Assembly (NCBI GenBank): GCA_029781035.1
Contig: JAKOXK010000034.1
Coordinates: 1-64,000, forward strand
Origin: Armatimonadota bacterium
GTDB lineage: Bacteria; Armatimonadota; Fimbriimonadia; Fimbriimonadales; Fimbriimonadaceae
Direction: 5' to 3'
DNA length: 64,000 nt
In this document: positions 1 through 64,000 of the stretch, in pieces
Layout: every line of letters starts with the position of its first letter
Position numbering within the stretch: the first letter of the stretch is position 1
The notes under the pieces: generated by a model
Seen by the model: only the letters and a program-made list of their open reading frames with translations
What the model was told of the DNA's origin: nothing
Databases searched by the model: none
Translations under genes and position numbers: made by a program

Positions 1-2
1 GA

Positions 3-1187
3 AAGGACGACGATCTGAAGGGGCGCGAGCCTCTGAGTGCCATCGTGGCTCGCAACCACGCTGTTGCCGGCATCAATGGCGACTTCTTCCCTTGGACCGG
101 TGATCCTTTGGGCGCCCTGGTCCGCGAAGGCGAACTGGTCAGTCGACCGATGGCAGGAAGGTCGGTCTTTGCCTGGGGCCCAAGCTTCTCGGCCGTGTCA
201 CGGCTGAAGTGGTCAGCGACCGCTAGCTTCATGGGTCAGGAAGGGCTCAAGGTAGACGGGCTGAACGAGCAATGCGGCAAGGATATGATCGTGTTGAACA
301 CCCCGTCAGCTGGATATGCCCTGAGCGAAGACAAGAGCTTCCACGCCGTCTTCCAGTTCGAAGGGACCCTCACACCCAATGGCACTTGGAAGGGCAAGGT
401 CATCACGACAGTAAGTGACCAGACAAGGGTGCCCATCGGCCCGTCACAAGCCGTCCTGACCGCCACCGGGAAGGCGATTGAGAAGCTGCAGTACCTGGCC
501 AAAGGCGAGGAACTGACGGTCAAAGTGGAGACAACGGGCCTGGACTGGTCAAAAGCGGTGAACGTTGTCGGAGGCGGACCGGTGATTGTCGAGCAAGGCA
601 AGCCGATTCAGTCGTGGGACGCCGAGAACTTCAATGATGAATTCGCCCTGAAGCGCCACCCTCGGACGGCAGTCGGATACACCAAATCCGGGGATCTATG
701 GTTCGTCGTCGTCGAGGGCCGACAGGAGATGAGCGTAGGAGCGACTATAGATGAGCTTGCCTCAATCATGACTTCGCTCGGCTGTGTCGGGGCCTTGAAC
801 CTGGACGGCGGCGGAAGCAGTGAAATGGCACTTTCGAGCTTGATCGTGAACCGGCCGAGCGACGGCTCAGAGAGGCCCGTGGCCGACTCGATACTGGTCT
901 ACTCGGACAGGACTCAAGACGCCGATCCGCCAGAACTGGTGATCCAAGGCAGGCCCAAAGTCGAAGTCGGCGGAGCGACCGACTACACCGTCGTTGACGA
1001 CCACGGGAACACTCTGCCAGGATCGGCGGTCATATGGGCTGCGAGCGGCGACGCTTGGATCGACCAAGGGGGTCGCTTGAGGGGCCTCAGGGCGGGTCAG
1101 GCCGTGGTCACAGCTCAAGTCAATGGTCGCTCGGTGGTGCTGAAAGTCACGGTCGAAGCCCAACCGGGTTCGTCTGGCGGCAGGTAA
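3..1187 (+). CDS. Phosphodiester glycosidase (NAGPA/DUF2233 type) with C-terminal Ig-like domain, 5' partial
   Basis: The frame is open to the left edge, so the true start and any signal peptide lie outside; 394 residues are visible. Most of it is a NAGPA-type phosphodiester glycosidase domain, shown by GINGDFF near the visible start, HPRTAVGY in the middle and LNLDGGGSSEM near residue 270. Known family members hydrolyse sugar phosphodiesters, and bacterial ones are usually exported and tied to exopolysaccharide or envelope turnover. The substrate here cannot be read. The last ~90 residues (VIWAASGDAWI, GLRAGQAVVTAQV) resemble a BIG2-type bacterial Ig domain, often used for surface attachment. 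It is followed after 62 bases by a same-strand protease gene. Confidence 0.85.
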   Translation, partial: KDDDLKGREPLSAIVARNHAVAGINGDFFPWTGDPLGALVREGELVSRPMAGRSVFAWGPSFSAVSRLKWSATASFMGQEGLKVDGLNEQCGKDMIVLNTPSAGYALSEDKSFHAVFQFEGTLTPNGTWKGKVITTVSDQTRVPIGPSQAVLTATGKAIEKLQYLAKGEELTVKVETTGLDWSKAVNVVGGGPVIVEQGKPIQSWDAENFNDEFALKRHPRTAVGYTKSGDLWFVVVEGRQEMSVGATIDELASIMTSLGCVGALNLDGGGSSEMALSSLIVNRPSDGSERPVADSILVYSDRTQDADPPELVIQGRPKVEVGGATDYTVVDDHGNTLPGSAVIWAASGDAWIDQGGRLRGLRAGQAVVTAQVNGRSVVLKVTVEAQPGSSGGR

Positions 1188-1249
1188 GGTCCCCTCACGC
1201 CCCACATTGCGCAACTTGATGCAGTCTGGGCGCGTAAGGGTACCAGCCT

Positions 1250-4200
1250 ATGCTTCTTACAACCATGGCACTTGCCGTCATCAGTCCTCCTGCGCTGACG
1301 GACATGAAGCTGTTGCGCATGCCGAGCGTCCAAGGAGACACCGTCGCTTTTGTCTACGGAGGGGATATCTGGAAAGCTCCCCTAAAGGGCGGACTGGCGA
1401 CCCGTTTGACCTCGAGCCCGGGATCCGAGTCCTGGCCGCGTTTCTCGCCTGACGGAGCCTCGATCGCCTTCAGTGGGCAGTACGACACCACGGCGCCTCA
1501 GGTCTACGTGATGCCGTCAGAAGGAGGGCAGCCCGTCCGTCTGACCTTTGAGTCGAACCCGTGCAACGTCACTGGTTGGACTCCCGATGGGCAGGTCGCT
1601 TACGCCTCTAATTACGGCTCCACCTTTACCGGACGCCTCTGGCTGATCAATCCCAAGGGCGGTATGCCGGTCAGGACGGACCTCGCCGAGTTTAGCAATG
1701 GTTCGTTTTCTGCCGACGGGAAGCAGATCGCCTACAACCGGAACAACTCGTACGCTTTCAACTGGAGGCACTATCGAGGGGGAACACAGGGCCGCGTCTG
1801 CTTTTATGATTTTAGTCAGCAAAAATACTGGGAACTTCCGTCAGGAAGAGAGCAGAACTACTGGCCGATGTGGGTCGGAGACAAGGTCTATTACCTCTCT
1901 GACAAGACCATGGACTGCCTGAACCTGTGGGTCTATGACACGAAGTCCAAGTCAGACCGTCAGCTGACCAAGTTCACTGACGGAGACATCAAGGATCCGA
2001 ACACAGATGGCAAGCACATCGTGTTCGAGCGAGACGGAGTCCTCACCACCTATGACATCCAAACGAACACCGTCGAGATTCCTGCAATCCAGGTTCCCTC
2101 AGACGACCTGTTGGCCCGAACCCGTTACCGAAGGTTTGGCCAGGAAACCGGGCTCGGCGACGTGAGTCCCAGTGGCAAGAGGGCTTTGATCGAGGCGCGG
2201 GGCGACATCTACAGCGTTCCAGCTAAGAACGGAGAGACTCGCAACTTGTCGTCGTCTTCGGGATCAAGAGAGCAGGACCCGGCTTGGAGCCCGGACGGCC
2301 AATCGGTGGCTTTCATGAGTGACAAATCAGGCGAGGACAGGATCTACACGATGCCCCAGATGGGTGGCGCCTGGACGGAAGTGGACACACCGAAAGACGT
2401 GAAGATCCAGAACTTCGGCTATTTCCCAGACGGGAAGAAGATGTGGTTCACGTCCGTCGATTCGACGCTCTACACGTTTGACCCGGCCACCAAGACAGCT
2501 CTGAAGGTCTATTCAGACACCGGCAACGGGAACAACTTCGACATCTCGGCCGATGGCGGTTGGATCGCTTACACGCTGGTACAGCCGAACCTCTTCTCCG
2601 CCGTCTACCTCTACAACGTGGCAGATAAGACTGCCACCAAGGTCACCGAGGGCTATTACGACGACGGCCCGATCGCTTTCGACCTCAACGGCAAGTACCT
2701 CTATTTCGTCTCGAGCCGGACCTATGGGGCGAACCTCGGCGCGTTCGACATCGACCTGCACCAGGACAACGTCCAGCGGGTTTACGCAGCCTTGCTCCAA
2801 AACGACCAGACAAACCCGCTCTTACCTCCGAACGATGAGGAACCGGTCAAGTCGGACGAGGGGAAGGCCGAACCGAAGAAGGACGGGGCCACCTCTTCCG
2901 CAATGAAGATTGACTTGCAGGGTCTGGATCAGCGGCTGATTCCACTCCCTTGGCCCCCAGGCAGCTATCAAGCGCTGTACGGCGTGGAGAACGGCGTGCT
3001 GGCGATGGTGGGAGGAACTCTGCAGAAGTTCGACTTCGATAGCAAGAAGCCGGATACGGTGCTGTCGAACGTGAGCTGGATACGGCTCAACGCCAAGCAC
3101 ACGAAGATGGCCTATCAAGCATCAGGGGTTGTCGGGATTTCAGATGTCAAACCGGGAGTGGATCCCAATGCTGGAAAGGTTCCTTTGGGCGACGTCGCTA
3201 CGGACTGGAACCCGAGAGACGAATGGAAACAGATCTATTGGGAAGCCTGGCGGTTTGAGCGCGACCACTTCTACGACCCCGACATGGTGGGCCTGAATTG
3301 GAAAGAGATCGGCAACAAGTACGCTGCCTTGCTGCCCTACTGCTCGGACAGGGCTGATCTGAGCTACCTCTTGGGCCTGCTCATTGGTGAGCTTGGCACG
3401 GGCCACGCTTATTTGGGTGGTGGCGACAACGCGATGCCGTCACCTCCAATCACGACGGGAATGCTCGGTGCGGACTACGATGTCGCCAACGGCCATGTCC
3501 AGTTCAAGAAGATCTACAAGGGTCTCAACTTCGAGCCTGAGCGCCGTGGGCCTCTCGGGGCACCTGGGGTCAACGTCAACGATGGCGACTATTTGCTGGC
3601 GATCGACGGTCACGAAATCGATCCAAAGCAGGACTTCCACCAGTTCCTGGTGGACAAAGCCGAGAAGCCAGTGAAGCTGGTCGTCAATTCGAAGCCGACG
3701 ATGACGGGTTCACGGACGGTGACAGTGCGCCCCGTCGCCAGTGAGTCCGACCTCCGCTACATCAGTTGGGTCGAATCGAACCGTGAATACGTGCGGAAGG
3801 CCTCGGGGGGCAAGATCGGCTATATGCACGTTCCTAACACGAGCATAGAGGGAATCATCGAGTTCATGAAGGGCTACTACTCTAATTCGGACGCCGTAGC
3901 CTTTGTGATCGATGAGCGCTACAACGGCGGAGGCTTTATCCCAACGTTCTTCGTCGACTACCTCACCCGGTCCCCGCAGTCTGTGTTCCGTCCGCGATAC
4001 GGTCAAGACCGCAACTTGCCTGCCCAGACCTTGGTCGGGCCGAAGGTGATGCTGATCAACGAGTTCGCTGGATCCGGCGGCGACATGTTCCCCTGGCTGT
4101 TCAGGCGGAACAAAGTTGGGCCGCTGATCGGCACAAGGACTTGGGGCGGCCTCGTTGGGATCAACGGATTCCACGGCCTCGTGGATGGCGGCGGTATCAC

Positions 4201-4414
4201 CGCGCCAGCCTTCGGTATCTATGATCGGGACAAAGGCGAGTGGATTGCCGAGAACAAGGGCATCGACCCAGACATCGAAGTCGATGCAAGGCCCGATCTG
4301 ATCGCTCAAGGCAAGGATCCTGTTCTCGACAAGGCCATCGAGGTCTTGACGGCGGAGATCAAGAAGGGAGGCAAGGAACTGCCCAAGCCTCAGTATCCGC
4401 GGATCAAGAAATGA
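1250..4414 (+). CDS. Tricorn protease homologue (S41 family, PDZ)
   Basis: A 1054-residue protein with the tricorn layout: two N-terminal beta-propellers built from TolB/WD-like repeats (SPDGASIAFSG, SPDGQSVAFMS), a helical C1 domain, a PDZ domain around 770-850 and a C-terminal S41 peptidase core. By position the likely catalytic residues are His719 (in ELGTGHAYLGG), Ser942 (in EFAGSGGDMFPW) and Glu1001 (in ENKGIDPD). Tricorn degrades oligopeptides released by larger proteases. The first ~17 residues are hydrophobic, so export is likely, unlike cytosolic archaeal tricorn. No Shine-Dalgarno is seen before the ATG. A strong terminator follows. Confidence 0.93.
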   Translation: MLLTTMALAVISPPALTDMKLLRMPSVQGDTVAFVYGGDIWKAPLKGGLATRLTSSPGSESWPRFSPDGASIAFSGQYDTTAPQVYVMPSEGGQPVRLTFESNPCNVTGWTPDGQVAYASNYGSTFTGRLWLINPKGGMPVRTDLAEFSNGSFSADGKQIAYNRNNSYAFNWRHYRGGTQGRVCFYDFSQQKYWELPSGREQNYWPMWVGDKVYYLSDKTMDCLNLWVYDTKSKSDRQLTKFTDGDIKDPNTDGKHIVFERDGVLTTYDIQTNTVEIPAIQVPSDDLLARTRYRRFGQETGLGDVSPSGKRALIEARGDIYSVPAKNGETRNLSSSSGSREQDPAWSPDGQSVAFMSDKSGEDRIYTMPQMGGAWTEVDTPKDVKIQNFGYFPDGKKMWFTSVDSTLYTFDPATKTALKVYSDTGNGNNFDISADGGWIAYTLVQPNLFSAVYLYNVADKTATKVTEGYYDDGPIAFDLNGKYLYFVSSRTYGANLGAFDIDLHQDNVQRVYAALLQNDQTNPLLPPNDEEPVKSDEGKAEPKKDGATSSAMKIDLQGLDQRLIPLPWPPGSYQALYGVENGVLAMVGGTLQKFDFDSKKPDTVLSNVSWIRLNAKHTKMAYQASGVVGISDVKPGVDPNAGKVPLGDVATDWNPRDEWKQIYWEAWRFERDHFYDPDMVGLNWKEIGNKYAALLPYCSDRADLSYLLGLLIGELGTGHAYLGGGDNAMPSPPITTGMLGADYDVANGHVQFKKIYKGLNFEPERRGPLGAPGVNVNDGDYLLAIDGHEIDPKQDFHQFLVDKAEKPVKLVVNSKPTMTGSRTVTVRPVASESDLRYISWVESNREYVRKASGGKIGYMHVPNTSIEGIIEFMKGYYSNSDAVAFVIDERYNGGGFIPTFFVDYLTRSPQSVFRPRYGQDRNLPAQTLVGPKVMLINEFAGSGGDMFPWLFRRNKVGPLIGTRTWGGLVGINGFHGLVDGGGITAPAFGIYDRDKGEWIAENKGIDPDIEVDARPDLIAQGKDPVLDKAIEVLTAEIKKGGKELPKPQYPRIKK

Positions 4415-4433
4415 CCGGTTGAACAGGAGATCG

Positions 4434-4474
4434 CTCCGGCCGCCCTCGAGGAGGGGCGGCCGGAGTCGTTTCTC
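4434..4474 (+). terminator. Intrinsic terminator after the tricorn gene
   Basis: A perfect 12-bp GC-rich stem (CTCCGGCCGCCC with GGGCGGCCGGAG, 8-base loop) is followed by the T-rich stretch TCGTTTCTC. It starts 20 bases after the stop codon. Confidence 0.85.
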
Positions 4475-4499
4475 GGCCGAACAGGGGCATTCCCCGCAT

Positions 4500-4565
4500 A
4501 ACTGCCGTCAAGCAACGTCCTCGGAACCTCCAAGAATCGATTCAGGGGCAGTTGTGCCCCGGAGG
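4500..4565 (+). promoter_or_regulatory. pilB leader with two mutually exclusive hairpins next to the ribosome site
   Basis: GGGGCA (4545-4550) can pair with TGCCCC (4555-4560), a hairpin ending directly at the GGAGG Shine-Dalgarno (4561-4565). Alternatively GGCAGTT (4547-4553) can pair with AACTGCC (4500-4506), which would dissolve the first hairpin. Regulation of pilB translation by this switch is inference. Confidence 0.35.
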
Positions 4566-4570
4566 ATGCG

Positions 4571-6334
4571 TTGGCCCGTAGCAAGAAGCAACTTGGCGAA
4601 ATCCTGATCGCACACAGGATCATCACCCAGCAACAGCTGGACGACGTGCTTGAAGATCAGCGGATGAATCCGCGACCACTGGGCAAAATCCTGATCCAGA
4701 GAGGCCTGATCACGGAAAAACTGCTGCTCCAAGCTTTGGCTGCGCAGAAGGGCGTGTCCGCTTGGCACTTTGATCAGGACGCTCCTGACCCTGCAGCCAT
4801 CGAGAAGCTCTCCGACCAAGTCTGTCGACAGTACAACGTTTTGCCGGTGCGCGTCCAAGGGGATCTGCTGCTCGTGGCCATGTCGAATCCAGACGACATC
4901 GAGACGATCGACCTGGTCCGCAACCTGACCGGAATGCGCATCGAGCCGGTCATGGCCGAAGAAGTGCGCCTCTTCCGAAAGATCGAAGAGGTCTTCAGCA
5001 GCGACGAAGCCAAGCGGAACGCGGCCAAAAACGTTGAAGGTTTTGTCCGGCAAGCCCTCAAGGACTTCGCGGGGAGCTCTGCGACATACGCCAGGCTCGA
5101 AAAGGCGGTGCTGACCGAAGAGGACACAAGGCCCGTCGTCGGCCTCGTGAACCAGATCATCCAGGACGCGATCGAGAAGCGGGCCAGCGATATCCACATT
5201 GAACCGCAAGAGGATCAGATCGATGTTCGGCTTCGAATTGACGGGCAGTTGATCCCCGCCCTTGTCGTGCCGTCGGCGCTGGGCCCGATGCTCAGTACGC
5301 GCATCAAGATTCTGGCGGGTATCGACATCGTCGAGACCCGTGTCCCTCAGGATGGACGCATCTCCGCCGAACTGGGCAGCCGCGAGATCGACTTGAGGAT
5401 CTCTGTCCTGCCGAGCTATCACGGGCCGCGGATCGTGATGCGCGTTCTCGACAAGGCCTACGGTGTCCGAAAGCTGGACGAGTTGGGCTTTGACCCTGGG
5501 AACTACCACCTGTTCCGCCAATTGGTCGAGAAGCCCTACGGCCTGTTCCTTGTGACGGGCCCAACTGGAAGCGGAAAGACGACGACCCTTTACGCCGCAC
5601 TGAACGAGCTCAAAGACGGTCGGAACAACATCATGACCTGCGAAGACCCGGTCGAGTATCTGATCGCCGGAGTCAACCAGTCGCAGGTGAACGAGAAGGT
5701 CGGTCTGACCTTTGCCACCCAGTTGCGTGCGATCCTGCGCCAAGACCCGGATGTAGTTCTGGTCGGCGAGATCAGGGATCGCGAGACAGCCGAGACGGCC
5801 ATCCGAGCGTCGATGACGGGACACATGGTCCTCAGCACGCTCCACACGAACGATGCCCCATCGGCGGTGCCGAGGTTGCTTGACATGGGGATCGATCCGT
5901 TCTTGCTGAGCACGTCGCTGGTCGGCGTCATGTCCCAGCGCCTGTTGAGGGTGCTTTGTGACGACTGCAAGCGAGAGTCCGAGCCTGACGATGTGGACGC
6001 CGAAGTGCTCCGATCGGTCTTTGGCGCCGAGAACGTCAAATCGGTGTGGAAGCCCATCGGTTGCCCGTCCTGTCTGAACACCGGCTACAAAGGCAGGATG
6101 GCCGTTCACGAACTGATGCCCGTGACCCCTGGAGTCTCCAAGATGATCGCGGAAAGGGTTTCCATCGAGTCGATACGGGAAGAAGCGACCTACTATGGGT
6201 ACCGGACGATGCAAGAGGACTCACTGGCCAGGATCCTCAACGGGGAGACCAGCATCCAAGAAGCGAAGAGGCAGATCGCGTTCGACACGATCGAGCGTAA
6301 GACCGACAGGCCGTCCATCAAGCTCGCGGCTTGA
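4571..6334 (+). CDS. pilB: Type IV pilus extension ATPase PilB (GspE family)
   Basis: A 587-residue cytoplasmic hexameric ATPase that powers pilin assembly. An N-terminal MshEN/GspE-N domain (about 1-150, repeated LGKILIQRGLI-type helices) precedes the GspE core with Walker A GPTGSGKTTT (Lys336), an Asp box, Walker B (DVVLVGEIRDRETAE) and a His box (GHMVLSTLHTND). A zinc-binding tetracysteine follows (CDDC near 463, CPSC near 496). The start is TTG at 4571, chosen because GGAGG ends five bases upstream; the nearer ATG at 4566 is out of frame and too close. The rest of the pilus platform is encoded at 52-59 kb. No pilC or pilT is adjacent. Confidence 0.95.
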   Translation: MARSKKQLGEILIAHRIITQQQLDDVLEDQRMNPRPLGKILIQRGLITEKLLLQALAAQKGVSAWHFDQDAPDPAAIEKLSDQVCRQYNVLPVRVQGDLLLVAMSNPDDIETIDLVRNLTGMRIEPVMAEEVRLFRKIEEVFSSDEAKRNAAKNVEGFVRQALKDFAGSSATYARLEKAVLTEEDTRPVVGLVNQIIQDAIEKRASDIHIEPQEDQIDVRLRIDGQLIPALVVPSALGPMLSTRIKILAGIDIVETRVPQDGRISAELGSREIDLRISVLPSYHGPRIVMRVLDKAYGVRKLDELGFDPGNYHLFRQLVEKPYGLFLVTGPTGSGKTTTLYAALNELKDGRNNIMTCEDPVEYLIAGVNQSQVNEKVGLTFATQLRAILRQDPDVVLVGEIRDRETAETAIRASMTGHMVLSTLHTNDAPSAVPRLLDMGIDPFLLSTSLVGVMSQRLLRVLCDDCKRESEPDDVDAEVLRSVFGAENVKSVWKPIGCPSCLNTGYKGRMAVHELMPVTPGVSKMIAERVSIESIREEATYYGYRTMQEDSLARILNGETSIQEAKRQIAFDTIERKTDRPSIKLAA

Positions 6335-6339
6335 GGTCC

Positions 6340-6358
6340 ACTCGGCAGAGTGCCGAGT
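6340..6358 (+). other. Hairpin after pilB
   Basis: ACTCGGCA and TGCCGAGT form a perfect 8-bp stem with a 3-base loop, five bases after the pilB stop. There is no U-run, so it may stabilise the mRNA end or act as a weak terminator. Confidence 0.4.
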
Positions 6359-6375
6359 CAGGGTACATTCGGCAA

Positions 6376-6397
6376 GCGGAAGGCGTGCGCCTTCCGC
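6376..6397 (+). terminator. Perfect 10-bp hairpin before tRNA-His
   Basis: GCGGAAGGCG and CGCCTTCCGC form a 10-bp stem with a 2-base loop. It ends five bases before tRNA-His and has only a weak T tract (TTCGTCC). A TACATT box at 6364-6369 could start the tRNA transcript just before the hairpin, making it a pre-tRNA leader instead of a pilB terminator. Confidence 0.5.
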
Positions 6398-6402
6398 TTC
6401 GT

Positions 6403-6478
6403 CCCCGGGGAGCTCGGTAGGTTGAGCAGCGGTCTGTGGAACCGAAGGTCATGGGTTCAACTCCCATTCCGGGGACCA
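6403..6478 (+). tRNA. tRNA-His(GTG), atypical
   Basis: The cloverleaf has acceptor CCCCGGG paired with TCCGGGG, D arm GCTC/GAGC, anticodon loop CTGTGGA (anticodon GTG at 6436-6438), T arm ATGGG-TTCAACT-CCCAT, and an encoded CCA. It lacks the nearly universal tRNA-His feature: position -1 is T and the discriminator is A73, so there is no G-1:C73 pair. Core positions 8, 14 and 21 read G, G and T in place of the conserved U8, A14 and A21. The anticodon and T arm leave little doubt about identity. It lies 20 bases upstream of the histidyl-tRNA synthetase gene. Confidence 0.85.
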
Positions 6479-6498
6479 TTCTGCAAGGACGGATCCGT

Positions 6499-7878
6499 GT
6501 GCTGACCAACTACCCAGGAACTCAAGACAGGTTCACCGACGACATTCTGCTCCGACAGTGGATCCTGGCCCAGTTCCAGGCTGTCTACCGTGAGCTCGGT
6601 TTCCATCTCTTGGAGACTCCTTGTCTCGAACCTGTTGCGATCCTGGCCAAGTCGGGAGGGGTCGGGGATCAACCGACTTTCACATTAACCGACAAACACA
6701 GGGACGATGTCTGCCTCAAGCCGGATCAGACCGTCTCGTTGCGGAGAGTGGTCGAACAGCACCGGTTGAGGCTTCCATTCCCCCGTCACCAGGTTGGATA
6801 TGCCTTCCGGCAGGACAAGCCTGAGAAAGGCCGCTGGCGCGAGTTCCTCCAGTGTGACGCGGACTTCGTCGGTGCCCCCCTTGGCACCGCCGATGCCGAG
6901 ACGGCCTTGTGGTTGCTCCAAGGCTTCGAGGCCATTGGTTTGCCAGAGACCGTCCTCTACATCAACACGCGCCGCATTCTGAAGGGCCTCTACGTGTCCC
7001 TTGCCGACTCATTCTACGACGAGCTGACCTTCACGCGGGCAGTGGACAAGGTTCCGAGTAACGGAGACCTTGAGCCGGTTCGAACCTACCTCATGGCGGG
7101 CTATAAGGAGACTCTCGACGATGGATCGGCCAAAGTGGATCCAGTTGCCCAAGCGGCAGCGGAGAAGATCGTCCGTCTGCTGGCGGGGCTCAGGGATTTC
7201 CGAGAGATGCCCGCAAGGGAATCGCTCCGACAGTTTGCCGAAGCTTATCCAGCCGAGGTGGAGGATGTCGAGTCGTTGGCGTCGGTCATTGAGTGTGCGG
7301 CGGAGGCCGGTGCCCCGATCGATCGTATCGTCTTCGATCCATGTCTGGCGCGTGGGATGGACTATTACACGGGCCCGGTGTTCGAGTGCCACTGTCCACT
7401 TTGGCCCTATGGCAGCATCGCAGGCGGCGGCCGTTACGATGAGATGATCAAGATCGAGGGAGAGCCGCAGCCGTCGGTCGGAGCCTCGTTTGGCCTCGAC
7501 CGGATCGAACAAGCACTGAAGGATCTGGGAAGAGTTCCGGCTTCATGTACGCAGCGAGTCGCTGACGCCCTTGTCATCACGAAACCGGACTGGCTGCCGG
7601 GGGCAATGCGCGTCGCGAGACAGCTTCGGGAGGCGGGAGTCAAGACCCTGGTCTACCCAGATCCGAGGGTGACCCTCAAACTTCAAACTCGGTTTGCGGC
7701 TCAAAACGGAATCCCTTGTGCTGTGTTTTTCGGCCCGGACGAACAGGCTTCGGGCACCGTCACAGTTCGGGAAGTGACTCCGGAGAGGGACGTTGCGGAT
7801 CCTGAAGCAGCCCGAAAAGCCAAGAACATATCGGTGCCCCTCGCGGACTTGGTCGCGACCGTGCGATCATTGGGGTGA
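6499..7878 (+). CDS. hisS: Histidyl-tRNA synthetase, divergent type
   Basis: A 459-residue class II synthetase that charges tRNA-His. Motif 2 reads FRQDKPEKGRWREFLQCDAD, the HisRS-specific motif is RGMDYYTGPVFE, and motif 3 is GGGRYDEM...GASFGLDRIE. A C-terminal anticodon-binding domain follows (about 360-459). The EFLQCDADFVG stretch differs from the common FHQxGxE form and resembles, from memory, the divergent alphaproteobacterial HisRS that works with tRNA-His lacking G-1. The start is GTG 6499, preceded by AAGGACGGA; the frame also extends upstream into the tRNA, which cannot be coding. hutH follows after four bases. Confidence 0.93.
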   Translation: MLTNYPGTQDRFTDDILLRQWILAQFQAVYRELGFHLLETPCLEPVAILAKSGGVGDQPTFTLTDKHRDDVCLKPDQTVSLRRVVEQHRLRLPFPRHQVGYAFRQDKPEKGRWREFLQCDADFVGAPLGTADAETALWLLQGFEAIGLPETVLYINTRRILKGLYVSLADSFYDELTFTRAVDKVPSNGDLEPVRTYLMAGYKETLDDGSAKVDPVAQAAAEKIVRLLAGLRDFREMPARESLRQFAEAYPAEVEDVESLASVIECAAEAGAPIDRIVFDPCLARGMDYYTGPVFECHCPLWPYGSIAGGGRYDEMIKIEGEPQPSVGASFGLDRIEQALKDLGRVPASCTQRVADALVITKPDWLPGAMRVARQLREAGVKTLVYPDPRVTLKLQTRFAAQNGIPCAVFFGPDEQASGTVTVREVTPERDVADPEAARKAKNISVPLADLVATVRSLG

Positions 7879-7882
7879 CCCC

Positions 7883-9553
7883 ATGTCCGAGCCGCACCAT
7901 GTAGACGTTTCGCGCGATCTGACGATCGACGACGTGGTACGGGCCTCTCGCTTCAGGTGCCGTCTGCAACTCACTGCAGAGACGCGACACAAGCTTGATG
8001 AGGTCAGGACTGCAGTCATTGACCGCGAGAATGATCGCGACGAGAGGATCTACGGGTTCAACACTGGATTTGGTGACAACCGAACTCGTCCCACGGTGCC
8101 CAAGGATCAACGCGGTGTCATCCAAGACAACTTGATCCTGAGTCACGCCTCGGGATGGGGGGAGCCGATAAGCGTCGAGGTCGTGCGGGCGGCCATGGTG
8201 ATCCGAGCCCGTACGTTGGCCATCGGTCACTCCGGCATCCGGTCTGCACTGCTGAGCGCCCTGTGCTCGCTCTACAACAGCAGCCTGGTCCCCGTCGTGC
8301 CGAGTTTTGGCAGCGTCGGGGCGAGTGGCGATCTCGCCCCCCTTTCACACATGGCGTTGCCACTCATGGCGCGCGGCGAAGTGTGGGTGGACGATGGCCA
8401 GATCCTGCCTGCCAGCCGTGCTCTAATTCAGGCTCGGGGAGTTGAACTTCTTTCCTACCGCCCCAGTGACGAGTTTCCGGGGGTCGAGGGCCCGGAATCG
8501 GTCTTTGGTCCGAAGGAAGGGCTCGCCCTCAACAACGGCACAGCGTTCATGGCAGCATGGTTGGCTCTTTCGGTCGAATCCTTTGAGAACGTGCTTTGGC
8601 ACGCTAACTTGGCATTGGCGCTGAACACCGAGGCGATGTGTGGCGTGATGGACGTGTACGAACCGCAAGTGCAGGCGATCCGGGGCCACTGGGGAGTGCA
8701 GCAGTGTGCGGCCGCCGTGGCTGGCCACCTTCACGACTCGAAACTGGTTCTACGGCGGCACGAGGCGGAACCGGGATCCTTGGCGGCCCGGACCCTGCCC
8801 GGCAGTGGCATTGTCGACTCTGTCCAAGACGACTACAGCCTGCGGGCGGCATCGGTTGTTCACGGGACCGCAGCCCAGTGCCTGGCCGGAGTCCGGTCTA
8901 CGGTCGAGGCGGAACTCAATTCCGTTACGGACAACCCCGTCGTCGTCGATCGCGATGTGGTGCTTTCCGCTGCTCACTTTCACGGTATGCCACTCGCGTT
9001 TGCCGCCGACCAGCTACGGACGGCAGCGGCGATCCTTGGCGGCATCTCTGAGCGACGCGTCACCAAACTGATGAACGATCGCAGAAACTATGGCCTGCCT
9101 CGCCATTTGGTCATCGGCGACGAAACAGGGGTGCAGTCCGGCTGGATGATCGCTCAATACTTGTGCGCCTCGATGGTCAATGAACTCAAAACGCGGTCAA
9201 TGCCGTACTGCGTGGGCAACGTGACGACCGGCAACGAGGCGGAGGACTTCGTGAGCATGGGAGCCAACGCCTGCCGGTCCACGTACGATTGCGTTGGAAT
9301 ACTGCAAGGGGTGGTCGCGGTCGAATTGGCGGCGGCTGTGAGGGCCCTTCTCATCCGGACGGGTACGGTGGGATCCGACCTGTCAACACAGGGTCTATCC
9401 ACAGCTGCCCAACGAGCGATTGCGGCGTTTCATGATGCGGGTATCGAAGTTGGCCATACCGACGACCGGCCTCTCGAACCCTTGATCCGTCAATCGGCTT
9501 CGCTGATCGAGACGGGCACTCTTCGAACCAAACCGTCTGCCGGTTCGCAGAGT

Positions 9554-9568
<15 letters not shown>
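7883..9568 (+). CDS. hutH: Histidine ammonia-lyase
   Basis: A 561-residue member of the MIO aromatic ammonia-lyase family that converts L-histidine to urocanate and ammonia, the first step of the Hut pathway. The self-cyclising Ala147-Ser148-Gly149 lies in GSVGASGDLAPLSH. GFNTGFGDNR and NLILSHASG are also family motifs. Other MIO lyases (Phe, Tyr) are possible, but hutU, hutI and ftcD in the same window favour histidine. The ATG at 7883 starts four bases after hisS, so the two are probably co-transcribed. The last 15 bases overlap the 3' end of rnpB on the other strand. Confidence 0.88.
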
Positions 9569-9862
<294 letters not shown>

Positions 9863-9890
9863 AATGACATTGTGACACGTGGCTAGTCTC

Positions 9891-10307
9891 TCACCACTCG
9901 CTCAGCTTTGCGAACCCCTTTAACATCACCCGGTTCGACTCCGCCTCTTCGAATCCGTACCTGCGGTACAACTCATGGGCGTCTTTGGTCGTCAGTAGGA
10001 AGCGCCTGCATGTGGCTAGGGACTCGTGAGAGAAAAGGTGGTCCATGAGCGCTTTGCCGACGCCCTGACCCCTCCAGTCCTCGTCTACGATCACGTCGCA
10101 GATCCAGGCGAACGTACAGTAGTCGGTCACGACCCGGGCATATCCTACGAGTCGGCCGTCAGAGCGGATGCCGAAGTTGAGCGAATGGTCCATGGCCCGG
10201 CTCTGCTCCTCCACCGGCCGTGTCGATGCCCAGTACGAAGTCCGAAGCAGCTCAGTCACGCGGTCATCGTCAAATTCCTCGCGACGCGAGCAGAACTCCC
10301 AAGCCAT
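9891..10307 (-). CDS. GNAT-family N-acetyltransferase
   Basis: A 138-residue single-domain GNAT. The acetyl-CoA loop reads VIVDEDWRGQGVGKALMDHL (motif A, R/QxxGxG/A), and ELYRRYGFEEAE is the typical motif B end. The acceptor (small amine, antibiotic or protein) cannot be predicted. It is transcribed divergently from cysS with 62 bases between. A TACAAT box lies exactly six bases before its ATG and no Shine-Dalgarno is present, so the mRNA is probably leaderless. Confidence 0.88.
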   Translation of the reverse strand: MAWEFCSRREEFDDDRVTELLRTSYWASTRPVEEQSRAMDHSLNFGIRSDGRLVGYARVVTDYCTFAWICDVIVDEDWRGQGVGKALMDHLFSHESLATCRRFLLTTKDAHELYRRYGFEEAESNRVMLKGFAKLSEW

Positions 10308-10369
10308 GACGCGATTGTACGGTGAAATGCGCCTAGGGGAGTGGCCTCGCGACCCGGTACCCTCACAGG

Positions 10370-11875
10370 ATGCCGGAACGCGCGTTCAAGCTGTACGACA
10401 CCCAGTCGCGACAGGTCAAGGCGCTCCAGACGATGGAGCCAGGCCACCTTCGCTTCTACTCGTGTGGCCCGACTGTCTACAGCTATGCGCACATCGGCAA
10501 TTTTCGCTCCTTCCTTGCAGCGGACCTTGTCGTCCGAACTGCGAAGGCCCTTGGCTGGCGCGTCAGTTGGGTCACGAACATCACGGACGTCGGACACTTG
10601 ACACAAGACGACGTTGCTGACGCTGGCGGCGAGGACCGCATGGAAAAGGCACTGCACAGCAAGGAAGGTGAGCAGTTCGCGAACGTTTGGGATCTGGCCG
10701 AGTACTACACAACGTGTTACTTGGAGGACTGGGAGCGTCTCAACCTCTCACGGCCTGAAGTCAGGCCCCGGGCGACGCAGCACGTTCGCGAACAGATCGT
10801 CATGACGGAGGAACTCGTAGCGAACGGTCATGCTTATGAGACTCCGACCGGTGTCTACTTCAATGTGGACTCAAAGCCCGACTATGGCAAGCTGAGCGGA
10901 AACACTCGGGACAAGCTGAAAGAGGCAGTGCGCGATGTCGTCATGGACGACAACAAGCGCCAACAAGCCGACTTTGCCCTCTGGAAGAAGGACGACAAGC
11001 ATCTGATGCAGTGGTTCTCGCCCTGGGGCTGGGGGTTCCCGGGTTGGCACATTGAGTGCTCTGCGATGGCCCGTGCCTATCTCGGCGACACGATCGACCT
11101 CCACAGCGGCGGGGAAGACAACATGTTCCCCCATCACGAGTGCGAGATCGCGCAAAGCGAGTCGTTCACCGGCAAGCCGTTCTGCAACCATTGGATGCAT
11201 GTTCGCTTCCTCCAGGTCGAAGGAGAGAAGATGGCCAAGCGCACGGGCAACTTCTACACCGTTCGAGACTTGATCGAAGAAGGGTACGACCCGATTGCCC
11301 TTAGGTACGCGTTGATGAGCGTTCCCTACGGCAAGCCGTTCAACTTCACGCTCCAGGGCCTGCGCGACGCAATGGGTAACGTCGAGCGGTTTCGCGAGTG
11401 CTGGAGGAGGGCTGAAGCCGCCGCGGAGGGGCCCTCTACGGGAATCGATGGCGAGGGAATCGACGCGTTCCGAGCTCAGTTGGAGCGGCTGTACGATGAG
11501 TCTCTCGACGCCATGTGCGATGATCTGAACACGTCAGTCGGCATTGCCAAAGCGCTTGAGGGAACCAAGGTCATCCTGCGTGAGTCCCAGCTCTCGCAGG
11601 GACAGGCGCTCGTGGCAAGCCGTTTTCTAAGTCAGGTCGAGGCCCTATTGGGTATCGCACCCAAGCCTGTCGATCCGCAAGCTTCCGGGAGCCAAACGAG
11701 CGCTTATCCGGTGATTGATGGTCGGCCGATCGAGGTATGGATCGAGGAGAGAGCTCAGGCTAAGAAGTCCAAGGACTTTGCGGCAGCCGATGCGATTCGG
11801 AAACGCCTTTCGGACGAGGGGTTCGAACTCAGGGACACGCCAGACGGGACTTCCTGGACCAAGAGCGTGCCCTAA
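10370..11875 (+). CDS. cysS: Cysteinyl-tRNA synthetase
   Basis: A 501-residue class I synthetase. The HIGH motif is HIGN at residues 41-44, just after zinc ligand Cys32 in SCGPTVYSYA. The other zinc-site residues lie in WHIECSAM and HHECEIAQSE. The KMSKS loop is KMAKR at 287-291. A C-terminal DALR-like and anticodon-binding region fills residues 350-501. TACCCT lies exactly six bases before the ATG. The gene ends four bases before the convergent TPR gene. Confidence 0.97.
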   Translation: MPERAFKLYDTQSRQVKALQTMEPGHLRFYSCGPTVYSYAHIGNFRSFLAADLVVRTAKALGWRVSWVTNITDVGHLTQDDVADAGGEDRMEKALHSKEGEQFANVWDLAEYYTTCYLEDWERLNLSRPEVRPRATQHVREQIVMTEELVANGHAYETPTGVYFNVDSKPDYGKLSGNTRDKLKEAVRDVVMDDNKRQQADFALWKKDDKHLMQWFSPWGWGFPGWHIECSAMARAYLGDTIDLHSGGEDNMFPHHECEIAQSESFTGKPFCNHWMHVRFLQVEGEKMAKRTGNFYTVRDLIEEGYDPIALRYALMSVPYGKPFNFTLQGLRDAMGNVERFRECWRRAEAAAEGPSTGIDGEGIDAFRAQLERLYDESLDAMCDDLNTSVGIAKALEGTKVILRESQLSQGQALVASRFLSQVEALLGIAPKPVDPQASGSQTSAYPVIDGRPIEVWIEERAQAKKSKDFAAADAIRKRLSDEGFELRDTPDGTSWTKSVP

Positions 11876-11878
11876 GGT

Positions 11879-12796
11879 CTACATGCGGCGCCGGACGACC
11901 TCCTGAGCCGCGATCACTTGGTTAGGATCGATGTCGAGTGCATGTCGAAAGGCCTCGAGGGCCGCCGTCTCGTCCTGTTGGCGCCTGAGCGCCACGCCGA
12001 GCAAGGCGAAGGCCTCGGCGTATTGCGGGTTGATGGCGGTCGCTTCGCGAAACTCGTCGATGGCTCGCTGGACCTGGTCTGTTTCCAACAGGGCTTGACC
12101 GTGGCGCACACGAAGATCCGCATAGCCAGGCATGAGCTCAATGGCATGGCGGTAGCACTCGGAAGCGTCTTCGAACCGGCGGGACGCCATCATGCGGTCG
12201 CCCCGGATCGCCAGAAAGTCGGGATCATCGTTTCCGGTCGGCCGGATCTGTCGAAACTTCTGGGAAGCTCCCTCCCAGTCACCACTGTCTGCCAGGGCGA
12301 TTCCCTCTCGAAACACAGATGTCTCCAACCTACGATCGAGTGAGACGGCCTGTACCGCCCTGGCGAGCCCATTGGCACGCTCGCCGCTCGAGATCAGGAG
12401 GGCAGCCTGGAACAGCACGGCTAGTCCGTACTTCGGATTGATCCGGAGCGCCGCGTCGACCTCCTGGTTCCTCTTGGCAAACTCGTGCACGGCGTCGTGC
12501 GCATAGGCGAGTGCCATGTGGAGGTCGGCGTACCGAGGACGTAAGACGACTGCCTCGCTAAGGTAGTGGATCGCCAGTCTGTGGTCACCCTGGGCATAGG
12601 CTTCCTTCCCCATGCGACCCAGAGCTCCTGCAAGGTACGACTTGGAGCGCTGTCGCAGTGTCAGGTCGCTCTCGGTTTGGCTGACCGACCTTAGGCCGTC
12701 CACCGCGGCCCCGAAGTCGCCTGCCTCATACGCACGCAAGGCCTCGTCAAATCTCTCGTTCTTGCCAAAGCCGAACCACTTTCCTATGTACGACAT
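11879..12796 (-). CDS. TPR-repeat protein
   Basis: A 305-residue protein made almost entirely of tetratricopeptide helices: ALRAYEAGDFGAAVDGL, YAQGDHRLAIHYLSEAVVL, YADLRVRHGQALLETDQVQ, YAEAFALLGVALRRQQDET. TPR arrays are protein-binding scaffolds. There is no signal peptide, so it is probably cytoplasmic and its partner is unknown. It is the last gene of a minus-strand group (DUF1015, MBL-fold, SpoU methyltransferase, this), separated from the methyltransferase by 51 bases. Confidence 0.85.
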   Translation of the reverse strand: MSYIGKWFGFGKNERFDEALRAYEAGDFGAAVDGLRSVSQTESDLTLRQRSKSYLAGALGRMGKEAYAQGDHRLAIHYLSEAVVLRPRYADLHMALAYAHDAVHEFAKRNQEVDAALRINPKYGLAVLFQAALLISSGERANGLARAVQAVSLDRRLETSVFREGIALADSGDWEGASQKFRQIRPTGNDDPDFLAIRGDRMMASRRFEDASECYRHAIELMPGYADLRVRHGQALLETDQVQRAIDEFREATAINPQYAEAFALLGVALRRQQDETAALEAFRHALDIDPNQVIAAQEVVRRRM

Positions 12797-12847
12797 CTCT
12801 TCACTTGCTTAGCTCCCAACCCACATACCGTCACCGTCGTTCCCTGA

Positions 12848-13447
12848 CTAGGACGGTGAACCCCTGCCGGGGTCGGTACAGCTGAAAAGCGCGTGGTATC
12901 CGACGACGGCCGCAGCGACGTGCACGTTGAGAGACCTTCCTTTTCCAAGCATCGGGATGACGACGGCGCCAGCACAGTGTTTCAGCACGTTCCCATAGAC
13001 CCCGTTGGCCTCGTTGCCGAGCACGAGGCAGAGCCGTTCAGGGTATTCGAACTCGAAGTAGGGTACGGCTCTTTCAGCGATCTCGACGGCCACGAGAGTC
13101 CATCCCTCTCCCAGAAGGTCGAGGGCCGCGTCTTCATGTGACCTGAAGTGTTTGAAGGGAATGCGACGGTGGGCGCCCAGGCTCGTCACGGAGACCATGG
13201 GATCCGGAGGCAACGGCGTATGCCCCGACGCCATTAGCAGCTTCGCTCCGAGCCCGTCAGCCACGCGGAACATGCCTCCCACATTGTAGGCATCGTCCCA
13301 ATCTTGGAGCAGAAAAGCGATTTCGCTTCGACGGGGGAAGTCGCGCCTGAGTCCGTCCTGGAGTCGACGGGCCGAAGTCTTGCCTCGGACTGTCCTCGGA
13401 GAACGACCACCGTCCCAACCGGCTCCTGCCCGGTGCGCCGGTATCAC
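12848..13447 (-). CDS. SpoU/TrmH-family RNA ribose 2'-O-methyltransferase
   Basis: A 199-residue SPOUT methyltransferase. Motif 1 is NVGGMFRVADGLGA (catalytic-type Asn and Arg), motif 2 is LCLVLGNEANGVYGNV, and motif 3 is VVIPMLGKGRSLNVHVAAAV, where the trefoil knot binds S-adenosylmethionine. The target is a tRNA or rRNA ribose; TrmH, RlmB and TrmL types cannot be separated here. The GTG start at 13447 is supported by AGGGGAGGG just upstream. The first ~35 residues are Arg-rich and not conserved, so a later start is possible. Confidence 0.85.
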   Translation of the reverse strand: MIPAHRAGAGWDGGRSPRTVRGKTSARRLQDGLRRDFPRRSEIAFLLQDWDDAYNVGGMFRVADGLGAKLLMASGHTPLPPDPMVSVTSLGAHRRIPFKHFRSHEDAALDLLGEGWTLVAVEIAERAVPYFEFEYPERLCLVLGNEANGVYGNVLKHCAGAVVIPMLGKGRSLNVHVAAAVVGYHALFSCTDPGRGSPS

Positions 13448-13601
13448 TTCGACCCTCCCCTGACCACACTTTCACTTCGTGCGGACTGCATCAGCCGTCC
13501 CTGGCCCTTCGCCCGCCACTCCATTGGCCACATTTCAGGACGAGGCTTCTCAGCCGAAGGGTGCATGGCCGACATCAGTTGGACCGATTGGGGGCGTGAC
13601 A

Positions 13602-13617
13602 CCAGCAATCTTGCTGG
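13602..13617. other. Short perfect palindrome after the MBL-fold gene
   Basis: CCAGCAA and TTGCTGG with a 2-base centre lie seven bases after the stop codon at 13625 (minus strand). There is no T-run. The rest of 13448-13624 shows no gene. Confidence 0.3.
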
Positions 13618-13624
13618 ACTAGAC

Positions 13625-14434
13625 TCAAAACTCCACTTTCAGGCCGTCGAATCCGACCGTAACTCCCAGTGGCTCGAGCTCGCGAACCAATTCTTCGTGG
13701 GTCGCTTCGCCGTTGTGACTGTGGTGGGTCGTGATGACGTGGGTCTTGCCGGAAACCGTGCCCAGCTTCCTGAGCCTCTCCAGGACGGACTTGAATTCAG
13801 CGAGATCCAGGTGTCCGTTGTAAGCCGTCGTCGCGAACGCTTCAGTGCATTCGAGGACCAAGCAGTCCAGCTTGTGCTCACCGAGGAAAGCCCAGGTCGG
13901 CTCCTCCCAGATACCCGTATCTGTCGCGTAGAGAAGTGTCTTGCCGCCGTGTTGGACGATTAGGTTATGGGTGTCCTCGTCCGGAGAGCCGTGCTTCGCC
14001 TTGATCGGTGTCACATCGTATCCACAGCACTGGACTGGACAGAAGCTCCGAGTCGTCACGACCTCGAAGGGCCAGTCTGGATATCGGCAGCGGATGGCCT
14101 CGGAGATCACATTGTTCCCGTAGATCGTGAAACCGGCGGACTCGTAGTCGTTGAAGGGGTAGAGGACGTATTGGAGTTCTTCGATGGCGAAGTGGTCGGA
14201 ATCGGAATGAGTGTAGACGACAGCGATCCAGTCTCGGGCATCGAGACCCTCCCGTGTGATCTGCGACCACGTGTCCGGGCCAAAGTCGATCTTGATCACG
14301 CCGTCCACAAGTGCGGCAGCACGGCTGCGGACGTCCTTGCCGCCGAACTGACGGGCATGGCGACTGACTCGAGTGTCCGAGTACAGTGCCGGGATCCCGT
14401 CTGCGCCCCCGCTCCCCAGGATGTGGATGACCAT
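13625..14434 (-). CDS. MBL-fold metallohydrolase (PhnP-like)
   Basis: A 269-residue metallo-beta-lactamase-fold hydrolase. GSGGADGIP at the N-terminus and the metal motif VVYTHSDSDHFAIEEL (the HxHxDH site in THSDSDH form) match the PhnP/PqqB/RNase Z-like branch. Further ligands are likely in KAKHGS, YATDTG and the C-terminal TTHHSHNGE. Relatives cleave cyclic phosphodiesters or process RNA; the substrate is unknown. It starts six bases after the DUF1015 gene and is probably translated with it. Confidence 0.82.
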   Translation of the reverse strand: MVIHILGSGGADGIPALYSDTRVSRHARQFGGKDVRSRAAALVDGVIKIDFGPDTWSQITREGLDARDWIAVVYTHSDSDHFAIEELQYVLYPFNDYESAGFTIYGNNVISEAIRCRYPDWPFEVVTTRSFCPVQCCGYDVTPIKAKHGSPDEDTHNLIVQHGGKTLLYATDTGIWEEPTWAFLGEHKLDCLVLECTEAFATTAYNGHLDLAEFKSVLERLRKLGTVSGKTHVITTHHSHNGEATHEELVRELEPLGVTVGFDGLKVEF

Positions 14435-14440
14435 CGTTTC

Positions 14441-15715
14441 TTAGAAGTCTTTCAGCGACCACATCACGAGGCCACTGAGCAACTTTGGGTAGTAATAGGT
14501 CGATTTTTGAGGCATCTTCTCACCACCAAGGGCAATAAGTCTCATATCTTCGACCGTGGGTGGGTTCATGAGGAAGCTTGCAGGGGCCCCAAGACCTACC
14601 GCGCCGACGGCTTCGCGATCGTCTCGTGTGTAGCTGAAGAAATCGAGCCCGGTAAGACTGAGCAGTTTCTCGAAAATGAACCCGTGCAGGATCGATACGT
14701 CCAGTCTCTTGAGCATTTGGCTTCCGGATCCTTCAATCTGGCCAGCGATCGCATCGACATCTTTAACCGAAGCGACGAACCCTTGTCCGCCAGGAATCGC
14801 CACGCCAAACGCCCGGTGTCCCGTCGCCTGCTTCTGCTGGATCGCTTCCATGAGGCCAGCGTCCGGCGCGCTCTCGATTTCGAAGTGTGCTGACAGCCGG
14901 GCCTGTAGTTCCGGCACCGTACAAGGCAGAGTCTTGAGGATCCGGTGGGTGGGAAGGAGCACCAGGCCGGGATCCGTCATGCTGTCCACCGCCATCATCA
15001 TGAAGTCCTCGGCTATGGGATTCTCGCGCGGGCCAAGCGATTCTCTGAACGCAAGTGCCGTTTCGTACCGGTGGTGCCCGTCAGCGATCCACAGCCGACG
15101 GTCGTTGAGAGCGTCTTGGATCGATTGCACGGCGTCTGGATCGCTCACGACCTCCAACGTTTGGCGGATGCCGTCTTCAGGAGTCGTCAGGTCCGCGACC
15201 GTGGTGCCTGGGGCGTGAGTGACGAGTTGGTGGACGGAGCGGTCGTCGTCTTCGTAAAGGCCGAAGATACATTCGAGATGGCTGCGGGTCGCTTCCAGGA
15301 GCCGGAGGCGGTCCTCTTTGTGCTTCGGGAAGGTCTGCTCGTGCGGAAGGACCACGCCGCGGTCGTAAGGTTCGACTTTGAGCAAGACGACGAGTGAACG
15401 ACGGGTAAACGTGCCGTGAGGCACACTGAACGTCTGCGAATACCGGTAAAAAGACGGTCTTGGTTCGGGACTGACTGCCCCGCTACGCCGCCATTCCTCA
15501 AGGAGGGCAGCACTTCGAGCGTACTTGACGAACTTGGAGCGGTCGTCACTCCGCTGCTCTGGCAGCGTAAGGTGAACGATGTTGTGCGGGTTCTTGGCCG
15601 CATACGCGTCCCTTTCGCTGTCGCTCAAGACGTCGTACGGTGGTGCCACTAAGTCTGCAAGGCACCCTGTCGCGTCACTGAAGCGAAGGCCGGCAAAGGG
15701 CCTCACTGTCGCCAT
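14441..15715 (-). CDS. DUF1015 family protein
   Basis: A 424-residue DUF1015 member. Characteristic stretches are ATVRPFAGLRF at the start, APPYDVLSDSERDAYAAKNP, VLPHEQTFPKHKEDRL and ADGHHRYETALAF. Staphylococcal SbnI of this family has been described as a free-serine kinase; whether this protein does the same is unknown. The ATG at 15715 was chosen because the family always begins at this point; the open frame runs further upstream. It leads the minus-strand group DUF1015, MBL-fold, SpoU, TPR. Confidence 0.83.
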   Translation of the reverse strand: MATVRPFAGLRFSDATGCLADLVAPPYDVLSDSERDAYAAKNPHNIVHLTLPEQRSDDRSKFVKYARSAALLEEWRRSGAVSPEPRPSFYRYSQTFSVPHGTFTRRSLVVLLKVEPYDRGVVLPHEQTFPKHKEDRLRLLEATRSHLECIFGLYEDDDRSVHQLVTHAPGTTVADLTTPEDGIRQTLEVVSDPDAVQSIQDALNDRRLWIADGHHRYETALAFRESLGPRENPIAEDFMMMAVDSMTDPGLVLLPTHRILKTLPCTVPELQARLSAHFEIESAPDAGLMEAIQQKQATGHRAFGVAIPGGQGFVASVKDVDAIAGQIEGSGSQMLKRLDVSILHGFIFEKLLSLTGLDFFSYTRDDREAVGAVGLGAPASFLMNPPTVEDMRLIALGGEKMPQKSTYYYPKLLSGLVMWSLKDF

Positions 15716-15886
15716 GGTTGGGGCAAGATACCAGGCGGTCGGTACGGTAAGACGGGACGGCGAGCCATTGGATGAGTCGGAAGGCTGACTGTTAGAAAGC
15801 CCTAACCATGCTGTTGGGTGCCGAGGGAACAGACGAGCAGGCAGCCCTAGCCGGGGTCCTGGCCTCACCAGCGGTAGACTCGGACC

Positions 15887-16762
15887 GTGCCCGGGCAGTC
15901 TGTGCTTCAGACCTATCGATGGCAGGTCGAGTCGCGTCTTGACGCTCTGCTCCCTCCGTCCGACGAGCCGCCCGCCAACCTGCATGCGGCCATGCGCTAT
16001 GCCGTATTGGGCGGCGGGAAGAGGCTTCGGCCCCTCTTGGCGATGGCTTCGGCACTCGCCGTCGGTTCGCCTGCCGATTCGGGCTTGGATGTGGGCTGCG
16101 CCGCCGAACTCGTGCACTGCTTCTCATTGATCCACGATGACCTGCCCGCCATCGACGACGACGACCTGAGGCGCAGCCGGCCAACAGTTCACAAGAAGTT
16201 CAATGAGGCCATTGCAGTCTTGGCAGGCGATGCCCTCTTTGCCCTGGCGTTCGCGACCCTTGGTCACGCAGGCGACCCTGATCGGATAGCCCGCTGTTTG
16301 TCCTCCTTGTCCCAAGCCACTGGCGGTCGGGGGCTGGTCGGTGGCGAGGTCATGGACGTCGAGGCCGAGGGTGGGCCTGTCGACATCGCCTTGCTTGAGA
16401 CGATCCACTCCCGGAAGACAGGGGCCCTCATCTCGTCGTCGTGTGAGATGGGCGGCATCGCGGGAGGTGGTGACGAAATGGAATGTCGAACACTGGCACT
16501 CTTTGGAAGGGAACTCGGACTGGCCTTCCAAATCGTCGACGACATCCTCAATGAGACTTCGTCGAGCGAGGTGCTCGGCAAGGCTGCAGGTACTGACAGA
16601 GACAAAGGAAAGCTGACCTACCCTGCAGCGGTCGGTCTCGAAGCGTCGAAGTCGGAGGCCGAAAAGGCACTCGACAGAGCGCTGGGACACCTGTGCCAAC
16701 TCGAGGGTGAAACGACAGTCCTCGAGGAGATCGCGAGGGCTTGCGTCGTGAGGGACAGTTGA
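15887..16762 (+). CDS. ispA: Polyprenyl (farnesyl/geranylgeranyl) diphosphate synthase
   Basis: A 291-residue trans-prenyltransferase that adds isopentenyl diphosphate to allylic diphosphates. The first Asp-rich motif is DDLPAIDDDD and GGGKRLRP is the substrate-binding loop. The second motif reads DDILN, with Asn where most relatives have a third Asp. Length and the DDxxxxD spacing fit the short-chain IspA group supplying quinone, undecaprenyl or carotenoid precursors. The GTG start at 15887 has TAGACT exactly six bases upstream. The stop overlaps the TTG of the next gene (TTGA). Confidence 0.9.
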   Translation: MPGQSVLQTYRWQVESRLDALLPPSDEPPANLHAAMRYAVLGGGKRLRPLLAMASALAVGSPADSGLDVGCAAELVHCFSLIHDDLPAIDDDDLRRSRPTVHKKFNEAIAVLAGDALFALAFATLGHAGDPDRIARCLSSLSQATGGRGLVGGEVMDVEAEGGPVDIALLETIHSRKTGALISSSCEMGGIAGGGDEMECRTLALFGRELGLAFQIVDDILNETSSSEVLGKAAGTDRDKGKLTYPAAVGLEASKSEAEKALDRALGHLCQLEGETTVLEEIARACVVRDS

Positions 16763-17499
16763 CCGATCGCGAGAGCTTTGGGCCCGTGGCGGCACACTAT
16801 GACGTGCTCATGTCGCACGTGCCGTACGACATGTGGGTCAGTTACTATCAACTGCTTTTGGCCCACGTCGGATCGAAGCCCAAGAGACTGCTCGATGTCT
16901 GCTGTGGGACGGGGGTGATCGCGGAGTTGCTGGCGGAGCAAGGCTATGAGGTCGTGGGATTCGACATATCGCCCGAAATGATCTCTCAAGCGAAGAAGAA
17001 GGCTCTCGAAAAGGGTCTGGCCCTCAGCTACCACGTCGCAGACGCCGCCCACTTCGAGCTCGGGGAGACGTTTGATGGTGCGTTCTCTTTCTTTGACAGC
17101 CTGAACTACATCATCGAACCCGACGACTTGGCGAGCGCCATCGAGCGCGTCGCCCGACATCTGACGCCAGGCAGCACGTTTGTTTTTGACGTCAACACGG
17201 CCTACGCCTTTGAGCAACAGATGTTCGACCAAGCGGAGACGAGCCGCAAGGCCCCCATCCGCTACGACTGGGTCGGGAACTACGATCCGAAAAGCCGTAT
17301 CATACGCGTGTCGATGTCGTTTGAGCGAGATGGAGTCGAATTCCACGAACTCCATGTCCAGCGCGCCTATACAGTGGACGAACTTCTGGAGTATCTCGAT
17401 CAAGCAGGATTTGGCGAGGTCACAGTGTTCGACAGCTATACGCTGCAACCTCCCAGGAAGAGGAGCGACCGTCTTCATTTTGTGGCTGTCCTCGACTAA
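16759..17499 (+). CDS. SAM-dependent class I methyltransferase
   Basis: A 246-residue Rossmann methyltransferase: motif I LLDVCCGTGVIAELLAEQGY, then VVGFDISPEMISQA (motif II), HVADAAHFELGETFDG and a typical beta-strand end RLHFVAVLD. The substrate is unknown; coupling to the prenyl synthase would fit quinone methylation, but the same pattern occurs in many small-molecule methyltransferases. The TTG at 16759 is preferred over TTG 16741 because GAGGGA lies upstream and it forms a TTGA overlap with ispA. Confidence 0.85.
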   Translation: MTDRESFGPVAAHYDVLMSHVPYDMWVSYYQLLLAHVGSKPKRLLDVCCGTGVIAELLAEQGYEVVGFDISPEMISQAKKKALEKGLALSYHVADAAHFELGETFDGAFSFFDSLNYIIEPDDLASAIERVARHLTPGSTFVFDVNTAYAFEQQMFDQAETSRKAPIRYDWVGNYDPKSRIIRVSMSFERDGVEFHELHVQRAYTVDELLEYLDQAGFGEVTVFDSYTLQPPRKRSDRLHFVAVLD

Positions 17500-17526
17500 G
17501 AGGCGAACGAGCGCTAAACTGCGTGA

Positions 17527-19761
17527 ATGCTTCTCAGCCTCCTGGCGACTCTGCTGACAAACCCGGTCGATTTTCAGCCCGTCGAGGACACCTATATCGA
17601 TTCGACGGTGCCCGACGGAAACTTCGGAAGGGATCCCATCCTCTTCAGTGGGCCGGGAAGTGTCATCCTTGTCCGCTTCCCCGGCTTGTCTTGGATCCCG
17701 TCGAGCCAAGAGATCGACGACGCGACTTTGGAGCTCACGATGGCCGACGACTCCGATGTCAAGCTGAAGTCGGTCAGGAGGGCGACTGCAGAGTGGGGAG
17801 AAGGGGCAGGGCTCCGGGCACCGTTCGTGCAGGCAAAAGCCGACGAACTGGCTAAAGGCGGCGCGACCTGGAACTCGGCGAGGAGCGGGGAGGCCAAGTG
17901 GCAGAAGGCAGGGTGCTCGGGAGAGTCCGACAGTGCCGCGCTTGATGGTGTGACCGCTGAACGGGATGGTCAAATCGTTCGAATCAAAGGCCTTGGCCCC
18001 GCCCTCAGGTCGATGGCGCAAGATCCCGATCACGATTTCGGGCTCCGAATTGAGTTTGAGACGAAGGACGCCTTCTACAGCTTCGAAGGCGCAGGAGCCG
18101 GTCCGAGGCTTGTTCTCAAGACGAAAACGGCGACGAACACCGGGGCTCGCCTGAAAGTCCTGTCCATCGATCACGATTCAGGCAACGTCTGGGTCGCTCA
18201 CGTACAAAACGTGGGTGGGGCCCCAGCGACTGGGTGGCACGCTGCCTGGTCGTACAAGGGAGTATCGGCCGGTGACTCCGACTCGCAACAGGCGCTGGCA
18301 CCTGGAGACACGGTCGAGATCAAGGCTACGGTGGGTGGCAAACCCGTCGCTGGCGAGCCTGCGAGGAACTCGATCAGCCTGACCGTGGAGCCGGGCGGGC
18401 AGAGCAGCGGATCTGAGTCACGAAGCTACCTGTCCGTGCCCGAAACCGGGCTGCCCGTTCGGTTCAGCTTGGATGAGGCGACTCGGACAGCCGTAGACAA
18501 GGATCGCGGCGATGAGCCCTTGTTGGTTTACTTTCAGCGCATCGTGTCCTGTGTCAACCGGGGTGTGTTCGCGCAAAGCCGGGCCTCGTTCTCGCCACTT
18601 GGGTGCAAAGAGCGACTTCGGGTCACCACGGGATCGGATCCGGCCATCGAGGTGACTGGCGGTCTCGACGGGACCTCGTCTGTGTTCGGGAGCCTCGTCC
18701 GGGACGTTGTCCGAGCTGTATCGCCGTATTCGTCCAAGTGGGCCACACCGCCAGAGACGGCAGCTTGGCCGGAAATGTCCCTAGGCTGGATTCCGGACAC
18801 GCGGGACGAGACAGCTTGGCCGACCACCTTGATGCTGCCAAGCTTCCCATGGGCCGAACCCAAACCGATGCAGAGTCCGCTTCCGGCACGAGGGCTGCTT
18901 GGTCGGGCTGAGATCGCTGCGATCAACGAGCTGATCGAGAAGCCTTTGGAGGATCGGGCGAAGTTCGTTCCGGCGCTGCCACGACTCACGCTCCTCATGG
19001 CAGAGGACTGCAACCGTCAACCCATCGCGGACGCTAGCATCGAAGTCTTTCCTGAGGTCGACGGCAAGCTGTCCACCACCGCTGCGTACAAGGTCAAGAC
19101 CAACGCGAACGGGTTCGCGATGCTGAGCAAGAGCAACGGTCCCGGGCTCTTCAGCGATCTCAAATCGGACGGCAGCAACTGCTGGTGCTATGTCCGCATT
19201 ACGCGGGAGGACGTCACCGACAACGCCTGGCTTCCGGCCTATCAGTTGGCCTCGGAGGCTGCTCGCGGAAACCTCGGTGCTCCAGTCATCACAATGCAGT
19301 TCGTGCTTCCGAGCGCCCCGTTGAGGACTAACGAGGACTTGGCGCAGGGGAAGATCGTCACTGACTCTCTCAACCGGTTCCCAGCGGAGTTGAACGCGCT
19401 TGTCGATGGTGACGCCAAGACGAGTCTCACCATCGACCCCAGTGAGAAGCCCTACTGGGTCGAGATCGACCTTGGCCGGGACCGTTTGATCGGCGGGGTC
19501 GAGATCGAGACGACTGGCGGAATCTGGGACCAGTTCCAGATCAAGATCGCCAAGACTGGGGAGAAGGGCGCCATGGGTGAGTCTTGGGTGCGAGAGGCGG
19601 CCGGAGGTCTGCGGATGCTCGAACGCGGCCAAGGCGCTGAAGGGCACAAGGTCATCACCTATGCATCGGCTGCCGTCCGAGGGCGCTATGTTCGGCTCGA
19701 AGTTCCGGCAGGGCAGAAGATCGACGTGGCAGCAATCCGAGTCCTGACCGTGGAGCAATAA
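17527..19761 (+). CDS. Large exported multidomain protein (DNRLRE, CARDB-like, F5/8C-like)
   Basis: A 744-residue protein with a short hydrophobic N-terminus that probably directs export. Residues ~15-200 match a DNRLRE-type beta-sandwich (VEDTYIDSTVPDGNFGRD and ILVRFPGL). Residues ~205-300 look like a CARDB domain (VNVWVAHVQN-type strands, GDTVEIKATVGG). The C-terminal ~150 residues resemble a discoidin (F5/8 type C) sugar-binding domain (LVDGDAKTSLTI, GRYVRLEVPAGQKIDV). The middle (~310-580) is not recognised. No catalytic motif is seen. TAAACT lies exactly six bases before the ATG. Confidence 0.75.
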   Translation: MLLSLLATLLTNPVDFQPVEDTYIDSTVPDGNFGRDPILFSGPGSVILVRFPGLSWIPSSQEIDDATLELTMADDSDVKLKSVRRATAEWGEGAGLRAPFVQAKADELAKGGATWNSARSGEAKWQKAGCSGESDSAALDGVTAERDGQIVRIKGLGPALRSMAQDPDHDFGLRIEFETKDAFYSFEGAGAGPRLVLKTKTATNTGARLKVLSIDHDSGNVWVAHVQNVGGAPATGWHAAWSYKGVSAGDSDSQQALAPGDTVEIKATVGGKPVAGEPARNSISLTVEPGGQSSGSESRSYLSVPETGLPVRFSLDEATRTAVDKDRGDEPLLVYFQRIVSCVNRGVFAQSRASFSPLGCKERLRVTTGSDPAIEVTGGLDGTSSVFGSLVRDVVRAVSPYSSKWATPPETAAWPEMSLGWIPDTRDETAWPTTLMLPSFPWAEPKPMQSPLPARGLLGRAEIAAINELIEKPLEDRAKFVPALPRLTLLMAEDCNRQPIADASIEVFPEVDGKLSTTAAYKVKTNANGFAMLSKSNGPGLFSDLKSDGSNCWCYVRITREDVTDNAWLPAYQLASEAARGNLGAPVITMQFVLPSAPLRTNEDLAQGKIVTDSLNRFPAELNALVDGDAKTSLTIDPSEKPYWVEIDLGRDRLIGGVEIETTGGIWDQFQIKIAKTGEKGAMGESWVREAAGGLRMLERGQGAEGHKVITYASAAVRGRYVRLEVPAGQKIDVAAIRVLTVEQ

Positions 19762-19777
19762 AGGCCGGAAGCGCGAG

Positions 19778-20893
19778 TCAGGCTTGCCCTGTCCAGGCGC
19801 GGTAGAAAGCCGTCCTCGCCAACTTAGCGCGCTCGACGCAGTCAGCACCAACGACGTTAATGTGGCCCATCTTGCGCCCTGGTCGGCTTTCAGCCTTGCC
19901 GTACCAATGAACGTGAGCGCCATCCACGGCCCGAAGCGCTGCCTCAACGCCTTTTCGGTGGTTTGTGGCTCCAGGCTGGCCCAGAAGGTTGGCCATGCAC
20001 GCCGCCTGTCCATTCGGTCTTGCGCACTCCCAGCCCATGACCAATCGGACGTGCTGCTCAAACTGGCTCACACTCCCCCAATCGAGTGAATAGTGCCCCG
20101 TGTTGTGCGGTCTTGGTGCGATCTCGTTGACTTGAAACGTGCCATCTGCAAGTTCGAAAAGTTCGACCCCGAAAAGGCCGTGACCCTCGACGGCCTCGAC
20201 GGCCTGCACCGCGATCTCGCTGGCGTCGACTCCTGCCGGGAAAACAAGATCACAGACATGGTCCGTCTGCACTGTCTCCATGGTCGGAAACGTGCCGGAG
20301 CGTCCGAAAGCGTCTCTGTAGACCATGACGGCTAATTCCCGTGAGAACGGTACGTACTCCTCTGCCAGCCATCCCCCGGACTCCCATAGAGACCGCGACG
20401 CCTCAAGTTCCTGCATGGAACGGATTGTCCTGGTCCCTTTGCCGTCGTAGCCGCCGAACCGAGACTTGATGACCATCGGCAAAAGGATCTCGGTCAACGC
20501 CCGAGCCGGGTCGGAGAGTTCGATTGCCTTGGGTGCCGGGATACCGGCCCGGTCAAGGGCCTTGCGTTGGCGGAGTTTGTCGTTGATGATGCCGAGAGTC
20601 TCGGAACTGGGGGTCAGATCGGAAGCGTGCCGGCCAGCCCGCACTCGGGCTTCACGGATGGCAGTTGCCGAAATGAACTCGTTCTCGAGCGTCACTCGGT
20701 CACACATGGTAAAGACTTCAACGAGCCGATCCGGATCCTCAAGGGCCCCCGTGATCGCGTCCGCGACTTGCGAAGCAGGCGAGTCGGGATCCGGGTCGAG
20801 CGAAAGGCAACGCAAACCCATTCGCTGGGCCGCTTGGATCGACATTCGGGCCAGCTGCCCACCTCCTAGGAACCCGATGTCGTAGTCACGCAT
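19778..20893 (-). CDS. purK: 5-(Carboxyamino)imidazole ribonucleotide synthase
   Basis: A 371-residue ATP-grasp enzyme of purine synthesis that makes N5-CAIR from AIR, bicarbonate and ATP. The N-terminal GFLGGGQLARM, the ATP-grasp part (VIKSRFGGYDGKGTRTI, LAEEYVPFSRELAVMVYRD) and the metal/substrate site NEIAPRPHNTGHYSLD are all typical PurK. The usual partner purE is not in the window. The gene ends 16 bases from the convergent large exported-protein gene and lies 57 bases downstream of a same-strand membrane-anchored protein. Confidence 0.96.
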   Translation of the reverse strand: MRDYDIGFLGGGQLARMSIQAAQRMGLRCLSLDPDPDSPASQVADAITGALEDPDRLVEVFTMCDRVTLENEFISATAIREARVRAGRHASDLTPSSETLGIINDKLRQRKALDRAGIPAPKAIELSDPARALTEILLPMVIKSRFGGYDGKGTRTIRSMQELEASRSLWESGGWLAEEYVPFSRELAVMVYRDAFGRSGTFPTMETVQTDHVCDLVFPAGVDASEIAVQAVEAVEGHGLFGVELFELADGTFQVNEIAPRPHNTGHYSLDWGSVSQFEQHVRLVMGWECARPNGQAACMANLLGQPGATNHRKGVEAALRAVDGAHVHWYGKAESRPGRKMGHINVVGADCVERAKLARTAFYRAWTGQA

Positions 20894-20950
20894 GACGGGG
20901 GAATCATGGCGGGACTCGCAGATCAGGGCTCGGGACTGCCAGGGATTAGA

Positions 20951-22219
20951 CTAGTGACCGCGCTTGTACGAGATGCCGTAATCGTCGGATGCCGTCGCGC
21001 GGCGCAAACCGGGCTCGCTGGGCCCTCCGTCATCGTGACCGTTCGGCCCGACGGCGTAAAGCCGGAAGCCGTCATCAAATCGCTTGTAGATGATGCGTCG
21101 ATCGTTCTGGGCCGGAACGGAGTCAGGGAACCTCCCGTGAGCTTTGTTCCAGGCAAGCAGTTGCGAGCCAGTCTGGACGATGCGGTCCACCTCTTTCCGC
21201 GTCCGAAACAACTCGATGATTTCTGGAGTTGCAAAAGTCATGTAACTGAGCATCTTCGAAGAGGGCCGGTGGTCGCTTGCGACCTCAGCCATAGCCGCCC
21301 GGCAGACGCTGACCGACTCGTCCCAAGACTGACAGGCCTTGAGATCGCCGTAGAGCTTCGTGTAGTGGGCCAAGACACGGGCAATGGCCGCGTCTCGAGA
21401 ACCTGGCCCGACGGGTGGCAGACGCGATTTGTCGTCGTCGAGCCCAGCGTGGAAGAGTGCGATGAAGTCACGACCCCACGGATCCAGAGTCTTCATGGTT
21501 TGGTAATTGAGGAGCAGTTCACCGCGAACAACTCGAGCCAAGTCGGGATTGAGCGACGTGCTTTGAAGTTGATCGGCAAGCCTGGCCCAACCCTCCTGGC
21601 CTGGGTGACCTTCGATCGCATCCCAGCAGGCGGTCTCGACAATGGCTCGGACGGCCAGGGCTACCAGATTGCTGATGAGAAGCGGCTCCTGGCTCAAGTG
21701 CAGGGCCAACTGGATTCCGCCTTCCAGGCAACGCTGTGCCCGGGGCAAGTCGCCCTTGTGAGCCGCGTCTCGAACTTGGTGCGCAAGCGCCTTAGCGAGA
21801 TCCTTGGCGCTCCCATACTCGGCAAAGGTGACGGCAATTCCCTGCCTGTAGTCACGGGCTGGGTCATACCGAGGCTTCTCAAGTGCTTCTAGGGCCCGGT
21901 CAAGAAGGCCGGGGTGCGCCGCCCATGCCGTCATGGCTGTGGCCGTGTCTTTCGAGAGGAACCGACTGTCGTCATGCACCGTTTGGTAGACCGGGGCGAG
22001 ATCGCGATAGGCGTTTTGCGAAGACTCGGCCCGCATTTCCTGGCCCATTGCTATCGGTTCGAGGATCAGGCCAGCCTTCTTCGCATCGGCGATCCGGTCT
22101 GGCAGCTCCGATGCGCCCTCAAGGAGATCGCCCCAGACCGCCTGGACCAGGGCGACCACAGCAAGGAAGAGCAACGACGTAGCGACGATGACGATCGTCC
22201 CGGTCTTCTTTCGACTCAA
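20951..22219 (-). CDS. Membrane-anchored protein of unknown function
   Basis: A 422-residue protein with one N-terminal membrane helix (residues ~8-29, TIVIVATSLLFLAVVALVQA) and a long, mostly helical extracytoplasmic part. The end (YAVGPNGHDDGG) resembles the C-terminus often seen in pseudopilin-like and DUF1559-like proteins of planctomycete-type bacteria. No enzyme motif was recognised. Its start overlaps the stop of the formiminotransferase-like gene by four bases (ATGA), so the two are translationally coupled. Confidence 0.75.
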   Translation of the reverse strand: MSRKKTGTIVIVATSLLFLAVVALVQAVWGDLLEGASELPDRIADAKKAGLILEPIAMGQEMRAESSQNAYRDLAPVYQTVHDDSRFLSKDTATAMTAWAAHPGLLDRALEALEKPRYDPARDYRQGIAVTFAEYGSAKDLAKALAHQVRDAAHKGDLPRAQRCLEGGIQLALHLSQEPLLISNLVALAVRAIVETACWDAIEGHPGQEGWARLADQLQSTSLNPDLARVVRGELLLNYQTMKTLDPWGRDFIALFHAGLDDDKSRLPPVGPGSRDAAIARVLAHYTKLYGDLKACQSWDESVSVCRAAMAEVASDHRPSSKMLSYMTFATPEIIELFRTRKEVDRIVQTGSQLLAWNKAHGRFPDSVPAQNDRRIIYKRFDDGFRLYAVGPNGHDDGGPSEPGLRRATASDDYGISYKRGH

Positions 22220-23127
22220 TGCAGGGTGCCCCTTTCACCGACGGCCCGAGTGCCGCCTATGCTTACGATTTGCTCAGGCCGGGGATGGAGGCGGGTCGCT
22301 GTCGATAAGTCTGAGTCCCGGATCGCGCCGACCAACTCGGTGTAGGCCACAGTCGCTGCGGCACGGTCACAAGCTTCGTAGACATATTCCAGCACTGGGT
22401 CTGCAGGCGTCAGGTCCGGCAGAGTCATGAGCAGGCTTACTTGGCTCATCTCACGACTGAGCAAGGGCCATCCCGAAGCTCGGACTCCCAGCATGCGTCC
22501 ATCTCCGTCACCCCGCATGTCACGGATCCTGTGGGCGACCAACTTGGCCGCTCTTGGATCGGGATCGCTCAGGTTGACGTTGACTGAAAGCTGCCAGTCG
22601 GCCCAGCCTAGGATGGCCACGCCAAGGTGTGGATGAGCGAGCCTCGGGCCGAAGTCTGGTCCGAGATCACGATCCAAGAGACTCCCGAATCCACCTTCAC
22701 GCACAGCGGGGATTTCGGCCTCTGACCGGCTGGACTCGGACTTCTCATAAAGGAACACCGGTAGCTCGTAGCGGTCAGCGATCTGTCCGGCAAGCTCCGC
22801 AATCCATTGGTTCAACCGAGCCGCCCTGAGTCTCGTGTTGACGGGATCGAGTGGGTGGACAGGGACAAGGTCGAGCGCTCCCGTCCGGGGGTGGACGCCG
22901 ACGTGACGGTTGAGGTCGATCGCTGGCAGGATCAGCTCGCACAAGCCCAGAGTCGCTTGCCGAACGACTTCGGCCTCACCTGAGTACGCCGTCACGGTCC
23001 GGTTGTGGTCGATATCGCTTTCGCAGTAGTGGACGTGGGCGCCATGAGACACCAGCAAGTCGCGACAGTCACACAGGAGCTTCCGGTCGCGACCAAACGA
23101 CCACTGAGGAGAGACGAGGACTCGCAT
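22216..23127 (-). CDS. Formiminotransferase-domain protein (FtcD paralogue without cyclodeaminase)
   Basis: A 303-residue protein matching only the formiminotransferase half of FtcD. DHNRTVTAYSG and HVGVHPRTGALDLVP, the region containing the catalytic His of the family, are present. The usual N-terminal CVPNFSEGR is replaced by VSPQWSFGRD, and the sequence is clearly diverged from the bifunctional FtcD at 38.6-40.3 kb. It may be a single-domain glutamate formiminotransferase or a folate-binding paralogue with another job. It sits between fabI (39-base gap) and a membrane protein (4-base overlap), away from the hut genes. Confidence 0.8.
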   Translation of the reverse strand: MRVLVSPQWSFGRDRKLLCDCRDLLVSHGAHVHYCESDIDHNRTVTAYSGEAEVVRQATLGLCELILPAIDLNRHVGVHPRTGALDLVPVHPLDPVNTRLRAARLNQWIAELAGQIADRYELPVFLYEKSESSRSEAEIPAVREGGFGSLLDRDLGPDFGPRLAHPHLGVAILGWADWQLSVNVNLSDPDPRAAKLVAHRIRDMRGDGDGRMLGVRASGWPLLSREMSQVSLLMTLPDLTPADPVLEYVYEACDRAAATVAYTELVGAIRDSDLSTATRLHPRPEQIVSIGGTRAVGERGTLH

Positions 23128-23166
23128 CGTTACGCCGTTGCTCAGGTTCGTCGCTTTGATCCTCGA

Positions 23167-23931
23167 TCACATACCCACGATGTTGTATCCATCATCCACA
23201 AACACGATCTGTCCCGACACGCCTCGAGACAGGTCGCTCATCAGATAGACGCAGGTACCGGCAACTTCCTCTTGACCAAAAGGTCTTTTCAAAGGGGCCC
23301 GGTTGTGGACATAGTCGATCATCTCAGTCAGGCCTTTGACCCCGCGCGCCGCCACCGTGTTGATCGGGCCTGGGCTTACGGTGTTCACGCGGATTCCCCG
23401 CGTCCCCAAGTCCACTGCCAAATACCGGGCGACCGATTCTAGGGCCGCCTTGGCCACCCCCATAACGTTGTAGTTGCCCACGGCGCGCGTGCTTCCCAGG
23501 TAGGACATCGCCATGACGCTGGCGTCATCCGCCATGACGGGCTCCAGGGCACGGCACAAAGCGACGAGTGAGAAGGCGCTGACATCGAGTGCCAGTTGAA
23601 ACCCGTCCCGACTGGTTTCAATAAACCGACCGCTCAGGTCTTCTCGCTTGGCAAAGGCGGCTGAGTGGACCAGAAAGTCGATGGTTCCGTACTTCGCCGA
23701 AACGGACTCGCGAAGGGCGTCGAGTTGGTCGTCAAAGCTGAAGTCCACGGTGAAGACGTCGAACCGGTCTTTTCCTTGGACGAGCTCTTGGACCCGACTC
23801 AGCATCTTGTCGTTCTGGGCGCCGACGCCGACGGTGGCTCCGTGGGCGTGTGCGGCTTCGGCCACAGCCCAGCCGATGCTGTTCTTGTTCGTGACATTGA
23901 GCACGAGGCCCTTCTTTCCGGCGAGCAACAT
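23167..23931 (-). CDS. fabI: Enoyl-ACP reductase (FabI)
   Basis: A 254-residue SDR enzyme that reduces trans-2-enoyl-ACP with NAD(P)H in fatty-acid elongation and is the classic triclosan target. The N-terminus LLAGKKGLVLNVTNKNSIGWAV is the FabI-specific cofactor loop. The catalytic pair is Tyr and Lys in YNVMGVAK (Tyr-x6-Lys), and the C-terminal TCVYLMSDLSRGVSGQIVF is conserved. The ATG at 23931 matches the family start. A perfect TATAAT box lies seven bases upstream with no Shine-Dalgarno, so the mRNA is likely leaderless. A formiminotransferase-like gene follows in the same direction. Confidence 0.93.
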   Translation of the reverse strand: MLLAGKKGLVLNVTNKNSIGWAVAEAAHAHGATVGVGAQNDKMLSRVQELVQGKDRFDVFTVDFSFDDQLDALRESVSAKYGTIDFLVHSAAFAKREDLSGRFIETSRDGFQLALDVSAFSLVALCRALEPVMADDASVMAMSYLGSTRAVGNYNVMGVAKAALESVARYLAVDLGTRGIRVNTVSPGPINTVAARGVKGLTEMIDYVHNRAPLKRPFGQEEVAGTCVYLMSDLSRGVSGQIVFVDDGYNIVGM

Positions 23932-23938
23932 ACTTGGG

Positions 23939-23944
23939 ATTATA
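23939..23944 (-). promoter_or_regulatory. TATAAT -10 box of fabI
   Basis: A consensus TATAAT on the minus strand ends seven bases before the fabI ATG, placing transcription start at or next to the A of ATG. No clear -35 was found. Confidence 0.6.
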
Positions 23945-24004
23945 CGAGGGTCGGTTCGAGTGGGTGGCACTGCGAGAGCGACGACCGTGAAGCCTGGCCG
24001 CGGA

Positions 24005-24040
24005 ATGAAAAATGGCGCCCCGGGTTTGCCCGGGTGCGCC
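24005..24040 (-). terminator. Intrinsic terminator of a minus-strand RNA
   Basis: Read on the minus strand, GGCGC-ACCCGGG and CCCGGGGCGCC form an 11-bp stem with one bulged base and a 4-base loop, followed by ATTTTTC. The U-run exists only in this direction. No coding gene ends here on the minus strand, and fabI begins 70 bases further on, so it must end a separate transcript. Confidence 0.8.
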
Positions 24041-24212
24041 TAGTACCCTATCTCGCTTGCGTCTTGCCCTCGGCAAGTTGTCTGCGGCCAATCTGCGTTG
24101 GCCCATGGCTATTGTCGGGATGTGTGTCGCGTCACGAGAGGGCGACAGACCTTAGGCCAGGAATTCGGCCTCGAAAGAAAGGGGCCGTGTGGCTCGCGCA
24201 CCGAACGGCCAA
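24008..24212 (-). ncRNA. Candidate structured small RNA with five hairpins
   Basis: Between a TATTAT box (24219-24224, minus strand) and the intrinsic terminator lie five perfect stem-loops in a row: GGCCGT/ACGGCC (24183-24210), AGGCC/GGCCT (24154-24171), TGTCGC/GCGACA (24125-24147), GGCCAA/TTGGCC (24086-24103) and CTTGCC/GGCAAG (24063-24077). No convincing reading frame spans the region. It does not show the conserved core of tmRNA, SRP RNA or RNase P, and a single 6S-like rod is not evident. The predicted transcript is about 200 nt. Function is unknown. Confidence 0.55.
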
Positions 24213-24217
24213 TCATG

Positions 24218-24224
24218 CATAATA
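24218..24224. promoter_or_regulatory. Shared -10 for tRNA-Ser (+) and the small RNA (-)
   Basis: CATAAT on the plus strand (24218-24223) ends 10 bases before tRNA-Ser. TATTAT on the minus strand (24219-24224) precedes the candidate RNA. The two -10 elements overlap almost completely, suggesting a bidirectional promoter. Confidence 0.5.
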
Positions 24225-24233
24225 CGTCTCCAC

Positions 24234-24324
24234 GGACAGGTGGCCGAGTGGCTTAAGGCGCCCGCCTGCTAAGCGGGTTGGGGCTAATCGCCCCTCCCGG
24301 GTTCGAATCCCGGCCTGTCCGCCA
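24234..24324 (+). tRNA. tRNA-Ser(GCT)
   Basis: Acceptor GGACAGG pairs with CCTGTCC. Anticodon loop CTGCTAA gives anticodon GCT (reads AGC and AGU). A long variable arm (TTGGGGCTAATCGCCCCTC) is diagnostic of a class II serine tRNA. The T arm is CCGGG-TTCGAAT-CCCGG, with G73 and an encoded CCA. The next gene's Shine-Dalgarno touches the CCA. Confidence 0.97.
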
Positions 24325-24338
24325 GGTGACGCCTTGTG

Positions 24339-25379
24339 ATGAGAAGTATCTGCCTCCTCGTCCTAGCGGCCTGCCTCGCTCCAGTCGTGGCGGGGGCTCA
24401 GACCTTTGACGAATACCTCCAGATTCGCAAGCAGTACGGGATCACCCATGCTGCTGACGTGGAAGCCATCGAGCTTTTCGTGGGAAAGAAGATCCTCGAG
24501 GTCAGAGGCACGGTCAAAGGAATGATTGGATCTGACGATGCCGAGCTCCTGCTCGTCGAGGGCCCGGATGGGGTCCAGCACTTTGTTCGGACGACAAACG
24601 CGCCAGAGTGGCTGACTTCTGGCTCGGTTCAAGCGAGAATGATTGTTGAGGCAGAGCGCGAGTCAGACACTTCCGTCCTGAAAGCCCGACTCTTAGGTGT
24701 CGCGACCGAGCATGACGTCGCGGCCTACGAAGAGAAAGTCGCCAAAGCCGACGCAGCGCGAACTGAAGCAGAACGGGTCAGGCTTGCGAAGAAGACATCG
24801 AGTTCTCGACATGGTGGCCGGCCGCAAATGATGCAGGGCGACATTCCTGGCGCCACGACCAACCCGATCGGACAGACGCCGCCAGGAATGACCGAGCAGA
24901 TGGTTCGTGTCCTGCCCAGCTATGTTTCCTTTATCAAGTCACGGAACAAAAAGCTGTCTGACAGAGACGCCACGCGCATCGCTGAGAGCATCCTGGCTTA
25001 CAGCGGCCATTTCGGCGTCGACCCTCGCCTCATTGTTGCGCTCGTGATCGCTGAGAGCGACTTCGACCCTACGGAGACAAGTTCGAAAGGCGCCAAGGGT
25101 CTTGGACAACTTATGCCCGGCACGCTCCAGGGGTTGGGGCTGACAGACGCTTACAGCATCGAGCAGAACCTCTGGGGCACGGTTCGACTGGTCCGCGGCC
25201 ATATCGACAAGTACATGGGCCAGACGAACGACTCGTTCGAAGCGCTGGTGCTGGCTCTGGCCGGCTACAACGCGGGAAGCGGCGCCGTAAAAAAGTGGAA
25301 CGGTGTTCCGCCCTACAAAGAGACGCAGAACTACGTTCGTAAGGTCATTTCGATCTACAGCCAGCTCTGTGGCAAGTAG
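24339..25379 (+). CDS. Exported lytic transglycosylase (SLT family)
   Basis: A 346-residue protein with a clear signal peptide (MRSICLLVLAACLAPVVAGA). Residues ~20-130 form an OB-like N-terminal region of unknown role, followed by a low-complexity linker. Residues ~190-345 are an SLT domain: catalytic Glu in VIAESDFDPTETS, then SSKGAKGLGQLMPGT and ALAGYNAGSGAV. Such enzymes cleave peptidoglycan between MurNAc and GlcNAc. The ATG at 24339 (a GTG precedes it) has AGGTGA upstream, directly after the tRNA-Ser CCA, so it is probably transcribed together with the tRNA. Confidence 0.92.
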   Translation: MRSICLLVLAACLAPVVAGAQTFDEYLQIRKQYGITHAADVEAIELFVGKKILEVRGTVKGMIGSDDAELLLVEGPDGVQHFVRTTNAPEWLTSGSVQARMIVEAERESDTSVLKARLLGVATEHDVAAYEEKVAKADAARTEAERVRLAKKTSSSRHGGRPQMMQGDIPGATTNPIGQTPPGMTEQMVRVLPSYVSFIKSRNKKLSDRDATRIAESILAYSGHFGVDPRLIVALVIAESDFDPTETSSKGAKGLGQLMPGTLQGLGLTDAYSIEQNLWGTVRLVRGHIDKYMGQTNDSFEALVLALAGYNAGSGAVKKWNGVPPYKETQNYVRKVISIYSQLCGK

Positions 25380-25425
25380 AATGGCGCCGCTGCTGTTCCT
25401 CGACCGGTTGCAGCCCGTCTAATTC

Positions 25426-26457
25426 ATGTCTGTGGGACTCATTCTCAAAAAGGTCTGGCAAAGCCGGTGGACACCGGTTGTCGTCGTGGTCGCCTTGATC
25501 GGCGGCGTTTACCTGGCGAGAAAGGTCGCACCGAAGGAGACCTTTGAACTGGACGCCGACATGCTGGTTCGGGGCAACCCCAATCTTCATGAAGTCTGCC
25601 TGACCTTCGACGATGGGCCGCACCCGGGCTCGATGGACAGCATTCTCGACACTTTGAGGGCAAAGGACGTCAAGGCGACGTTCTTCGTGGTGGGTAAAGA
25701 GGTCGACTTACATCCCGGCCTCGTCAGGAGGATGCTCGCAGAGGGCAACGAGGTGGGCAACCACACGTATTCGCACAAGCGTCTGAACACGATGCCGATC
25801 GCGAGCGCCAAGCAGGAGATATTGGCTTGTGCCGCCTCTGTGAAACGGGCGAGTGGAGCGTCGATGGACTTGCTCCGCCCGCCCGGAATGGAGTACGACA
25901 AGGAGGTCCTCCAACTGAACCGCAGCTTAGGATATGTCACGGTCCATTGGAACGTCGTTGCGGCCGACTATCTCGACATTCCCCCTTCCCTGATCGTGAA
26001 ACGAGTCCTTGATCAAGTCAAGGACGGCTCCGTGATCCTCTTGCACGATGCTCCCGCTACTGCGAAAGCACTTCCCACGATCATCGACAGTCTGAAGGCC
26101 CGCGGATACACGTTCGACACGACCACGCAAATGTTGGCTCGGCTCCCTCGACCGGTCTACGTTGCTTCGAACGCTTACTCGGTAAAGCCGCCGGCTCCGC
26201 CTGTGACGGAGACCGCCAAAACGAAGCCTGTGCCCAAGGCACCTAAGGTTGCCACGACCAAACCGGTGCCGCCTGCCCCCGGTATCCGCTCAACGAACAG
26301 GCCTGCAGTCGATGCCCCCGCTTGGGACGGGAAGTCCAAAGGCCACACCGAGCACCACGAGAAAACGACGCTCGGATTGATTTGTCCTCGTCCTCATGAG
26401 GATTCGGGCGAGCTTCTGACGCTCAAAGCCGCATCGAGTGGCGGAGTCTCAAGGTGA
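25426..26457 (+). CDS. Membrane-anchored polysaccharide deacetylase (NodB/CE4)
   Basis: A 343-residue protein with an N-terminal membrane helix (~15-32) and a CE4 deacetylase domain at ~55-240. Motifs present are TFDDGPHP (catalytic Asp and metal Asp), NHTYSHK (two metal His), RPPG, HWNVVAADY and VILLHDAP (catalytic-type His). Likely substrates are peptidoglycan or chitin-like N-acetyl groups. The last ~100 residues are Pro/Lys-rich (KPVPKAPKVATTKPVPPAP) and probably extend through the wall. No Shine-Dalgarno is visible; GTG 25432 is an alternative start. The gene upstream also acts on peptidoglycan. Confidence 0.9.
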   Translation: MSVGLILKKVWQSRWTPVVVVVALIGGVYLARKVAPKETFELDADMLVRGNPNLHEVCLTFDDGPHPGSMDSILDTLRAKDVKATFFVVGKEVDLHPGLVRRMLAEGNEVGNHTYSHKRLNTMPIASAKQEILACAASVKRASGASMDLLRPPGMEYDKEVLQLNRSLGYVTVHWNVVAADYLDIPPSLIVKRVLDQVKDGSVILLHDAPATAKALPTIIDSLKARGYTFDTTTQMLARLPRPVYVASNAYSVKPPAPPVTETAKTKPVPKAPKVATTKPVPPAPGIRSTNRPAVDAPAWDGKSKGHTEHHEKTTLGLICPRPHEDSGELLTLKAASSGGVSR

Positions 26458-26495
26458 GCACGGAATCGGGCCTGGCGAAATGGAGCCGTCTCACC

Positions 26496-26864
26496 TCAGT
26501 GTGACTGAATCACGGCGGCCGAGTCGTAGACGAACCGCTCGCTCACGATCTTATCGCCCTTCCACTTCTGAAGAGCCAACTGGTCGAGCCTGAGGCGCTG
26601 GCCCTGGATGTTGGTGAACTCCAAAAGCCAATGGATCACGGCATGGTCTCCATCGATGACCATTTCGGCGGCCCGGTTCTCGTGGATCTCGGCAACGCTC
26701 TCGACAAAGGCTTGTTCTCGCTCCAGGTTGCTGGTCAAACCTAGGGTCGGCGGGTTTGAGTTGTCTTGCATCGAGACATCGTCGGCGTAGAACTCGCGCA
26801 TTGCGTCCATAATCCGACCTTGTTGGATCCAATCGACGAGTTCGTTGACTCTAGCTTTGTTCAT
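26496..26864 (-). CDS. SnoaL-like (NTF2 fold) protein
   Basis: A 122-residue small cone-shaped NTF2-like protein: MREFYADDVSMQDNSNPPT in the first strand-helix unit, IDGDHAVIHWLLEF in the sheet, and a C-terminal VSERFVYDSAA. SnoaL-type proteins are cyclases, isomerases or ligand binders, and the residues alone do not say which. It is divergent from a MarR regulator, and the shared intergenic region carries palindromes, so it is probably under MarR control. A GTG at 26888 could add eight residues; TATATC just upstream of that point suggests transcription starts near 26880. Confidence 0.8.
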   Translation of the reverse strand: MNKARVNELVDWIQQGRIMDAMREFYADDVSMQDNSNPPTLGLTSNLEREQAFVESVAEIHENRAAEMVIDGDHAVIHWLLEFTNIQGQRLRLDQLALQKWKGDKIVSERFVYDSAAVIQSH

Positions 26865-26906
26865 AGTCCTGTCACCGGACGCTTGCACATGATATACTTG
26901 CGTCTA

Positions 26907-26940
26907 CAACTATTATGAGAACAGATAGTTGCATTTGCAA
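26907..26940. promoter_or_regulatory. MarR-type operators between snoaL-like and marR genes
   Basis: CAACTAT (26907-26913) and ATAGTTG (26925-26931) are exact 7-bp inverted arms 11 bases apart, overlapping a TATTAT box. TTGCA-TT-TGCAA (26929-26940) is a second, perfect palindrome partly overlapping the right arm. Similar half-sites recur at 27451-27461, before the monooxygenase gene. Confidence 0.6.
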
Positions 26941-26960
26941 ATAAATGAGGCCGACGACCC

Positions 26961-27458
26961 ATGCCTGAGCTCGACGATACGAGAAGGGAGGCTTATCGGG
27001 CCTTCCTCGCTGCGCACTCACGACTGACGACAGCGATGGACAAGGCCCTGACCGAATCCGGGCTCCTGCCCTTGACCTGGTACGACGTCTTGGTCACTCT
27101 TGAGTACCAAGAGGGCCATCAACTGCGCCTCAGCGACCTGGCGGACAAAGTGCTGCTCAGCAAGAGCGGCCTCACCCGACTCGTTGACCGGCTCGTCGAG
27201 CAAGGCTACGTCGAGCGCGTCGCGTGTCCCAAAGACAGGCGGTCGATCTACGCCGTCCTGACTTACGAAGGCCAGAAGGCCAGGGAAGACGCGTGGCCGA
27301 CCTACAGTCGGCTGATCCAGGGTCTTTTTGGCGGCCAAATGACCGACGGCGAGGCCAAGCTGCTGACGAGGGTTATGCTCGCATCTGCCTGCGCTGCAGA
27401 AGCCTACATGGGGCGACCGCACACGATCGAGGAATGCGCTCGCGCCGAAGAACTATAG
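26961..27458 (+). CDS. MarR-family transcriptional regulator
   Basis: A 165-residue winged-helix regulator. LRLSDLADKVLLSKSGLTRL is the recognition-helix region and VDRLVEQGYVERVACPKDRRSIYAVLT is the wing with the conserved DxR. Dimerisation helices lie at both ends. MarR proteins usually repress neighbouring genes until a phenolic or oxidant ligand binds. Here it lies between a SnoaL-like gene and an ABM monooxygenase gene, and palindromes with the half-site ATAGTTG occur before itself and before the monooxygenase. Confidence 0.92.
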   Translation: MPELDDTRREAYRAFLAAHSRLTTAMDKALTESGLLPLTWYDVLVTLEYQEGHQLRLSDLADKVLLSKSGLTRLVDRLVEQGYVERVACPKDRRSIYAVLTYEGQKAREDAWPTYSRLIQGLFGGQMTDGEAKLLTRVMLASACAAEAYMGRPHTIEECARAEEL

Positions 27459-27461
27459 TTG
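27451..27461. promoter_or_regulatory. Second MarR-like operator before the ABM gene
   Basis: AACTATAGTT is a 10-bp palindrome over the marR stop codon. It contains ATAGTTG, the same half-site as in the marR promoter, and lies 34 bases before the monooxygenase start. Confidence 0.5.
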
Positions 27462-27494
27462 CCTCCAGCAAGACGATAAGTGTACAGTGTTTTC

Positions 27495-27788
27495 ATGTTT
27501 ATCGTCGTCTCCAAATGGAGCGTCAAGCCGGGCCAGTGGCCGGAGTTCGAAAGTCGCGCCAAGCAGGTTCGGAGAGCCATTCTAGCGAACGACGGCGTGT
27601 CTTTCGTCCATGGATTCAAAAGTGAACAGGGCGATGCAGTTGCCGTTGTCGGCTATCGGGATCAAGCGGCGTACAGCGCTGTCGTCAATGATCCGAGCGG
27701 ACCCTTTGCCAAGGCGCTCGCCGAGCACGGACTCGAGGACATGAGCGAGTGGGTCTGGTCAGAGCGGGGAGAAGTCCTTCCCGACTGA
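27495..27788 (+). CDS. Antibiotic biosynthesis monooxygenase (ABM) domain protein
   Basis: A 97-residue ferredoxin-like alpha+beta protein beginning MFIVVSKWSVKPGQWPEFES, as ABM/YgiN proteins do. FVHGFKSEQGDAVAVVGYRD and the end WSERGEVLPD fit. YgiN-type members oxidise quinols; others are heme or polyketide monooxygenases. The ATG at 27495 is preferred over GTG 27480 because it matches the family start and TACAGT ends exactly six bases before it. It follows marR and is probably in its regulon. Confidence 0.85.
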   Translation: MFIVVSKWSVKPGQWPEFESRAKQVRRAILANDGVSFVHGFKSEQGDAVAVVGYRDQAAYSAVVNDPSGPFAKALAEHGLEDMSEWVWSERGEVLPD

Positions 27789-27891
27789 CGCAACCAAGAG
27801 GCCGATACTCAGGCTATCCCCAGGGCCAACGTCTCGACTCACCGATCTCGCAACGTCTCCGACCACTTCCGACAAGGCCACATCGTACGGT

Positions 27892-27923
27892 GGGACGCGA
27901 AGGATGATTGGCCTTCGCGTCCC
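27892..27923. terminator. Hairpin terminator between the convergent ABM and msrB genes
   Basis: GGGACGCGAAGG and CCTTCGCGTCCC form a perfect 12-bp stem with an 8-base loop, 11 bases beyond the msrB stop. Neither side has a long T-run; the plus side has TAGTCTATTTCTTA. Confidence 0.65.
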
Positions 27924-27934
27924 ATGACGGTAGT

Positions 27935-28501
27935 CTATTTCTTATCGGGGACGAATTTGAGCACGGTGCCGTTGATGCAGTAGCGCAAGTGTGTCGGCGG
28001 CGGGCCATCGTCGAACACGTGTCCAAGGTGCCCATCGCAACGTGAACAGAGGATCTCAGTGCGGGTCATGCCGAACGAAACATCCGTGTGGTACCAGACG
28101 TTCTTGGGGTCGATCGGTTCATAGAAGCTCGGCCAGCCACTGCCCGAATCGAACTTGTTGGTCGACCGGAAGAGGGGCAGGCCACATCCTGCGCATTCAT
28201 AGACTCCCGGGCCTTTGTACTCGAGGTTGACCCCGCAGAACGCAGGCTCGGTGCCTTTGTTACGCAGGATCCTGTACTGGTCTGGAGTCAAGATCTTCTG
28301 CCACTCAGCGTCGGTCTTGACGACCTTGTCAGGGCGCTTTGGGCTCTCTTGATTGAGGTTGACGACGGACGATTCCACTTTCGGTTGAGTCTCCTTGCTT
28401 GGGTCGTGTCCTTTGCCAGCATCTTGGCGGATTTTCATCAGGCCGACCGACGAGGCTACCGCGACGACCGTGGCAAGTGTGAGCAGTGTTCCGCTGTTCA
28501 T
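27935..28501 (-). CDS. msrB: Peptide-methionine (R)-S-oxide reductase, membrane-anchored
   Basis: A 188-residue protein. Residues 1-22 form a signal or anchor helix, so the enzyme probably repairs oxidised methionine in the envelope. The MsrB domain has zinc ligands CAGC and CSRC, substrate-site strands [11 protein letters not shown] and [10 protein letters not shown], and the catalytic Cys in [11 protein letters not shown] (most relatives read RYCxNS). The [20 protein letters not shown] start of the domain is typical. No TANNNT box is placed for a leaderless start, and a CAGGA element lies a few bases before the ATG. Confidence 0.94.
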
Positions 28502-28624
28502 GGGCAGTCCTGACAGGTCGCGCCTGTCCCGTCAAGTGTAAGTCAACGTCTTGACCGTGAGTTCCAAGTCCCCAATGAGCACTGGCAGGCAATTGCACCA
28601 GGAACCATTTGGGCAAAAGATGTG

Positions 28625-28630
28625 TATAAT
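28625..28630 (+). promoter_or_regulatory. TATAAT box of the riboswitch transcript
   Basis: A consensus TATAAT, 33 bases before the riboswitch begins. No well-spaced -35 was found. Confidence 0.6.
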
Positions 28631-28662
28631 CTTCCTGACGGCGTTCGCGCCGTTGATTCCAA

Positions 28663-28772
28663 GGCCTAATGTGCCGTGTGCGGCACAGCGGGGGACCCAG
28701 ACCTGGGGTGAATGCCGAACTTTTCGGCAAGGGTGGTTCTTGGCCCTAACCCGGCAGCTAACCTCGTAAGCC
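28663..28772 (+). promoter_or_regulatory. c-di-AMP riboswitch (ydaO/yuaA type)
   Basis: The conserved ydaO core is present in order: GGGGGACCCA, CTGGGGTGAAT, a GCCGAA/TTCGGC hairpin, AAGGGTGGTTCTTGGCCCT, and the diagnostic CCCGGCAGCTAACCTCGTAAG. A 5' hairpin (TGTGCCG/CGGCACA) and an outer GGC...GCC closing helix fit the family. These riboswitches turn expression off when cyclic di-AMP is high and usually govern wall hydrolases or potassium uptake. The nearest plus-strand gene is an MFS transporter 366 bases away with its own promoter-like box. Confidence 0.88.
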
Positions 28773-29050
28773 AATGCAAGAACCGGGACTCGGTCCCGGA
28801 TGAGGAGTCGAGTGATTTACGCAACTGCCACCGATCTGAGACACCGCCGACCAGGCGTGTGGCGAAGGGTGCCGGAGCAGCCCCTGCAAGAATCCACGGC
28901 ACAAAGAGCTGAGCGCGAAGCCCACAGCTTCAAGACCAGTACCCATGAACCTCCAAACCGCTCGACCGGACGCAGGGCCTTTTGTCACCACTGGGGCCCT
29001 GGGCCATCGACAGCCTGACGAAAGGTCAAAGCGGTCCGCCTCGCTCCTTC
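28773..29050 (+). other. Structured region after the riboswitch, no recognisable gene
   Basis: CCGGGAC/GTCCCGG (from about 28783) forms a hairpin directly after the aptamer and could be the expression platform, although there is no U-run. Further stems follow: GTGCCG/CGGCAC enclosing GCAG/CTGC, and GAGCTG/CAGCTT. A 72-codon frame begins at the ATG at 28801 but looks like no known family. The stretch may be a noncoding RNA or the remains of a gene. Confidence 0.4.
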
Positions 29051-29094
29051 ACGGCGGCGTCCTTCAAAGTTGAAGGGCGCCGTCCTTGCTTTTG
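29051..29094 (+). terminator. Probable terminator of the riboswitch transcript
   Basis: ACGGCG...CGCCGT encloses CCTTCA-AAGT-TGAAGG, followed by CCTTGCTTTTGG. It lies before the TAAAAT box of the MFS gene. Confidence 0.55.
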
Positions 29095-29138
29095 GCCACG
29101 GGCTGGGGACCTTTCCCTTTCGGCGCTAAAATCGTCGG

Positions 29139-30362
29139 GTGCCCTCGACCAACGAGGTCGTCGGAAGTTCCCGACCGACCGCCCCTGGCCCTAGCCCTCT
29201 GATCGCCGTCTTCATCACGGTCTTTCTCGACCTGATGAACTTCGGCACGGTCATCCCAGACGTCCAACTCAGGGCGTCGAAGTTGGGTGCTTCCGGTGGC
29301 GTCGAAGGCCTCGTCATCGCGACGTACAGCATCTCGCAGTTCATCTTCGCCCCGATCTTGGGACGGCTTAGCGACATCGTGGGGCGTCGCCGGGTGTTGT
29401 TGATCACCTCATCGATGGCGATCTTAGCCTCGCTTCTGTACGCGTTCTCACACAGTTTGGGCGTGATGTTCGCGTCGCGAGCCGTTTTGGGGGTCGCGGG
29501 AGCCAACCTGGGGGTCGCTTATGCCTACATTGCCGACGTCACGGGGCCGGAGAAGCGGGCAGCGGCCATGGGGAAGATCGGGATGGCCTTTGGCCTTGGG
29601 TTCATGTTCGGCCCCCCTCTTGGTGCGGCTATGGTGCAGCTCGGTCACGGCGACCCGTTCCTTCTCGGCATGGTGTCGGCCTTCTTTGGACTGGCCAACT
29701 TCTTGTTCATCTACTGGATTCTGCCTGAGGCTCCGGGCCACCCGAAAGAAGAAGACGAGTTCCGCGCAATGAATCCCCTGGCCAAGCTGTGGAGGGCGCT
29801 TAACACGCCGGGCCTGGGTTTCCTGCTTGTCCTGTTCCTCGTGGCGAACCTCGCGTTCTCCAACCTTGAGAGCACTTTCTTTCGGCTTGCCCACGACGAC
29901 TTCCACATTGACGAGTTCAAAACGTCCCTTGTGCTGGTGCTGGTCGGTGTCGTCGCCGCCATCATGCAGGGGGGCTTGATCCCCCGCCTCGTACCCAGGT
30001 TTGGCGAGGTGAACCTGTTGCGCGTCTCATACTTTGTTCAGTCCCCGGCTCTTGCCATCGTGCCTTACTGCCCGCCGATCCTTCCCCTCATTGGGGCGTG
30101 TATCCTGCTTGGAGTCGGGTCTGGGCTGGCCCAGCCGAACCTCTCGAGCTTGATCTCGAAAGCAGCCCCAGCAGCCATGGTGGGCGGCATTTTCGGCGTC
30201 ACGCAGTCACTCGGCGCGATCGCGAGGATCCTGGGGCCCATCATGGGGAACTCCCTCTACGAGTTCGGTCATTCGATCCCCTACGTTCTGGCGGCCGTCA
30301 TCATGATCGTGCCCCTGGGTATGGCCCAGTTCGTCCGCAAACCGGAGCCGCAGTCAGCATAA
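29139..30362 (+). CDS. Major facilitator superfamily transporter (DHA1/TetA-like)
   Basis: A 407-residue inner-membrane protein with about 12 hydrophobic segments. ITVFLDLMNFGTVIP resembles motif D of drug antiporters and GRLSDIVGRRRVLL is MFS motif A. A central cytoplasmic loop (PGHPKEEDEFRAMNPLAKL) separates the halves. Proton-driven efflux of small molecules is likely; the substrate is unknown. The GTG start at 29139 has TAAAAT exactly six bases upstream and no Shine-Dalgarno, so it probably has a leaderless mRNA independent of the upstream riboswitch. Confidence 0.88.
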   Translation: MPSTNEVVGSSRPTAPGPSPLIAVFITVFLDLMNFGTVIPDVQLRASKLGASGGVEGLVIATYSISQFIFAPILGRLSDIVGRRRVLLITSSMAILASLLYAFSHSLGVMFASRAVLGVAGANLGVAYAYIADVTGPEKRAAAMGKIGMAFGLGFMFGPPLGAAMVQLGHGDPFLLGMVSAFFGLANFLFIYWILPEAPGHPKEEDEFRAMNPLAKLWRALNTPGLGFLLVLFLVANLAFSNLESTFFRLAHDDFHIDEFKTSLVLVLVGVVAAIMQGGLIPRLVPRFGEVNLLRVSYFVQSPALAIVPYCPPILPLIGACILLGVGSGLAQPNLSSLISKAAPAAMVGGIFGVTQSLGAIARILGPIMGNSLYEFGHSIPYVLAAVIMIVPLGMAQFVRKPEPQSA

Positions 30363-30415
30363 GGGGCGGTATCCTTGACCCGTGCGTGACCGGATCCCAG
30401 TCGAGGAGAGACGCG

Positions 30416-30724
30416 GTGGCCTCTAAAGGCCGCGATAGTCTCGCCTCGTTCCTCGGGGTCATCGTGTTCCTGGCGGGCGTCACGGTGATCGGGCTCGCGC
30501 TTTGGCAGGCTTGGCAACTCTTCTCGCTGACCCCTCGGGACAGCTTGGGACTGGAAACAGGAAAACCCATCGACTTTGGGTCCGTCTTGCAGCATTTCGG
30601 CCAAGTCTTGATCCGTATACTGCTCCTCGTCCTCATTGCTGGCATTGGGTCTACCCTCGCCAACCGCGGGGCCCGGATGTACGCCTCTGGACACAGGCCG
30701 CATACTCCCGATCCCGACGAGTGA
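30416..30724 (+). CDS. Small two-helix membrane protein
   Basis: A 102-residue protein with two membrane helices (FLGVIVFLAGVTVIGLALWQ at ~12-31 and ILLLVLIAGIGSTLANRG at ~69-86). The GTG at 30416 is chosen because GAGGAG lies seven bases upstream; the frame is open further 5'. No family was recognised. It lies between the MFS gene and tRNA-Pro. Confidence 0.65.
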   Translation: MASKGRDSLASFLGVIVFLAGVTVIGLALWQAWQLFSLTPRDSLGLETGKPIDFGSVLQHFGQVLIRILLLVLIAGIGSTLANRGARMYASGHRPHTPDPDE

Positions 30725-30767
30725 TCTATGGGTTTCGGCTCTACGAGGTATCATCGTTTGGCCGCGT

Positions 30768-30844
30768 CGGGATGTGGCTCAGCTTGGTAGAGCGCCTCGT
30801 TCGGGACGAGGAGGTCGGAGGTTCAAATCCTCTCATCCCGACCA
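30768..30844 (+). tRNA. tRNA-Pro(CGG)
   Basis: Acceptor CGGGATG pairs with CATCCCG. D arm GCTC/GAGC. Anticodon stem CCTCG/CGAGG with loop TTCGGGA gives anticodon CGG. T arm GGAGG-TTCAAAT-CCTCT, A73 and an encoded CCA. TATCAT at 30749-30754 may be its -10. Confidence 0.96.
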
Positions 30845-30889
30845 GTTGTCCTTCCGACGGATTGGGCTTTTGTTCACGCTGAGCGATCG

Positions 30890-31663
30890 CTAGACGACCT
30901 GAGTAAGCCCCCAGAGCAACAGTGCCGTCCCCGAAAAGCCGAGCCCCTCAATCGCCATGGCGGTTGCCCGTGAGAGCCGCTGATGGTGCCCAAGAGCACC
31001 TGTCACTGTGTTGAAGACCAGGTAAAGGAACCCACCGCCGACAAACGCGAACGCGGTGGACAGCACCTGTTCAGGCGCGCCAGTTAGGGCGATTGTTCCG
31101 GTCAAGCTCCCCAAGATGGTCAGCGCTTCGATCGAGAGTGCCCACTGGAAAGCGGACTTGCTCGACATGCCGGACCCCGCCAAAAGGCAGCCCAACGCCA
31201 CACCTTCGGGCAGTTTGTGCAGAGCCACACCCAGGAGCAGACCAAGCCCGGTCCTGTCGGTCGCTCCGGCCCCGGCGACAATAGCGACCCCGTCGACCAG
31301 GCAGTGGACGCCAAGAGCGACAGCCAGCAGCCAGGTTCCAGACGGCTTACAGACCGCTTCCTCTTCGATGTGGGCCAACGCACAAGAAGGACAGACATGG
31401 AAAACATATCGGCCAACCGCCCATAAAGTGACGTATCCGAGTGTCGAAGCGATCAGGAAACCGCCCCACGTCAGGCCCGCCTTGGCTTCTGGCAGCACGT
31501 CAAAGAACGTGACGGCCAACAAGGCGCCCGCCGCAGCATGGACCGAGGCTTCCAGCGTGCGGCGGGTCTTCCCACCCCAAGCCGCTCCCACCACCGATCC
31601 GGCGACGGCTATGAACGTCATGGCCGACGCTGTCAGCGTCACTACCCAAAAACCGGCAATCAC
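30890..31663 (-). CDS. ZIP-family divalent metal transporter
   Basis: A 257-residue membrane protein with about eight helices. HCLVDGVAIVAG and HKLPEGVALGCLL are the metal-binding motifs of helices 4 and 5 (H-x-x-x-[DE]-G). A cytoplasmic loop holds CPSCALAHIEEEAVC, a possible extra metal site. ZIP proteins import zinc, iron or manganese. The GTG at 31663 was chosen over longer frames because TATACT ends exactly six bases before it and upstream residues are hydrophilic and unlike ZIP. A tandem repeat covers its promoter. Confidence 0.85.
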   Translation of the reverse strand: MIAGFWVVTLTASAMTFIAVAGSVVGAAWGGKTRRTLEASVHAAAGALLAVTFFDVLPEAKAGLTWGGFLIASTLGYVTLWAVGRYVFHVCPSCALAHIEEEAVCKPSGTWLLAVALGVHCLVDGVAIVAGAGATDRTGLGLLLGVALHKLPEGVALGCLLAGSGMSSKSAFQWALSIEALTILGSLTGTIALTGAPEQVLSTAFAFVGGGFLYLVFNTVTGALGHHQRLSRATAMAIEGLGFSGTALLLWGLTQVV

Positions 31664-31669
31664 AAATAT

Positions 31670-31699
31670 AGTATACTCCGCCTCAGTATTATCCGCCTC
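31670..31699 (-). promoter_or_regulatory. Tandem 15-bp repeat in the ZIP promoter
   Basis: On the minus strand GAGGCGGATAATACT is followed immediately by GAGGCGGAGTATACT, matching at 13 of 15 positions. The second copy contains the TATACT box and the first has the similar TAATACT, so a whole -10 region appears duplicated. Metal-dependent control is inference. Confidence 0.55.
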
Positions 31700-31793
31700 A
31701 TCTGAGAGGGCATCGTCACGCAAAAGTGCAATCAGCCCTAGGGCGCGTGGGCATTTGTGTAACTTGGATGGCGCCGTGTCCGTAAGAGGCGGC

Positions 31794-32393
31794 ATGAGGA
31801 GCTTCACTGTGGTTGTGGCCCTGGTCACGGTTGGGGGTTGCGGGCACCTTCATTTGGAGTCGAACAATGGAGGTTCGCGGGCAAGCGTTTCCGTGAACAA
31901 CGGTTCGGTGTCGATCAAGTCCTCGGACAGCAAGGGCGAGAGTGCGACCGTTGACATTGAGGGCGGCCGCCTCTCGGCCAAGAGCGACGACGGCAACTTC
32001 TCCTTGAACGCCAGTGCCGACAACTTTCGCATCAAAGCGGAGGGCCGCGAAGGGAAGTTCGAGAACGGGGTGACACTGACTGAGTCTGAACTGGGAGTGC
32101 CCTTCTATCCTGGCAGCGAAGAAGTGACGGTCGCCACGATGAGGGCAGAGTCCAAGGACGAGGCGAGCTGCATCTCGACTCGGACGACGAACGACCTGCC
32201 GCAGCAAGTCATCGACTTCTATCGATCCCAGATGTCGGTCGATCAGCAGACTTCCTCACACGACAAATCGGGGGAGAAGACAGAACTGAAGGGAAGGGAC
32301 CGCCAAGGCAACGATCTCTCGGTCTCCGCTACTCGCGAGGCCGACAGTCAACGGACTGGGGTGGTGGTCGTCCGGGTCGTCAAGAAACACTGA
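31794..32393 (+). CDS. Putative lipoprotein
   Basis: A 199-residue exported protein. The N-terminus VVALVTVGGCGHL holds a plausible lipobox Cys. A Ser/Asn/Gly-rich beta stretch follows (~25-90, including SVSVNNGSVSIKSSD and LSAKSDDGNFSL). The C-terminal half (LGVPFYPGSEEV, LPQQVIDFYRSQM) resembles small periplasmic domains in which a computed value is followed by a helix. No function recognised. The long open frame upstream of 31794 is antisense to the ZIP gene and was excluded. Confidence 0.72.
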   Translation: MRSFTVVVALVTVGGCGHLHLESNNGGSRASVSVNNGSVSIKSSDSKGESATVDIEGGRLSAKSDDGNFSLNASADNFRIKAEGREGKFENGVTLTESELGVPFYPGSEEVTVATMRAESKDEASCISTRTTNDLPQQVIDFYRSQMSVDQQTSSHDKSGEKTELKGRDRQGNDLSVSATREADSQRTGVVVVRVVKKH

Positions 32394-32443
32394 GAACGGC
32401 TCAATCGGACCGCCCTCGCGCCACAAGTACAATCAGTTCTCGA

Positions 32444-33121
32444 GTGCCGATCCAACCGTATTTCCCGGAGCCGATCACTGTTGCTGGCAACATCGCTGAG
32501 GCCAAGCACCGTGTCCGCGTGCGATTCGTGCGAAGCGTGGTCGCTTGGCACTTCGTCTCGGCTGTGATCACGGGATCGTTTGCGTTCCTCACTCCGTTTG
32601 CTTTTGGATGGGGCGTGTCTTTGCTCGGCGCGTTGGGTGGCCTTGTGGCCTTGACCATGGTGAGGAGAGCTTTTCCTGAGGGCCGGACCGACTCAATAGC
32701 GAGTCTGGTATTGCTTCTTCCGACACTGGGATTCCTGGGGCAGGCGTTCCACGGGCTCCAGTCTGCGGGGTGGCCCGTGATCGCGCTCGCTCCGGCATCT
32801 GTGTCGGTGGCGCTCTACACGCTTTTCTGCGGAAATGATTTTAGCTACGGCGGACTCTTCTCGTTGTCGGTTCCGGCGACGTGGTGTGCGTTGGCGGTCG
32901 GCCGAGGTTTGGGGTACCTCACGTCCGTGGAGGTTCTATCGGGCGGCGTCCTGGCGTTGTTCTATCTCTTCTACTTCTCGTACGACCTGTCCATGCTCGT
33001 TAAGAGGCGCAGAGGAAGCGAAGTGCCGGCGGCGGTGGCCGATCTGTATCGAGACCTCTTGAACTTCGCCACCTACTTGATCCGGGTCTATCTGCACTGG
33101 CGCAAGTTCCGCTTCATCTGA
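32444..33121 (+). CDS. Polytopic membrane protein (possibly Bax-inhibitor-1-like)
   Basis: A 225-residue protein with about six to seven membrane helices. The C-terminal ADLYRDLLNFATYLIRVYLHW resembles the end of Bax-inhibitor-1/YccA proteins (LYLDFINLFLxLL), and an N-terminal arginine-rich entry also fits. The match is weak and made from memory. GTG start; TACAAT lies ten bases upstream, so any leader would be about four bases. Confidence 0.6.
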   Translation: MPIQPYFPEPITVAGNIAEAKHRVRVRFVRSVVAWHFVSAVITGSFAFLTPFAFGWGVSLLGALGGLVALTMVRRAFPEGRTDSIASLVLLLPTLGFLGQAFHGLQSAGWPVIALAPASVSVALYTLFCGNDFSYGGLFSLSVPATWCALAVGRGLGYLTSVEVLSGGVLALFYLFYFSYDLSMLVKRRRGSEVPAAVADLYRDLLNFATYLIRVYLHWRKFRFI

Positions 33122-33192
33122 GATTGCGGGTCCGAACGAATCGTTTGCGCTCAAAAAGCGTCATAATTCGACGCGAGGCAAGTACGGTCCCC

Positions 33193-34902
33193 ATGCGCAT
33201 GCGGTTTGTCACTCTATTAGCCCTGGCTGGTCTGATGACGTCGGCGGCGAACGCCAGCATCTCGATGACGCCGAACGTCAAGGACGGCGACACGATTTCA
33301 GGCGAGTTCACTTTTACGATCACCGTCCAGTCTGACAGTCTGGTCAACAGCGTCGAGTTCTACGTTGGCAGCGATCTCCGAGACTCAGACGAGAGCACCC
33401 CTTATGAGTTCAAAGTGGACACTCTGAACGAGACACAGGGTGACTTCTCCGTCACGTTCGCCGCCTACAACAAGGGAGGAGAGTCGGTCAAGAAGACGTT
33501 CAAGTTGAAGATCGACAACGGACTGGACAAAGGTGCCGCCTTCCATGTCTCGAAAGGCAACGATGCAATCACGAACAGCCAATGGAGCACAGCCCTCTAC
33601 GAAGCCCGCGTGGCTCTCAAGATCGACGCGAACAATAACGACGCCCGGATCCTGATGGCTCGCGCGAACCTCGGCAAAGGGGTGTTGGACTTGGCTGAGA
33701 AGTATGCCGACGACGCAGTCGCTGCCGCTCCTAACGACGCCAACGCTCTCGGAGTGTTGAGCGTGGTCAACCTGCGCAAAGCGTTCACCGCGGCGAGTGT
33801 AGGCGGTGACAAGGAAGAAGCGGTCAAGCGAATTCAAGGCTCGCTCGTGAAGGCCGCCGCGACAAGGAAAAAAGTGCTCGACATGGCTGTCGACAACTTC
33901 GGCACTGTGACGGACGCGAACAGGCTTGCCTACTGTGACGCTCTGATCGCCGCTGGACGCTATTCCCTGGTCGTCGGCCAGCTCGATACCGTCCTGCGCA
34001 AGGATCTCAAGAACAACGACGTCGCCAACCGTCTGCTTTACGCGGAAATCCGCGGCGGTAGGTTCCGCCAAGCGGCGCAGCTCTTGGAGAACCTCCGTAA
34101 GTTCGGGTCTCAAGACGGATACGGCTATGGGCTCCGAGCCTGCTTCGAGGCCTATCTCGGCGACATGTCCGGAGCGCTCGACGCTGAAAAGGAGGCGATC
34201 CTGGACGATCCGACTGGAATGGGTGTCAAGACCGCACAGGCTTACTTGGCCCTGCGCCGAGCCGACACGAAAACCGCCGGAACGATCCTTTCCGCTCTCA
34301 CCAACGCCGAAGGGCAGAGCCCCGTCGTGAACTACGCGATGTGCGCGCTAGCCTTCATGACCGGTGATTACGAGACGTCGCGCAGCCACTACGAGACGGC
34401 TCTGCTCGCGGAGCCAGCCGACTATGACGTCCTTGTGGAAAAGGGCAACCAGTCGCTCTTCTTCTCGTTGCGCACCGACCTTTCCGGAGACGACGCCGAC
34501 TATCCCAAGCGCCAGAGGGCCCTGTCTCGGGCGTTTTTCGAGGCTGCCCTCGCGGCTCGGCCCGAGTCGTTTGAGGCACTGACCGGCTTGGCCTGTGTGG
34601 CCATGATGGACGGACGCAAAGACGATGCCGTCAAGATGGCCAAGGCGGCCACTGCTGCCGGCCCCGAGTATGCCGCCGCACACTGGGTTTATGCTGCGGC
34701 CCTGTTCGATACAACGACTGGCGCTGATCCGGATACGGCTGCCAAGATCGGTGATGCGGCCAAGGCAGAGGTAAAGAAAGGCGAGTCGCTCGATCCCAAC
34801 TCGCTTCAGGGTCGGCCCTATCCCAACAGCCGCTCTGCTTGGGACTACTTCTACACGCATGGAAGGATTCCCTGCCTGCTCGGCCCGACGACTCAGGGCT
34901 GA
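33193..34902 (+). CDS. Exported TPR protein with N-terminal Ig-like domain
   Basis: A 569-residue protein with a clear signal peptide (RFVTLLALAGLMTSAANA). Residues ~22-120 form an Ig-like beta domain (SMTPNVKDGDTISGEFTFTI, VEFYVGSDLRDSDESTPYEF). The rest is a long series of TPR-type helical repeats (ALYEARVALKIDANNNDARI, VNYAMCALAFMTGDYETSRS). It is probably an envelope scaffold protein. The start could also be ATG 33199; the frame extends upstream without homology. A strong terminator follows. Confidence 0.8.
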   Translation: MRMRFVTLLALAGLMTSAANASISMTPNVKDGDTISGEFTFTITVQSDSLVNSVEFYVGSDLRDSDESTPYEFKVDTLNETQGDFSVTFAAYNKGGESVKKTFKLKIDNGLDKGAAFHVSKGNDAITNSQWSTALYEARVALKIDANNNDARILMARANLGKGVLDLAEKYADDAVAAAPNDANALGVLSVVNLRKAFTAASVGGDKEEAVKRIQGSLVKAAATRKKVLDMAVDNFGTVTDANRLAYCDALIAAGRYSLVVGQLDTVLRKDLKNNDVANRLLYAEIRGGRFRQAAQLLENLRKFGSQDGYGYGLRACFEAYLGDMSGALDAEKEAILDDPTGMGVKTAQAYLALRRADTKTAGTILSALTNAEGQSPVVNYAMCALAFMTGDYETSRSHYETALLAEPADYDVLVEKGNQSLFFSLRTDLSGDDADYPKRQRALSRAFFEAALAARPESFEALTGLACVAMMDGRKDDAVKMAKAATAAGPEYAAAHWVYAAALFDTTTGADPDTAAKIGDAAKAEVKKGESLDPNSLQGRPYPNSRSAWDYFYTHGRIPCLLGPTTQG

Positions 34903-34910
34903 ACCTCACG

Positions 34911-34949
34911 GGCCCTTCGACGGATCCATTCGTCGAGGGGCCTTGTTGT
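34911..34949 (+). terminator. Intrinsic terminator
   Basis: GGCCCTTCGACG and CGTCGAGGGGCC form a 12-bp stem (one G-U pair) with an 8-base loop, followed by TTGTTGT. Confidence 0.8.
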
Positions 34950-34997
34950 GCCTGGGGGCCGTCTCAGCTCTCTGAGGCTGGGGTAACCTGTGCTCGT

Positions 34998-35074
34998 CGG
35001 GGCATGGCGCAGTTTGGTAGCGCGCTTATCTGGGGGGTAAGAGGTCGTGGGTTCAAATCCCGCTGCCCCGACCA
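34998..35074 (+). tRNA. tRNA-Pro(GGG)
   Basis: Acceptor CGGGGCA pairs with TGCCCCG. Anticodon stem CTTAT/GTAAG with loop CTGGGGG gives anticodon GGG. T arm GTGGG-TTCAAAT-CCCGC, A73 and an encoded CCA. TAACCT at 34984-34989 fits as a -10. Confidence 0.96.
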
Positions 35075-35145
35075 GACTCCCTCCTGTACGGTTGTGCACC
35101 CCTGTTCTCCCCGCGAGAACGCTTCAGATCGCCTACAATGAGGCT

Positions 35146-36786
35146 ATGACGACCGCGACACCAGTCCGGGCTCCCAGAGGCACTGCGATCACGTGCAAGG
35201 GTTGGCAACAAGAGGCAGCCTTGCGCATGCTCATGAACAACCTCGACCCCGAGGTTGCGGAAAAACCGGACGAACTGATCGTCTACGGCGGGACCGGCAA
35301 AGCTGCACGGAATTGGGACTGCTTCCACGCCATCGTCAAGTGCCTCCGAGAGTTAGAGAACGACGAGACCCTCTTGGTACAAAGCGGCAAACCCGTCGGC
35401 GTTTTCCGGACGCACGAGATGGCACCACGCGTCCTGATCGCGAACTCTAACCTTGTGGGCAGGTGGTCAGACTGGGAGCACTTCAACGAACTCGAACGAA
35501 AGGGCCTGATGATGTACGGCCAGATGACGGCCGGGTCTTGGATCTACATCGGCTCGCAAGGGATCGTCCAAGGGACCTTTGAAACGTTTGCTTCCTGCGC
35601 TGACCAGCACTTTGGTGGGTCGCTGGAGGGAAAGCTCGTCGTGAGCGGCGGCATGGGTGGGATGGGCGGTGCCCAGCCTCTTGCCGCGACCATGAACGGG
35701 GCGGCGTTTCTGGGAATCGACGTCGACCCCGCCCGCATCGAAAAGCGGTTGAGAACGGGCTATTGTGACAAGATCGCGTGGACACTTGACGAAGCGCTCA
35801 CCCTGTTGGTGGGGCGTCCAAACCTCTCGGTGGGCCTAGTCGGCAACTGCGCAGAAGTTTTGCCGGAACTGGTGCGGAGAGGCGTGGTTCCTGATGTGCT
35901 GACGGATCAGACTTCGGCACACGACCCGCTCAACGGCTACATACCGGCTGGGCTCTCCCTGGTCGAAGCGACCGAGTTGCGGCGAGCCGAGCCGGACGAG
36001 TATGTGCGGCGGGCCAAGGAATCCATGGCCGTTCACGTCGGCGCGATGCTCGATCTGATGAGGATGGGCTCGGTTACCTTCGACTACGGCAACAACATTC
36101 GAGCATTCGCTTTCGAAGCCGGAGAGAAAAACGCCTTTGCTTTCAAGGGCTTTGTCCCGCTGTTCATCAGGCCGCTCTTCTGCGAGGGCAAAGGGCCGTT
36201 CCGGTGGGCTGCGCTCAGTGGGAGTCCTGAGGACATTGCCAAGACAGACCGCGCTGTCCTTGAGCTCTTTCCGCAGAACCCCAAGCTCGCGAGATGGATG
36301 CAGAAGGCCAAGGAGAAGGTCCACTTCCAAGGTTTGCCGGCCCGCATCTGTTGGCTGGGGTACGGCGAGCGGGCCGAAGCTGGACTGCGATTCAATCAAA
36401 TGGTTGAGTCGGGTGAGTTGGAGGCACCGATCGTCATTGGCCGTGATCATTTGGACTGTGGGTCGGTCGCATCGCCGAATCGAGAGACGGAGGGGATGCG
36501 GGACGGCACGGACGCGGTCTCCGACTGGGCGTTCCTTAACGCTATGGTCAACACTGCGGCTGGCGCCAGTTGGGTGAGTGTCCACAATGGAGGCGGGGTC
36601 GGAATCGGGTTCTCGCAGCACGCGGGCATGGTCGTTGTGGCGGATGGAACCCCGGAATCGGCACGACGGTTGGAGCGAGTCTTGACGACCGATCCTGGTA
36701 TGGGAGTCATTCGACACGCGGACGCAGGCTACGAGGACGCCAAGTCGTTTGCCGATAGCAAGGGCATCAAGGTGCCGATGGCATGA
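35146..36786 (+). CDS. hutU: Urocanate hydratase
   Basis: A 546-residue urocanase that converts urocanate to 4-imidazolone-5-propionate using tightly bound NAD+. Conserved blocks are [26 protein letters not shown], the NAD site [36 protein letters not shown] and the active-site region [15 protein letters not shown]. Full family length. TACAAT lies exactly six bases before the ATG and no Shine-Dalgarno is seen, although the frame runs upstream through tRNA-Pro. Two small membrane proteins follow with ATGA overlaps. It is unlinked to the other hut genes. Confidence 0.97.
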
Positions 36787-36953
36787 GGCCGTTCGGCGCC
36801 TATCGGCTCATTCGAGGACTTGTCGCGATCGTTGCGGGGATCGTCGTCATCGCGGCAGGTCCGCATTTTCGTGCTTCGATATGGATCGGAGTGCTCTTGA
36901 TCCTGACGGGAATCGTCCGCGTCGTTTGGGCCGGTCGCCAAAGTCTGCGATGA
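36783..36953 (+). CDS. 56-residue membrane protein
   Basis: A small frame starting inside the hutU stop (ATGA) and ending inside the next start (ATGA). It encodes a basic N-terminus and two hydrophobic segments ([31 protein letters not shown]). The overlaps at both ends make it credible as a real coupled gene. Function unknown. Confidence 0.6.
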
Positions 36954-37291
36954 ACCGGGCCGTCGCCGGATGCCTTCCCTATGCCGCACTAGCCTTGGTG
37001 GGGGCCCTGGTCTGGCCGTTCATGGCTGGCTCGATCCTCGCCAAACTGGTGCTTGCCGCATGGGTCGTCGGATTTGGAATGGTCTCGTTGGCCGTGTTCA
37101 GACAGACGATCGAGTCTCGTGATGCGTACGACCTCAAGCGGTTGAGGCGCCTCCACGAGCGAGAGGAAATGAGGAGAGCCGACGTACCCGCCGTCTCGCG
37201 CGACGCTCGCGAAGTTGTGTGCCCGCGGTGCGGTGGCGCATCGGACGTGCGTCGGGCAACCTGCTCGCACTGCGGGTCGAATCTCCCGTGA
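36950..37291 (+). CDS. Small membrane protein with C-terminal zinc ribbon
   Basis: A 113-residue protein: two N-terminal membrane helices (YAALALVGALVWPFMAG, LAAWVVGFGMVSLAVF), a charged helical linker (KRLRRLHEREEMRRA) and a rubredoxin-like ribbon VCPRCGG...CSHCGSN with four Cys. Ribbons of this type are common in small bacterial membrane proteins and do not define a function. The ATG is coupled to the upstream 56-residue gene. Confidence 0.68.
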   Translation: MNRAVAGCLPYAALALVGALVWPFMAGSILAKLVLAAWVVGFGMVSLAVFRQTIESRDAYDLKRLRRLHEREEMRRADVPAVSRDAREVVCPRCGGASDVRRATCSHCGSNLP

Positions 37292-37332
37292 ACTGGGAAC
37301 CTCCGACGCTTCTTGGCGTATAAACACGAACG

Positions 37333-38358
37333 ATGCCAGCCGTCCTCGCGTTAGCCGCACTGATCGCCCAGACCTCGAGTGATTTCGTCTCCATCACGCC
37401 AGAGGCGATCCTGGCCCACCTGAAGTACCTAGCGAGCGACGAACTCGAGGGCCGCGCGACTCCGTCGGCCGGTTTGGACAAAGCCGCTGGCTATATCGCG
37501 GCGCAGTTCAAAAAGGCCGGTCTGATTCCTCCCTCCGAAGCCCCTGGATTTGACAAATCAGCAACAGGGATAGACGGTTACTTCCAGTCGTCGGAGTTCG
37601 AGAATCGGAGGACGAAGCAGACAGGTACGGTTCGAAACGTGATCGGCGTTGTCCCTGGGACTGATGAGAAACTGAAGAACAGCTATGTCCTGATCACGGC
37701 GCACTATGACCATCTCGGCAAACGCGAAGGTGAGGGTGACACGATCTATAACGGGGCGAACGACGACGGGAGCGGTGTCGTGGGTGTCATCGAGTGCGCA
37801 CGAGCCTTGATGGGCAAAAAGCCTAAGCGGTCGATTGTTTTTATGTGCTTTTGGGGAGAGGAACTGGGTATGAGGGGATCTTCGTACTATGTCCACCATC
37901 CGGTGTTTTCCCTCAAAGACACAGATGTCGACCTGAATATCGAGCAGATCGGAAGGACGGACGACAGCGAGGGGCCGAGGGTGTCGGAGTACAACGTGAC
38001 TGGTTTCGATCTTGACGATCTAGCAGGAACATTGTCAACGGCCTCCAAACCTTTTGGTGTGAAAGTGACTATGCACCCGAAGCTCAGTACTCCGTACTTC
38101 TATGCGAGCGACAACATCTCGTTCGCTTCGGCGGGTGTGCCTGCGAACACCGTGAGTACGTCCTACGAGTTCCCCGACTATCACGGCGTCGGAGACGAGT
38201 GGCAGAAGATCGACGCGAAGAACATGGCCCTCATCGTCCGATCGCTCTGCTCCGGGCTATGGTCGCTAGCAAATGCTGACCAACCGGTGCGTTGGAACGA
38301 GGATAATGAGAACGCCAAACAGTTTGTCGAGAAGTGGAAGGCCATGCGAGGCGGCTAG
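37333..38358 (+). CDS. Exported M28-family metallopeptidase
   Basis: A 341-residue zinc aminopeptidase-type enzyme with a short hydrophobic leader (PAVLALAALIA). Zinc and catalytic motifs are in order: AHYDHLG (His), YNGANDDGSG (bridging Asp), WGEELG (general-base Glu and ligand Glu), LNIEQIGR and FPDYHGVGDE (last His). HLKYLASDELEGRATPS is the common family start. It removes N-terminal amino acids or small groups from peptides. TATAAA lies eight bases before the ATG. Confidence 0.92.
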   Translation: MPAVLALAALIAQTSSDFVSITPEAILAHLKYLASDELEGRATPSAGLDKAAGYIAAQFKKAGLIPPSEAPGFDKSATGIDGYFQSSEFENRRTKQTGTVRNVIGVVPGTDEKLKNSYVLITAHYDHLGKREGEGDTIYNGANDDGSGVVGVIECARALMGKKPKRSIVFMCFWGEELGMRGSSYYVHHPVFSLKDTDVDLNIEQIGRTDDSEGPRVSEYNVTGFDLDDLAGTLSTASKPFGVKVTMHPKLSTPYFYASDNISFASAGVPANTVSTSYEFPDYHGVGDEWQKIDAKNMALIVRSLCSGLWSLANADQPVRWNEDNENAKQFVEKWKAMRGG

Positions 38359-38639
38359 GTGCGGTGCAGGCGGTGCGGGCGAATCGGAAGAGCCCGAATT
38401 CGCTCACTTCGCTTTTCCGAAGCACCGCTGCCCGTCTCTCTCAACGTCTGCCTCGCCCCCACTGTTTCGGCCGCCAGGTACGACAAACGCGACGACCGCG
38501 GGTCTACGACGAAGGAAGGCTTGCCAGAGCCCGCGGGAAGCAGGTAGAGCCGACAGTCTTGAGCACGAGCGAGCAACCCAAGTCGTCCGTGAAATCCATC
38601 CTATCGCGACGTTACCGCGATCTCGTCGACCATGGCCGC
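38359..38639. other. Intergenic region between convergent peptidase and ftcD genes
   Basis: 281 bases without a recognisable gene. GCGGTGC and GCACCGC can pair across a ~50-base loop that contains an inner CGGAA/TTCCG stem, perhaps ending the peptidase transcript. A 73-codon minus-strand frame (start near 38576) has no family resemblance. Confidence 0.4.
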
Positions 38640-40325
38640 TTACATCTTCTCGGAGACAATCGACAAGATTTCGGCCTCCAGTTCTTGCGCCAGGGCCTTG
38701 ATCTCGTCTGCTTCGGCCAAGGCCTTTTCGACAAACATCTTGTCCTTGAGTCCGCTGCAGTTGATGGCCACATTCATGCCCGCACCCAAGACGGCTGAAC
38801 GGCACGCGAGCGCTCCAACACCCGCGTCAGACGCCGAGTTCGGATTTCCTGTCTCAGCCATGGCTTTGACCACACCCATCGCTTCAAGGGACACCCGCAT
38901 GACCTGAAGCGGCACCTCGATGGCCCCCTTGGTCGCCGCCTGGATCGCCGCAGAGCGGGCTGCCTTCTCTTCGTCGGTGCCCTTCGGCATGCCAAAGGCG
39001 GCCATGAGGCCGTTGAAGGCGTCGGTGTCCTCGTCGATCAACGCCAGGAGCCGGTCATGCAGCGCCTTGCCTCTGTCCGCCCAGTCGCTGAACTCCTTCC
39101 AGCGCTCGTCCCAGCCTCGCTTATGGGAAGACAGGTTCGCGACCATCGTCGCGAGCGCGGCCCCCATCGCTCCCATCGTCGCCGAGATCGATCCTACGCC
39201 TGATGCTGCCGACTCGCTCGCCGTCTCTTCAACGAACTCCGTCACAGACATGTCCACCAACCTCTTGGTGGAGGAGTCGCACATCGCGTACTCGATGACC
39301 TTTTGCTGTGGGTCGAACCGGCCGAACTCGTCCAAACCCATTGACTTGACCGCGATCTTGATCAACTCGCTGTCGGCGACTCCACTGGACCTCTGCTGCT
39401 TATGCAGGAAATATCGGCCTGCGTCGATCAGGGACGCAAGAGGGATGAGCCCGACCAACTCCGAGCCCGTCACCCTCATGCCTCGCGCTTGCGCAGAATC
39501 GCAGCAAGCATCGAAAGCCACATGAACCGGCGTCTCATTGATGTTCGTCAGGTTCATCGATACCTGGGCCACGCCGTATTCCTCGATGAACCAACCGATC
39601 GCCTTCACGCTTCTCAGGGCTCCCGGTTCGTAGACCGGCTCGCCGCTTTTGTCCCGGAGTACTTCTCCGGTGAGAGTGCCGCCTACGCGCTTGACCCGGC
39701 CCCGCTCTCGGACGTCGAAGGCGACCGCATTGGCCCGTCGCGTGGATGTCGTGTTCAGGTTGACGTTGTACGCCACCAAGATGTCTCGCGCGCCGCATGC
39801 CGTCGCTCCACTCTTAGCGTTGAACGTCGTAGGTCCGAAGTCAGGCTTCCAATCGGGCCGAGACAGTTTCTCCTCCAGGCCCTCGTACTCTCCGGCCCGA
39901 ATATCAGCGAGGTTCTTTCGGTACTCCTGGGACGATGCGTGCTCGTAGAGGTAGACGGTCAGACCGGTCTCCTGCCCCAACCGTTTGGCGAGGATTCGTG
40001 CCCAGTCAACGGTTTCGGCCATGGTGATCCCACGGATCGGAACCAAAGGGCAAACATCGAGGGCACCGAAGCGCGGGTGTTCGCCGTGATGGCGCCTCAT
40101 ATCGATCAGGTCGGATCCGACCTGAGCAGCGCGTACTGCGGCTTCGACGACCGCTTCGGGTTCACCGATAAATGTGTAAACCGTCCGGTTAGTCGCTTTG
40201 CCGGGGTCTACGTCCAGCAACCGGACACCATCCACCGATTCGACCGCCGCAGCGATGGCACGGATGACGGTCTGATCCCGACCCTCGGAAAAGTTGGGGA
40301 CGCATTCGATGATCGGTGTCGGCAC
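38640..40325 (-). CDS. ftcD: Bifunctional glutamate formiminotransferase / formiminotetrahydrofolate cyclodeaminase
   Basis: A 561-residue fusion. Residues ~1-330 are the formiminotransferase (IIECVPNFSEGRD, ATNRTVYTFIGEPE, RHHGEHPRFGALDVCPLVP with the catalytic-type His). Residues ~355-561 are the cyclodeaminase (VTEFVEETASESAASGVGSI, LLALIDEDTDAFNGLMAAFG). Together they move the formimino group from formiminoglutamate to tetrahydrofolate and release ammonia, giving glutamate and methenyl-THF. This replaces hutG or hutF-type endings, none of which is present. GTG start with TAGAAC exactly six bases upstream. It is divergent from hutI. Confidence 0.96.
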   Translation of the reverse strand: MPTPIIECVPNFSEGRDQTVIRAIAAAVESVDGVRLLDVDPGKATNRTVYTFIGEPEAVVEAAVRAAQVGSDLIDMRRHHGEHPRFGALDVCPLVPIRGITMAETVDWARILAKRLGQETGLTVYLYEHASSQEYRKNLADIRAGEYEGLEEKLSRPDWKPDFGPTTFNAKSGATACGARDILVAYNVNLNTTSTRRANAVAFDVRERGRVKRVGGTLTGEVLRDKSGEPVYEPGALRSVKAIGWFIEEYGVAQVSMNLTNINETPVHVAFDACCDSAQARGMRVTGSELVGLIPLASLIDAGRYFLHKQQRSSGVADSELIKIAVKSMGLDEFGRFDPQQKVIEYAMCDSSTKRLVDMSVTEFVEETASESAASGVGSISATMGAMGAALATMVANLSSHKRGWDERWKEFSDWADRGKALHDRLLALIDEDTDAFNGLMAAFGMPKGTDEEKAARSAAIQAATKGAIEVPLQVMRVSLEAMGVVKAMAETGNPNSASDAGVGALACRSAVLGAGMNVAINCSGLKDKMFVEKALAEADEIKALAQELEAEILSIVSEKM

Positions 40326-40421
40326 GCTCTGGTTCTACCCGCTGACCAGGTGAGGATGTGCCCAATAGGACGTATATGTGGAACGGGATCGGGTAGTCCC
40401 GTTGCCGGGTAAAAGCGTAAC

Positions 40422-41657
40422 GTGAGGACAGCCCTCGTCAATATCGGCCAACTGGTCTCTGCCAGCGAAGAGACTCCGCCTCGGATCCATGTGATTGAGA
40501 ACGCGACGCTCATCGTCGAGAACGGAGAGATTATTGCAGCCGGTGACGGGAACCACACGGTTGCGGAGCCCGATGTGACTGTCGACGTGGACGGCGCTGT
40601 CGTTCTGCCTGGGTTTATTGACGCCCACACCCACATGGTCTTTGCCGGTAACCGTGCCCATGAGCTTGAAGACAGGGCGAAGGGGAAGAGCTTCCAGCAG
40701 ATCACTGCTGCTGGTGGAGGCATCATGAGCACCGTCAGCCAGACCCGGGCCGCCGACGAGAGAGCCCTGTTGGAGGAGTCACTACACCATTTGTCGTGGT
40801 GTGTCCGATCCGGGACTACGACCATCGAGGTCAAGTCGGGATACGGGCTCGACCTCGAAACCGAACTCAAAATGCTGCTTACAATCCATCGCGTGGCTCA
40901 GACTTTGGGCGGCAGCACGGGACATCCGAACACTCAGCGCGTCTTCGCCACCTTCCTTGGCCTTCATGCTGTTGGTCCCGAGTTCGACGGCGATCACACG
41001 GCGTACATCCACCACATGATCGGCGAAGTCCTGCCACTCGTCCATAACACTGATCTTTGCTCGTACGTCGACGCCTTCATCGAGCCCGGCTACTTCAGCG
41101 CCGAGGACGCTCACCGACTGGCAGCAGAAGCCAAAGTGTACGGCCTGGGAGTCAGACTCCACGTCGATCAGTTCTCAGACAGCGGTGGGGCGTCCTTGGC
41201 GGCCGAGGTGGGCGCAGCCACGGCAGACCACCTCGAGCACACGTCGGCCGAGGGAATCGCTGCACTTGCCAAGGGCACGACCATTCCGGTCCTGCTGCCC
41301 GGTTCGGTCCTTGGCCTTGGACTCACCCAGTATGCTGATGCGAGAGCCATGCTGGACGCTGGCCTGCCTGTCGTCCTCGCTACAGACTTCAATCCCGGTT
41401 CTTCACCGACCCCGAGCATTCCCTTCGTCATGGCTCTCGCCAACCGCATGATGCACATGACTCCTGACGAATGCCTCGCGGCGGTCACAGTCAACGCGGC
41501 GAGGAGCCTGGGGTTGAGCGACAGGGGGCGACTAGCGCCTGGACAAATAGCTGACTTCAGCGTCTGGCCCATCAAGGACTGGCGTGAGGCTGTCTGTTGG
41601 TTTGACGGACCCCTGCCTACCAGCGTCTGGATGAGTGGCAAGAAGATCGCTGGCTAG
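40422..41657 (+). CDS. hutI: Imidazolonepropionase
   Basis: A 411-residue amidohydrolase that opens imidazolone propionate to N-formimino-L-glutamate. Metal and substrate motifs are GFIDAHTHMVFAGNR (HxH), TTIEVKSGYGLDLETELKML, LHVDQFSDSGG, ADHLEHTSAEGI and ATDFNPGSSPTPSIPFVM (metal Asp). Full family length. The GTG start has TAAAAG exactly six bases upstream. The 96-base gap to ftcD holds both divergent promoters, so the two pathway steps may be controlled together. Confidence 0.97.
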   Translation: MRTALVNIGQLVSASEETPPRIHVIENATLIVENGEIIAAGDGNHTVAEPDVTVDVDGAVVLPGFIDAHTHMVFAGNRAHELEDRAKGKSFQQITAAGGGIMSTVSQTRAADERALLEESLHHLSWCVRSGTTTIEVKSGYGLDLETELKMLLTIHRVAQTLGGSTGHPNTQRVFATFLGLHAVGPEFDGDHTAYIHHMIGEVLPLVHNTDLCSYVDAFIEPGYFSAEDAHRLAAEAKVYGLGVRLHVDQFSDSGGASLAAEVGAATADHLEHTSAEGIAALAKGTTIPVLLPGSVLGLGLTQYADARAMLDAGLPVVLATDFNPGSSPTPSIPFVMALANRMMHMTPDECLAAVTVNAARSLGLSDRGRLAPGQIADFSVWPIKDWREAVCWFDGPLPTSVWMSGKKIAG

Positions 41658-42856
41658 CGGCGAACATAGAGAACGTGCATACGGCACATTTCCTCGTTCA
41701 AGTGCGGGCCACCCTTGATCGGCGTGGGACTGGTGCCCTCAGTTTGACCCATGTGAACCTCGTTGTCATACTCGAACTCTGCCCGTAGCTTGGCACCGTT
41801 AGGGAAGGGGACAGGCTCTGAGAACAGGTAAGACCCGCCCCAATAGGGCTGCCACAAGCGTGTTTTGAACAGGAGCTTGTCGCCGGCCCACAGCTTGATC
41901 GAAGAGCAGAAGAATCGCGCTTCGGGATACACGGCCAACACTTCGCAGTGGGGCGGCAACTCGCCCTCGGGAGCCAATGACAGGCTCCCAGGCGCAGGGA
42001 TGTGGAAGTCTTCCTTTTGGAGGGTCGTCCATTGGGGTTCTGTGTCCGAGTTGTTTTCGGAGAAGTAGAGGGCGACCTCGATGCCCCCGCTGAGCGCCCG
42101 GCCCCTGGGAAGGCACTGCACCTGGGCTACCAACAAGTCTCCGTCCAGCTTCATCGAGACTCCGTGAGGGAGCTTCCAGGCTGAGTAACCAGGTGCCCAG
42201 GTTCCGACATACTTGGCTGCCTCTTGATTGAGACTGCCCGCAGTGTCCCAACCGTCCAACTCCCGTCGCGTCCCCTTGAGCCCGAGACGACCTATCGCCA
42301 GCACGACTTGCCGAACAGACTGGGGCTCGTCAGGGCGAACATCGAATGCCCTAAGTTGCCGCCCCTTGAAGCCGCTCAGCGGGAGCACCAACGCCCGCCA
42401 GTAAGGGTTCCCTTCTTCAGGGATCGTGACCGGCCAACGCGGCCTCAACACTGCATCGGGCCTGCCCATCCGCCAAGTCTTCTCGCCTCTGACGTTGGCA
42501 GGCTTTGAAGGCTCGCCTTCTGGTGACCCTGCCGCGACCCAGCGTTGCAGGGTCACTCCTTGCTCGTCGGTGATGGGTCCTCCTGCCTCGCAAAAGTCGC
42601 CAAAGTCCGAGGTCGCATAGCAGGGCGGCATCGCACGCGTCAGCATCATCCGCTCGATGAGTTCAGCCCGCTTGTGTACCTGAGCGAAGGTTGTCAAAGG
42701 AAAAGGAGCACTGCCGCCGCTTACGTGGCAAGACAGGCATTTCGAATCGATCAAGGGCTTGATGTCCTTGCTGAAAGTGGGCGTGGCCGGCTTCGGAGTC
42801 AGCTGGGCACCTAGAATCAACAGGCTGCCGCAGAGAATGGGAAGAAGGGGCTTCAC
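41654..42856 (-). CDS. Exported c-type cytochrome fused to a degenerate Cu-monooxygenase-like domain
   Basis: A 400-residue exported protein. After a signal peptide comes a planctomycete-type cytochrome c domain with one heme site (DSKCLSCHVSG) and a possible Met ligand in RAMPPCYAT. Residues ~150-400 align, from memory of the family, with the ascorbate-dependent type II copper monooxygenase-like domain (ALYFSEN, AEFEYDNEVHMGQ, NEEMCRMHVLY). The His pair of the CuM site, HYH in relatives before the PxG turn, reads QCL here, so copper chemistry is probably lost. GTG start with GGGGGAG three bases upstream. Divergent from a redoxin gene. Confidence 0.75.
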   Translation of the reverse strand: MKPLLPILCGSLLILGAQLTPKPATPTFSKDIKPLIDSKCLSCHVSGGSAPFPLTTFAQVHKRAELIERMMLTRAMPPCYATSDFGDFCEAGGPITDEQGVTLQRWVAAGSPEGEPSKPANVRGEKTWRMGRPDAVLRPRWPVTIPEEGNPYWRALVLPLSGFKGRQLRAFDVRPDEPQSVRQVVLAIGRLGLKGTRRELDGWDTAGSLNQEAAKYVGTWAPGYSAWKLPHGVSMKLDGDLLVAQVQCLPRGRALSGGIEVALYFSENNSDTEPQWTTLQKEDFHIPAPGSLSLAPEGELPPHCEVLAVYPEARFFCSSIKLWAGDKLLFKTRLWQPYWGGSYLFSEPVPFPNGAKLRAEFEYDNEVHMGQTEGTSPTPIKGGPHLNEEMCRMHVLYVRR

Positions 42857-42927
42857 TGACTCCCCCAGAGTTTAGCGCAGAAGGGGCTGGGAACGATTTG
42901 GCCCTGAGAGGCGTCATACTCCCCGTC

Positions 42928-43485
42928 ATGACACCCTTGATCGCCATCCTAGCGATGACGCAGGAGAAGCCGCCGGTCTTGCCCAAGCAGGAATGGAACA
43001 CGGTCAGTGGGCAGGCTCTGCACCTTCCGTCTCCCGGCGCTAAGGCAACCGTCCTGCTGTTTGTCGCCGTCGACTGTCCGATTTCGAATCGGTATGCGCC
43101 CGAGTACGTGCGGCTATGGGACGACTTCTCGAACAAAGGTGTCTCTTTCGTGAGAGTCTACGTGGACGACTCGGTCGCAACAGGCGACATCGTCCAGCAC
43201 GGGAAGGACTTCGGTCTTGTCAGCCCGGCCATCCTGGACGGCAAACACGTCCTCGTCAAGCAACTCGGGATCACCGTGACGCCTGAAGCGGCCGTTATCG
43301 GGCCAGACGGCACCCTGTGCTACCGGGGTCGGATCAACGACATCAATGTGGAGCATGGCCTGCAGCGTGACGGCACCAAGGCCCGCCAGGATCTCCGAGT
43401 TGCTATCGACGAGATCCTTGCTCGCAAGCCCGTGTCCCAGCCCTTCACCACTGCCATCGGTTGCGGCATCCCGGACGGGCGCTGA
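42928..43485 (+). CDS. Exported redoxin (thioredoxin-fold) protein
   Basis: A 185-residue thioredoxin-fold protein of the AhpC/TSA-redoxin type with a short hydrophobic start. A single Cys sits at the active-site turn (FVAVDCPISNRY) in place of a CxxC pair; VTPEAAVIGPDG is the cis-Pro loop. Relatives occur fused to, or beside, cytochrome c/Cu-monooxygenase-like proteins, and here the partner is the divergent gene. CATACT lies seven bases before the ATG. Redox partner unknown. Confidence 0.82.
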   Translation: MTPLIAILAMTQEKPPVLPKQEWNTVSGQALHLPSPGAKATVLLFVAVDCPISNRYAPEYVRLWDDFSNKGVSFVRVYVDDSVATGDIVQHGKDFGLVSPAILDGKHVLVKQLGITVTPEAAVIGPDGTLCYRGRINDINVEHGLQRDGTKARQDLRVAIDEILARKPVSQPFTTAIGCGIPDGR

Positions 43486-43674
43486 AGCTGATTCCCCTGC
43501 TTCTCGACTCGGGGCCAAATCAGAGGCAACGCTCGGAGGAGGCTATCCCTGCTCGGCGAATCGCCGCCTCAAGGCCTGGAGGACTGACGTGATCCGGCAG
43601 AGGATGATGGCCACGCCGACTCATGTCGAGACCGTTTACCCGGCCCCAGTGCTGCCCTGGAGCGAAAGTGCACG

Positions 43675-43887
43675 TCAGTGCCCGTGCGGCTCAATATCGG
43701 CCCAGGTATAGCCTGGGTCCGGCACATAGACCAGCGCCGTTTCGTTGTGCACCGCTGACTCACCATGAATGAGCATGACTAACCAGCCCCCTGGCACCCG
43801 GCGACGCATCAAACCCACCGAACTGTCCGCCAACTGATCGTGGACGATCCTCTTTTGTTTTGGAAGGTACTCCCATGCGAGTTCCAT
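43675..43887 (-). CDS. Small protein of unknown function (70 residues)
   Basis: A short frame encoding MELAWEYLPKQKRIVHDQLA and ending VPDPGYTWADIEPHGH. No family recognised. It is accepted as a gene because TACCAT lies exactly six bases before its ATG, as at many other genes here, and no longer frame competes. It is soluble, with no signal peptide. Confidence 0.55.
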   Translation of the reverse strand: MELAWEYLPKQKRIVHDQLADSSVGLMRRRVPGGWLVMLIHGESAVHNETALVYVPDPGYTWADIEPHGH

Positions 43888-43958
43888 GGCTTCATGGTAC
43901 AGCGGGTTTGAGGATTATTAGAGAGAGTTCTCGCCAATCGCCGCCCACTGGAGCCAGG

Positions 43959-44486
43959 TCAGCTTTTCTTAGAGTAGGTCGTGGTGAACAGCAACCTCCA
44001 GTCACCGCCAGCCTGGAGCTCCAGCTTGTACACGAGCTTGTCGGGGGATGGACTGGAATAGGTCACGCGGAACACGGACGACTGTCCGTTGCCCGTCTCG
44101 GTGGGCTTACTCGTCAGGACAAGATCGGAGCCCTGGAACTGGCCCTCAAGCTCCATCGCGCCGACTGAACTGTCGTTGAACCACCAGGCTTTGTACGTTC
44201 CCGACTTCGGGTCGAACGTGAGAAGATGGCGGGTGTCCGATGGTTTTCGGCCGGGTAGGGTGGTAGAGAGCTTTTCCTCAAGATAACGGCCACCGATCGC
44301 GTCCTCCACGTGATCGGTAGCGTCGCCGATCATCGCCTCGCCTCCCGTGTTGAAGTCCTGTTTTCCGCTCCAATCGCCCTTCATGAAGGCGACTTTAGCC
44401 ATCGCGTCGGCGGGCTTTATGTCGTGTCCTTGGGCCAGGGCGCCGAGGCAGAGGCAAGTCAGGAAGCAGGAGAGAATGAGTCGCAT
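43959..44486 (-). CDS. Exported DUF1579-like protein
   Basis: A 175-residue protein with a signal peptide (RLILSCFLTCLCLGALAQG) and a lipocalin-like beta domain: FMKGDWSGKQDF, YLEEKLSTTLPGRKPSDTRH, LTFDPKSGTYKAWWFNDSS, FRVTYSSPSPDKL. This is the DUF1579 pattern. Such proteins are probably small-ligand carriers. ATG 44486 is preferred over an earlier start because it gives the signal peptide; CATACT lies seven bases upstream. Confidence 0.75.
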   Translation of the reverse strand: MRLILSCFLTCLCLGALAQGHDIKPADAMAKVAFMKGDWSGKQDFNTGGEAMIGDATDHVEDAIGGRYLEEKLSTTLPGRKPSDTRHLLTFDPKSGTYKAWWFNDSSVGAMELEGQFQGSDLVLTSKPTETGNGQSSVFRVTYSSPSPDKLVYKLELQAGGDWRLLFTTTYSKKS

Positions 44487-44514
44487 TCTGTACAGTATGG
44501 CGGCCTGGGGCCGA

Positions 44515-45051
44515 TCAGGGCATCCTGGTGCACTCAAACCGAACCATTCGGTCGCCTTCGATGGTCGCGACACCCGTCATTCCTTCGCCCACGAACGGCA
44601 ATAGGTCATCCATGATGCGGAGTTCCGTCAGTCGACCATCGGGAAAGCGGAGGTGGACATAGCGGGCGATCTCCTCCGGCATGTAAGCCTCCTCGTTCCA
44701 GACCGGTTGCTGCTGAGGATTGAGGGCAGTGACCGCAACGATGTAGGTTCCTTCTACGACCACGGTCTCCGTTTCCTGACCATAGCCGCGCGCCTTGGCG
44801 AGGCCTATACCCAGTCCGGCGACGAAAACCAGAAACCCGACCGTAAAGCCGACTCCCCAGACCACGAGCACAGCCCGCTGCCCAGCGTTGCTCCCCAGCG
44901 TGAGCCATCCGACGGCGGCTCCGGCGATCAGTGTGAGGAAGGCAATGGCGGCACCCCCGAACATGAGACGGGCGACCAACCTCTCCTGCCCTTGAAGAAT
45001 CGGCCTCATGCCGCTGATGACTCCAGGCGGCCGCCGGAAGTTCGGCGTCAC
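44515..45051 (-). CDS. Membrane protein of unknown function
   Basis: A 178-residue protein with two membrane helices (GGAAIAFLTLIAGAAVGWLTL and VVWGVGFTVGFLVFVAGLGIGLA) and a C-terminal ~85-residue cytoplasmic or periplasmic beta domain (YVHLRFPDGRLTELRIMDDL). No family recognised. The GTG at 45051 or the ATG at 45009 could be the start. It is divergent from the next gene with 26 bases between. Confidence 0.65.
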   Translation of the reverse strand: MTPNFRRPPGVISGMRPILQGQERLVARLMFGGAAIAFLTLIAGAAVGWLTLGSNAGQRAVLVVWGVGFTVGFLVFVAGLGIGLAKARGYGQETETVVVEGTYIVAVTALNPQQQPVWNEEAYMPEEIARYVHLRFPDGRLTELRIMDDLLPFVGEGMTGVATIEGDRMVRFECTRMP

Positions 45052-45077
45052 CCCGAAAAGTGCTGTACCATGGGCTC

Positions 45078-47087
45078 ATGTTCCTGCCTGTGAGCGTGTC
45101 GTTTCAACCTCCGGAGAGCGTCACGTGGACACAACCGGCAATGCCCATCGAGAGGTTGTTGCCTGAGCTGGGATCGAAAGCTGGTGAGAGGTGGGAGGCT
45201 TCACCCAGTCTGGCGGGTGAAGTTGTCCTGATCAGGATACGGGACGTTCCCGTGAGCGAAGTCAGAGAGCGCATTGCGAGCACCTTTCACTGTGTATGGG
45301 AGCGCGAGGGCCAGACCCTGATTCTCACGCGTCGCGAGAGGGTTGTCGTGGCCGATTCGTCCAAGCGAGCCTCTGAACTGGCAGCACAGGTGATAGAAGA
45401 GGCGCTCAAAGCGCTTAGGACCCCGGTGACGCCGAAGTCGGCGGGTGACGCGCTCAGAGCCTACGCTGCTGCCATAGACCCAAGCCACCCGGTATCTGGA
45501 AGTCGGTTTGAAGCCGAAGAACCACTGAACGGCCTTTCGCCGCAACGGCGCCTGATTCTGCGCACGTTGGTTGGAATCGGTCCCGTGGATCTAGCCAGAG
45601 CTCTCGGCCAGGAAAGGAGTGTGTTCACGGTGAAACCTGACAGGCGCCAAATGGCCTTGCCGGCATCGACCGTCGACAACATTGCACAGGCCCTGAGGGA
45701 GGAAGACATCTGGCGGAACGCCGCGGGTGCGCTTGGTGTGAACAAAGAGGGCGACACTACGGTCTCGAACCCCTTGAGCCTTGACGTCAACCGCGAACAA
45801 CTGCTCAGGATGCGCCTCGAGGTCGTTGTCCGAAAGCCGATGCCCTGGGTGATGTTCAACCTGTGGTCATCGATCCCTGCGGTTTCAGGAACCTCACCAC
45901 TGCCTCAAATCATCGGTCAGTACTTTTACGCAGAAGGGTCCACGTCTGATCCGGACGCACCCAAGGACACATCACCAGCGATAACCTTCAGCGACCTAGG
46001 GAAGAGGGATCTCGAGCTTGCAAGGCAAGTGACCGAGAACCAGCCTGCGATCGAACTTGCAACCGAGGACGTGGGCCGGATGACGGATCCCGTTGCGAAC
46101 GAGCCGCTCGCCACGTTCGTCAGCGATGAGCTTTCAGGATGGGCAGACGCGAAGAAGGTGAGCTTGCTCGTCGAAGTGCCGGACGCTTTCTGGGTCGCCG
46201 CCCTCGTCGCTGCTCCCGATGGAAAGACGACCGTCCAACGGGTCGACAGGATGCTCCATCGGAACGATCTGGGGACAGACCTCAATGAGTTCGGGGGTTG
46301 GGCCACAGTCACATGTGCTCCTTCCGGATGGCTGTCTTGGGCTGACCGAAGGACCGTTAAGGAGATCATTGACCGGTTCAGGTCGACAGGTCGGTTTGGA
46401 CTCGACGACCGGGCTACCTTGACATTCTACGGTGTCGAGCGCCGGTCTGAGTGGCCGATGATGGTGCTGATGGCCCTAGACAAGACCGTGATGGCGAGTT
46501 CAACGTCGGCCAACGACCGAGCATACGTCCTGTGGGGCAGCCTTTCCAAAGGCCAACGGGCGAAGCTGCGACAGGAGCACCACCTGTCCTATCAGGAGCT
46601 TGACAAGGAACAGGCCAAGCTTGTGGAGGAGATAGTCTACTCGGACATGTTCGACGGCTCTGTTCGTGGCGAATCCAATTGGACGGCGATGGTCAAGGGT
46701 GAGAGAGCCGACCCGACTGACGTCTGTCCGGACGGAGTGCCACCTACGACGTACCTCCGCTTGAACGAACGGTCGTTCCAGCGGGTCTGGGCGTATGCAG
46801 GCTCGGCCAACAAGCCAGCCGTTCTGCAAGTGTACGAAAGGGCCGAAGCCGCCCGCATCATGAAGATGGACTCGGGTCAGCGTGCGGAGTGGTTTGACGG
46901 GCGTCCACAGCCCACGGGCTTTGCCGTCCGAACCGAGAAACTCGTCGACCTTGATGTCGTCGTCGGGCCAAGGTGGTGGCATTCGTTCCGTCTTTCCGAC
47001 GGCTACGAGAAGCCGAGCCGGGCGCCTGTCCCCTACGACCAGCTTCCTGAGGACGCAAAGAAGGGCCCGACAGACTTCGGCGGTTAG
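45078..47087 (+). CDS. Large protein of unknown function with an STN-like N-terminus
   Basis: A 669-residue protein. Residues ~15-95 (IRDVPVSEVRERIASTFHCV, WEREGQTLILTRRERVVV) resemble the short STN domain of secretins and TonB receptors. The remainder is Arg/Asp-rich with no catalytic motif recognised. Without a convincing signal peptide its location is uncertain. TACCAT lies exactly six bases before the ATG at 45078, which supports this start over the upstream in-frame TTG. Confidence 0.62.
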   Translation: MFLPVSVSFQPPESVTWTQPAMPIERLLPELGSKAGERWEASPSLAGEVVLIRIRDVPVSEVRERIASTFHCVWEREGQTLILTRRERVVVADSSKRASELAAQVIEEALKALRTPVTPKSAGDALRAYAAAIDPSHPVSGSRFEAEEPLNGLSPQRRLILRTLVGIGPVDLARALGQERSVFTVKPDRRQMALPASTVDNIAQALREEDIWRNAAGALGVNKEGDTTVSNPLSLDVNREQLLRMRLEVVVRKPMPWVMFNLWSSIPAVSGTSPLPQIIGQYFYAEGSTSDPDAPKDTSPAITFSDLGKRDLELARQVTENQPAIELATEDVGRMTDPVANEPLATFVSDELSGWADAKKVSLLVEVPDAFWVAALVAAPDGKTTVQRVDRMLHRNDLGTDLNEFGGWATVTCAPSGWLSWADRRTVKEIIDRFRSTGRFGLDDRATLTFYGVERRSEWPMMVLMALDKTVMASSTSANDRAYVLWGSLSKGQRAKLRQEHHLSYQELDKEQAKLVEEIVYSDMFDGSVRGESNWTAMVKGERADPTDVCPDGVPPTTYLRLNERSFQRVWAYAGSANKPAVLQVYERAEAARIMKMDSGQRAEWFDGRPQPTGFAVRTEKLVDLDVVVGPRWWHSFRLSDGYEKPSRAPVPYDQLPEDAKKGPTDFGG

Positions 47088-47148
47088 TTGGCGGTCGAAG
47101 CTGGCGCCATGACGCCGGATCCTACTTCGGGCCATAATTCGAAGCGTC

Positions 47149-47757
47149 ATGCCAGATTTGGCGCAAGTTTGGGCCGAAGTGCTCCCCGACATCCGCAAAG
47201 GCGTCACGGGTGTCGGTGTCTGGGCGGCCCTGAACGCCGCCAAACCCCTCACTATCGAGGACGGCGTCCTCGTGATGGGGCTTCAACACTCTGAAGCTGA
47301 GTTGGCAGGACACCTTCGGCTTCCCCAAGCCCGCCGATTGATCGAGACAGAGGTCGGCCGCGGAATGGGCCAGTCCTTGACGCTCCGCGTGATCGAGGGT
47401 TGTACGCTCGACGACTGGGCGACAGAGAAGATTCGGGACGCTGAGAAGCGTAGGCTGCAGGAGCAGGCCCTGGCCCGTGAGCGGGCAAAGATCGCTGCCG
47501 GCACGAGCTGGGAGAGCGTCTACGACCAGCTCAGCCGCAAGTACGCGGAGACTCCCAACCGCTCGCTTCCCCAGTACCGGGCCAAGTTCTTTCTTGATGC
47601 CGTCGATCTGATTGTCGAAGCCCTCCAAAACACGCCCATCAACGATGAAATGGCGGAAAGGAGCTACGCCCGGTGCTTGGAGCGCGTGTCCCAGTACTCG
47701 GAGATTCCCAGCACCCTGGTCGCCGTCAAGGTTCTGGAGAAATCGTTTTCTGGATAG
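47149..47757 (+). CDS. Protein with a DnaA-N/DnaX-like N-terminal domain
   Basis: A 202-residue soluble protein. Residues 1-85 (VWAEVLPDIRKGVTGVGVWA, IEDGVLVMGLQHSEAELAGHL, RRLIETEVGRGMG) follow the helix-strand pattern of the DnaA N-terminal domain and the DnaX tau C-terminal region. Residues ~105-200 are helical. A role in replication or protein interaction is inference. CATAAT lies ten bases before the ATG. Confidence 0.55.
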   Translation: MPDLAQVWAEVLPDIRKGVTGVGVWAALNAAKPLTIEDGVLVMGLQHSEAELAGHLRLPQARRLIETEVGRGMGQSLTLRVIEGCTLDDWATEKIRDAEKRRLQEQALARERAKIAAGTSWESVYDQLSRKYAETPNRSLPQYRAKFFLDAVDLIVEALQNTPINDEMAERSYARCLERVSQYSEIPSTLVAVKVLEKSFSG

Positions 47758-47760
47758 CGC

Positions 47761-48921
47761 TCAATACAAGAACATCGGCTTTCCGAGCATGTTCTGCACC
47801 TTCGGCCTGTAGTTTTCAGAGTCGTATAGTTCGTCGACATCGACCCGCTTCGTGCCTTGCATGATGTGGTCGATCGGCACAGTCGTGTAGCGGCCATTGT
47901 GCAGGGCGGTCATGTGGCCGGTCTTGCCTTTCAACAGGACGTCGATAGCGAGGTTTCCGTAGGAGATCGCCACCATCCTGTCGAGGGCGTCGGGCTCGCC
48001 CGAGCGCATCAGGTAGGCCACTTGCTGGTAGATGATGTGTTCCTTGGTAATGTCCTTGATCGCATCGCCAGTGATCGAACCGATGCCGCCGAGCTTCTTG
48101 TGGCCATAGGCGTCGGCCTGACCGTACTCGACGATCTTGCCGCCTACCATTTGAGCTCCTTCTGAGATCGTCATGATCGCGTAGTGGCTCGGATTTCGCT
48201 TCTTGTCTTCGACAAGCTGCCAGGCTAACTTCTCCGGATCAAAGTGGACTTCGGAGATGATGGCGCGGTCAACGCCCGCCAAGTACGCCGATATGAGCGA
48301 GGTCTCCCCCGAATTCCGCCCGAAAAGCTCCACGATGCAGATCCGTTCGTGGGAACCAGTCGGGGTTCTCAGCGCCGTGATGAAGTCCACGCTTCGAGTG
48401 ACGGCTGTCGAGAAACCGATACAGTAGTCCGTGCCGAAAACGTCGTTGTCCATGGTCTTGGGAACGGCGACCACGGGGACTCCTTCTTGGTGGAGCCGGT
48501 GTGAGTAACTCAACGTGTCGTCACCTCCGATCGTCACGAGGGCGTCGAGCTTGAGGTGCTCCAGAACGCGCAAGACGTGAGGGGTGAAGTCGAGCCGCTG
48601 CTCCGGCGGAAGATTCCTGTGACTCGGGTCTGACAGGAACTCGGGGACGGCGTCTGGGGAGACTTTGCCCGGGTTCGTGCGCGACGTGTGGAGGAACGTT
48701 CCTCCGTAGCGGTCGATCGTTCGCGTGTTCTTGCGGTCGAGAGGCAATGTCCATTCAGCCGTCGACTCGGGTTGGTCAGGGTTGAGGTTGAGAAGTCCAG
48801 CCCAGCCCCGTCTCAAGCCGACCATCTCGTGTCCGGCCTCGGTGGCATGGTAAACGACAGCCTTGATGCATGGGTTAAGTCCGGGGACGTCTCCACCCCC
48901 AGTCAAGATACCGATCCTCAT
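47761..48921 (-). CDS. pfp: 6-Phosphofructokinase, pyrophosphate-dependent type
   Basis: A 386-residue phosphofructokinase. The donor-site loop reads GGDDTLSYS, where ATP enzymes have GGDGT, and the following motif is PKTMDND, where ATP enzymes have PGTIDND. Asp and Lys at these two positions are the known markers of PPi specificity. The fructose-6-phosphate site (FGRNSGE) is conserved. The enzyme would make fructose-1,6-bisphosphate reversibly from PPi. Start supported by GAGGA seven bases upstream. The gene converges on the DnaA-N-like gene, three bases apart. Confidence 0.92.
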
Positions 48922-49218
48922 TCAGAAATCCTCGTTGTGCCGTTCACGGGCCCACGATCGGTGTGGAACGGGGCGACGCTGCCCCGAGGTGCCCGGCCGG
49001 CGCGCTTGAACGCGCGTCCCTCAGTTTATCCATATGCGAAAGACGTCCCACGGCAGACGGGCCGCACGAGCCATCCAGGGTGAGGGGCACACTGAGGACG
49101 CCATCGCCTCCTTGAGCACGGTTGCCAGATGGCAGACGGAGTCTGATGGTTGGCGTTCGGGTTGACACGGCACCAAGTGCCGAACGATGTTGCGGTCAGC
49201 GGTAGACTCCTACGAGCC

Positions 49219-51876
49219 ATGGCCCGCAAGAACGAACTCAAAGAAGAGCCTTCAGTGCCCCGTCGACTCACGGCTGACGACCTCAAGCGACTTCCCTGGA
49301 GGTGCATTGGGCCCGCAATCATGGGAGGAAGGATCAGTGACCTCTGCTTCGAGCCTGGGAATCCGAAGTCGTACTACGTCGCCTATGCGACCGGCGGACT
49401 TTGGCGGACGGTGAATCGAGGCACGACCTTTGAGCCGATTTTCGACAAAGAAGAGACGTCGTCCATTGGCAGCGTGGTCGTCTGCAAGGCCAAGCCGACT
49501 TCTGGCACGGGTGGCGACGACTCCGACGATGCAGCGAAGAAGAACTGGGTCATCTGGGTCGGGACTGGCGAAGGGAACGGGCGCAACTCGAGCAGTTGGG
49601 GAAATGGCGTCTACCGGAGCGTCGACGGCGGCAAGAAGTGGAACCACTTGGGTCTTGAGGACTCCCATGATATTCCTCGCTTAGCCGTGGATCCCCGCGA
49701 TCCCGATGCCTGCTATGCGGCCTGTCTCGGGCATCTTTGGGGACACAACGAGACCCGCGGCCTTTACAAGACCTCCGACGGAGGCAAGACCTGGAAGGCC
49801 GTTCTCCAGATTGACGACAGGACCGGCTGTTGCGACGTTATGATCGATCCGAACGCGCCAGACACGGTCTTCGCGGCCATGTACATGCGCCTGCGGAAGC
49901 CGTGGAGTTTTCAGAGCGGCGGGGCGGAAGGTGGCCTTTACAAAAGCACGGACGGAGGCACGACTTGGAAAAAACTGTCCAAGGGTCTTCCCGAGCAGAC
50001 GGGACGGATCGGCCTGGACATCTTCCTCGGTGACACGAAGAAGCTTATCGCTGTTGTCGAAAGCACGGAGGATGGGGGCAACTCCATCCGAGACGATCGC
50101 ATGCGGGGTGGTGGAGTGTTCCGCAGCGACGATGGTGGCGAAAGCTGGCGCCGGCTCAGCGTGAGGTCACCGCGAGCGTTCTACTTCAGCAAGATCAAGT
50201 TCGATCCGAAGGACGATCAGCGTGTCTACATGCTCGGTTGGACCCTTGAGTACAGCGACAACGGGGGTGAGACGTTCCATCAAGGAGGAGGAAACATCCT
50301 CCACGCCGACCACCACGCGCTCATCATCGACCCCGAGGATCCCGAGACGATCATTGACGGCACCGACGGTGGCCTGTACCAGAGCTTTGACAAGGGCAAG
50401 ACGTGGGACTTCCTCAACACGATGGCAACGGGCCAGTTCTACAACATCGCGGTCGACATGTCCGATCCGTATCGCGTGATAGGCGGTCTACAGGACAACG
50501 GAACGTGGCTTGGCCCAACCAGCACAAACCGCGAGACGGAAAAGGTCGAAGAGGCCGGGATCGTCGAGACAGGGATCACTAACGCCGACTGGACCCAGGT
50601 GTTTTGGGGGGACGGGTTTCATGCCGCGTTCGATCCTGAGGATCCCGATCTCGTCTATGCCGAGTGGCAGGGCGGACACATCACCCGCATCAACGTCCAG
50701 ACGGGGGAGAAGAGGTACCTTTCCCCCGAGCCCCGCGAAGGCGAACCCCGCCATCGCTACAACTGGAACTCGCCCTTCCTGATTTCAGCCCACCATCCAC
50801 ACACTGCCTACCACGCCGGTAACTCGGTCTTCAAGATCGACACCGAGTCCGGAAAGTGGGAGCGGATCAGCGCCGACCTCACGACGGCCGATCCGGCCAA
50901 GATGGAGACCGTGGGATCGAACGCCGAGACCCATTGCACGGTCGTATCCTTGGCTGAGTCGCCGATGCAGGCCGGCCTGCTGTGGGCCGGCTCTGATGAC
51001 GGGCTCATCCATGTGACCAGAGACGACGGCAAGACGTGGAGGAACGTGACGCCCAAGGTCGTCGGAGGACGCTACGTCTCACGCGTCGTGGCTTCAGCCC
51101 ACATGAAAGGTCGCGCCTACGTAAGCATTGATGGACACCGGACTGACGACTTTGCTCCTTGCGTCCTGATGACCGATGACTTTGGCAAGACTTGGGATGA
51201 CGTTACGGGAGACTTGCCGGTGGGTCGAAGTGTGAAAGTCGTCCGAGAGGATGCTTTCAACCCTAACGTCCTCTTCTGTGGCACCGAAAAGGCTGTCTAT
51301 GTCAGCATCGATCGAGGCGTAACTTGGGTGCGTGCGAACGGGAAAGGACTGCCCACCGTGCCCGTGGACGACATCCAGCAACATCCGCGCGAGCGTGACC
51401 TTGTTCTCGGCACGCACGGAAGATCCATCTGGATCCTTGACGATGCGAGTCCCTTGAGCCAACTGTCCGACGAGGTTCTTGCCTCGGCGCTTCACTTGTT
51501 CGAAGTGTTGCCTTGCCGCCCGAAATGGCACCTCGAGTACGGGGGACTGTGGACTCAGAAGATGTTCCGCGCTCCGAACGCACCCAAAGGCGTCCGGATC
51601 AACTACTGGATCCGCGAATACACGGGAGACGACGTCAAGGTTAAGATCGAGGATTCCAAGGGAGTCGTCTACAAGGAGTTGACGGGCAGCAACGCTCCCG
51701 GAATCAACCGGGTCACTTGGGACCTCGTGCCGCCAGAGCACCTCAGACTGAACGACAGTGGCGAAGAACCCTGGATCCAGGCGTTCCATGCCAGGCCTGG
51801 CGAGTACAAGGTCACGGTTTCAATGGGCGATCACAAGGCGACTGGCAAGTTCGTCGTGATGCCACGAGAGTCGTAA
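49219..51876 (+). CDS. Sortilin/VPS10-like Asp-box beta-propeller protein
   Basis: An 885-residue protein built of BNR/Asp-box repeats: SVDGGKKWNHL, TSDGGKTWKAV, STDGGTTWKKL, RSDDGGESWRRL, TRDDGKTWRNV, TDDFGKTWDDV. The layout of two propellers plus a C-terminal ~110-residue beta domain matches the VPS10/sortilin-like glycosyl hydrolase group common in Bacteroidota and relatives. No catalytic residues are assured. There is no obvious signal peptide after the ATG at 49219; the frame continues upstream without family match. TAGACT lies ten bases before it. Confidence 0.82.
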   Translation: MARKNELKEEPSVPRRLTADDLKRLPWRCIGPAIMGGRISDLCFEPGNPKSYYVAYATGGLWRTVNRGTTFEPIFDKEETSSIGSVVVCKAKPTSGTGGDDSDDAAKKNWVIWVGTGEGNGRNSSSWGNGVYRSVDGGKKWNHLGLEDSHDIPRLAVDPRDPDACYAACLGHLWGHNETRGLYKTSDGGKTWKAVLQIDDRTGCCDVMIDPNAPDTVFAAMYMRLRKPWSFQSGGAEGGLYKSTDGGTTWKKLSKGLPEQTGRIGLDIFLGDTKKLIAVVESTEDGGNSIRDDRMRGGGVFRSDDGGESWRRLSVRSPRAFYFSKIKFDPKDDQRVYMLGWTLEYSDNGGETFHQGGGNILHADHHALIIDPEDPETIIDGTDGGLYQSFDKGKTWDFLNTMATGQFYNIAVDMSDPYRVIGGLQDNGTWLGPTSTNRETEKVEEAGIVETGITNADWTQVFWGDGFHAAFDPEDPDLVYAEWQGGHITRINVQTGEKRYLSPEPREGEPRHRYNWNSPFLISAHHPHTAYHAGNSVFKIDTESGKWERISADLTTADPAKMETVGSNAETHCTVVSLAESPMQAGLLWAGSDDGLIHVTRDDGKTWRNVTPKVVGGRYVSRVVASAHMKGRAYVSIDGHRTDDFAPCVLMTDDFGKTWDDVTGDLPVGRSVKVVREDAFNPNVLFCGTEKAVYVSIDRGVTWVRANGKGLPTVPVDDIQQHPRERDLVLGTHGRSIWILDDASPLSQLSDEVLASALHLFEVLPCRPKWHLEYGGLWTQKMFRAPNAPKGVRINYWIREYTGDDVKVKIEDSKGVVYKELTGSNAPGINRVTWDLVPPEHLRLNDSGEEPWIQAFHARPGEYKVTVSMGDHKATGKFVVMPRES

Positions 51877-51879
51877 AGG

Positions 51880-51914
51880 CGAAGGGCCGCCTCCGGAACG
51901 GTGGCGGCCCTTCG
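51880..51914. terminator. Bidirectional hairpin between convergent genes
   Basis: CGAAGGGCCGCC and GGCGGCCCTTCG form a perfect 12-bp stem with an 11-base loop, four bases after the propeller gene stop and 19 bases from the pilQ stop on the other strand. Confidence 0.75.
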
Positions 51915-51933
51915 GTAGGACGGAAAGAAAGAG

Positions 51934-54690
51934 CTACCTCTTGTTCTTGCCCGTCTTCTTGTACTCCCCGATCGGATCGGGGTTCTTGCTTTCGTTCACC
52001 CTCGGCGAGGCAGCTGTGGCTCGATTGCTGGCATCGACTTCGACTGCGGTCAAGAAGAACACGATCTCGGTGCGCGTGCGGTCATTGTCCGTATGGCCGA
52101 AGAGACGTCCGATGATCGGAATGTCCTTGAGGAACGGGATACCGCTGTAGTTCTTGACGTCCTGATCGAGGATCAGGCCACCAATCGCGATCGTCTCGCC
52201 GCTCTTCATGTTGACGAACATGTTGCTCGTGCGGTCGCTCGTCTGCGGCAGCTTGCCGCCGCCTGGAACGTCCGTAAAGCCAGTCAACAGGCTGAAGTCC
52301 TGGGTCAGGTCAAGCGCGATCGCGCCGCCATTGCCGATCCTGGCCTTGATATCGAACGTGGAGCCGACCTGGACTTCGTCAGTGATGACGGTTGTCCCGT
52401 TCTGCGAGGTCTGGACTTGTTTGATGTATCGGACGGTGTCGCCAACGAACAAGTGGGCTGTCCGGCCGTCGGAAACAAGTGCGTTCGGCCTCGCGATCAG
52501 GTTGTGGTTGTTCGAGATGCTGTCAAGCGCTGCGGTGACGTTCAAAGATCCGATCGAGCCCTTGACAGAGCCTGAGGTGCCCGTAGGAGCGTTGTTGACG
52601 GTGACCGTTCCCGTTCCGCCAAGGCCCAGGTTCCAGTTGATCCCGGCCTTGAGGGCCTCCTCTTTCGAGAGGTCCATCACTCTCAGTTCGAGCGCGATCT
52701 GGCGCGGCGCCATGTCCACCTTGGCCAAGTAGGCCTTGGCGTCGGCGATTGTCGACTTCGATCCGCGCAGGATGAGCCGCATCGGTTCATGACCGACTTC
52801 TCGGGTCAGCTTGCTCTGATCCTGGCTACTGTTGCCAGCGGGCTTGGCCCCCTGACCACCATTGTCGGTCGGTGCCTCCTGCTTGTTCGTCTGTGCCGAG
52901 CCCGTGATGCCAGGGGTGACCGGATCAGGCACTACCGTGACCCACAGGTCTTTGAATCGTCCTTTGAGGTCTTGCGCGGCGACGATCGGCTCGAGGTACT
53001 GCAGCTCGACCACTTCGTAGTCCTTGATCAAGTTGTCGGGGTTGTCGCTGTAGGCGATGCCAAGCGGCTTGCACAGCTCCCTGTCGAGATTGATCGCGAA
53101 CGTTTTGAGCGTCGGAAGCTCGGTGTCGGGACCGATCATCAGGAGGAACTGGATGGACTGTTCGCCCTGGTCAAGCTCCTTCACGGAAGTCTCGGTGATC
53201 GAGTAGTCACTCTTGCGCGGGTTGTCGTGCAAAAGCTGCTCAATCATCGACTTGATCTTCTCGGTCTGGCCACTCTGGATCGGAATGGCAATGGAACTCG
53301 TGCTCGAAGAGCGGCTGAGCGAGAAGCTCGCAGCGACTTTGGCGTCAAGGTCACGAATGTAGTTCTCGACGGAGGCGAGTCTTTCGGGATCACCCACTAC
53401 CATCAGGTAGAACGCCCGGGACATCGAGTTTGTCGGCGCGTTCGGATTCACGACCAAAGAGTTGTCCCCCGGGTTTTTCGGTGCACCTTGAGTGTCGCCT
53501 GCTCCGGCTGGAGCCTGCGTCGACGTGTCTGGAGCGCTGGGACCCACTGGGTTCTGTCCCGGAACGATGATTTCGTAGAAGCCGTTCCTTCCGTCGGGCG
53601 GGAGAGCCTTCAGCGTCGCCTCTTTGATCTTCTCAGCCTCACCGCTCATTAGGTTGACGACGCGTGTCTGATAGCTCTCTGCGTCGCGCTCCATGATCTG
53701 GCGCATGGCGTTCGAGAAGGATGCCGACGGCGTGACGACAAACGTATTGCCGATACGCGCATACCGAAGGTTGCCCATCGCCGTCACATAAGCCAGCGCG
53801 TTGTCAAGGTTCACGTTCTTGAGTGAGATCGTCAGCTTGAGGGGCTTGTCGGACGGGCTCGTGTCGGGCGACGTCACGATGTTGACGCCTGCCTGGATCG
53901 ACAGAGCTTTGAGAATCTGCACGATGTCTGTGCCAACGAAGTCGAGCGAGACCATTTGATCCAACACGTTCGTCTTGGTTCCCAGCTTCATGGGGGGCGT
54001 CGACACCGCCGTCACGTTCTGGACGGTGGTGGTGTTCGACGTCGGCGTCGTGGTCTTGGGCTTGGTGTCCGTAGCGAGACTGGCGATCGTGCCGTGCACT
54101 GTATCGGTAGGAATCTCGACCGTGGCTTTTGCGTTAGCAGTGCCTGTGACGACTGTCATCGGTGTCGTCGTTCTGGCAGGCAGAACCTGTCCCGTGGTCT
54201 CAGTCGGATTGGCCAACTGCTTGATGGCGTCTGCCATCGCTGCTTTGTCGTCGGCACCCAGTGAGGTAACAGTCGTGACGGGAGCCGTCGTAGGGTTGGA
54301 CGCGCCCGCTTCGGCAGCCGTAATGCCGATGAGAACGACCCACTGGCCGTTGATCTGCGCCAGGGTGGGCACGGCGTCAGCCGTGGTCTTGACGTGGACT
54401 CGTACGACGGGCGGCTTGGCCCTGTACCAGACGGTCTGAACGTACTTGACCCCAGCTTCACCGATCTTGGTATAGGTCGGCTTGCCGGCCAACTTGGCGT
54501 CGAACTCGACGATGAACGAAGTGTTCCCCAAAATCCGCGAAGTCCGCGGGTTGGACAATCCTTCGCCCTGGATGGCGATCTCAAGGCCGTTGCCGACCTT
54601 TGTGGTCTCGATGGCCTTAAGCTTTGCCTGGCCCAGCGCGGTGGTCGCCAGGAAGGCCAGCAGGCCGACCGTTAGGGTGTTCTTCTTCAT
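51934..54690 (-). CDS. pilQ: Type IV pilus secretin PilQ
   Basis: A 918-residue outer-membrane secretin with a signal peptide (TLTVGLLAFLATTALGQ). Domains: AMIN at ~20-115, a long Thr-rich linker, STN/N0 at ~245-330 (VSLDFVGTDIVQILKALSIQ), N1-like modules at ~330-650, and the secretin core at ~690-890 (GAIALDLTQDFSLLTGF, SGETIAIGGLI, GIPFLKDIPIIGRLFGH). It forms the gated channel through which the pilus leaves the cell. It is the last gene of the pilus operon; the ATG directly follows the pilP stop (TAAATG), with GGAGGGA upstream. Confidence 0.95.
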   Translation of the reverse strand: MKKNTLTVGLLAFLATTALGQAKLKAIETTKVGNGLEIAIQGEGLSNPRTSRILGNTSFIVEFDAKLAGKPTYTKIGEAGVKYVQTVWYRAKPPVVRVHVKTTADAVPTLAQINGQWVVLIGITAAEAGASNPTTAPVTTVTSLGADDKAAMADAIKQLANPTETTGQVLPARTTTPMTVVTGTANAKATVEIPTDTVHGTIASLATDTKPKTTTPTSNTTTVQNVTAVSTPPMKLGTKTNVLDQMVSLDFVGTDIVQILKALSIQAGVNIVTSPDTSPSDKPLKLTISLKNVNLDNALAYVTAMGNLRYARIGNTFVVTPSASFSNAMRQIMERDAESYQTRVVNLMSGEAEKIKEATLKALPPDGRNGFYEIIVPGQNPVGPSAPDTSTQAPAGAGDTQGAPKNPGDNSLVVNPNAPTNSMSRAFYLMVVGDPERLASVENYIRDLDAKVAASFSLSRSSSTSSIAIPIQSGQTEKIKSMIEQLLHDNPRKSDYSITETSVKELDQGEQSIQFLLMIGPDTELPTLKTFAINLDRELCKPLGIAYSDNPDNLIKDYEVVELQYLEPIVAAQDLKGRFKDLWVTVVPDPVTPGITGSAQTNKQEAPTDNGGQGAKPAGNSSQDQSKLTREVGHEPMRLILRGSKSTIADAKAYLAKVDMAPRQIALELRVMDLSKEEALKAGINWNLGLGGTGTVTVNNAPTGTSGSVKGSIGSLNVTAALDSISNNHNLIARPNALVSDGRTAHLFVGDTVRYIKQVQTSQNGTTVITDEVQVGSTFDIKARIGNGGAIALDLTQDFSLLTGFTDVPGGGKLPQTSDRTSNMFVNMKSGETIAIGGLILDQDVKNYSGIPFLKDIPIIGRLFGHTDNDRTRTEIVFFLTAVEVDASNRATAASPRVNESKNPDPIGEYKKTGKNKR

Positions 54691-55347
54691 TTACTGTCCC
54701 TCCGAAAGGGTCAAAGTCTGATCCTTGCCCCTGTGTCGGATGTGTACTTTTCCGTTCTCAATTCCTACGACCCGGGAGTCGCCATCGATCGAACCTCCGA
54801 CGGGCACGAGTCGCTGGTTGCCGCCGTCGTCTTCAAACACGGCCATCGGTTTCGGGCCCGAAATCACGCCGGTCACCTTGTAAGCGAACTCACCAGGCGT
54901 GCGCAGCGGTGCTCCCGGGTTGATGGTGACGTTTCCGCTCGGGAAGTTTCCGGAGATTCTGCCGGGATCGACCGGAGGAAGCGGGTGCGTGATGACACCG
55001 CTGCCGGCATGAGGTGTTCCCGTGCGATTCGGCTGACTCGGTGCCGCTACGGGCGGGGTCGGGACCGTCGTCGGTGCTGCCACCTCGGGAAGGTCCCCCG
55101 GCTGGAACGGATCCCGTTTCGGGAGCGGATCCTTGACCATGGCCTTGAGTGCTTCTTGCTGTGGGTCCGGCTCGTTCTGGGCCGTCTGCGTGTTCGGGTC
55201 CGTCTTCTTGTCGTCCTTGACGGCCGACGTCTTAGGCGCGGATTTTGCCGCAGAAGCGCCCTTCGGCACAAACTGAAACGCACCGACTCCGATCAACACG
55301 ACCGCAAGGGCGGTGACCAACAAAGTCTTCTTCTTTTCGTTGTTCAT
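54691..55347 (-). CDS. pilP: PilP-like pilus assembly protein
   Basis: A 218-residue protein with one N-terminal membrane helix (TLLVTALAVVLIGVGAFQFV), a Pro/Thr-rich linker (~35-140) and a small C-terminal beta domain (YKVTGVISGPKPMAVFEDDG, LVPVGGSIDGDSRVVGIENG) of PilP/GspC type. KRDPFQPGD is the typical DPF motif before that domain. It links PilN/PilO to the secretin. Identity rests partly on position between pilO and pilQ. The start overlaps pilO by four bases. Confidence 0.85.
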   Translation of the reverse strand: MNNEKKKTLLVTALAVVLIGVGAFQFVPKGASAAKSAPKTSAVKDDKKTDPNTQTAQNEPDPQQEALKAMVKDPLPKRDPFQPGDLPEVAAPTTVPTPPVAAPSQPNRTGTPHAGSGVITHPLPPVDPGRISGNFPSGNVTINPGAPLRTPGEFAYKVTGVISGPKPMAVFEDDGGNQRLVPVGGSIDGDSRVVGIENGKVHIRHRGKDQTLTLSEGQ

Positions 55348-55985
55348 GACGTCTGGCCTCCCGAGCTCTTCTCGTCGGTGTCGGCCTTGGGATCGGGGAA
55401 CAGATAGGCCTTGATCCTGACGGTCGCGTCAAGGACCGGGGCCGTCTTATTCGCTTGACCGGCTGGCTGATTGGCGTCCTTCCGCGGTTGAAGGCTCACC
55501 GTCTGCACGGCGAGGATCTTCGGGAACGACTTGAGGGCGTCCACCATCTCCATCACGTTGTCGAACGTGCCGCGGCCCGAGATGTCGATCAACATTTCTT
55601 GGTAAGCCTTCTTCCCTTGCACGCTCTTCTTGTCGTCCGACGGCTTTGCCACCTTGTTGTCGGCGACGGGTCGAACGCCAGTCACCGTGATTGAGTGGGC
55701 TTTGCCCAAATTCTCAAGCTCGGTCAGTAGCGTCGGCACGTAAGCCATGCGCGGGACGGCTTCTTCCAAGTGCTGTAGCTGTTGGCGATAGTCAGCGACC
55801 GTCGCTTCCGACTCTGTGACTTCCTTCTTCAGGAGAGATTCCTCCGGAACCTGCTTGACGAGGTCCTCATACTTGGCTTCGGTTGCCTTACTAGCACCGT
55901 GGGCCCAGAGAGTCGTGCCGCCACCGACAACGACGGCGCACACCGTCAGGAATGCAGCGACTTTGAACGAGGGGAGTTTCTTCAT
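55344..55985 (-). CDS. pilO: Type IV pilus inner-membrane platform protein PilO
   Basis: A 213-residue protein: short cytoplasmic tail, one membrane helix (VAAFLTVCAVVVGGGTTLWA), a periplasmic coiled coil (~55-100) and a ferredoxin-like PilO domain (VPTLLTELENLGKAHSITVT, GTFDNVMEMVDALKSFPKIL). It dimerises with PilN. Overlaps both pilN and pilP by four bases. Confidence 0.92.
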   Translation of the reverse strand: MKKLPSFKVAAFLTVCAVVVGGGTTLWAHGASKATEAKYEDLVKQVPEESLLKKEVTESEATVADYRQQLQHLEEAVPRMAYVPTLLTELENLGKAHSITVTGVRPVADNKVAKPSDDKKSVQGKKAYQEMLIDISGRGTFDNVMEMVDALKSFPKILAVQTVSLQPRKDANQPAGQANKTAPVLDATVRIKAYLFPDPKADTDEKSSGGQTS

Positions 55986-56578
55986 GCCGACTCTTTCTCC
56001 TTCACTTTCTTCGAGTTCTTCGAACCTGCCAGATAGGCGTCGATCTCGAATTCGAGCGCCCGCTCCTTGTCAACGGGCCGCTCCTGGCTGAACCGGAGCG
56101 TCACCGAGTCAAGGTCGGCGCACGTTTCGAGGCGCAGCAGGAACTCGCCAATCTTGTCGTGGTTGAGGCTGTAGCCCTGGAAGCTCATCGAAATGCCGCC
56201 GTCTACGTCGGTTCCTGGAGCACACCGGACATTGGTCAGCCAGACGTCCTTTGGCACGTTGACCGTGAGGTGATCTAGGATCCGGTACCACTGTTCGGTC
56301 GCCTTTGTGGCGCTCGTGAGGGTCGTCAACTTCGGTTCCATGATCTGCGAGTCGCGCTTGTTCTGGTCCAGTTCCTTCAGGAGGGGCTGGATCTTCTTCT
56401 TCTTGGCCATCAGTCCGGCCGACATGACTTCGTATCGGGCGATGTTGAAGAGGAAGTAACCCGTTGCTAGGAACGCGATGGCAGCGACTCCCACGGACGC
56501 CAGCAACAGCACTCGGACTTGCTGCTCGCGCTGGCGGACGAGCATGCGTTGTTCGTGGATCAGATTGATTAGTGGCAT
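55982..56578 (-). CDS. pilN: Type IV pilus assembly protein PilN
   Basis: A 198-residue protein starting MPLINLIHEQR, the N-terminal INLxP-like peptide that docks into PilM. A membrane helix follows (VLLLASVGVAAIAFLATGYF), then a coiled coil and a ferredoxin-like domain (WYRILDHLTVNVPKDVWLTN). It forms the inner-membrane platform with PilO. Confidence 0.93.
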   Translation of the reverse strand: MPLINLIHEQRMLVRQREQQVRVLLLASVGVAAIAFLATGYFLFNIARYEVMSAGLMAKKKKIQPLLKELDQNKRDSQIMEPKLTTLTSATKATEQWYRILDHLTVNVPKDVWLTNVRCAPGTDVDGGISMSFQGYSLNHDKIGEFLLRLETCADLDSVTLRFSQERPVDKERALEFEIDAYLAGSKNSKKVKEKESA

Positions 56579-56592
56579 GGCTGTTACCGTCC

Positions 56593-57681
56593 TTATGCCG
56601 CCTTCGCGTACGGCCTCATGGCTAGGCCAGAAGCGACCGCGAGGTCGAGACCTGGCCCCAGTTCGTCGTGGAGCCCGTACACAAATCGAGGATTGTCGAG
56701 GACTCCGAGGCAGACCGTCTCAAGGCCGAGCTTCTGTTCCACATAAGTGCCGAACCCGTTGAGAGAGGCGCCGCCCCCACAAAGGATCAGCTTTGAAACA
56801 GGGTTGCTCTGCCCTGACTCTGTCTGTTGTGACTGGTAGTAGTTGAGCGACCGGCGGATCTCTCGGATCTGGTCGTCAAGGAAGGGCTGGATGACCCGCA
56901 AGGGCGGGTTCTCGGTCGGTTTGGAATCGTCAAGGAGCCCGCTCAGGTCGAGCTGGATCTTGCCTTCTTCCGCGTGTTCGTCCTCAAGCTTGAAGTAGCT
57001 CTTCAGCGCTTCGGTGAGGGTCGCACCCGCCTGAGGGATAGACCTCGTCATTGCGAACGAACCGCTGCAGACAACGCTGACATTGGTCGTTTGTGCGCCG
57101 ACATCGACGATTGCGATCGTCTGACCGCCATATTCGTGGGTCGGGTCGGCTTCGACCAGGGATCTGTAGGCCGCAAACGCCTCGACGTCGACGATTTCGA
57201 CCTCAAGGCCCGCAGCCTCACAGGAACGAACTCGGCTCTCGACAACGTCGCGAGGTGCAGCGACGATGAGGATCTCCATGTTCTCGTCGTCCACCGGGCC
57301 TAAGCTTTCGAACTCGATGTAGCTGTCCTCAATGCTCGATGGCACGTAGCGGCTCGCCTCGAACTTGATCGACTTCCGCAGTACGGCCTCGGGCATTGTC
57401 GGGATTCGGACCGTCCTGACGATGACGGAAGCTCCTGAAGCCCCGATCACGGCGCTCGTGGCGCCGATCCGGTGCTCACGCATCATCGACTTGAGCGCGT
57501 CTGCGACGGCGTCAACGTCTGTGACAATGCCGTCTTGGATCGACCCTTTCGGTGTCGCGTGGCGGACGGCGCGAGTGATCTTCCACCCGGCTTGCGTCCG
57601 TTCCAGCTCGACAGCCTTTATGGTGCTGGCACCAAGGTCGAGTCCAATGTACGACTTGTTTCGGAAGAGTTTAAGCGACAT
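56593..57681 (-). CDS. pilM: Type IV pilus assembly ATPase PilM
   Basis: A 362-residue actin-like protein: phosphate-1 loop IGLDLGASTIKAVEL, MREHRIGATSAVIGASG, the second phosphate loop AIVDVGAQTTNVSV and the adenosine motif LILCGGGASLNGFGTYVEQ. It binds PilN on the cytoplasmic face. It shares 11 bases with the end of the helix-turn-helix gene, and GGAGG lies nine bases before its ATG. Confidence 0.95.
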   Translation of the reverse strand: MSLKLFRNKSYIGLDLGASTIKAVELERTQAGWKITRAVRHATPKGSIQDGIVTDVDAVADALKSMMREHRIGATSAVIGASGASVIVRTVRIPTMPEAVLRKSIKFEASRYVPSSIEDSYIEFESLGPVDDENMEILIVAAPRDVVESRVRSCEAAGLEVEIVDVEAFAAYRSLVEADPTHEYGGQTIAIVDVGAQTTNVSVVCSGSFAMTRSIPQAGATLTEALKSYFKLEDEHAEEGKIQLDLSGLLDDSKPTENPPLRVIQPFLDDQIREIRRSLNYYQSQQTESGQSNPVSKLILCGGGASLNGFGTYVEQKLGLETVCLGVLDNPRFVYGLHDELGPGLDLAVASGLAMRPYAKAA

Positions 57682-58114
57682 CTGTCTGAGCCTCCTCTGG
57701 ATCTATCGTTTCCATCGTTGCAGTCAGCCACTCGTCGAGGCTGTTCTTCAGGAACCGCCACTTGCCATCGATCTCGATGGCGGGCAGTTCGCCGTCGTCG
57801 GCCATCTTGGCGAGCGTCTGGGGCCGGACGCGCAGGTAGTGCGCCGCCTCAGCAAGCGTCAAGATCGAGTGCTGTCCGGACATGATCGCCCTGAGCAAGT
57901 TGTTCGATTGCTCGGCGCTCATGAAGATTTCGATGCGGACCACATTGCCGCCAAGGACCGCCGTGCTGGGCAGGTCGGGGACCGCCTCTATCGTCGGCGA
58001 CTTGACCTGTGTCTCCTTGGCTGAACCTTCGACCGACGGTTTCGGGGCTTCAGGGCCTGGAGGAAACGCCGGACCGTCAATGGCCGCTTTGCGGATGGCG
58101 TCAGCGAGGTTCAT
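57671..58114 (-). CDS. Helix-turn-helix (excisionase/MerR-like) protein in the pilus operon
   Basis: A 147-residue protein. Residues ~80-135 are an excisionase-type winged helix: LTLAEAAHYLRVRPQTLAKM, then DGELPAIEIDGKWRFLKNSL. The N-terminal ~55 residues are Pro/Ala-rich and probably disordered. The fold usually binds DNA, so it may regulate the pilus operon, but in other proteins it serves only as a structural module. It lies between the ExeA-type ATPase (4-base overlap) and pilM (11-base overlap). Confidence 0.85.
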   Translation of the reverse strand: MNLADAIRKAAIDGPAFPPGPEAPKPSVEGSAKETQVKSPTIEAVPDLPSTAVLGGNVVRIEIFMSAEQSNNLLRAIMSGQHSILTLAEAAHYLRVRPQTLAKMADDGELPAIEIDGKWRFLKNSLDEWLTATMETIDPEEAQTDVA

Positions 58115-58926
58115 GCTGCGACTCCTGTGTACTCCTCCGCCACCTCGTGCATGAGATAGGCGTCGATCATCTCTTCTTTGCGGGCCATCGACATCAGCAG
58201 CGCGTTGTCCGCCAACTGACAGATGAGCCTGGGGACCCCTCCCGAGATCGCGTGGATCTTGTGGACGGCGTCGGGAGTGAATGGGCTCTTTTCGCCGGTG
58301 TAGCCCGCCACCCTGAGCCTGTGCAAAATGAGTTCACCCGTCTCCGTCACCCCCAGCGGTTTGAGGATGTGCCGGACAGCCATGCGCTGCTCAAGAGCGG
58401 GCACCTTGGCGATCTTTGGCTTGAGCTCGTTCTGTCCAAGCAAAAGGAGGCTCAACAGGAACTGGTCGTTCATCTGGCAGTTTAGGAGGAGCCTGAGTTC
58501 TTCGAACGTGGCTGCGCCTCGGATCAAGTGCGCCTCGTCTACGAGAACCACGACCCGTCGGCCCTTGTCGTACATCTCCACGAGGGCCAAGTGGAGCCGC
58601 TGCACCAAGACCTGCCGGTTGCGGCTCGCGATCTCGATGTCTAGCTGCGCCAGAATCTCCTGAAGGATCTGTGTTGGCGTCAGGATCGGGTTGACGATCA
58701 TGACCACCTTGTACTGAACGGGGTCGAGCGTCTCCAAAAGCTTGCGACTGATGGTTGTCTTGCCAAGACCGATGTCTCCTGCAAGCATCGCCGCGCCCTT
58801 ATTGCGTGTTACGGCGTAGTGCAACATCATCAGCGCGTCCTCGTGCGCTCGACTCAAGTAAAGGAAACGTGGGTCGGGCGTGAGCGAGAAGGGCGGCTCA
58901 TTCAAACCCCAGAACTGCTCGTACAT
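58111..58926 (-). CDS. ExeA/GspA-type AAA+ ATPase
   Basis: A 271-residue ATPase starting MYEQFWGLNEPPFSLTPDPRF, the family signature. Walker A is GDIGLGKTTI, Walker B is VVVLVDEAHLI, and sensor-type residues lie in LLLGQNEL and the LRVAGY region. ExeA in type II secretion helps the secretin cross peptidoglycan, but it carries a C-terminal peptidoglycan-binding domain, which is absent here. This short form resembles the ATPases encoded beside pil or mobile-element genes. It leads the operon that ends with pilQ. Confidence 0.9.
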   Translation of the reverse strand: MYEQFWGLNEPPFSLTPDPRFLYLSRAHEDALMMLHYAVTRNKGAAMLAGDIGLGKTTISRKLLETLDPVQYKVVMIVNPILTPTQILQEILAQLDIEIASRNRQVLVQRLHLALVEMYDKGRRVVVLVDEAHLIRGAATFEELRLLLNCQMNDQFLLSLLLLGQNELKPKIAKVPALEQRMAVRHILKPLGVTETGELILHRLRVAGYTGEKSPFTPDAVHKIHAISGGVPRLICQLADNALLMSMARKEEMIDAYLMHEVAEEYTGVAA

Positions 58927-59180
58927 GTGTCAGTGCTCCGGTCGCGTGGGACCCAGGTATTTGTCTCGGAAGGAACAACGTGGAACCTCAGGTGCAAATT
59001 GAGGTTTCGGGGCTTGAGTAGCTGTGAAATGGGTCGAGAAGTGGCCCCAGGATGTTGGATCCCTTCCGGGAGCCAGAATTGCCGGGAACAGACGACCCAT
59101 CCCGTCCGGCCATTAAGCAGGCTTCATCGGGCTTGGGGCGCACCCCGGTGCCGGCCGCTCACTGGCGGTAAAACGTCGTC
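58927..59180. promoter_or_regulatory. Divergent region between the pilus operon and GH31
   Basis: 254 bases without a gene. AACCTCA/TGAGGTT (58984-59006) is a 7-bp inverted repeat with a 9-base centre, a possible regulator site for the pilus operon. GGAG lies nine bases before the ATPase ATG, and TAAAAC lies six bases before the GH31 ATG. Confidence 0.4.
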
Positions 59181-61820
59181 ATGAGGTTCGCCCCCGCACT
59201 CGTCGTTTTGTCCGCGGCGTGCTCCGCACAGGCGGCCAGGATCGTGCAAGTCATGGAAGACAACCTACGCGTCCAAGTCTTGTCCCCGAACTTGGTCAGG
59301 CTCGAGGTCAAGGGGCCCCATGGCTTTGAGAACCGGCCAACTTTTGTCGTCCGTGACCGAAACTGGCCAGGAATCAAGCAGTACAGTATCGCCAAGGACA
59401 ACACGGAAGGGACGACGGTCGAGATCCCTGGCTATAAAATCACTGTCGCGCCTGGAGCTCGTGATCTTTCCGCAGTCAAGATCGCCGATAGCGCCGGCCA
59501 CCTAGTCTATCAAGGTCAAGTGTCGACACCTGAACCTCAATGGTTTCCTGGCCCGGCCGACAAGTGGGGCGCCTTTGCGGTCGCCGACAACCCCCGGATC
59601 GTGCCGCCTGCTTGGGGGGCCACTCCGGCTCCGCCTAACTCCCAGTTTCCCGAGACCAGTGGTTGGGACACGACGAACCAGGCTCCGGACGTCTATGTCT
59701 TCCTTAACAGGGGTGGCGGCTACCGGCAATTCGTCAAGGACTATTTGAAGCTGACTGGGCACATTGAGATGCCTCCGCTCTTCGCATTCGGGCTCATCGA
59801 CAGCCGCTATCACCCGTACACCCAAGAACAGGCCCTCGGAGTGATCGACCGCTACCGGGAAGAAGGCTTTCCCCTCGACATGTTCGTCGTAGACACCGAC
59901 TGGCGTACCGGAGCCTCACTCGGCTACCACATCAACACGAAGCTGTGGCCCGACATGGCAGGCTTCCTCCGGCAAGCGCACGAGCGAGGCGTCCGAACGA
60001 TGTTCAACGACCATCCCGAACCTCAGACACCCACGGCACTCGACCCGAAAGAGATGCAGTACCGTTGGGACGGACTGACCAGCTTGCTCAAGATCGGCGC
60101 CGACGTATGGTGGTACGACCGCAACTGGATCACTCGGCTGCACGAGCCTGCTCCAGGGCTCAGACCGGAAATCTGGGGTGAACGCGTCTTCCACGACATG
60201 ACCCAGCGATTCAGACCTACGCAACGGCCGATGATCATGTCGAACGTCCAAGGAATTGACAACGGTATCCGCAAGTACCCTCCTCAGCCAGGTTTCCATC
60301 GGTTTCCCATCTATTGGACAGGTGACACGGGCGCCCTGTGGCCCTATTTGAAATACGGCATTGCCAATGCGGTGGACGGAGGCGTCGAGAGCCTTCTCCC
60401 CTTTATGAGCGAGGATCTGACTGGTCACTGGGGCCACCCCACAGACGAACTTTACGTCCGGTTTATGCAGTACGGCTGTCTCTCTCCGATCACTCGTATC
60501 CACTGCACCGCCGGAGAAACCCGACTGCCCTGGGACTACGGCAAAGAAGCCGAGGCCATCACGCGCGATTACGTGAACATGAGGTACCGGTTGCTGCCCA
60601 CGATCTACTCGGCTGCTCGCAGGGCACACGACGACGGGACTCCGGTCTTGCGTCGGTGCGATCTTGAATGGCCGCAATACAAGCAGGCCAGGGACAACCA
60701 GCAGTACCTTCTTGGAGACGACATCCTGGTCGCGCCGGTCAACGAGAGCAAGGACGGGAGCGCCGAGGACATTCCAGCCGCGATGTACCACACGAAAGAC
60801 GGCAAGCCCGGACTGCTGGGAGAGTATTTCGACAACGTTGATTTGGAAGGGAAGCCTGTCCTGACGAGGATCGACAAGAGCGTCTCGTTCGAGTGGGGTG
60901 AAGGCTCTCCTGACAAGGCCGTGCCGAAGGACAAGTTCTCCGCCCGCTGGACTGGCGTCATTGGCCCAATGCCAGAGACTGGCGACTACGTTGTCGGAAC
61001 CAACACCGACGACGGGGCCAAACTCTATCTGGATGGACACTTGATGGTCAGCAAGTGGGTTCCCCAAGGTGGAGTCACCAACACCAAAACCGTCCGACTG
61101 GACAAGGGCAAAAGCTACGACATCGAGTTCCGGTACTACGAGGATGGTGGCGACGCCTTAGCACACCTCGTGTGGATAAGGTCCAGTCAACGCCACGATT
61201 CGGTTATGCGGACTCTTTGGCTCCCTCCAGGCGAATGGGTGGACGCTTGGACGGGCGCCAGACTCCGAGGGCCGAGCACAGTCACGATGGAAGTCCCGCT
61301 GTGGAAGACGCCGATCTTCATCCGAGAGGGAGGCGTCGTGTTCCTGTCGAAGGTCGTCAAGAGCACCGGTCTCGAAAGCATCTGGAAGTCGCCGGTCGCC
61401 GACCTGTATGTCCCTACGACGGACGCGCTTGAATCACGGGAACTCTATGAGGACGATGGGTTGACGCCGGGTTATCTGTCAGGCGAGTGCGCCAGAACGA
61501 CCGTTTCGGTTCGTAGGGCGGGCGATCGTGTCACGGTCAACATCTCGGGAGCCAAAGGCGACTATCCCGGCCTCCCGCTTGAGCGCGCTTGGAAACTCAA
61601 CTTCCATTTGCCCGAAGGCACGGTCATCAGGAAGGCAACGCTCGATGGGGAGCCCGCTCGGCTCGATCACTTCGAGGCACCTTCCGCAGGAGAGCAGCCG
61701 ATGCCTTTCCGGACGGAAGGGCCGAACGGGATGTCGACCCGAGTGGCCAACGTTCGGCAAGCGCACGAGATCGTCTTGACCCTTGGTCGGTCGCCTCGTC
61801 CGGCTAAGATCAAAGTCTGA
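59181..61820 (+). CDS. Exported GH31 glycoside hydrolase with inserted PA14 domain
   Basis: An 879-residue exported alpha-glycosidase-type enzyme with a signal peptide (FAPALVVLSAACSAQA). The (beta/alpha)8 core has the likely nucleophile Asp313 in WWYDRNW and acid/base Asp382 in WTGDTGALW. A PA14 domain (~540-670: GLLGEYFDNVDLEGKP, TNTDDGAKLYLDGHL) is inserted after the barrel, before the C-terminal beta domains; such modules bind sugars. The closest types act on alpha-glucosides or alpha-xylosides. TAAAAC lies exactly six bases before the ATG. The stop overlaps the next start (TGATG). Confidence 0.92.
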   Translation: MRFAPALVVLSAACSAQAARIVQVMEDNLRVQVLSPNLVRLEVKGPHGFENRPTFVVRDRNWPGIKQYSIAKDNTEGTTVEIPGYKITVAPGARDLSAVKIADSAGHLVYQGQVSTPEPQWFPGPADKWGAFAVADNPRIVPPAWGATPAPPNSQFPETSGWDTTNQAPDVYVFLNRGGGYRQFVKDYLKLTGHIEMPPLFAFGLIDSRYHPYTQEQALGVIDRYREEGFPLDMFVVDTDWRTGASLGYHINTKLWPDMAGFLRQAHERGVRTMFNDHPEPQTPTALDPKEMQYRWDGLTSLLKIGADVWWYDRNWITRLHEPAPGLRPEIWGERVFHDMTQRFRPTQRPMIMSNVQGIDNGIRKYPPQPGFHRFPIYWTGDTGALWPYLKYGIANAVDGGVESLLPFMSEDLTGHWGHPTDELYVRFMQYGCLSPITRIHCTAGETRLPWDYGKEAEAITRDYVNMRYRLLPTIYSAARRAHDDGTPVLRRCDLEWPQYKQARDNQQYLLGDDILVAPVNESKDGSAEDIPAAMYHTKDGKPGLLGEYFDNVDLEGKPVLTRIDKSVSFEWGEGSPDKAVPKDKFSARWTGVIGPMPETGDYVVGTNTDDGAKLYLDGHLMVSKWVPQGGVTNTKTVRLDKGKSYDIEFRYYEDGGDALAHLVWIRSSQRHDSVMRTLWLPPGEWVDAWTGARLRGPSTVTMEVPLWKTPIFIREGGVVFLSKVVKSTGLESIWKSPVADLYVPTTDALESRELYEDDGLTPGYLSGECARTTVSVRRAGDRVTVNISGAKGDYPGLPLERAWKLNFHLPEGTVIRKATLDGEPARLDHFEAPSAGEQPMPFRTEGPNGMSTRVANVRQAHEIVLTLGRSPRPAKIKV

Positions 61821-63217
61821 TGGAAGGCCCGGAAGCACCGCCCCTGGTTAGCGAAGAGCCAAGCCCGCCCGAAGTCCGTGAGGTTCGGGCACCGTTCGCT
61901 TGGATCCTCCTGGGGCTGTTCTTCGCTTTCCTGATCGTGACTCAGGTCATGGCCGCCGAGACGGGAAAGAAGCCGGCAGTCAACGAGTCGGAGTCTGTGG
62001 GGGCGATCAAGCAAGCTCTCTTGACACGGTATCTCCTGAAGAAGACCGAGTCGATCACCCCCAAGACGACGGTGCGGAGAGACCCCGACAGCAGGATCCT
62101 GTCCCTATACGATGTCCTGAACAAGCAAACCGTGCTTACGCCTTCAGACGCCAAGATTGAACTGGCCATCGGCGGGCTGCTCAAAAAACCTGCCAGTCCC
62201 AAGGCGCTGAAGACCCTGAGTGACAGCAAGGATCCGGCCGATCACGTCTACGCCAAAGTGTTCGACGGCTCACCGATAGACTTGGGTTGGGTCGAGAGGT
62301 CACGCAAGGACTTCCCGAGTAACTTTCTGGGTCGCGTCGTCTTGGCAGAGGCACGGGAGCGGGCCGGATCCAAGGGTGAGATCAGCCGGATCGTTGACGA
62401 CCGCGACGTGGCGTTCACTTCCTTTGTAACCGTGGCTGGATCCCTTGTCATCATCGTTGGGCTGGCCATGTTGCTCTTCGGTGTCATCAGTCTCTTTGCC
62501 CGCATGAAGCCAGCGGGGCCGCCCTGCGGCGTCGTGTCGTCTGGGATGTCCGATCGCCTCGCCATGCGCATGGCGCTCTTCTTGCTTACCTTCACGGGCG
62601 TCGAGATGGTCGTTGTCCCGCTAGTCAGAGGGCGTGTCGAGTCGGGAGTAGGAACTCTCTTAATCGAGATCGGAACGCTGGTTGTCACCGTGCTGCTTTG
62701 CAGCGTTCCGATTTTCGGGTTTGCCGATCCCGCGAAGCGACTCATTGGTACCACCAAGAACTGGCCAAAGCTGGTCGGTATGGGAATCCTTGGCTTCTGT
62801 GCCAACGCGCCGCTTACGATTCTGCTTGCGCTGGCTGCGCAGCAAGCGTTCAGGAACCTGCCGGCTCCCTCTCACCCCATCAACGAGCAGTTGGGTCTTG
62901 GAGCGAGCCCTATCACCCTGCTGACCATCTTCGCAACCGTCTCTCTGCTCGCCCCCGTCCTTGAGGAACTCACTTTCAGAGGCATCCTCTTCCCGGCCAT
63001 GACCCGGTACATGAAGCCAGTGCTTGCGATGTTGGTCAGCGGGCTACTCTTTGGCGCGATTCATCCACAGGGTCCGATCCTCTGGGCCGCACTCGGGTCA
63101 GTGGGGTTCGTCTCTGCCTATCTCGCTTATCAGACCGGGTCTCTCGTTCCTTCGATGGTGATGCACGCCGTGCACAACTCGGCGATCCTCTGTGTCAGCA
63201 TGGCTTTGCTCTATTGA
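61820..63217 (+). CDS. CPBP-family intramembrane metalloprotease
   Basis: A 465-residue membrane protein. The C-terminal ABI/Rce1-like domain has all motifs: PVLEELTFRGILFP (EExxxR), LFGAIHP (FxxxH) and MHAVHNSAI (HxxxN). The N-terminal ~200 residues contain one membrane helix, then a soluble helical part (~60-190), then more helices. These proteases cleave within membranes; substrates are unknown. It starts on the last base of the GH31 stop and its own stop overlaps the cysteine desulfurase TTG. Confidence 0.88.
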   Translation: MEGPEAPPLVSEEPSPPEVREVRAPFAWILLGLFFAFLIVTQVMAAETGKKPAVNESESVGAIKQALLTRYLLKKTESITPKTTVRRDPDSRILSLYDVLNKQTVLTPSDAKIELAIGGLLKKPASPKALKTLSDSKDPADHVYAKVFDGSPIDLGWVERSRKDFPSNFLGRVVLAEARERAGSKGEISRIVDDRDVAFTSFVTVAGSLVIIVGLAMLLFGVISLFARMKPAGPPCGVVSSGMSDRLAMRMALFLLTFTGVEMVVVPLVRGRVESGVGTLLIEIGTLVVTVLLCSVPIFGFADPAKRLIGTTKNWPKLVGMGILGFCANAPLTILLALAAQQAFRNLPAPSHPINEQLGLGASPITLLTIFATVSLLAPVLEELTFRGILFPAMTRYMKPVLAMLVSGLLFGAIHPQGPILWAALGSVGFVSAYLAYQTGSLVPSMVMHAVHNSAILCVSMALLY

Positions 63218-64000
63218 AGCGGATTTATCTGGACCACGCTGCCACCACGCCTCTCTTGCCTGAGGCGAGAGAGGCCATGCTTCGATGGCTCGGGCCTCCG
63301 TCCAATCCCTCTTCCCTCCACGTGGAGGGACGGGTGGCACGAGCGGCCGTAGACGGCGCCCGCGAAGTCCTGGCGGACTCGCTCGGTTGCCTCTTTGGCG
63401 AAGTGCTGTTCACATCAAGTGGTACCGAATCGGCAAACCTGGCGATACTGGGGCTCGCGCTCGCGAACGAGTCTCCAAGCCGTAACCGGATCCTGATGGG
63501 TGCTGCTGAGCACCATGCCGTCCTGCATTGCTGTCCACTGCTGGAGAGACTCGGGTACAGCGTTGGCCTGATCCCAGTCGATTCTGTTGCCCGGTCCGAT
63601 CCTGATGCCCTTCGAGGACACATTGGCGTTGACGTCCTCCTTGTATGCCTGATGCACGCCAACAACGAACTAGGAACGATCAATCCCGTTGCAGACCTGG
63701 CGACCGTCACCCGGGAAGCGGGCGCCTACTTCTTTTGCGACGCAGTCCAGACCTTCCCGTACTGCCCATCGGTCGGCGAACTGGGGGCGGATCTCGTCAG
63801 CGTCTCAGCGCACAAGCTTTATGGGCCGACAGGAGTCGGCGCCCTCTACGTTCGGGCAGGGACGCCTCTGGCCCCGGTCGTTCTTGGTGGGGGTCAAGAA
63901 CGGGAATTACGCGCGGGAACGGAGAACGTGGCGGGAATTGTCGGGTTTGCTGAGGCCGTCAAGTGGTGCAGGGATCATCCACAGGTTCAGACACAGAAGC
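63214..64000 (+). CDS. Cysteine desulfurase (NifS/IscS family), 3' partial
   Basis: A PLP-dependent class V aminotransferase-fold enzyme, cut by the right edge; 262 residues are visible. It begins KRIYLDHAATTPLLPEARE, with FTSSGTESANLA (PLP phosphate loop), EHHAVLHCC, MHANNELGTINP, FCDAVQTFPY and the PLP Lys in SVSAHKLYGPTGVGALYVR; RAGTENVAGIVGF follows. It removes sulfur from cysteine for Fe-S clusters or tRNA thiolation. The active-site Cys loop lies beyond the window. The TTG start overlaps the protease stop (TTGA). Confidence 0.93.
   Translation, partial: MKRIYLDHAATTPLLPEAREAMLRWLGPPSNPSSLHVEGRVARAAVDGAREVLADSLGCLFGEVLFTSSGTESANLAILGLALANESPSRNRILMGAAEHHAVLHCCPLLERLGYSVGLIPVDSVARSDPDALRGHIGVDVLLVCLMHANNELGTINPVADLATVTREAGAYFFCDAVQTFPYCPSVGELGADLVSVSAHKLYGPTGVGALYVRAGTPLAPVVLGGGQERELRAGTENVAGIVGFAEAVKWCRDHPQVQTQK

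What the first reader, a model, noticed from the sequence alone, without database searches (positions are those of the whole stretch)
6403..7878. tRNA-His without G-1:C73, paired with a divergent HisRS next door
The tRNA has T at -1 and A73 where nearly all tRNA-His have G-1:C73, the main HisRS identity element. A group of Alphaproteobacteria is known to have lost this pair together with a divergent HisRS. The HisRS gene here, 20 bases downstream, has motif 2 ending EFLQCDADFVG, which resembles that divergent type. A second, probably non-alphaproteobacterial case, with tRNA and enzyme side by side, would fit transfer or co-evolution of the pair.
Basis: partly seen in the sequence, partly recalled or inferred. 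Interest (0 to 1): 0.82.

Follow-up and report, generated by a model that had tools for sequence, protein, structure and literature searches.

The report
Unusual histidine tRNA with matching enzyme
A small group of Armatimonadota bacteria has lost the extra base that almost every histidine tRNA carries, and apparently charges that tRNA with a divergent enzyme encoded right next to it; the two genes seem to travel together, which shows that this rare rewiring is not confined to one group of Alphaproteobacteria.

Summary
The only tRNA-His found in this Armatimonadota genome (96% complete, 44 tRNAs) has C1:G72 and A73 and no G-1. It lies 20 bases upstream of the only HisRS gene. That HisRS falls outside the canonical bacterial clade (100/100). 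No Thg1 homologue was found that could add G-1. The same linked pair occurs in all four genomes of the genus and in one member of another genus (G157). G157's CysRS places it among canonical relatives, so the pair most likely moved laterally as a unit. All 43 other family genomes whose tRNA-His was recovered by pattern have C73. Two HisRS residues matching E. coli R116 and Q118 are Lys and Glu here in 5 of 5. Descent from the alphaproteobacterial enzyme is neither shown nor rejected; the acceptor code differs (C1:G72 here, G1:U72 in alphas), hinting at a separate origin. A second armatimonadotal case (G004) does look alphaproteobacterial. Verdict: a new variant of a kind that the literature read here held to have arisen once in bacteria. 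Charging and the mature 5' end are inferred.

The parts
6403..6478 (+). tRNA-His(GUG), C1:G72, A73, encoded CCA, no G-1; G8/G14/U21 core
6402..6402 (+). position -1 (T instead of G)
   Evidence: base at -1 is t,t,t,g,c in the five related genomes
6475..6475 (+). discriminator base A73 (C73 in canonical tRNA-His)
6485..6489 (+). Shine-Dalgarno-like AAGGA between tRNA-His and hisS
   Evidence: read directly from the sequence
6499..7878 (+). hisS, divergent histidyl-tRNA synthetase (459 aa, GTG start)
   Evidence: single copy in the genome
6805..6873 (+). motif 2 and its loop FRQDKPEKGRWREFLQCDADFVG with K107/E109 at E. coli positions R116/Q118
   Evidence: alignment with 35 other HisRSs

Best explanation
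This is a linked tRNA-His/HisRS pair that uses a G-1-independent histidine identity. RNase P most likely leaves an ordinary 7-bp acceptor stem starting at C1, and no Thg1-type enzyme adds G-1. The adjacent, single-copy divergent HisRS (K107/E109 in the motif 2 loop) charges the A73 tRNA, presumably reading A73, possibly C1:G72, and the GUG anticodon, instead of G-1:C73. Together the two genes have replaced the canonical system in one genus of Armatimonadota, and passed as a unit to (or from, or from a common source to) at least one member of another genus of the same family. Shown: gene content, sequence elements, distribution, covariation, and conflict between the HisRS and CysRS placements of G157. 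Inferred: the charging specificity, the mature 5' end, and the direction of transfer.
For: Only tRNA-His among 44 tRNAs and only HisRS. No Thg1 in G000, G174, G175, G176 or G157. A73 with C1:G72 in 5/5 genomes carrying this HisRS, the tRNA always directly next to hisS. 43 other family genomes whose tRNA-His was recovered by pattern have C73; G-1 was read where flanks were fetched. Canonical HisRS is absent from all five. HisRS split from the canonical clade at 100/100. K/E at the R116/Q118 positions in 5/5, while the C73 enzymes of family f2, and Bacteroidota enzymes, keep R/Q. G157 belongs to genus g2 by CysRS (sister of G156, 81% identical), yet its HisRS belongs with genus g1.
Against: No aminoacylation or 5'-end data. 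U-1 could pair with A73 in three genomes, so retention of U-1 is not excluded there. Q118 is not strictly diagnostic: canonical G026 has Gly there with C73, and canonical G024 has Lys at 116. The tRNA pattern search detects only about half of the real tRNA-His genes, so absence of a canonical tRNA-His in the relatives is less firm than in G000. Most of these genomes are draft assemblies.
Confidence: 0.85

Rival explanations
1. The pair was imported from the alphaproteobacterial (RRCH) lineage, so this is the known single origin spread by transfer.
For: The first tree groups this clade with alphas plus G004 (72/82); forcing that group is not rejected (p-AU 0.405). Shared loss of G-1, A73, and Lys at position 116.
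Against: Grouping vanishes when the motif 2 loop is masked. Joining with family f2 is no worse (p-AU 0.42). The acceptor pair is C1:G72, not G1:U72, and position 118 is Glu, not Gly. Identity to alpha HisRSs is only 32-33%.
Confidence: 0.3
2. The mature tRNA keeps an extra 5' nucleotide (U-1, pairing with A73), and the HisRS still uses an 8-bp acceptor stem.
For: U-1:A73 can pair in G000, G174 and G175, and G-2:C74 in G000 and G174; bacterial RNase P is known to leave the paired -1 base on canonical tRNA-His (general knowledge).
Against: The -1 base is G in G176 and C in G157, neither of which pairs with A73.
Confidence: 0.12
3. G-1 is added after transcription by an unrecognised guanylyltransferase, as in eukaryotes (G-1:A73).
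For: A73 is also the eukaryotic state (PMC9976931); the fold hits include human HisRS.
Against: No Thg1-family protein in the five genomes, although the same search finds one in G004 and in Methanosarcina.
Confidence: 0.04
4. Canonical tRNA-His and HisRS exist in the unassembled 4% of the genome, and this pair is an extra one.
For: G000 is 96.3% complete.
Against: Three further genus members and G157 (88-99% complete) also lack a canonical HisRS.
Confidence: 0.03

Closest known systems
Alphaproteobacterial (RRCH clade and most SAR11) G-1-less tRNA-His / divergent HisRS
   Same: No encoded G-1, A73, altered motif 2 loop (Lys at 116, Q118 replaced), HisRS on the non-canonical side of the tree
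   Different: Here C1:G72 (alphas G1:U72), Glu at 118 (alphas Gly), 32-33% HisRS identity, tRNA gene adjacent to hisS, phylum Armatimonadota
G004 (Armatimonadota family f5) tRNA-His/HisRS pair found here
   Same: Adjacent pair, A73, no G-1, no canonical HisRS
   Different: G1:U72 and Asp at 118; HisRS groups with alphas (bootstrap 73-92 in three trees); the genome has a Thg1-like protein
Eukaryotic cytosolic tRNA-His / HisRS
   Same: A73; HisRS on the non-canonical side of the tree
   Different: Eukaryotes add G-1 with Thg1; no Thg1 found here
Bacteroidota-type and Armatimonadota f2-type HisRS
   Same: Same side of the HisRS tree; motif 2 ends EF.QCDxDxVG
   Different: Keep Arg116/Gln118; f2 genomes have G-1:C73 tRNA-His

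Membership tests
Histidyl-tRNA synthetase (HisRS) | Class II catalytic domain with HisRS signature plus anticodon-binding domain | tested here: met
   PF13393 and PF03129 above cut-off; LARGMDYYTG and motif 2 present; best folds are HisRSs
Histidyl-tRNA synthetase (HisRS) | Reaches NCBIfam TIGR00442 curated cut-off (286.75 bits); an annotation threshold, not a biochemical criterion | tested here: not met
   265.2 bits for the window protein, 254.7 for G157; still by far the best family and the only candidate in the genome
Histidyl-tRNA synthetase (HisRS) | Charges tRNA-His with histidine | not testable with these tools
   needs enzyme assay
Alphaproteobacterial G-1-less tRNA-His/HisRS system | tRNA-His without encoded G-1 and with A73 | tested here: met
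Alphaproteobacterial G-1-less tRNA-His/HisRS system | G1:U72 acceptor pair | tested here: not met
   C1:G72 in 5/5; Shinella and Methylobacterium G1:U72
Alphaproteobacterial G-1-less tRNA-His/HisRS system | Gly in place of Gln in the motif 2 loop | tested here: not met
   Glu in 5/5
Alphaproteobacterial G-1-less tRNA-His/HisRS system | HisRS inside or sister to the alphaproteobacterial clade | tested here: inconclusive
   72/82 with the loop, not grouped when masked, p-AU 0.405
Canonical bacterial tRNA-His/HisRS | G-1:C73 and HisRS in the canonical clade | tested here: not met
   forcing it with the canonical clade p-AU 0.036
Thg1-dependent tRNA-His | Thg1-family guanylyltransferase in the genome | tested here: not met

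The most novel reading that the evidence does not exclude
An origin of G-1-independent histidine identity separate from the alphaproteobacterial one, with its own acceptor code (C1:G72, A73, read by an enzyme with K107/E109), that spreads between bacteria as a two-gene cassette replacing the whole canonical histidylation system.
Probability: 0.5. Interest if true: 0.75.

Novelty: new variant of a known kind. Interest (0 to 1): 0.62.

Why it matters
Loss of the near-universal G-1 of tRNA-His has been treated as a single event in bacteria (PMC3937112 says it 'likely arose only once') and has been used as a phylogenetic marker. Here it is found in a different phylum in two forms, one with a different acceptor code, and the pair apparently moves between genomes as a unit. 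That bears on how a tRNA identity rule can change without passing through a non-viable intermediate, and offers a candidate orthogonal HisRS/tRNA-His pair. No paper on this in Armatimonadota was found in the library searched.

Tried and rejected
Alternative register with G6401 as G-1 and C6476 as C73 (8-bp stem, shifted CCA): rejected, because the T-arm fixes A6475 as base 73 and an ACCA end is encoded. U-1:A73 as a conserved pair: rejected, -1 varies. HisZ instead of HisRS: rejected, far below the HisZ cut-offs and the only HisRS candidate. A73 tRNA-His elsewhere in 291 Armatimonadota: apart from G000, G174, G176, G157 and G004, I judged the pattern hits to be tRNA-Leu arms or chance matches by reading the matched strings. 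The G175 gene was missed by the pattern but found by ARAGORN, so the scan is not exhaustive. Remoulding from a tRNA of another amino acid: no tRNA of the own genome is clearly closer than canonical tRNA-His (best 42 versus 42 matching letters). Viral contigs encode no close relative. The genome scan beyond Armatimonadota found only two genus members; it used close-relative patterns and was the only one allowed. The key papers PMC1363771, PMC1855720 and PMC3064791 are not held. The predicted structure has low confidence at the motif 2 loop, so it says nothing about recognition.

Full report
What is there. The window (G000:C83) comes from a 3.42-Mb, 96.3% complete genome. At 6403-6478 lies tRNA-His(GUG). 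Its ends read t CCCCGGG ... TCCGGGG A CCA: 7 acceptor pairs, C1:G72, A73, no G-1. Twenty bases after the CCA starts hisS (GTG 6499, stop 7878), preceded by AAGGA.

Is it the only histidine system? Rfam finds 44 tRNAs in the genome. ARAGORN on all of them shows a single tRNA-His (the window's own). The HisRS is the only match to itself at E up to 10, and a canonical HisRS query finds only this gene again, at E 6e-19 in two pieces, whereas it finds full canonical HisRSs in G123, G019 and G062. No Thg1 homologue is found.

Relatives. In 85 genomes of the family, the enzyme occurs in all four members of the genus (G000, G174, G175, G176; 69-80% identity to G000) and in one of about 20 members of genus g2 (G157, 57%). 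In all five, tRNA-His sits immediately upstream with A73 and C1:G72. The base at -1 is t, t, t, g, c, so it is not conserved. A pattern search recovered credible tRNA-His genes with C73 in 43 other genomes of the family by my count of the matched strings; where flanks were fetched they show G-1. The pattern misses roughly half of real genes. A search of 291 genomes of the phylum for A73 forms yielded, by my reading of the matched strings, only this group and G004. Canonical HisRS is absent from all five genomes and from G004.

The enzyme. It is a HisRS by Pfam, fold and signature motifs but scores below NCBIfam's hisS cut-off (265 versus 286.75 bits), as does G157's. In the motif 2 loop, R116 and Q118 (E. 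coli numbering, counted here on the Klebsiella protein) become K107 and E109 in all five members; alphaproteobacterial enzymes have K and G, G004 has K and D, and Bacteroidota and Armatimonadota family f2 have R and Q. Family f2 is a useful control: it has a non-canonical HisRS, yet its tRNA-His keeps G-1:C73. So the non-canonical HisRS branch alone does not imply loss of G-1, and the string EF.QCDxDxVG is not diagnostic. The link to residue 118 is not perfect either: canonical G026 has Gly there and keeps C73. From my own knowledge, R116, Q118 and R123 of E. coli HisRS are residues reported to contact G-1:C73 (Connolly et al. 2004, cited in PMC3937112); I did not read that paper.

Trees. The five enzymes form one clade (100/100) on a long stem, separated from canonical HisRSs by a 100/100 branch once the most divergent rows are dropped; forcing them with the canonical group gives p-AU 0.036 in the first set. 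With the motif 2 loop included they join alphas plus G004 weakly (72/82). With it masked they do not. Without canonical rows, neither joining with alphas plus G004 (p-AU 0.405) nor with f2 (0.42) is rejected. The origin is therefore open. G004 groups with alphas at 92/81, 73/91 and 88/90 in the three trees and also has the alphaproteobacterial G1:U72, A73 tRNA next to hisS, so it looks like an import of the alphaproteobacterial system or of a close relative.

Transfer. CysRS, chosen from this window, places G157 inside genus g2 as sister of G156 (81% identical), with the genus-g1 enzymes elsewhere, among genera of which those examined have C73 tRNA-His. Its HisRS instead belongs with genus g1. 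The patchy distribution of a physically linked pair, plus loss of the canonical enzyme, is best explained by transfer of tRNA-His and hisS together. The CysRS tree is a quick one with SH-aLRT support only, and the direction of transfer is not known. In G157 the pair lies upstream of hisG and further ORFs that look like his genes, with unrelated ORFs between, one of them transposase-like by eye (hisG by Pfam).

Mechanism (inferred). RNase P should produce a 7-bp acceptor stem starting at C1; HisRS then reads A73, perhaps C1:G72, and the GUG anticodon. In Caulobacter the identity is A73, U72 and anticodon (PMC9976931), and for a related alphaproteobacterial enzyme G1:U72 with A73 was reported as critical (PMC7590224). 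Here U72 is replaced by G72 in 5/5, so the rule cannot be identical. G72 and A73 are also listed as bacterial tRNA-Pro identity elements (PMC9976931), and both tRNAs have G36; how ProRS is kept off this tRNA is an open question.

Known or new. The alphaproteobacterial case is well known (PMC3937112, PMC9976931, PMC3875453). [quoted passage not shown] PMC5370408 suggests convergence with eukaryotes. I found no report from Armatimonadota in the held library, which lacks the three founding papers. I file it as a new variant of a known kind.

Noticed in passing
window 6403-6478; L076 1409-1484 (G174): The tRNA-His has G8, G14 and U21 where tRNAs nearly always have U8, A14 and A21; all other tRNAs of the genome read U8/A14. 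G174 shares the change, G175, G176 and G157 do not, although G175's HisRS is the closest to the window's.
   Followed up: partly
L178/L048 (G004:C21), L137 (G004:C48): G004 (family f5) has its own A73, G1:U72 tRNA-His next to an alpha-like hisS, a Thg1-like protein, and a second tRNA-His (T at -1, C73) inside an array of 14 tRNAs.
   Followed up: partly
window 7883-9568: An aromatic amino acid lyase, best match histidine ammonia-lyase but below its curated cut-off, follows hisS directly. The ORF following hisS in G176 and G175 begins with a similar sequence.
   Followed up: partly
window 9550-9862, minus strand: RNase P RNA (class A) lies tail to tail with that lyase gene, overlapping its end by about 20 bases.
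   Followed up: no
window 6340-6400: Two strong hairpins fill the gap between gspE and the tRNA; the second ends about 4 bases before the tRNA. No sigma-70 promoter or T-tailed terminator was recognised there.
   Followed up: partly
window 28653-28787: c-di-AMP (ydaO/yuaA) riboswitch.
   Followed up: no
L045-L047 (G001, G016, G030, family f2): A third HisRS type in Armatimonadota: non-canonical enzyme, no canonical HisRS, but tRNA-His with G-1:C73.
   Followed up: partly
L049 (G062:C1:4656721-4657818): G062 carries a second, very divergent HisRS-like gene besides its canonical HisRS.
   Followed up: no

Follow-up and report, generated by a model that had tools for sequence, protein, structure and literature searches.

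The window, i.e. the whole 64,000-nucleotide stretch of Fimbriimonadaceae DNA that was analysed, almost certainly contains a conserved RNA gene on its minus strand, and the RNA is a new sRNA family, of a known kind. The best explanation of the available evidence, which we consider probable, is that the RNA is transcribed from a sigma-28-type promoter and acts in trans in the flagellar regulon, probably with assistance by Hfq. The original prediction had placed a noncoding RNA gene in a 220-nt interval beside a tRNA-Ser gene; a minus-strand gene, with its own terminator and without a match in Rfam, is borne out, but the boundaries, promoter and fold differ from those drawn.

Conservation and structure of the RNA gene

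Inspection of the sequence reveals the intrinsic terminator with a U-run that was originally described, GGCGC-ACCCGGG-CAAA-CCCGGG-GCGCC-A-TTTTT, on the minus strand at 24040-24008. Five non-overlapping perfect hairpins with stems of at least 5 bp, the terminator stem being one of the five, fit in the 220 nt, a count matched by 1.1% of 2000 dinucleotide shuffles, and the region as a whole folds modestly better than shuffled sequences (-83.5 versus -74.5 kcal/mol; z = -2.0). Taken alone, the hairpin count and fold z-score are suggestive, short of decisive. Rfam searches of the region at gathering and relaxed thresholds matched no family except tRNA, and searches of other members (E up to 3) gave no match. 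Elsewhere the window contains a c-di-AMP riboswitch (RF00379, 77 bits; 28653-28787, plus strand) and a bacterial class A RNase P RNA (RF00010; 9550-9862, minus strand).

When relatives were searched at the DNA level, six Fimbriimonadaceae genomes, the window's own among them, proved to carry the 3' half of the region, with a core, GACTTGCCGAGGGCAAGACGCAAGCGAGATAGGGT, that is nearly invariant across the first genera compared. The set was widened by use of a covariance model (R1), synteny around fabI and tRNA-Ser, and a sequence-only model (R2) of the 3' motif. By sequence search the gene is present in 19 genomes from 7 genera of the Fimbriimonadaceae (Armatimonadota), with a single convincing copy in each; two genomes of an eighth genus (g5; G007 and G065), which carries a different hairpin, were added by position only, i.e. 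tRNA-Ser, RNA, terminator. The R2 model gave no convincing member in other families of the order. In the remainder of the phylum sample the exact core pattern, which would miss diverged copies, did not occur; named records that do contain it are assemblies from metagenomes, labelled Armatimonadetes, Fimbriimonadaceae and Chthonomonadaceae. No literature on sRNAs of Fimbriimonas or Armatimonadota turned up in the library searched. Protein coding by the near-invariant stretch is ruled out by a single-base insertion in one genome (G002) and a two-base insertion in another (G010), which break any frame.

Conservation is limited to the 3' half of the region (minus strand, from about 24105 to 24008), where two hairpins, here termed P2 and P3, are followed by an AGGGUA linker and then by the terminator. 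From the conservation of P2 through to the terminator a transcript of ~98 nt (24008-24105) is predicted, its start being uncertain by a few bases. Although five serial stem-loops do fit in the interval, the conserved architecture is thus two hairpins plus terminator, and it is more likely that the first hairpins of the interval lie outside the RNA.

P2 (24086-24103, minus strand; GGCCAA-CGCAGA-UUGGCC in the window) has a covarying stem of ~6 bp and a loop near CGNCAGA; its stems include GGCCAA/UUGGCC, GGCUGA/UCAGCC, GGCUCG/CGGGCC, CAAGUC/GACUUG and CGGGCC/GGCCCG. With arms picked by eye, 70 of 72 cells retain pairing, a result not equalled in any of 20,000 re-pairings of the arms between sequences. 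Because the arms had been picked by eye, the test was repeated with automatic stem finding, leaving out three of the distant members and two in which P2 is longer; 11 of 12 segments then had a stem score of at least 5, compared with a mean of 1.9 and a maximum of 7 (of 12) for shuffles. A covariation count on the covariance model alignment gave three pairs changed on both sides, which is weaker than the other P2 tests and, since several alignment rows are misplaced, is a conservative figure. The checks proposed with the original prediction, i.e. comparison with Rfam covariance models and with relatives, have thus given, respectively, no match, and homologues in other genera with compensatory changes in the conserved secondary structure of P2.

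The second hairpin was originally drawn as CUUGCC-GAG-GGCAAG (24077-24063, minus strand), a version that is invariant among the sequences, so without covariation. It is probably wider, i.e. CUUGC-CGAGGGCAAGAC-GCAAG at 24056-24077 on the same strand: in other genera, including g47, a CAGC/GCUG stem surrounds the loop AUCCAGGGAAAACAGA, corresponding to CUUGC/GCAAG around CGAGGGCAAGAC in the window, a match that probably places AGGG in the P3 loop. P3 is followed by a conserved unpaired linker, CGAGAUAGGGUACUA (24041-24055, minus strand), and by the Rho-independent terminator (24008-24040), which is at the same place in the displayed homologues; its GC-rich hairpin precedes a run of mostly 6-8 U in these members and 5 in the window. 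A long-range ACCCU/AGGGU helix, suggested by single-sequence folds, was dropped as not conserved. In two loci (L125 and L126, from G097 and G096) an upstream element, GCCCATACCC, is perfectly complementary over 10 bp to GGGTATGGGC, located at the linker and the start of the terminator; this complementarity, which is possibly due to chance, was not seen in other members.

A predicted sigma-28-type promoter

When the homologues are anchored at CCGA, two boxes are apparent upstream of P2, in the form CTAARG-N16-CCGANAAT, with a fixed spacing and an unconserved spacer; they were spotted by eye before being measured. The CC and the first A of the second box are invariant in 16 sequences, the spacer and upstream columns being low in information, and in most members P2 begins 7-10 nt past the second box, where a transcript start is expected. 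The published consensus for sigma-28 (FliA) promoters is TAAAGTTT-n11-GCCGATAA, e.g. TAAAGATA-n11-GCCGACAT for the E. coli aer promoter (PMC2859248). The CTAARG-N16-CCGANAAT layout fits this pattern, its spacing exceeding that of the E. coli consensus by one base, and a promoter of the TAAA/GCCGATAA type is found just before the predicted start, the boxes being missing in one genome (G004). In the window the -10 box is good (CCGACAAT; 24111-24118, minus strand), and the sequence at the -35 position is poor (CTCTCG, a weak match to CTAARG; 24135-24140, minus strand). On these sequence grounds the sRNA is likely to be under sigma-28 control.

The original prediction instead took a minus-strand TATTAT box as the promoter of an RNA of ~200 nt in which all five hairpins are working parts. 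The letters are present (24224-24219, minus strand) and constitute 5/6 of the -10 consensus, two near relatives have TATTCT at the same position, and the hairpins of the longer RNA do exist. However, relatives do not conserve the box as a minus-strand promoter, information content is low upstream of the CTAARG box in an alignment of 16 homologues, and conservation begins in the middle of the interval, at the sigma-28-like promoter, a starting point that is unchanged in homologues located away from tRNA-Ser. Furthermore, the TATTAT letters overlap a plus-strand CATAAT (24218-24223), outside the sRNA, which is the probable -10 box of the divergent tRNA-Ser (GCT) gene (24234-24324, plus strand). 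At the same place on the plus strand relatives have TAGAAT (G001 and G003) or TATAAT (G007 and G065), and the box stands 10-13 nt ahead of tRNA-Ser, a position just before the gene that fits the tRNA better. As judged from these comparisons, TATTAT is more likely the -10 element of the tRNA gene than an sRNA promoter, and an RNA of ~200 nt is improbable.

The occurrence of the same box at flagellar genes is consistent with a sigma-28-type assignment for the shorter RNA. In 708 kb scanned, the strongest promoter match not belonging to the sRNA precedes flgB-flgC of one genome (G018). A weight matrix was used to scan fourteen csrA and flgB regions, the majority containing flagellar genes; at a score of at least 15 there are 8 matches in flagellar regions versus 0-5 in controls, a modest and, by count, weak enrichment. 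The matches include sites just upstream of flgK, flgB, gmd, a gene for a protoglobin-domain MCP chemoreceptor and, in the csrA region, a gene encoding a zf-HC2-like protein. The CCGANAAT box, in the form CCGA(C/G/T)AAT, lies within about 25 bases upstream of flgK in 11 of the 13 genomes examined, the 11 flgK genes being orthologues and hence not 11 independent observations; the same box precedes flgK in the window genome (CCCGAGAATTACCAGT-ATG) and is absent at flgK in two g16 genomes. In several genomes the proximity of this box to the flgK start codon resembles that in fabI-like genes, giving the gene a leaderless look. Flagellin promoters were also sought, but a simple sequence pattern detected no flagellin gene among the regions examined.

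Independence from neighbouring genes

The original prediction saw no coding gene that the terminator could serve. Downstream on the same strand, however, and outside the sRNA, lies an enoyl-ACP reductase gene (fabI-like; 23931-23170, minus strand), though a TATAAT-type promoter box of its own adjoins its start codon. The RNA might in principle be a fabI leader or attenuator whose terminator controls the gene that follows, and fabI is indeed the next same-strand gene in the window genome and in G010, G066, G018, G073, G004 and G007. Against this, the RNA is retained where fabI sits elsewhere (G001, G002, G003, G013 and G078), and in G003 and G013 it is not a leader because the next downstream gene is convergent. 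Read-through is also unnecessary for most fabI genes, which have a CATAAT-type box a few bases upstream of their start codons. A role as a fabI leader is therefore very unlikely; the sRNA gene, with one clear copy in each genome and differing surroundings, is independent of the neighbouring coding genes. In many fabI-like genes (23931-23950, minus strand, in the window, and L060-L088) a CATAAT/TATAAT box precedes the start codon by only some 6-12 bases, which suggests leaderless mRNAs.

Possible function and comparison with known RNAs

The original prediction noted that no single 6S-like rod is evident. The Rfam search of the region, at E up to 5, found no 6S match, and none was obtained for other members at E up to 3. 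The absence of recognisable 6S RNA from the family nevertheless makes it reasonable to ask if the RNA could be a strongly diverged 6S RNA filling that gap, since 16 Fimbriimonadaceae (f1) genomes tested have no credible match to the Rfam 6S model (RF00013), whereas other families of the same order do. Both are intergenic RNAs, but the sRNA has two hairpins one after the other, not the closed rod and central bubble of 6S, is unlike the 6S sequences of families f2 and f3, and shares no neighbours with 6S among the loci examined. Assignment as 6S by exclusion was rejected for lack of resemblance and such an identity is highly improbable; 6S may have been lost in Fimbriimonadaceae or have diverged too far.

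Flagellar genes are commonly under CsrA control, 82 of 85 family genomes have a gene for CsrA and, in some genera, AGGGA is present in the P3 loop, such that a CsrA-sequestering decoy of the CsrB/RsmZ kind, tied to motility through CsrA, merits consideration. However, decoys of this kind carry many GGA loops, whereas GGA is absent from the window's RNA and occurs 0-5 times per 230 nt in others. The decoy proposal was rejected on the basis of too few GGA motifs, and there is little chance that it is correct.

We favour a base-pairing RNA. In the proposed mechanism a single-copy minus-strand gene would be transcribed from a sigma-28 (FliA/SigD)-type flagellar promoter, with its box at 24118-24111, to give an RNA of ~100 nt that would terminate at its own Rho-independent terminator. 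The RNA would fold into P2 and P3, exposing the conserved AGGG-rich loop and the AGGGUA linker, and would most likely act in trans by base pairing on mRNAs of the motility programme, probably with Hfq. Hfq is encoded in 82 of 85 family genomes, including the window's own, and the U-tail, two hairpins and exposed conserved purine-rich stretches would suit an Hfq-assisted base-pairing RNA; on balance we lean towards trans action of this type. In a search with the reverse complement of the linker the recurring match was the RNA gene itself, and the top matches by duplex energy against gene starts in flagellar regions were mostly to implausible frames, with no agreement between genomes; neither search found a conserved target.

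Small RNAs linked to the flagellar sigma factor have precedents. The E. coli UhpU, MotR, FliX and FlgO sRNAs are sigma-28-dependent and Hfq-linked (PMC10578931); they resemble the Fimbriimonadaceae sRNA in being small RNAs under a flagellar sigma factor (here predicted) with a link to Hfq, but come from mRNA UTRs, whereas the latter has a free-standing intergenic gene, in a different phylum and host. The Campylobacter CjNC1 and CjNC4 RNAs are likewise free-standing and short, with a sigma-28 -10 box of the CGATWT type directly upstream of the start and a terminator hairpin, but are about 50 nt, the Fimbriimonadaceae sRNA having two extra hairpins (PMC4626219). The likeness to both groups is functional, and no homology is claimed. 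Campylobacter is not known to have Hfq, whereas Fimbriimonadaceae encode it.

The balance of the evidence tips towards an Rfam-absent sRNA family in the sigma-28 flagellar regulon of Armatimonadota that may link swimming to another programme through Hfq. The work provides a conserved and testable regulatory sRNA for the Fimbriimonadaceae, the promoter of which predicts expression with the late flagellar genes, together with a sigma-28 promoter motif, specific to the lineage, with which that regulon can be mapped. It suggests that control of flagella by sRNAs, as in E. coli and Campylobacter, also occurs in a distant phylum.
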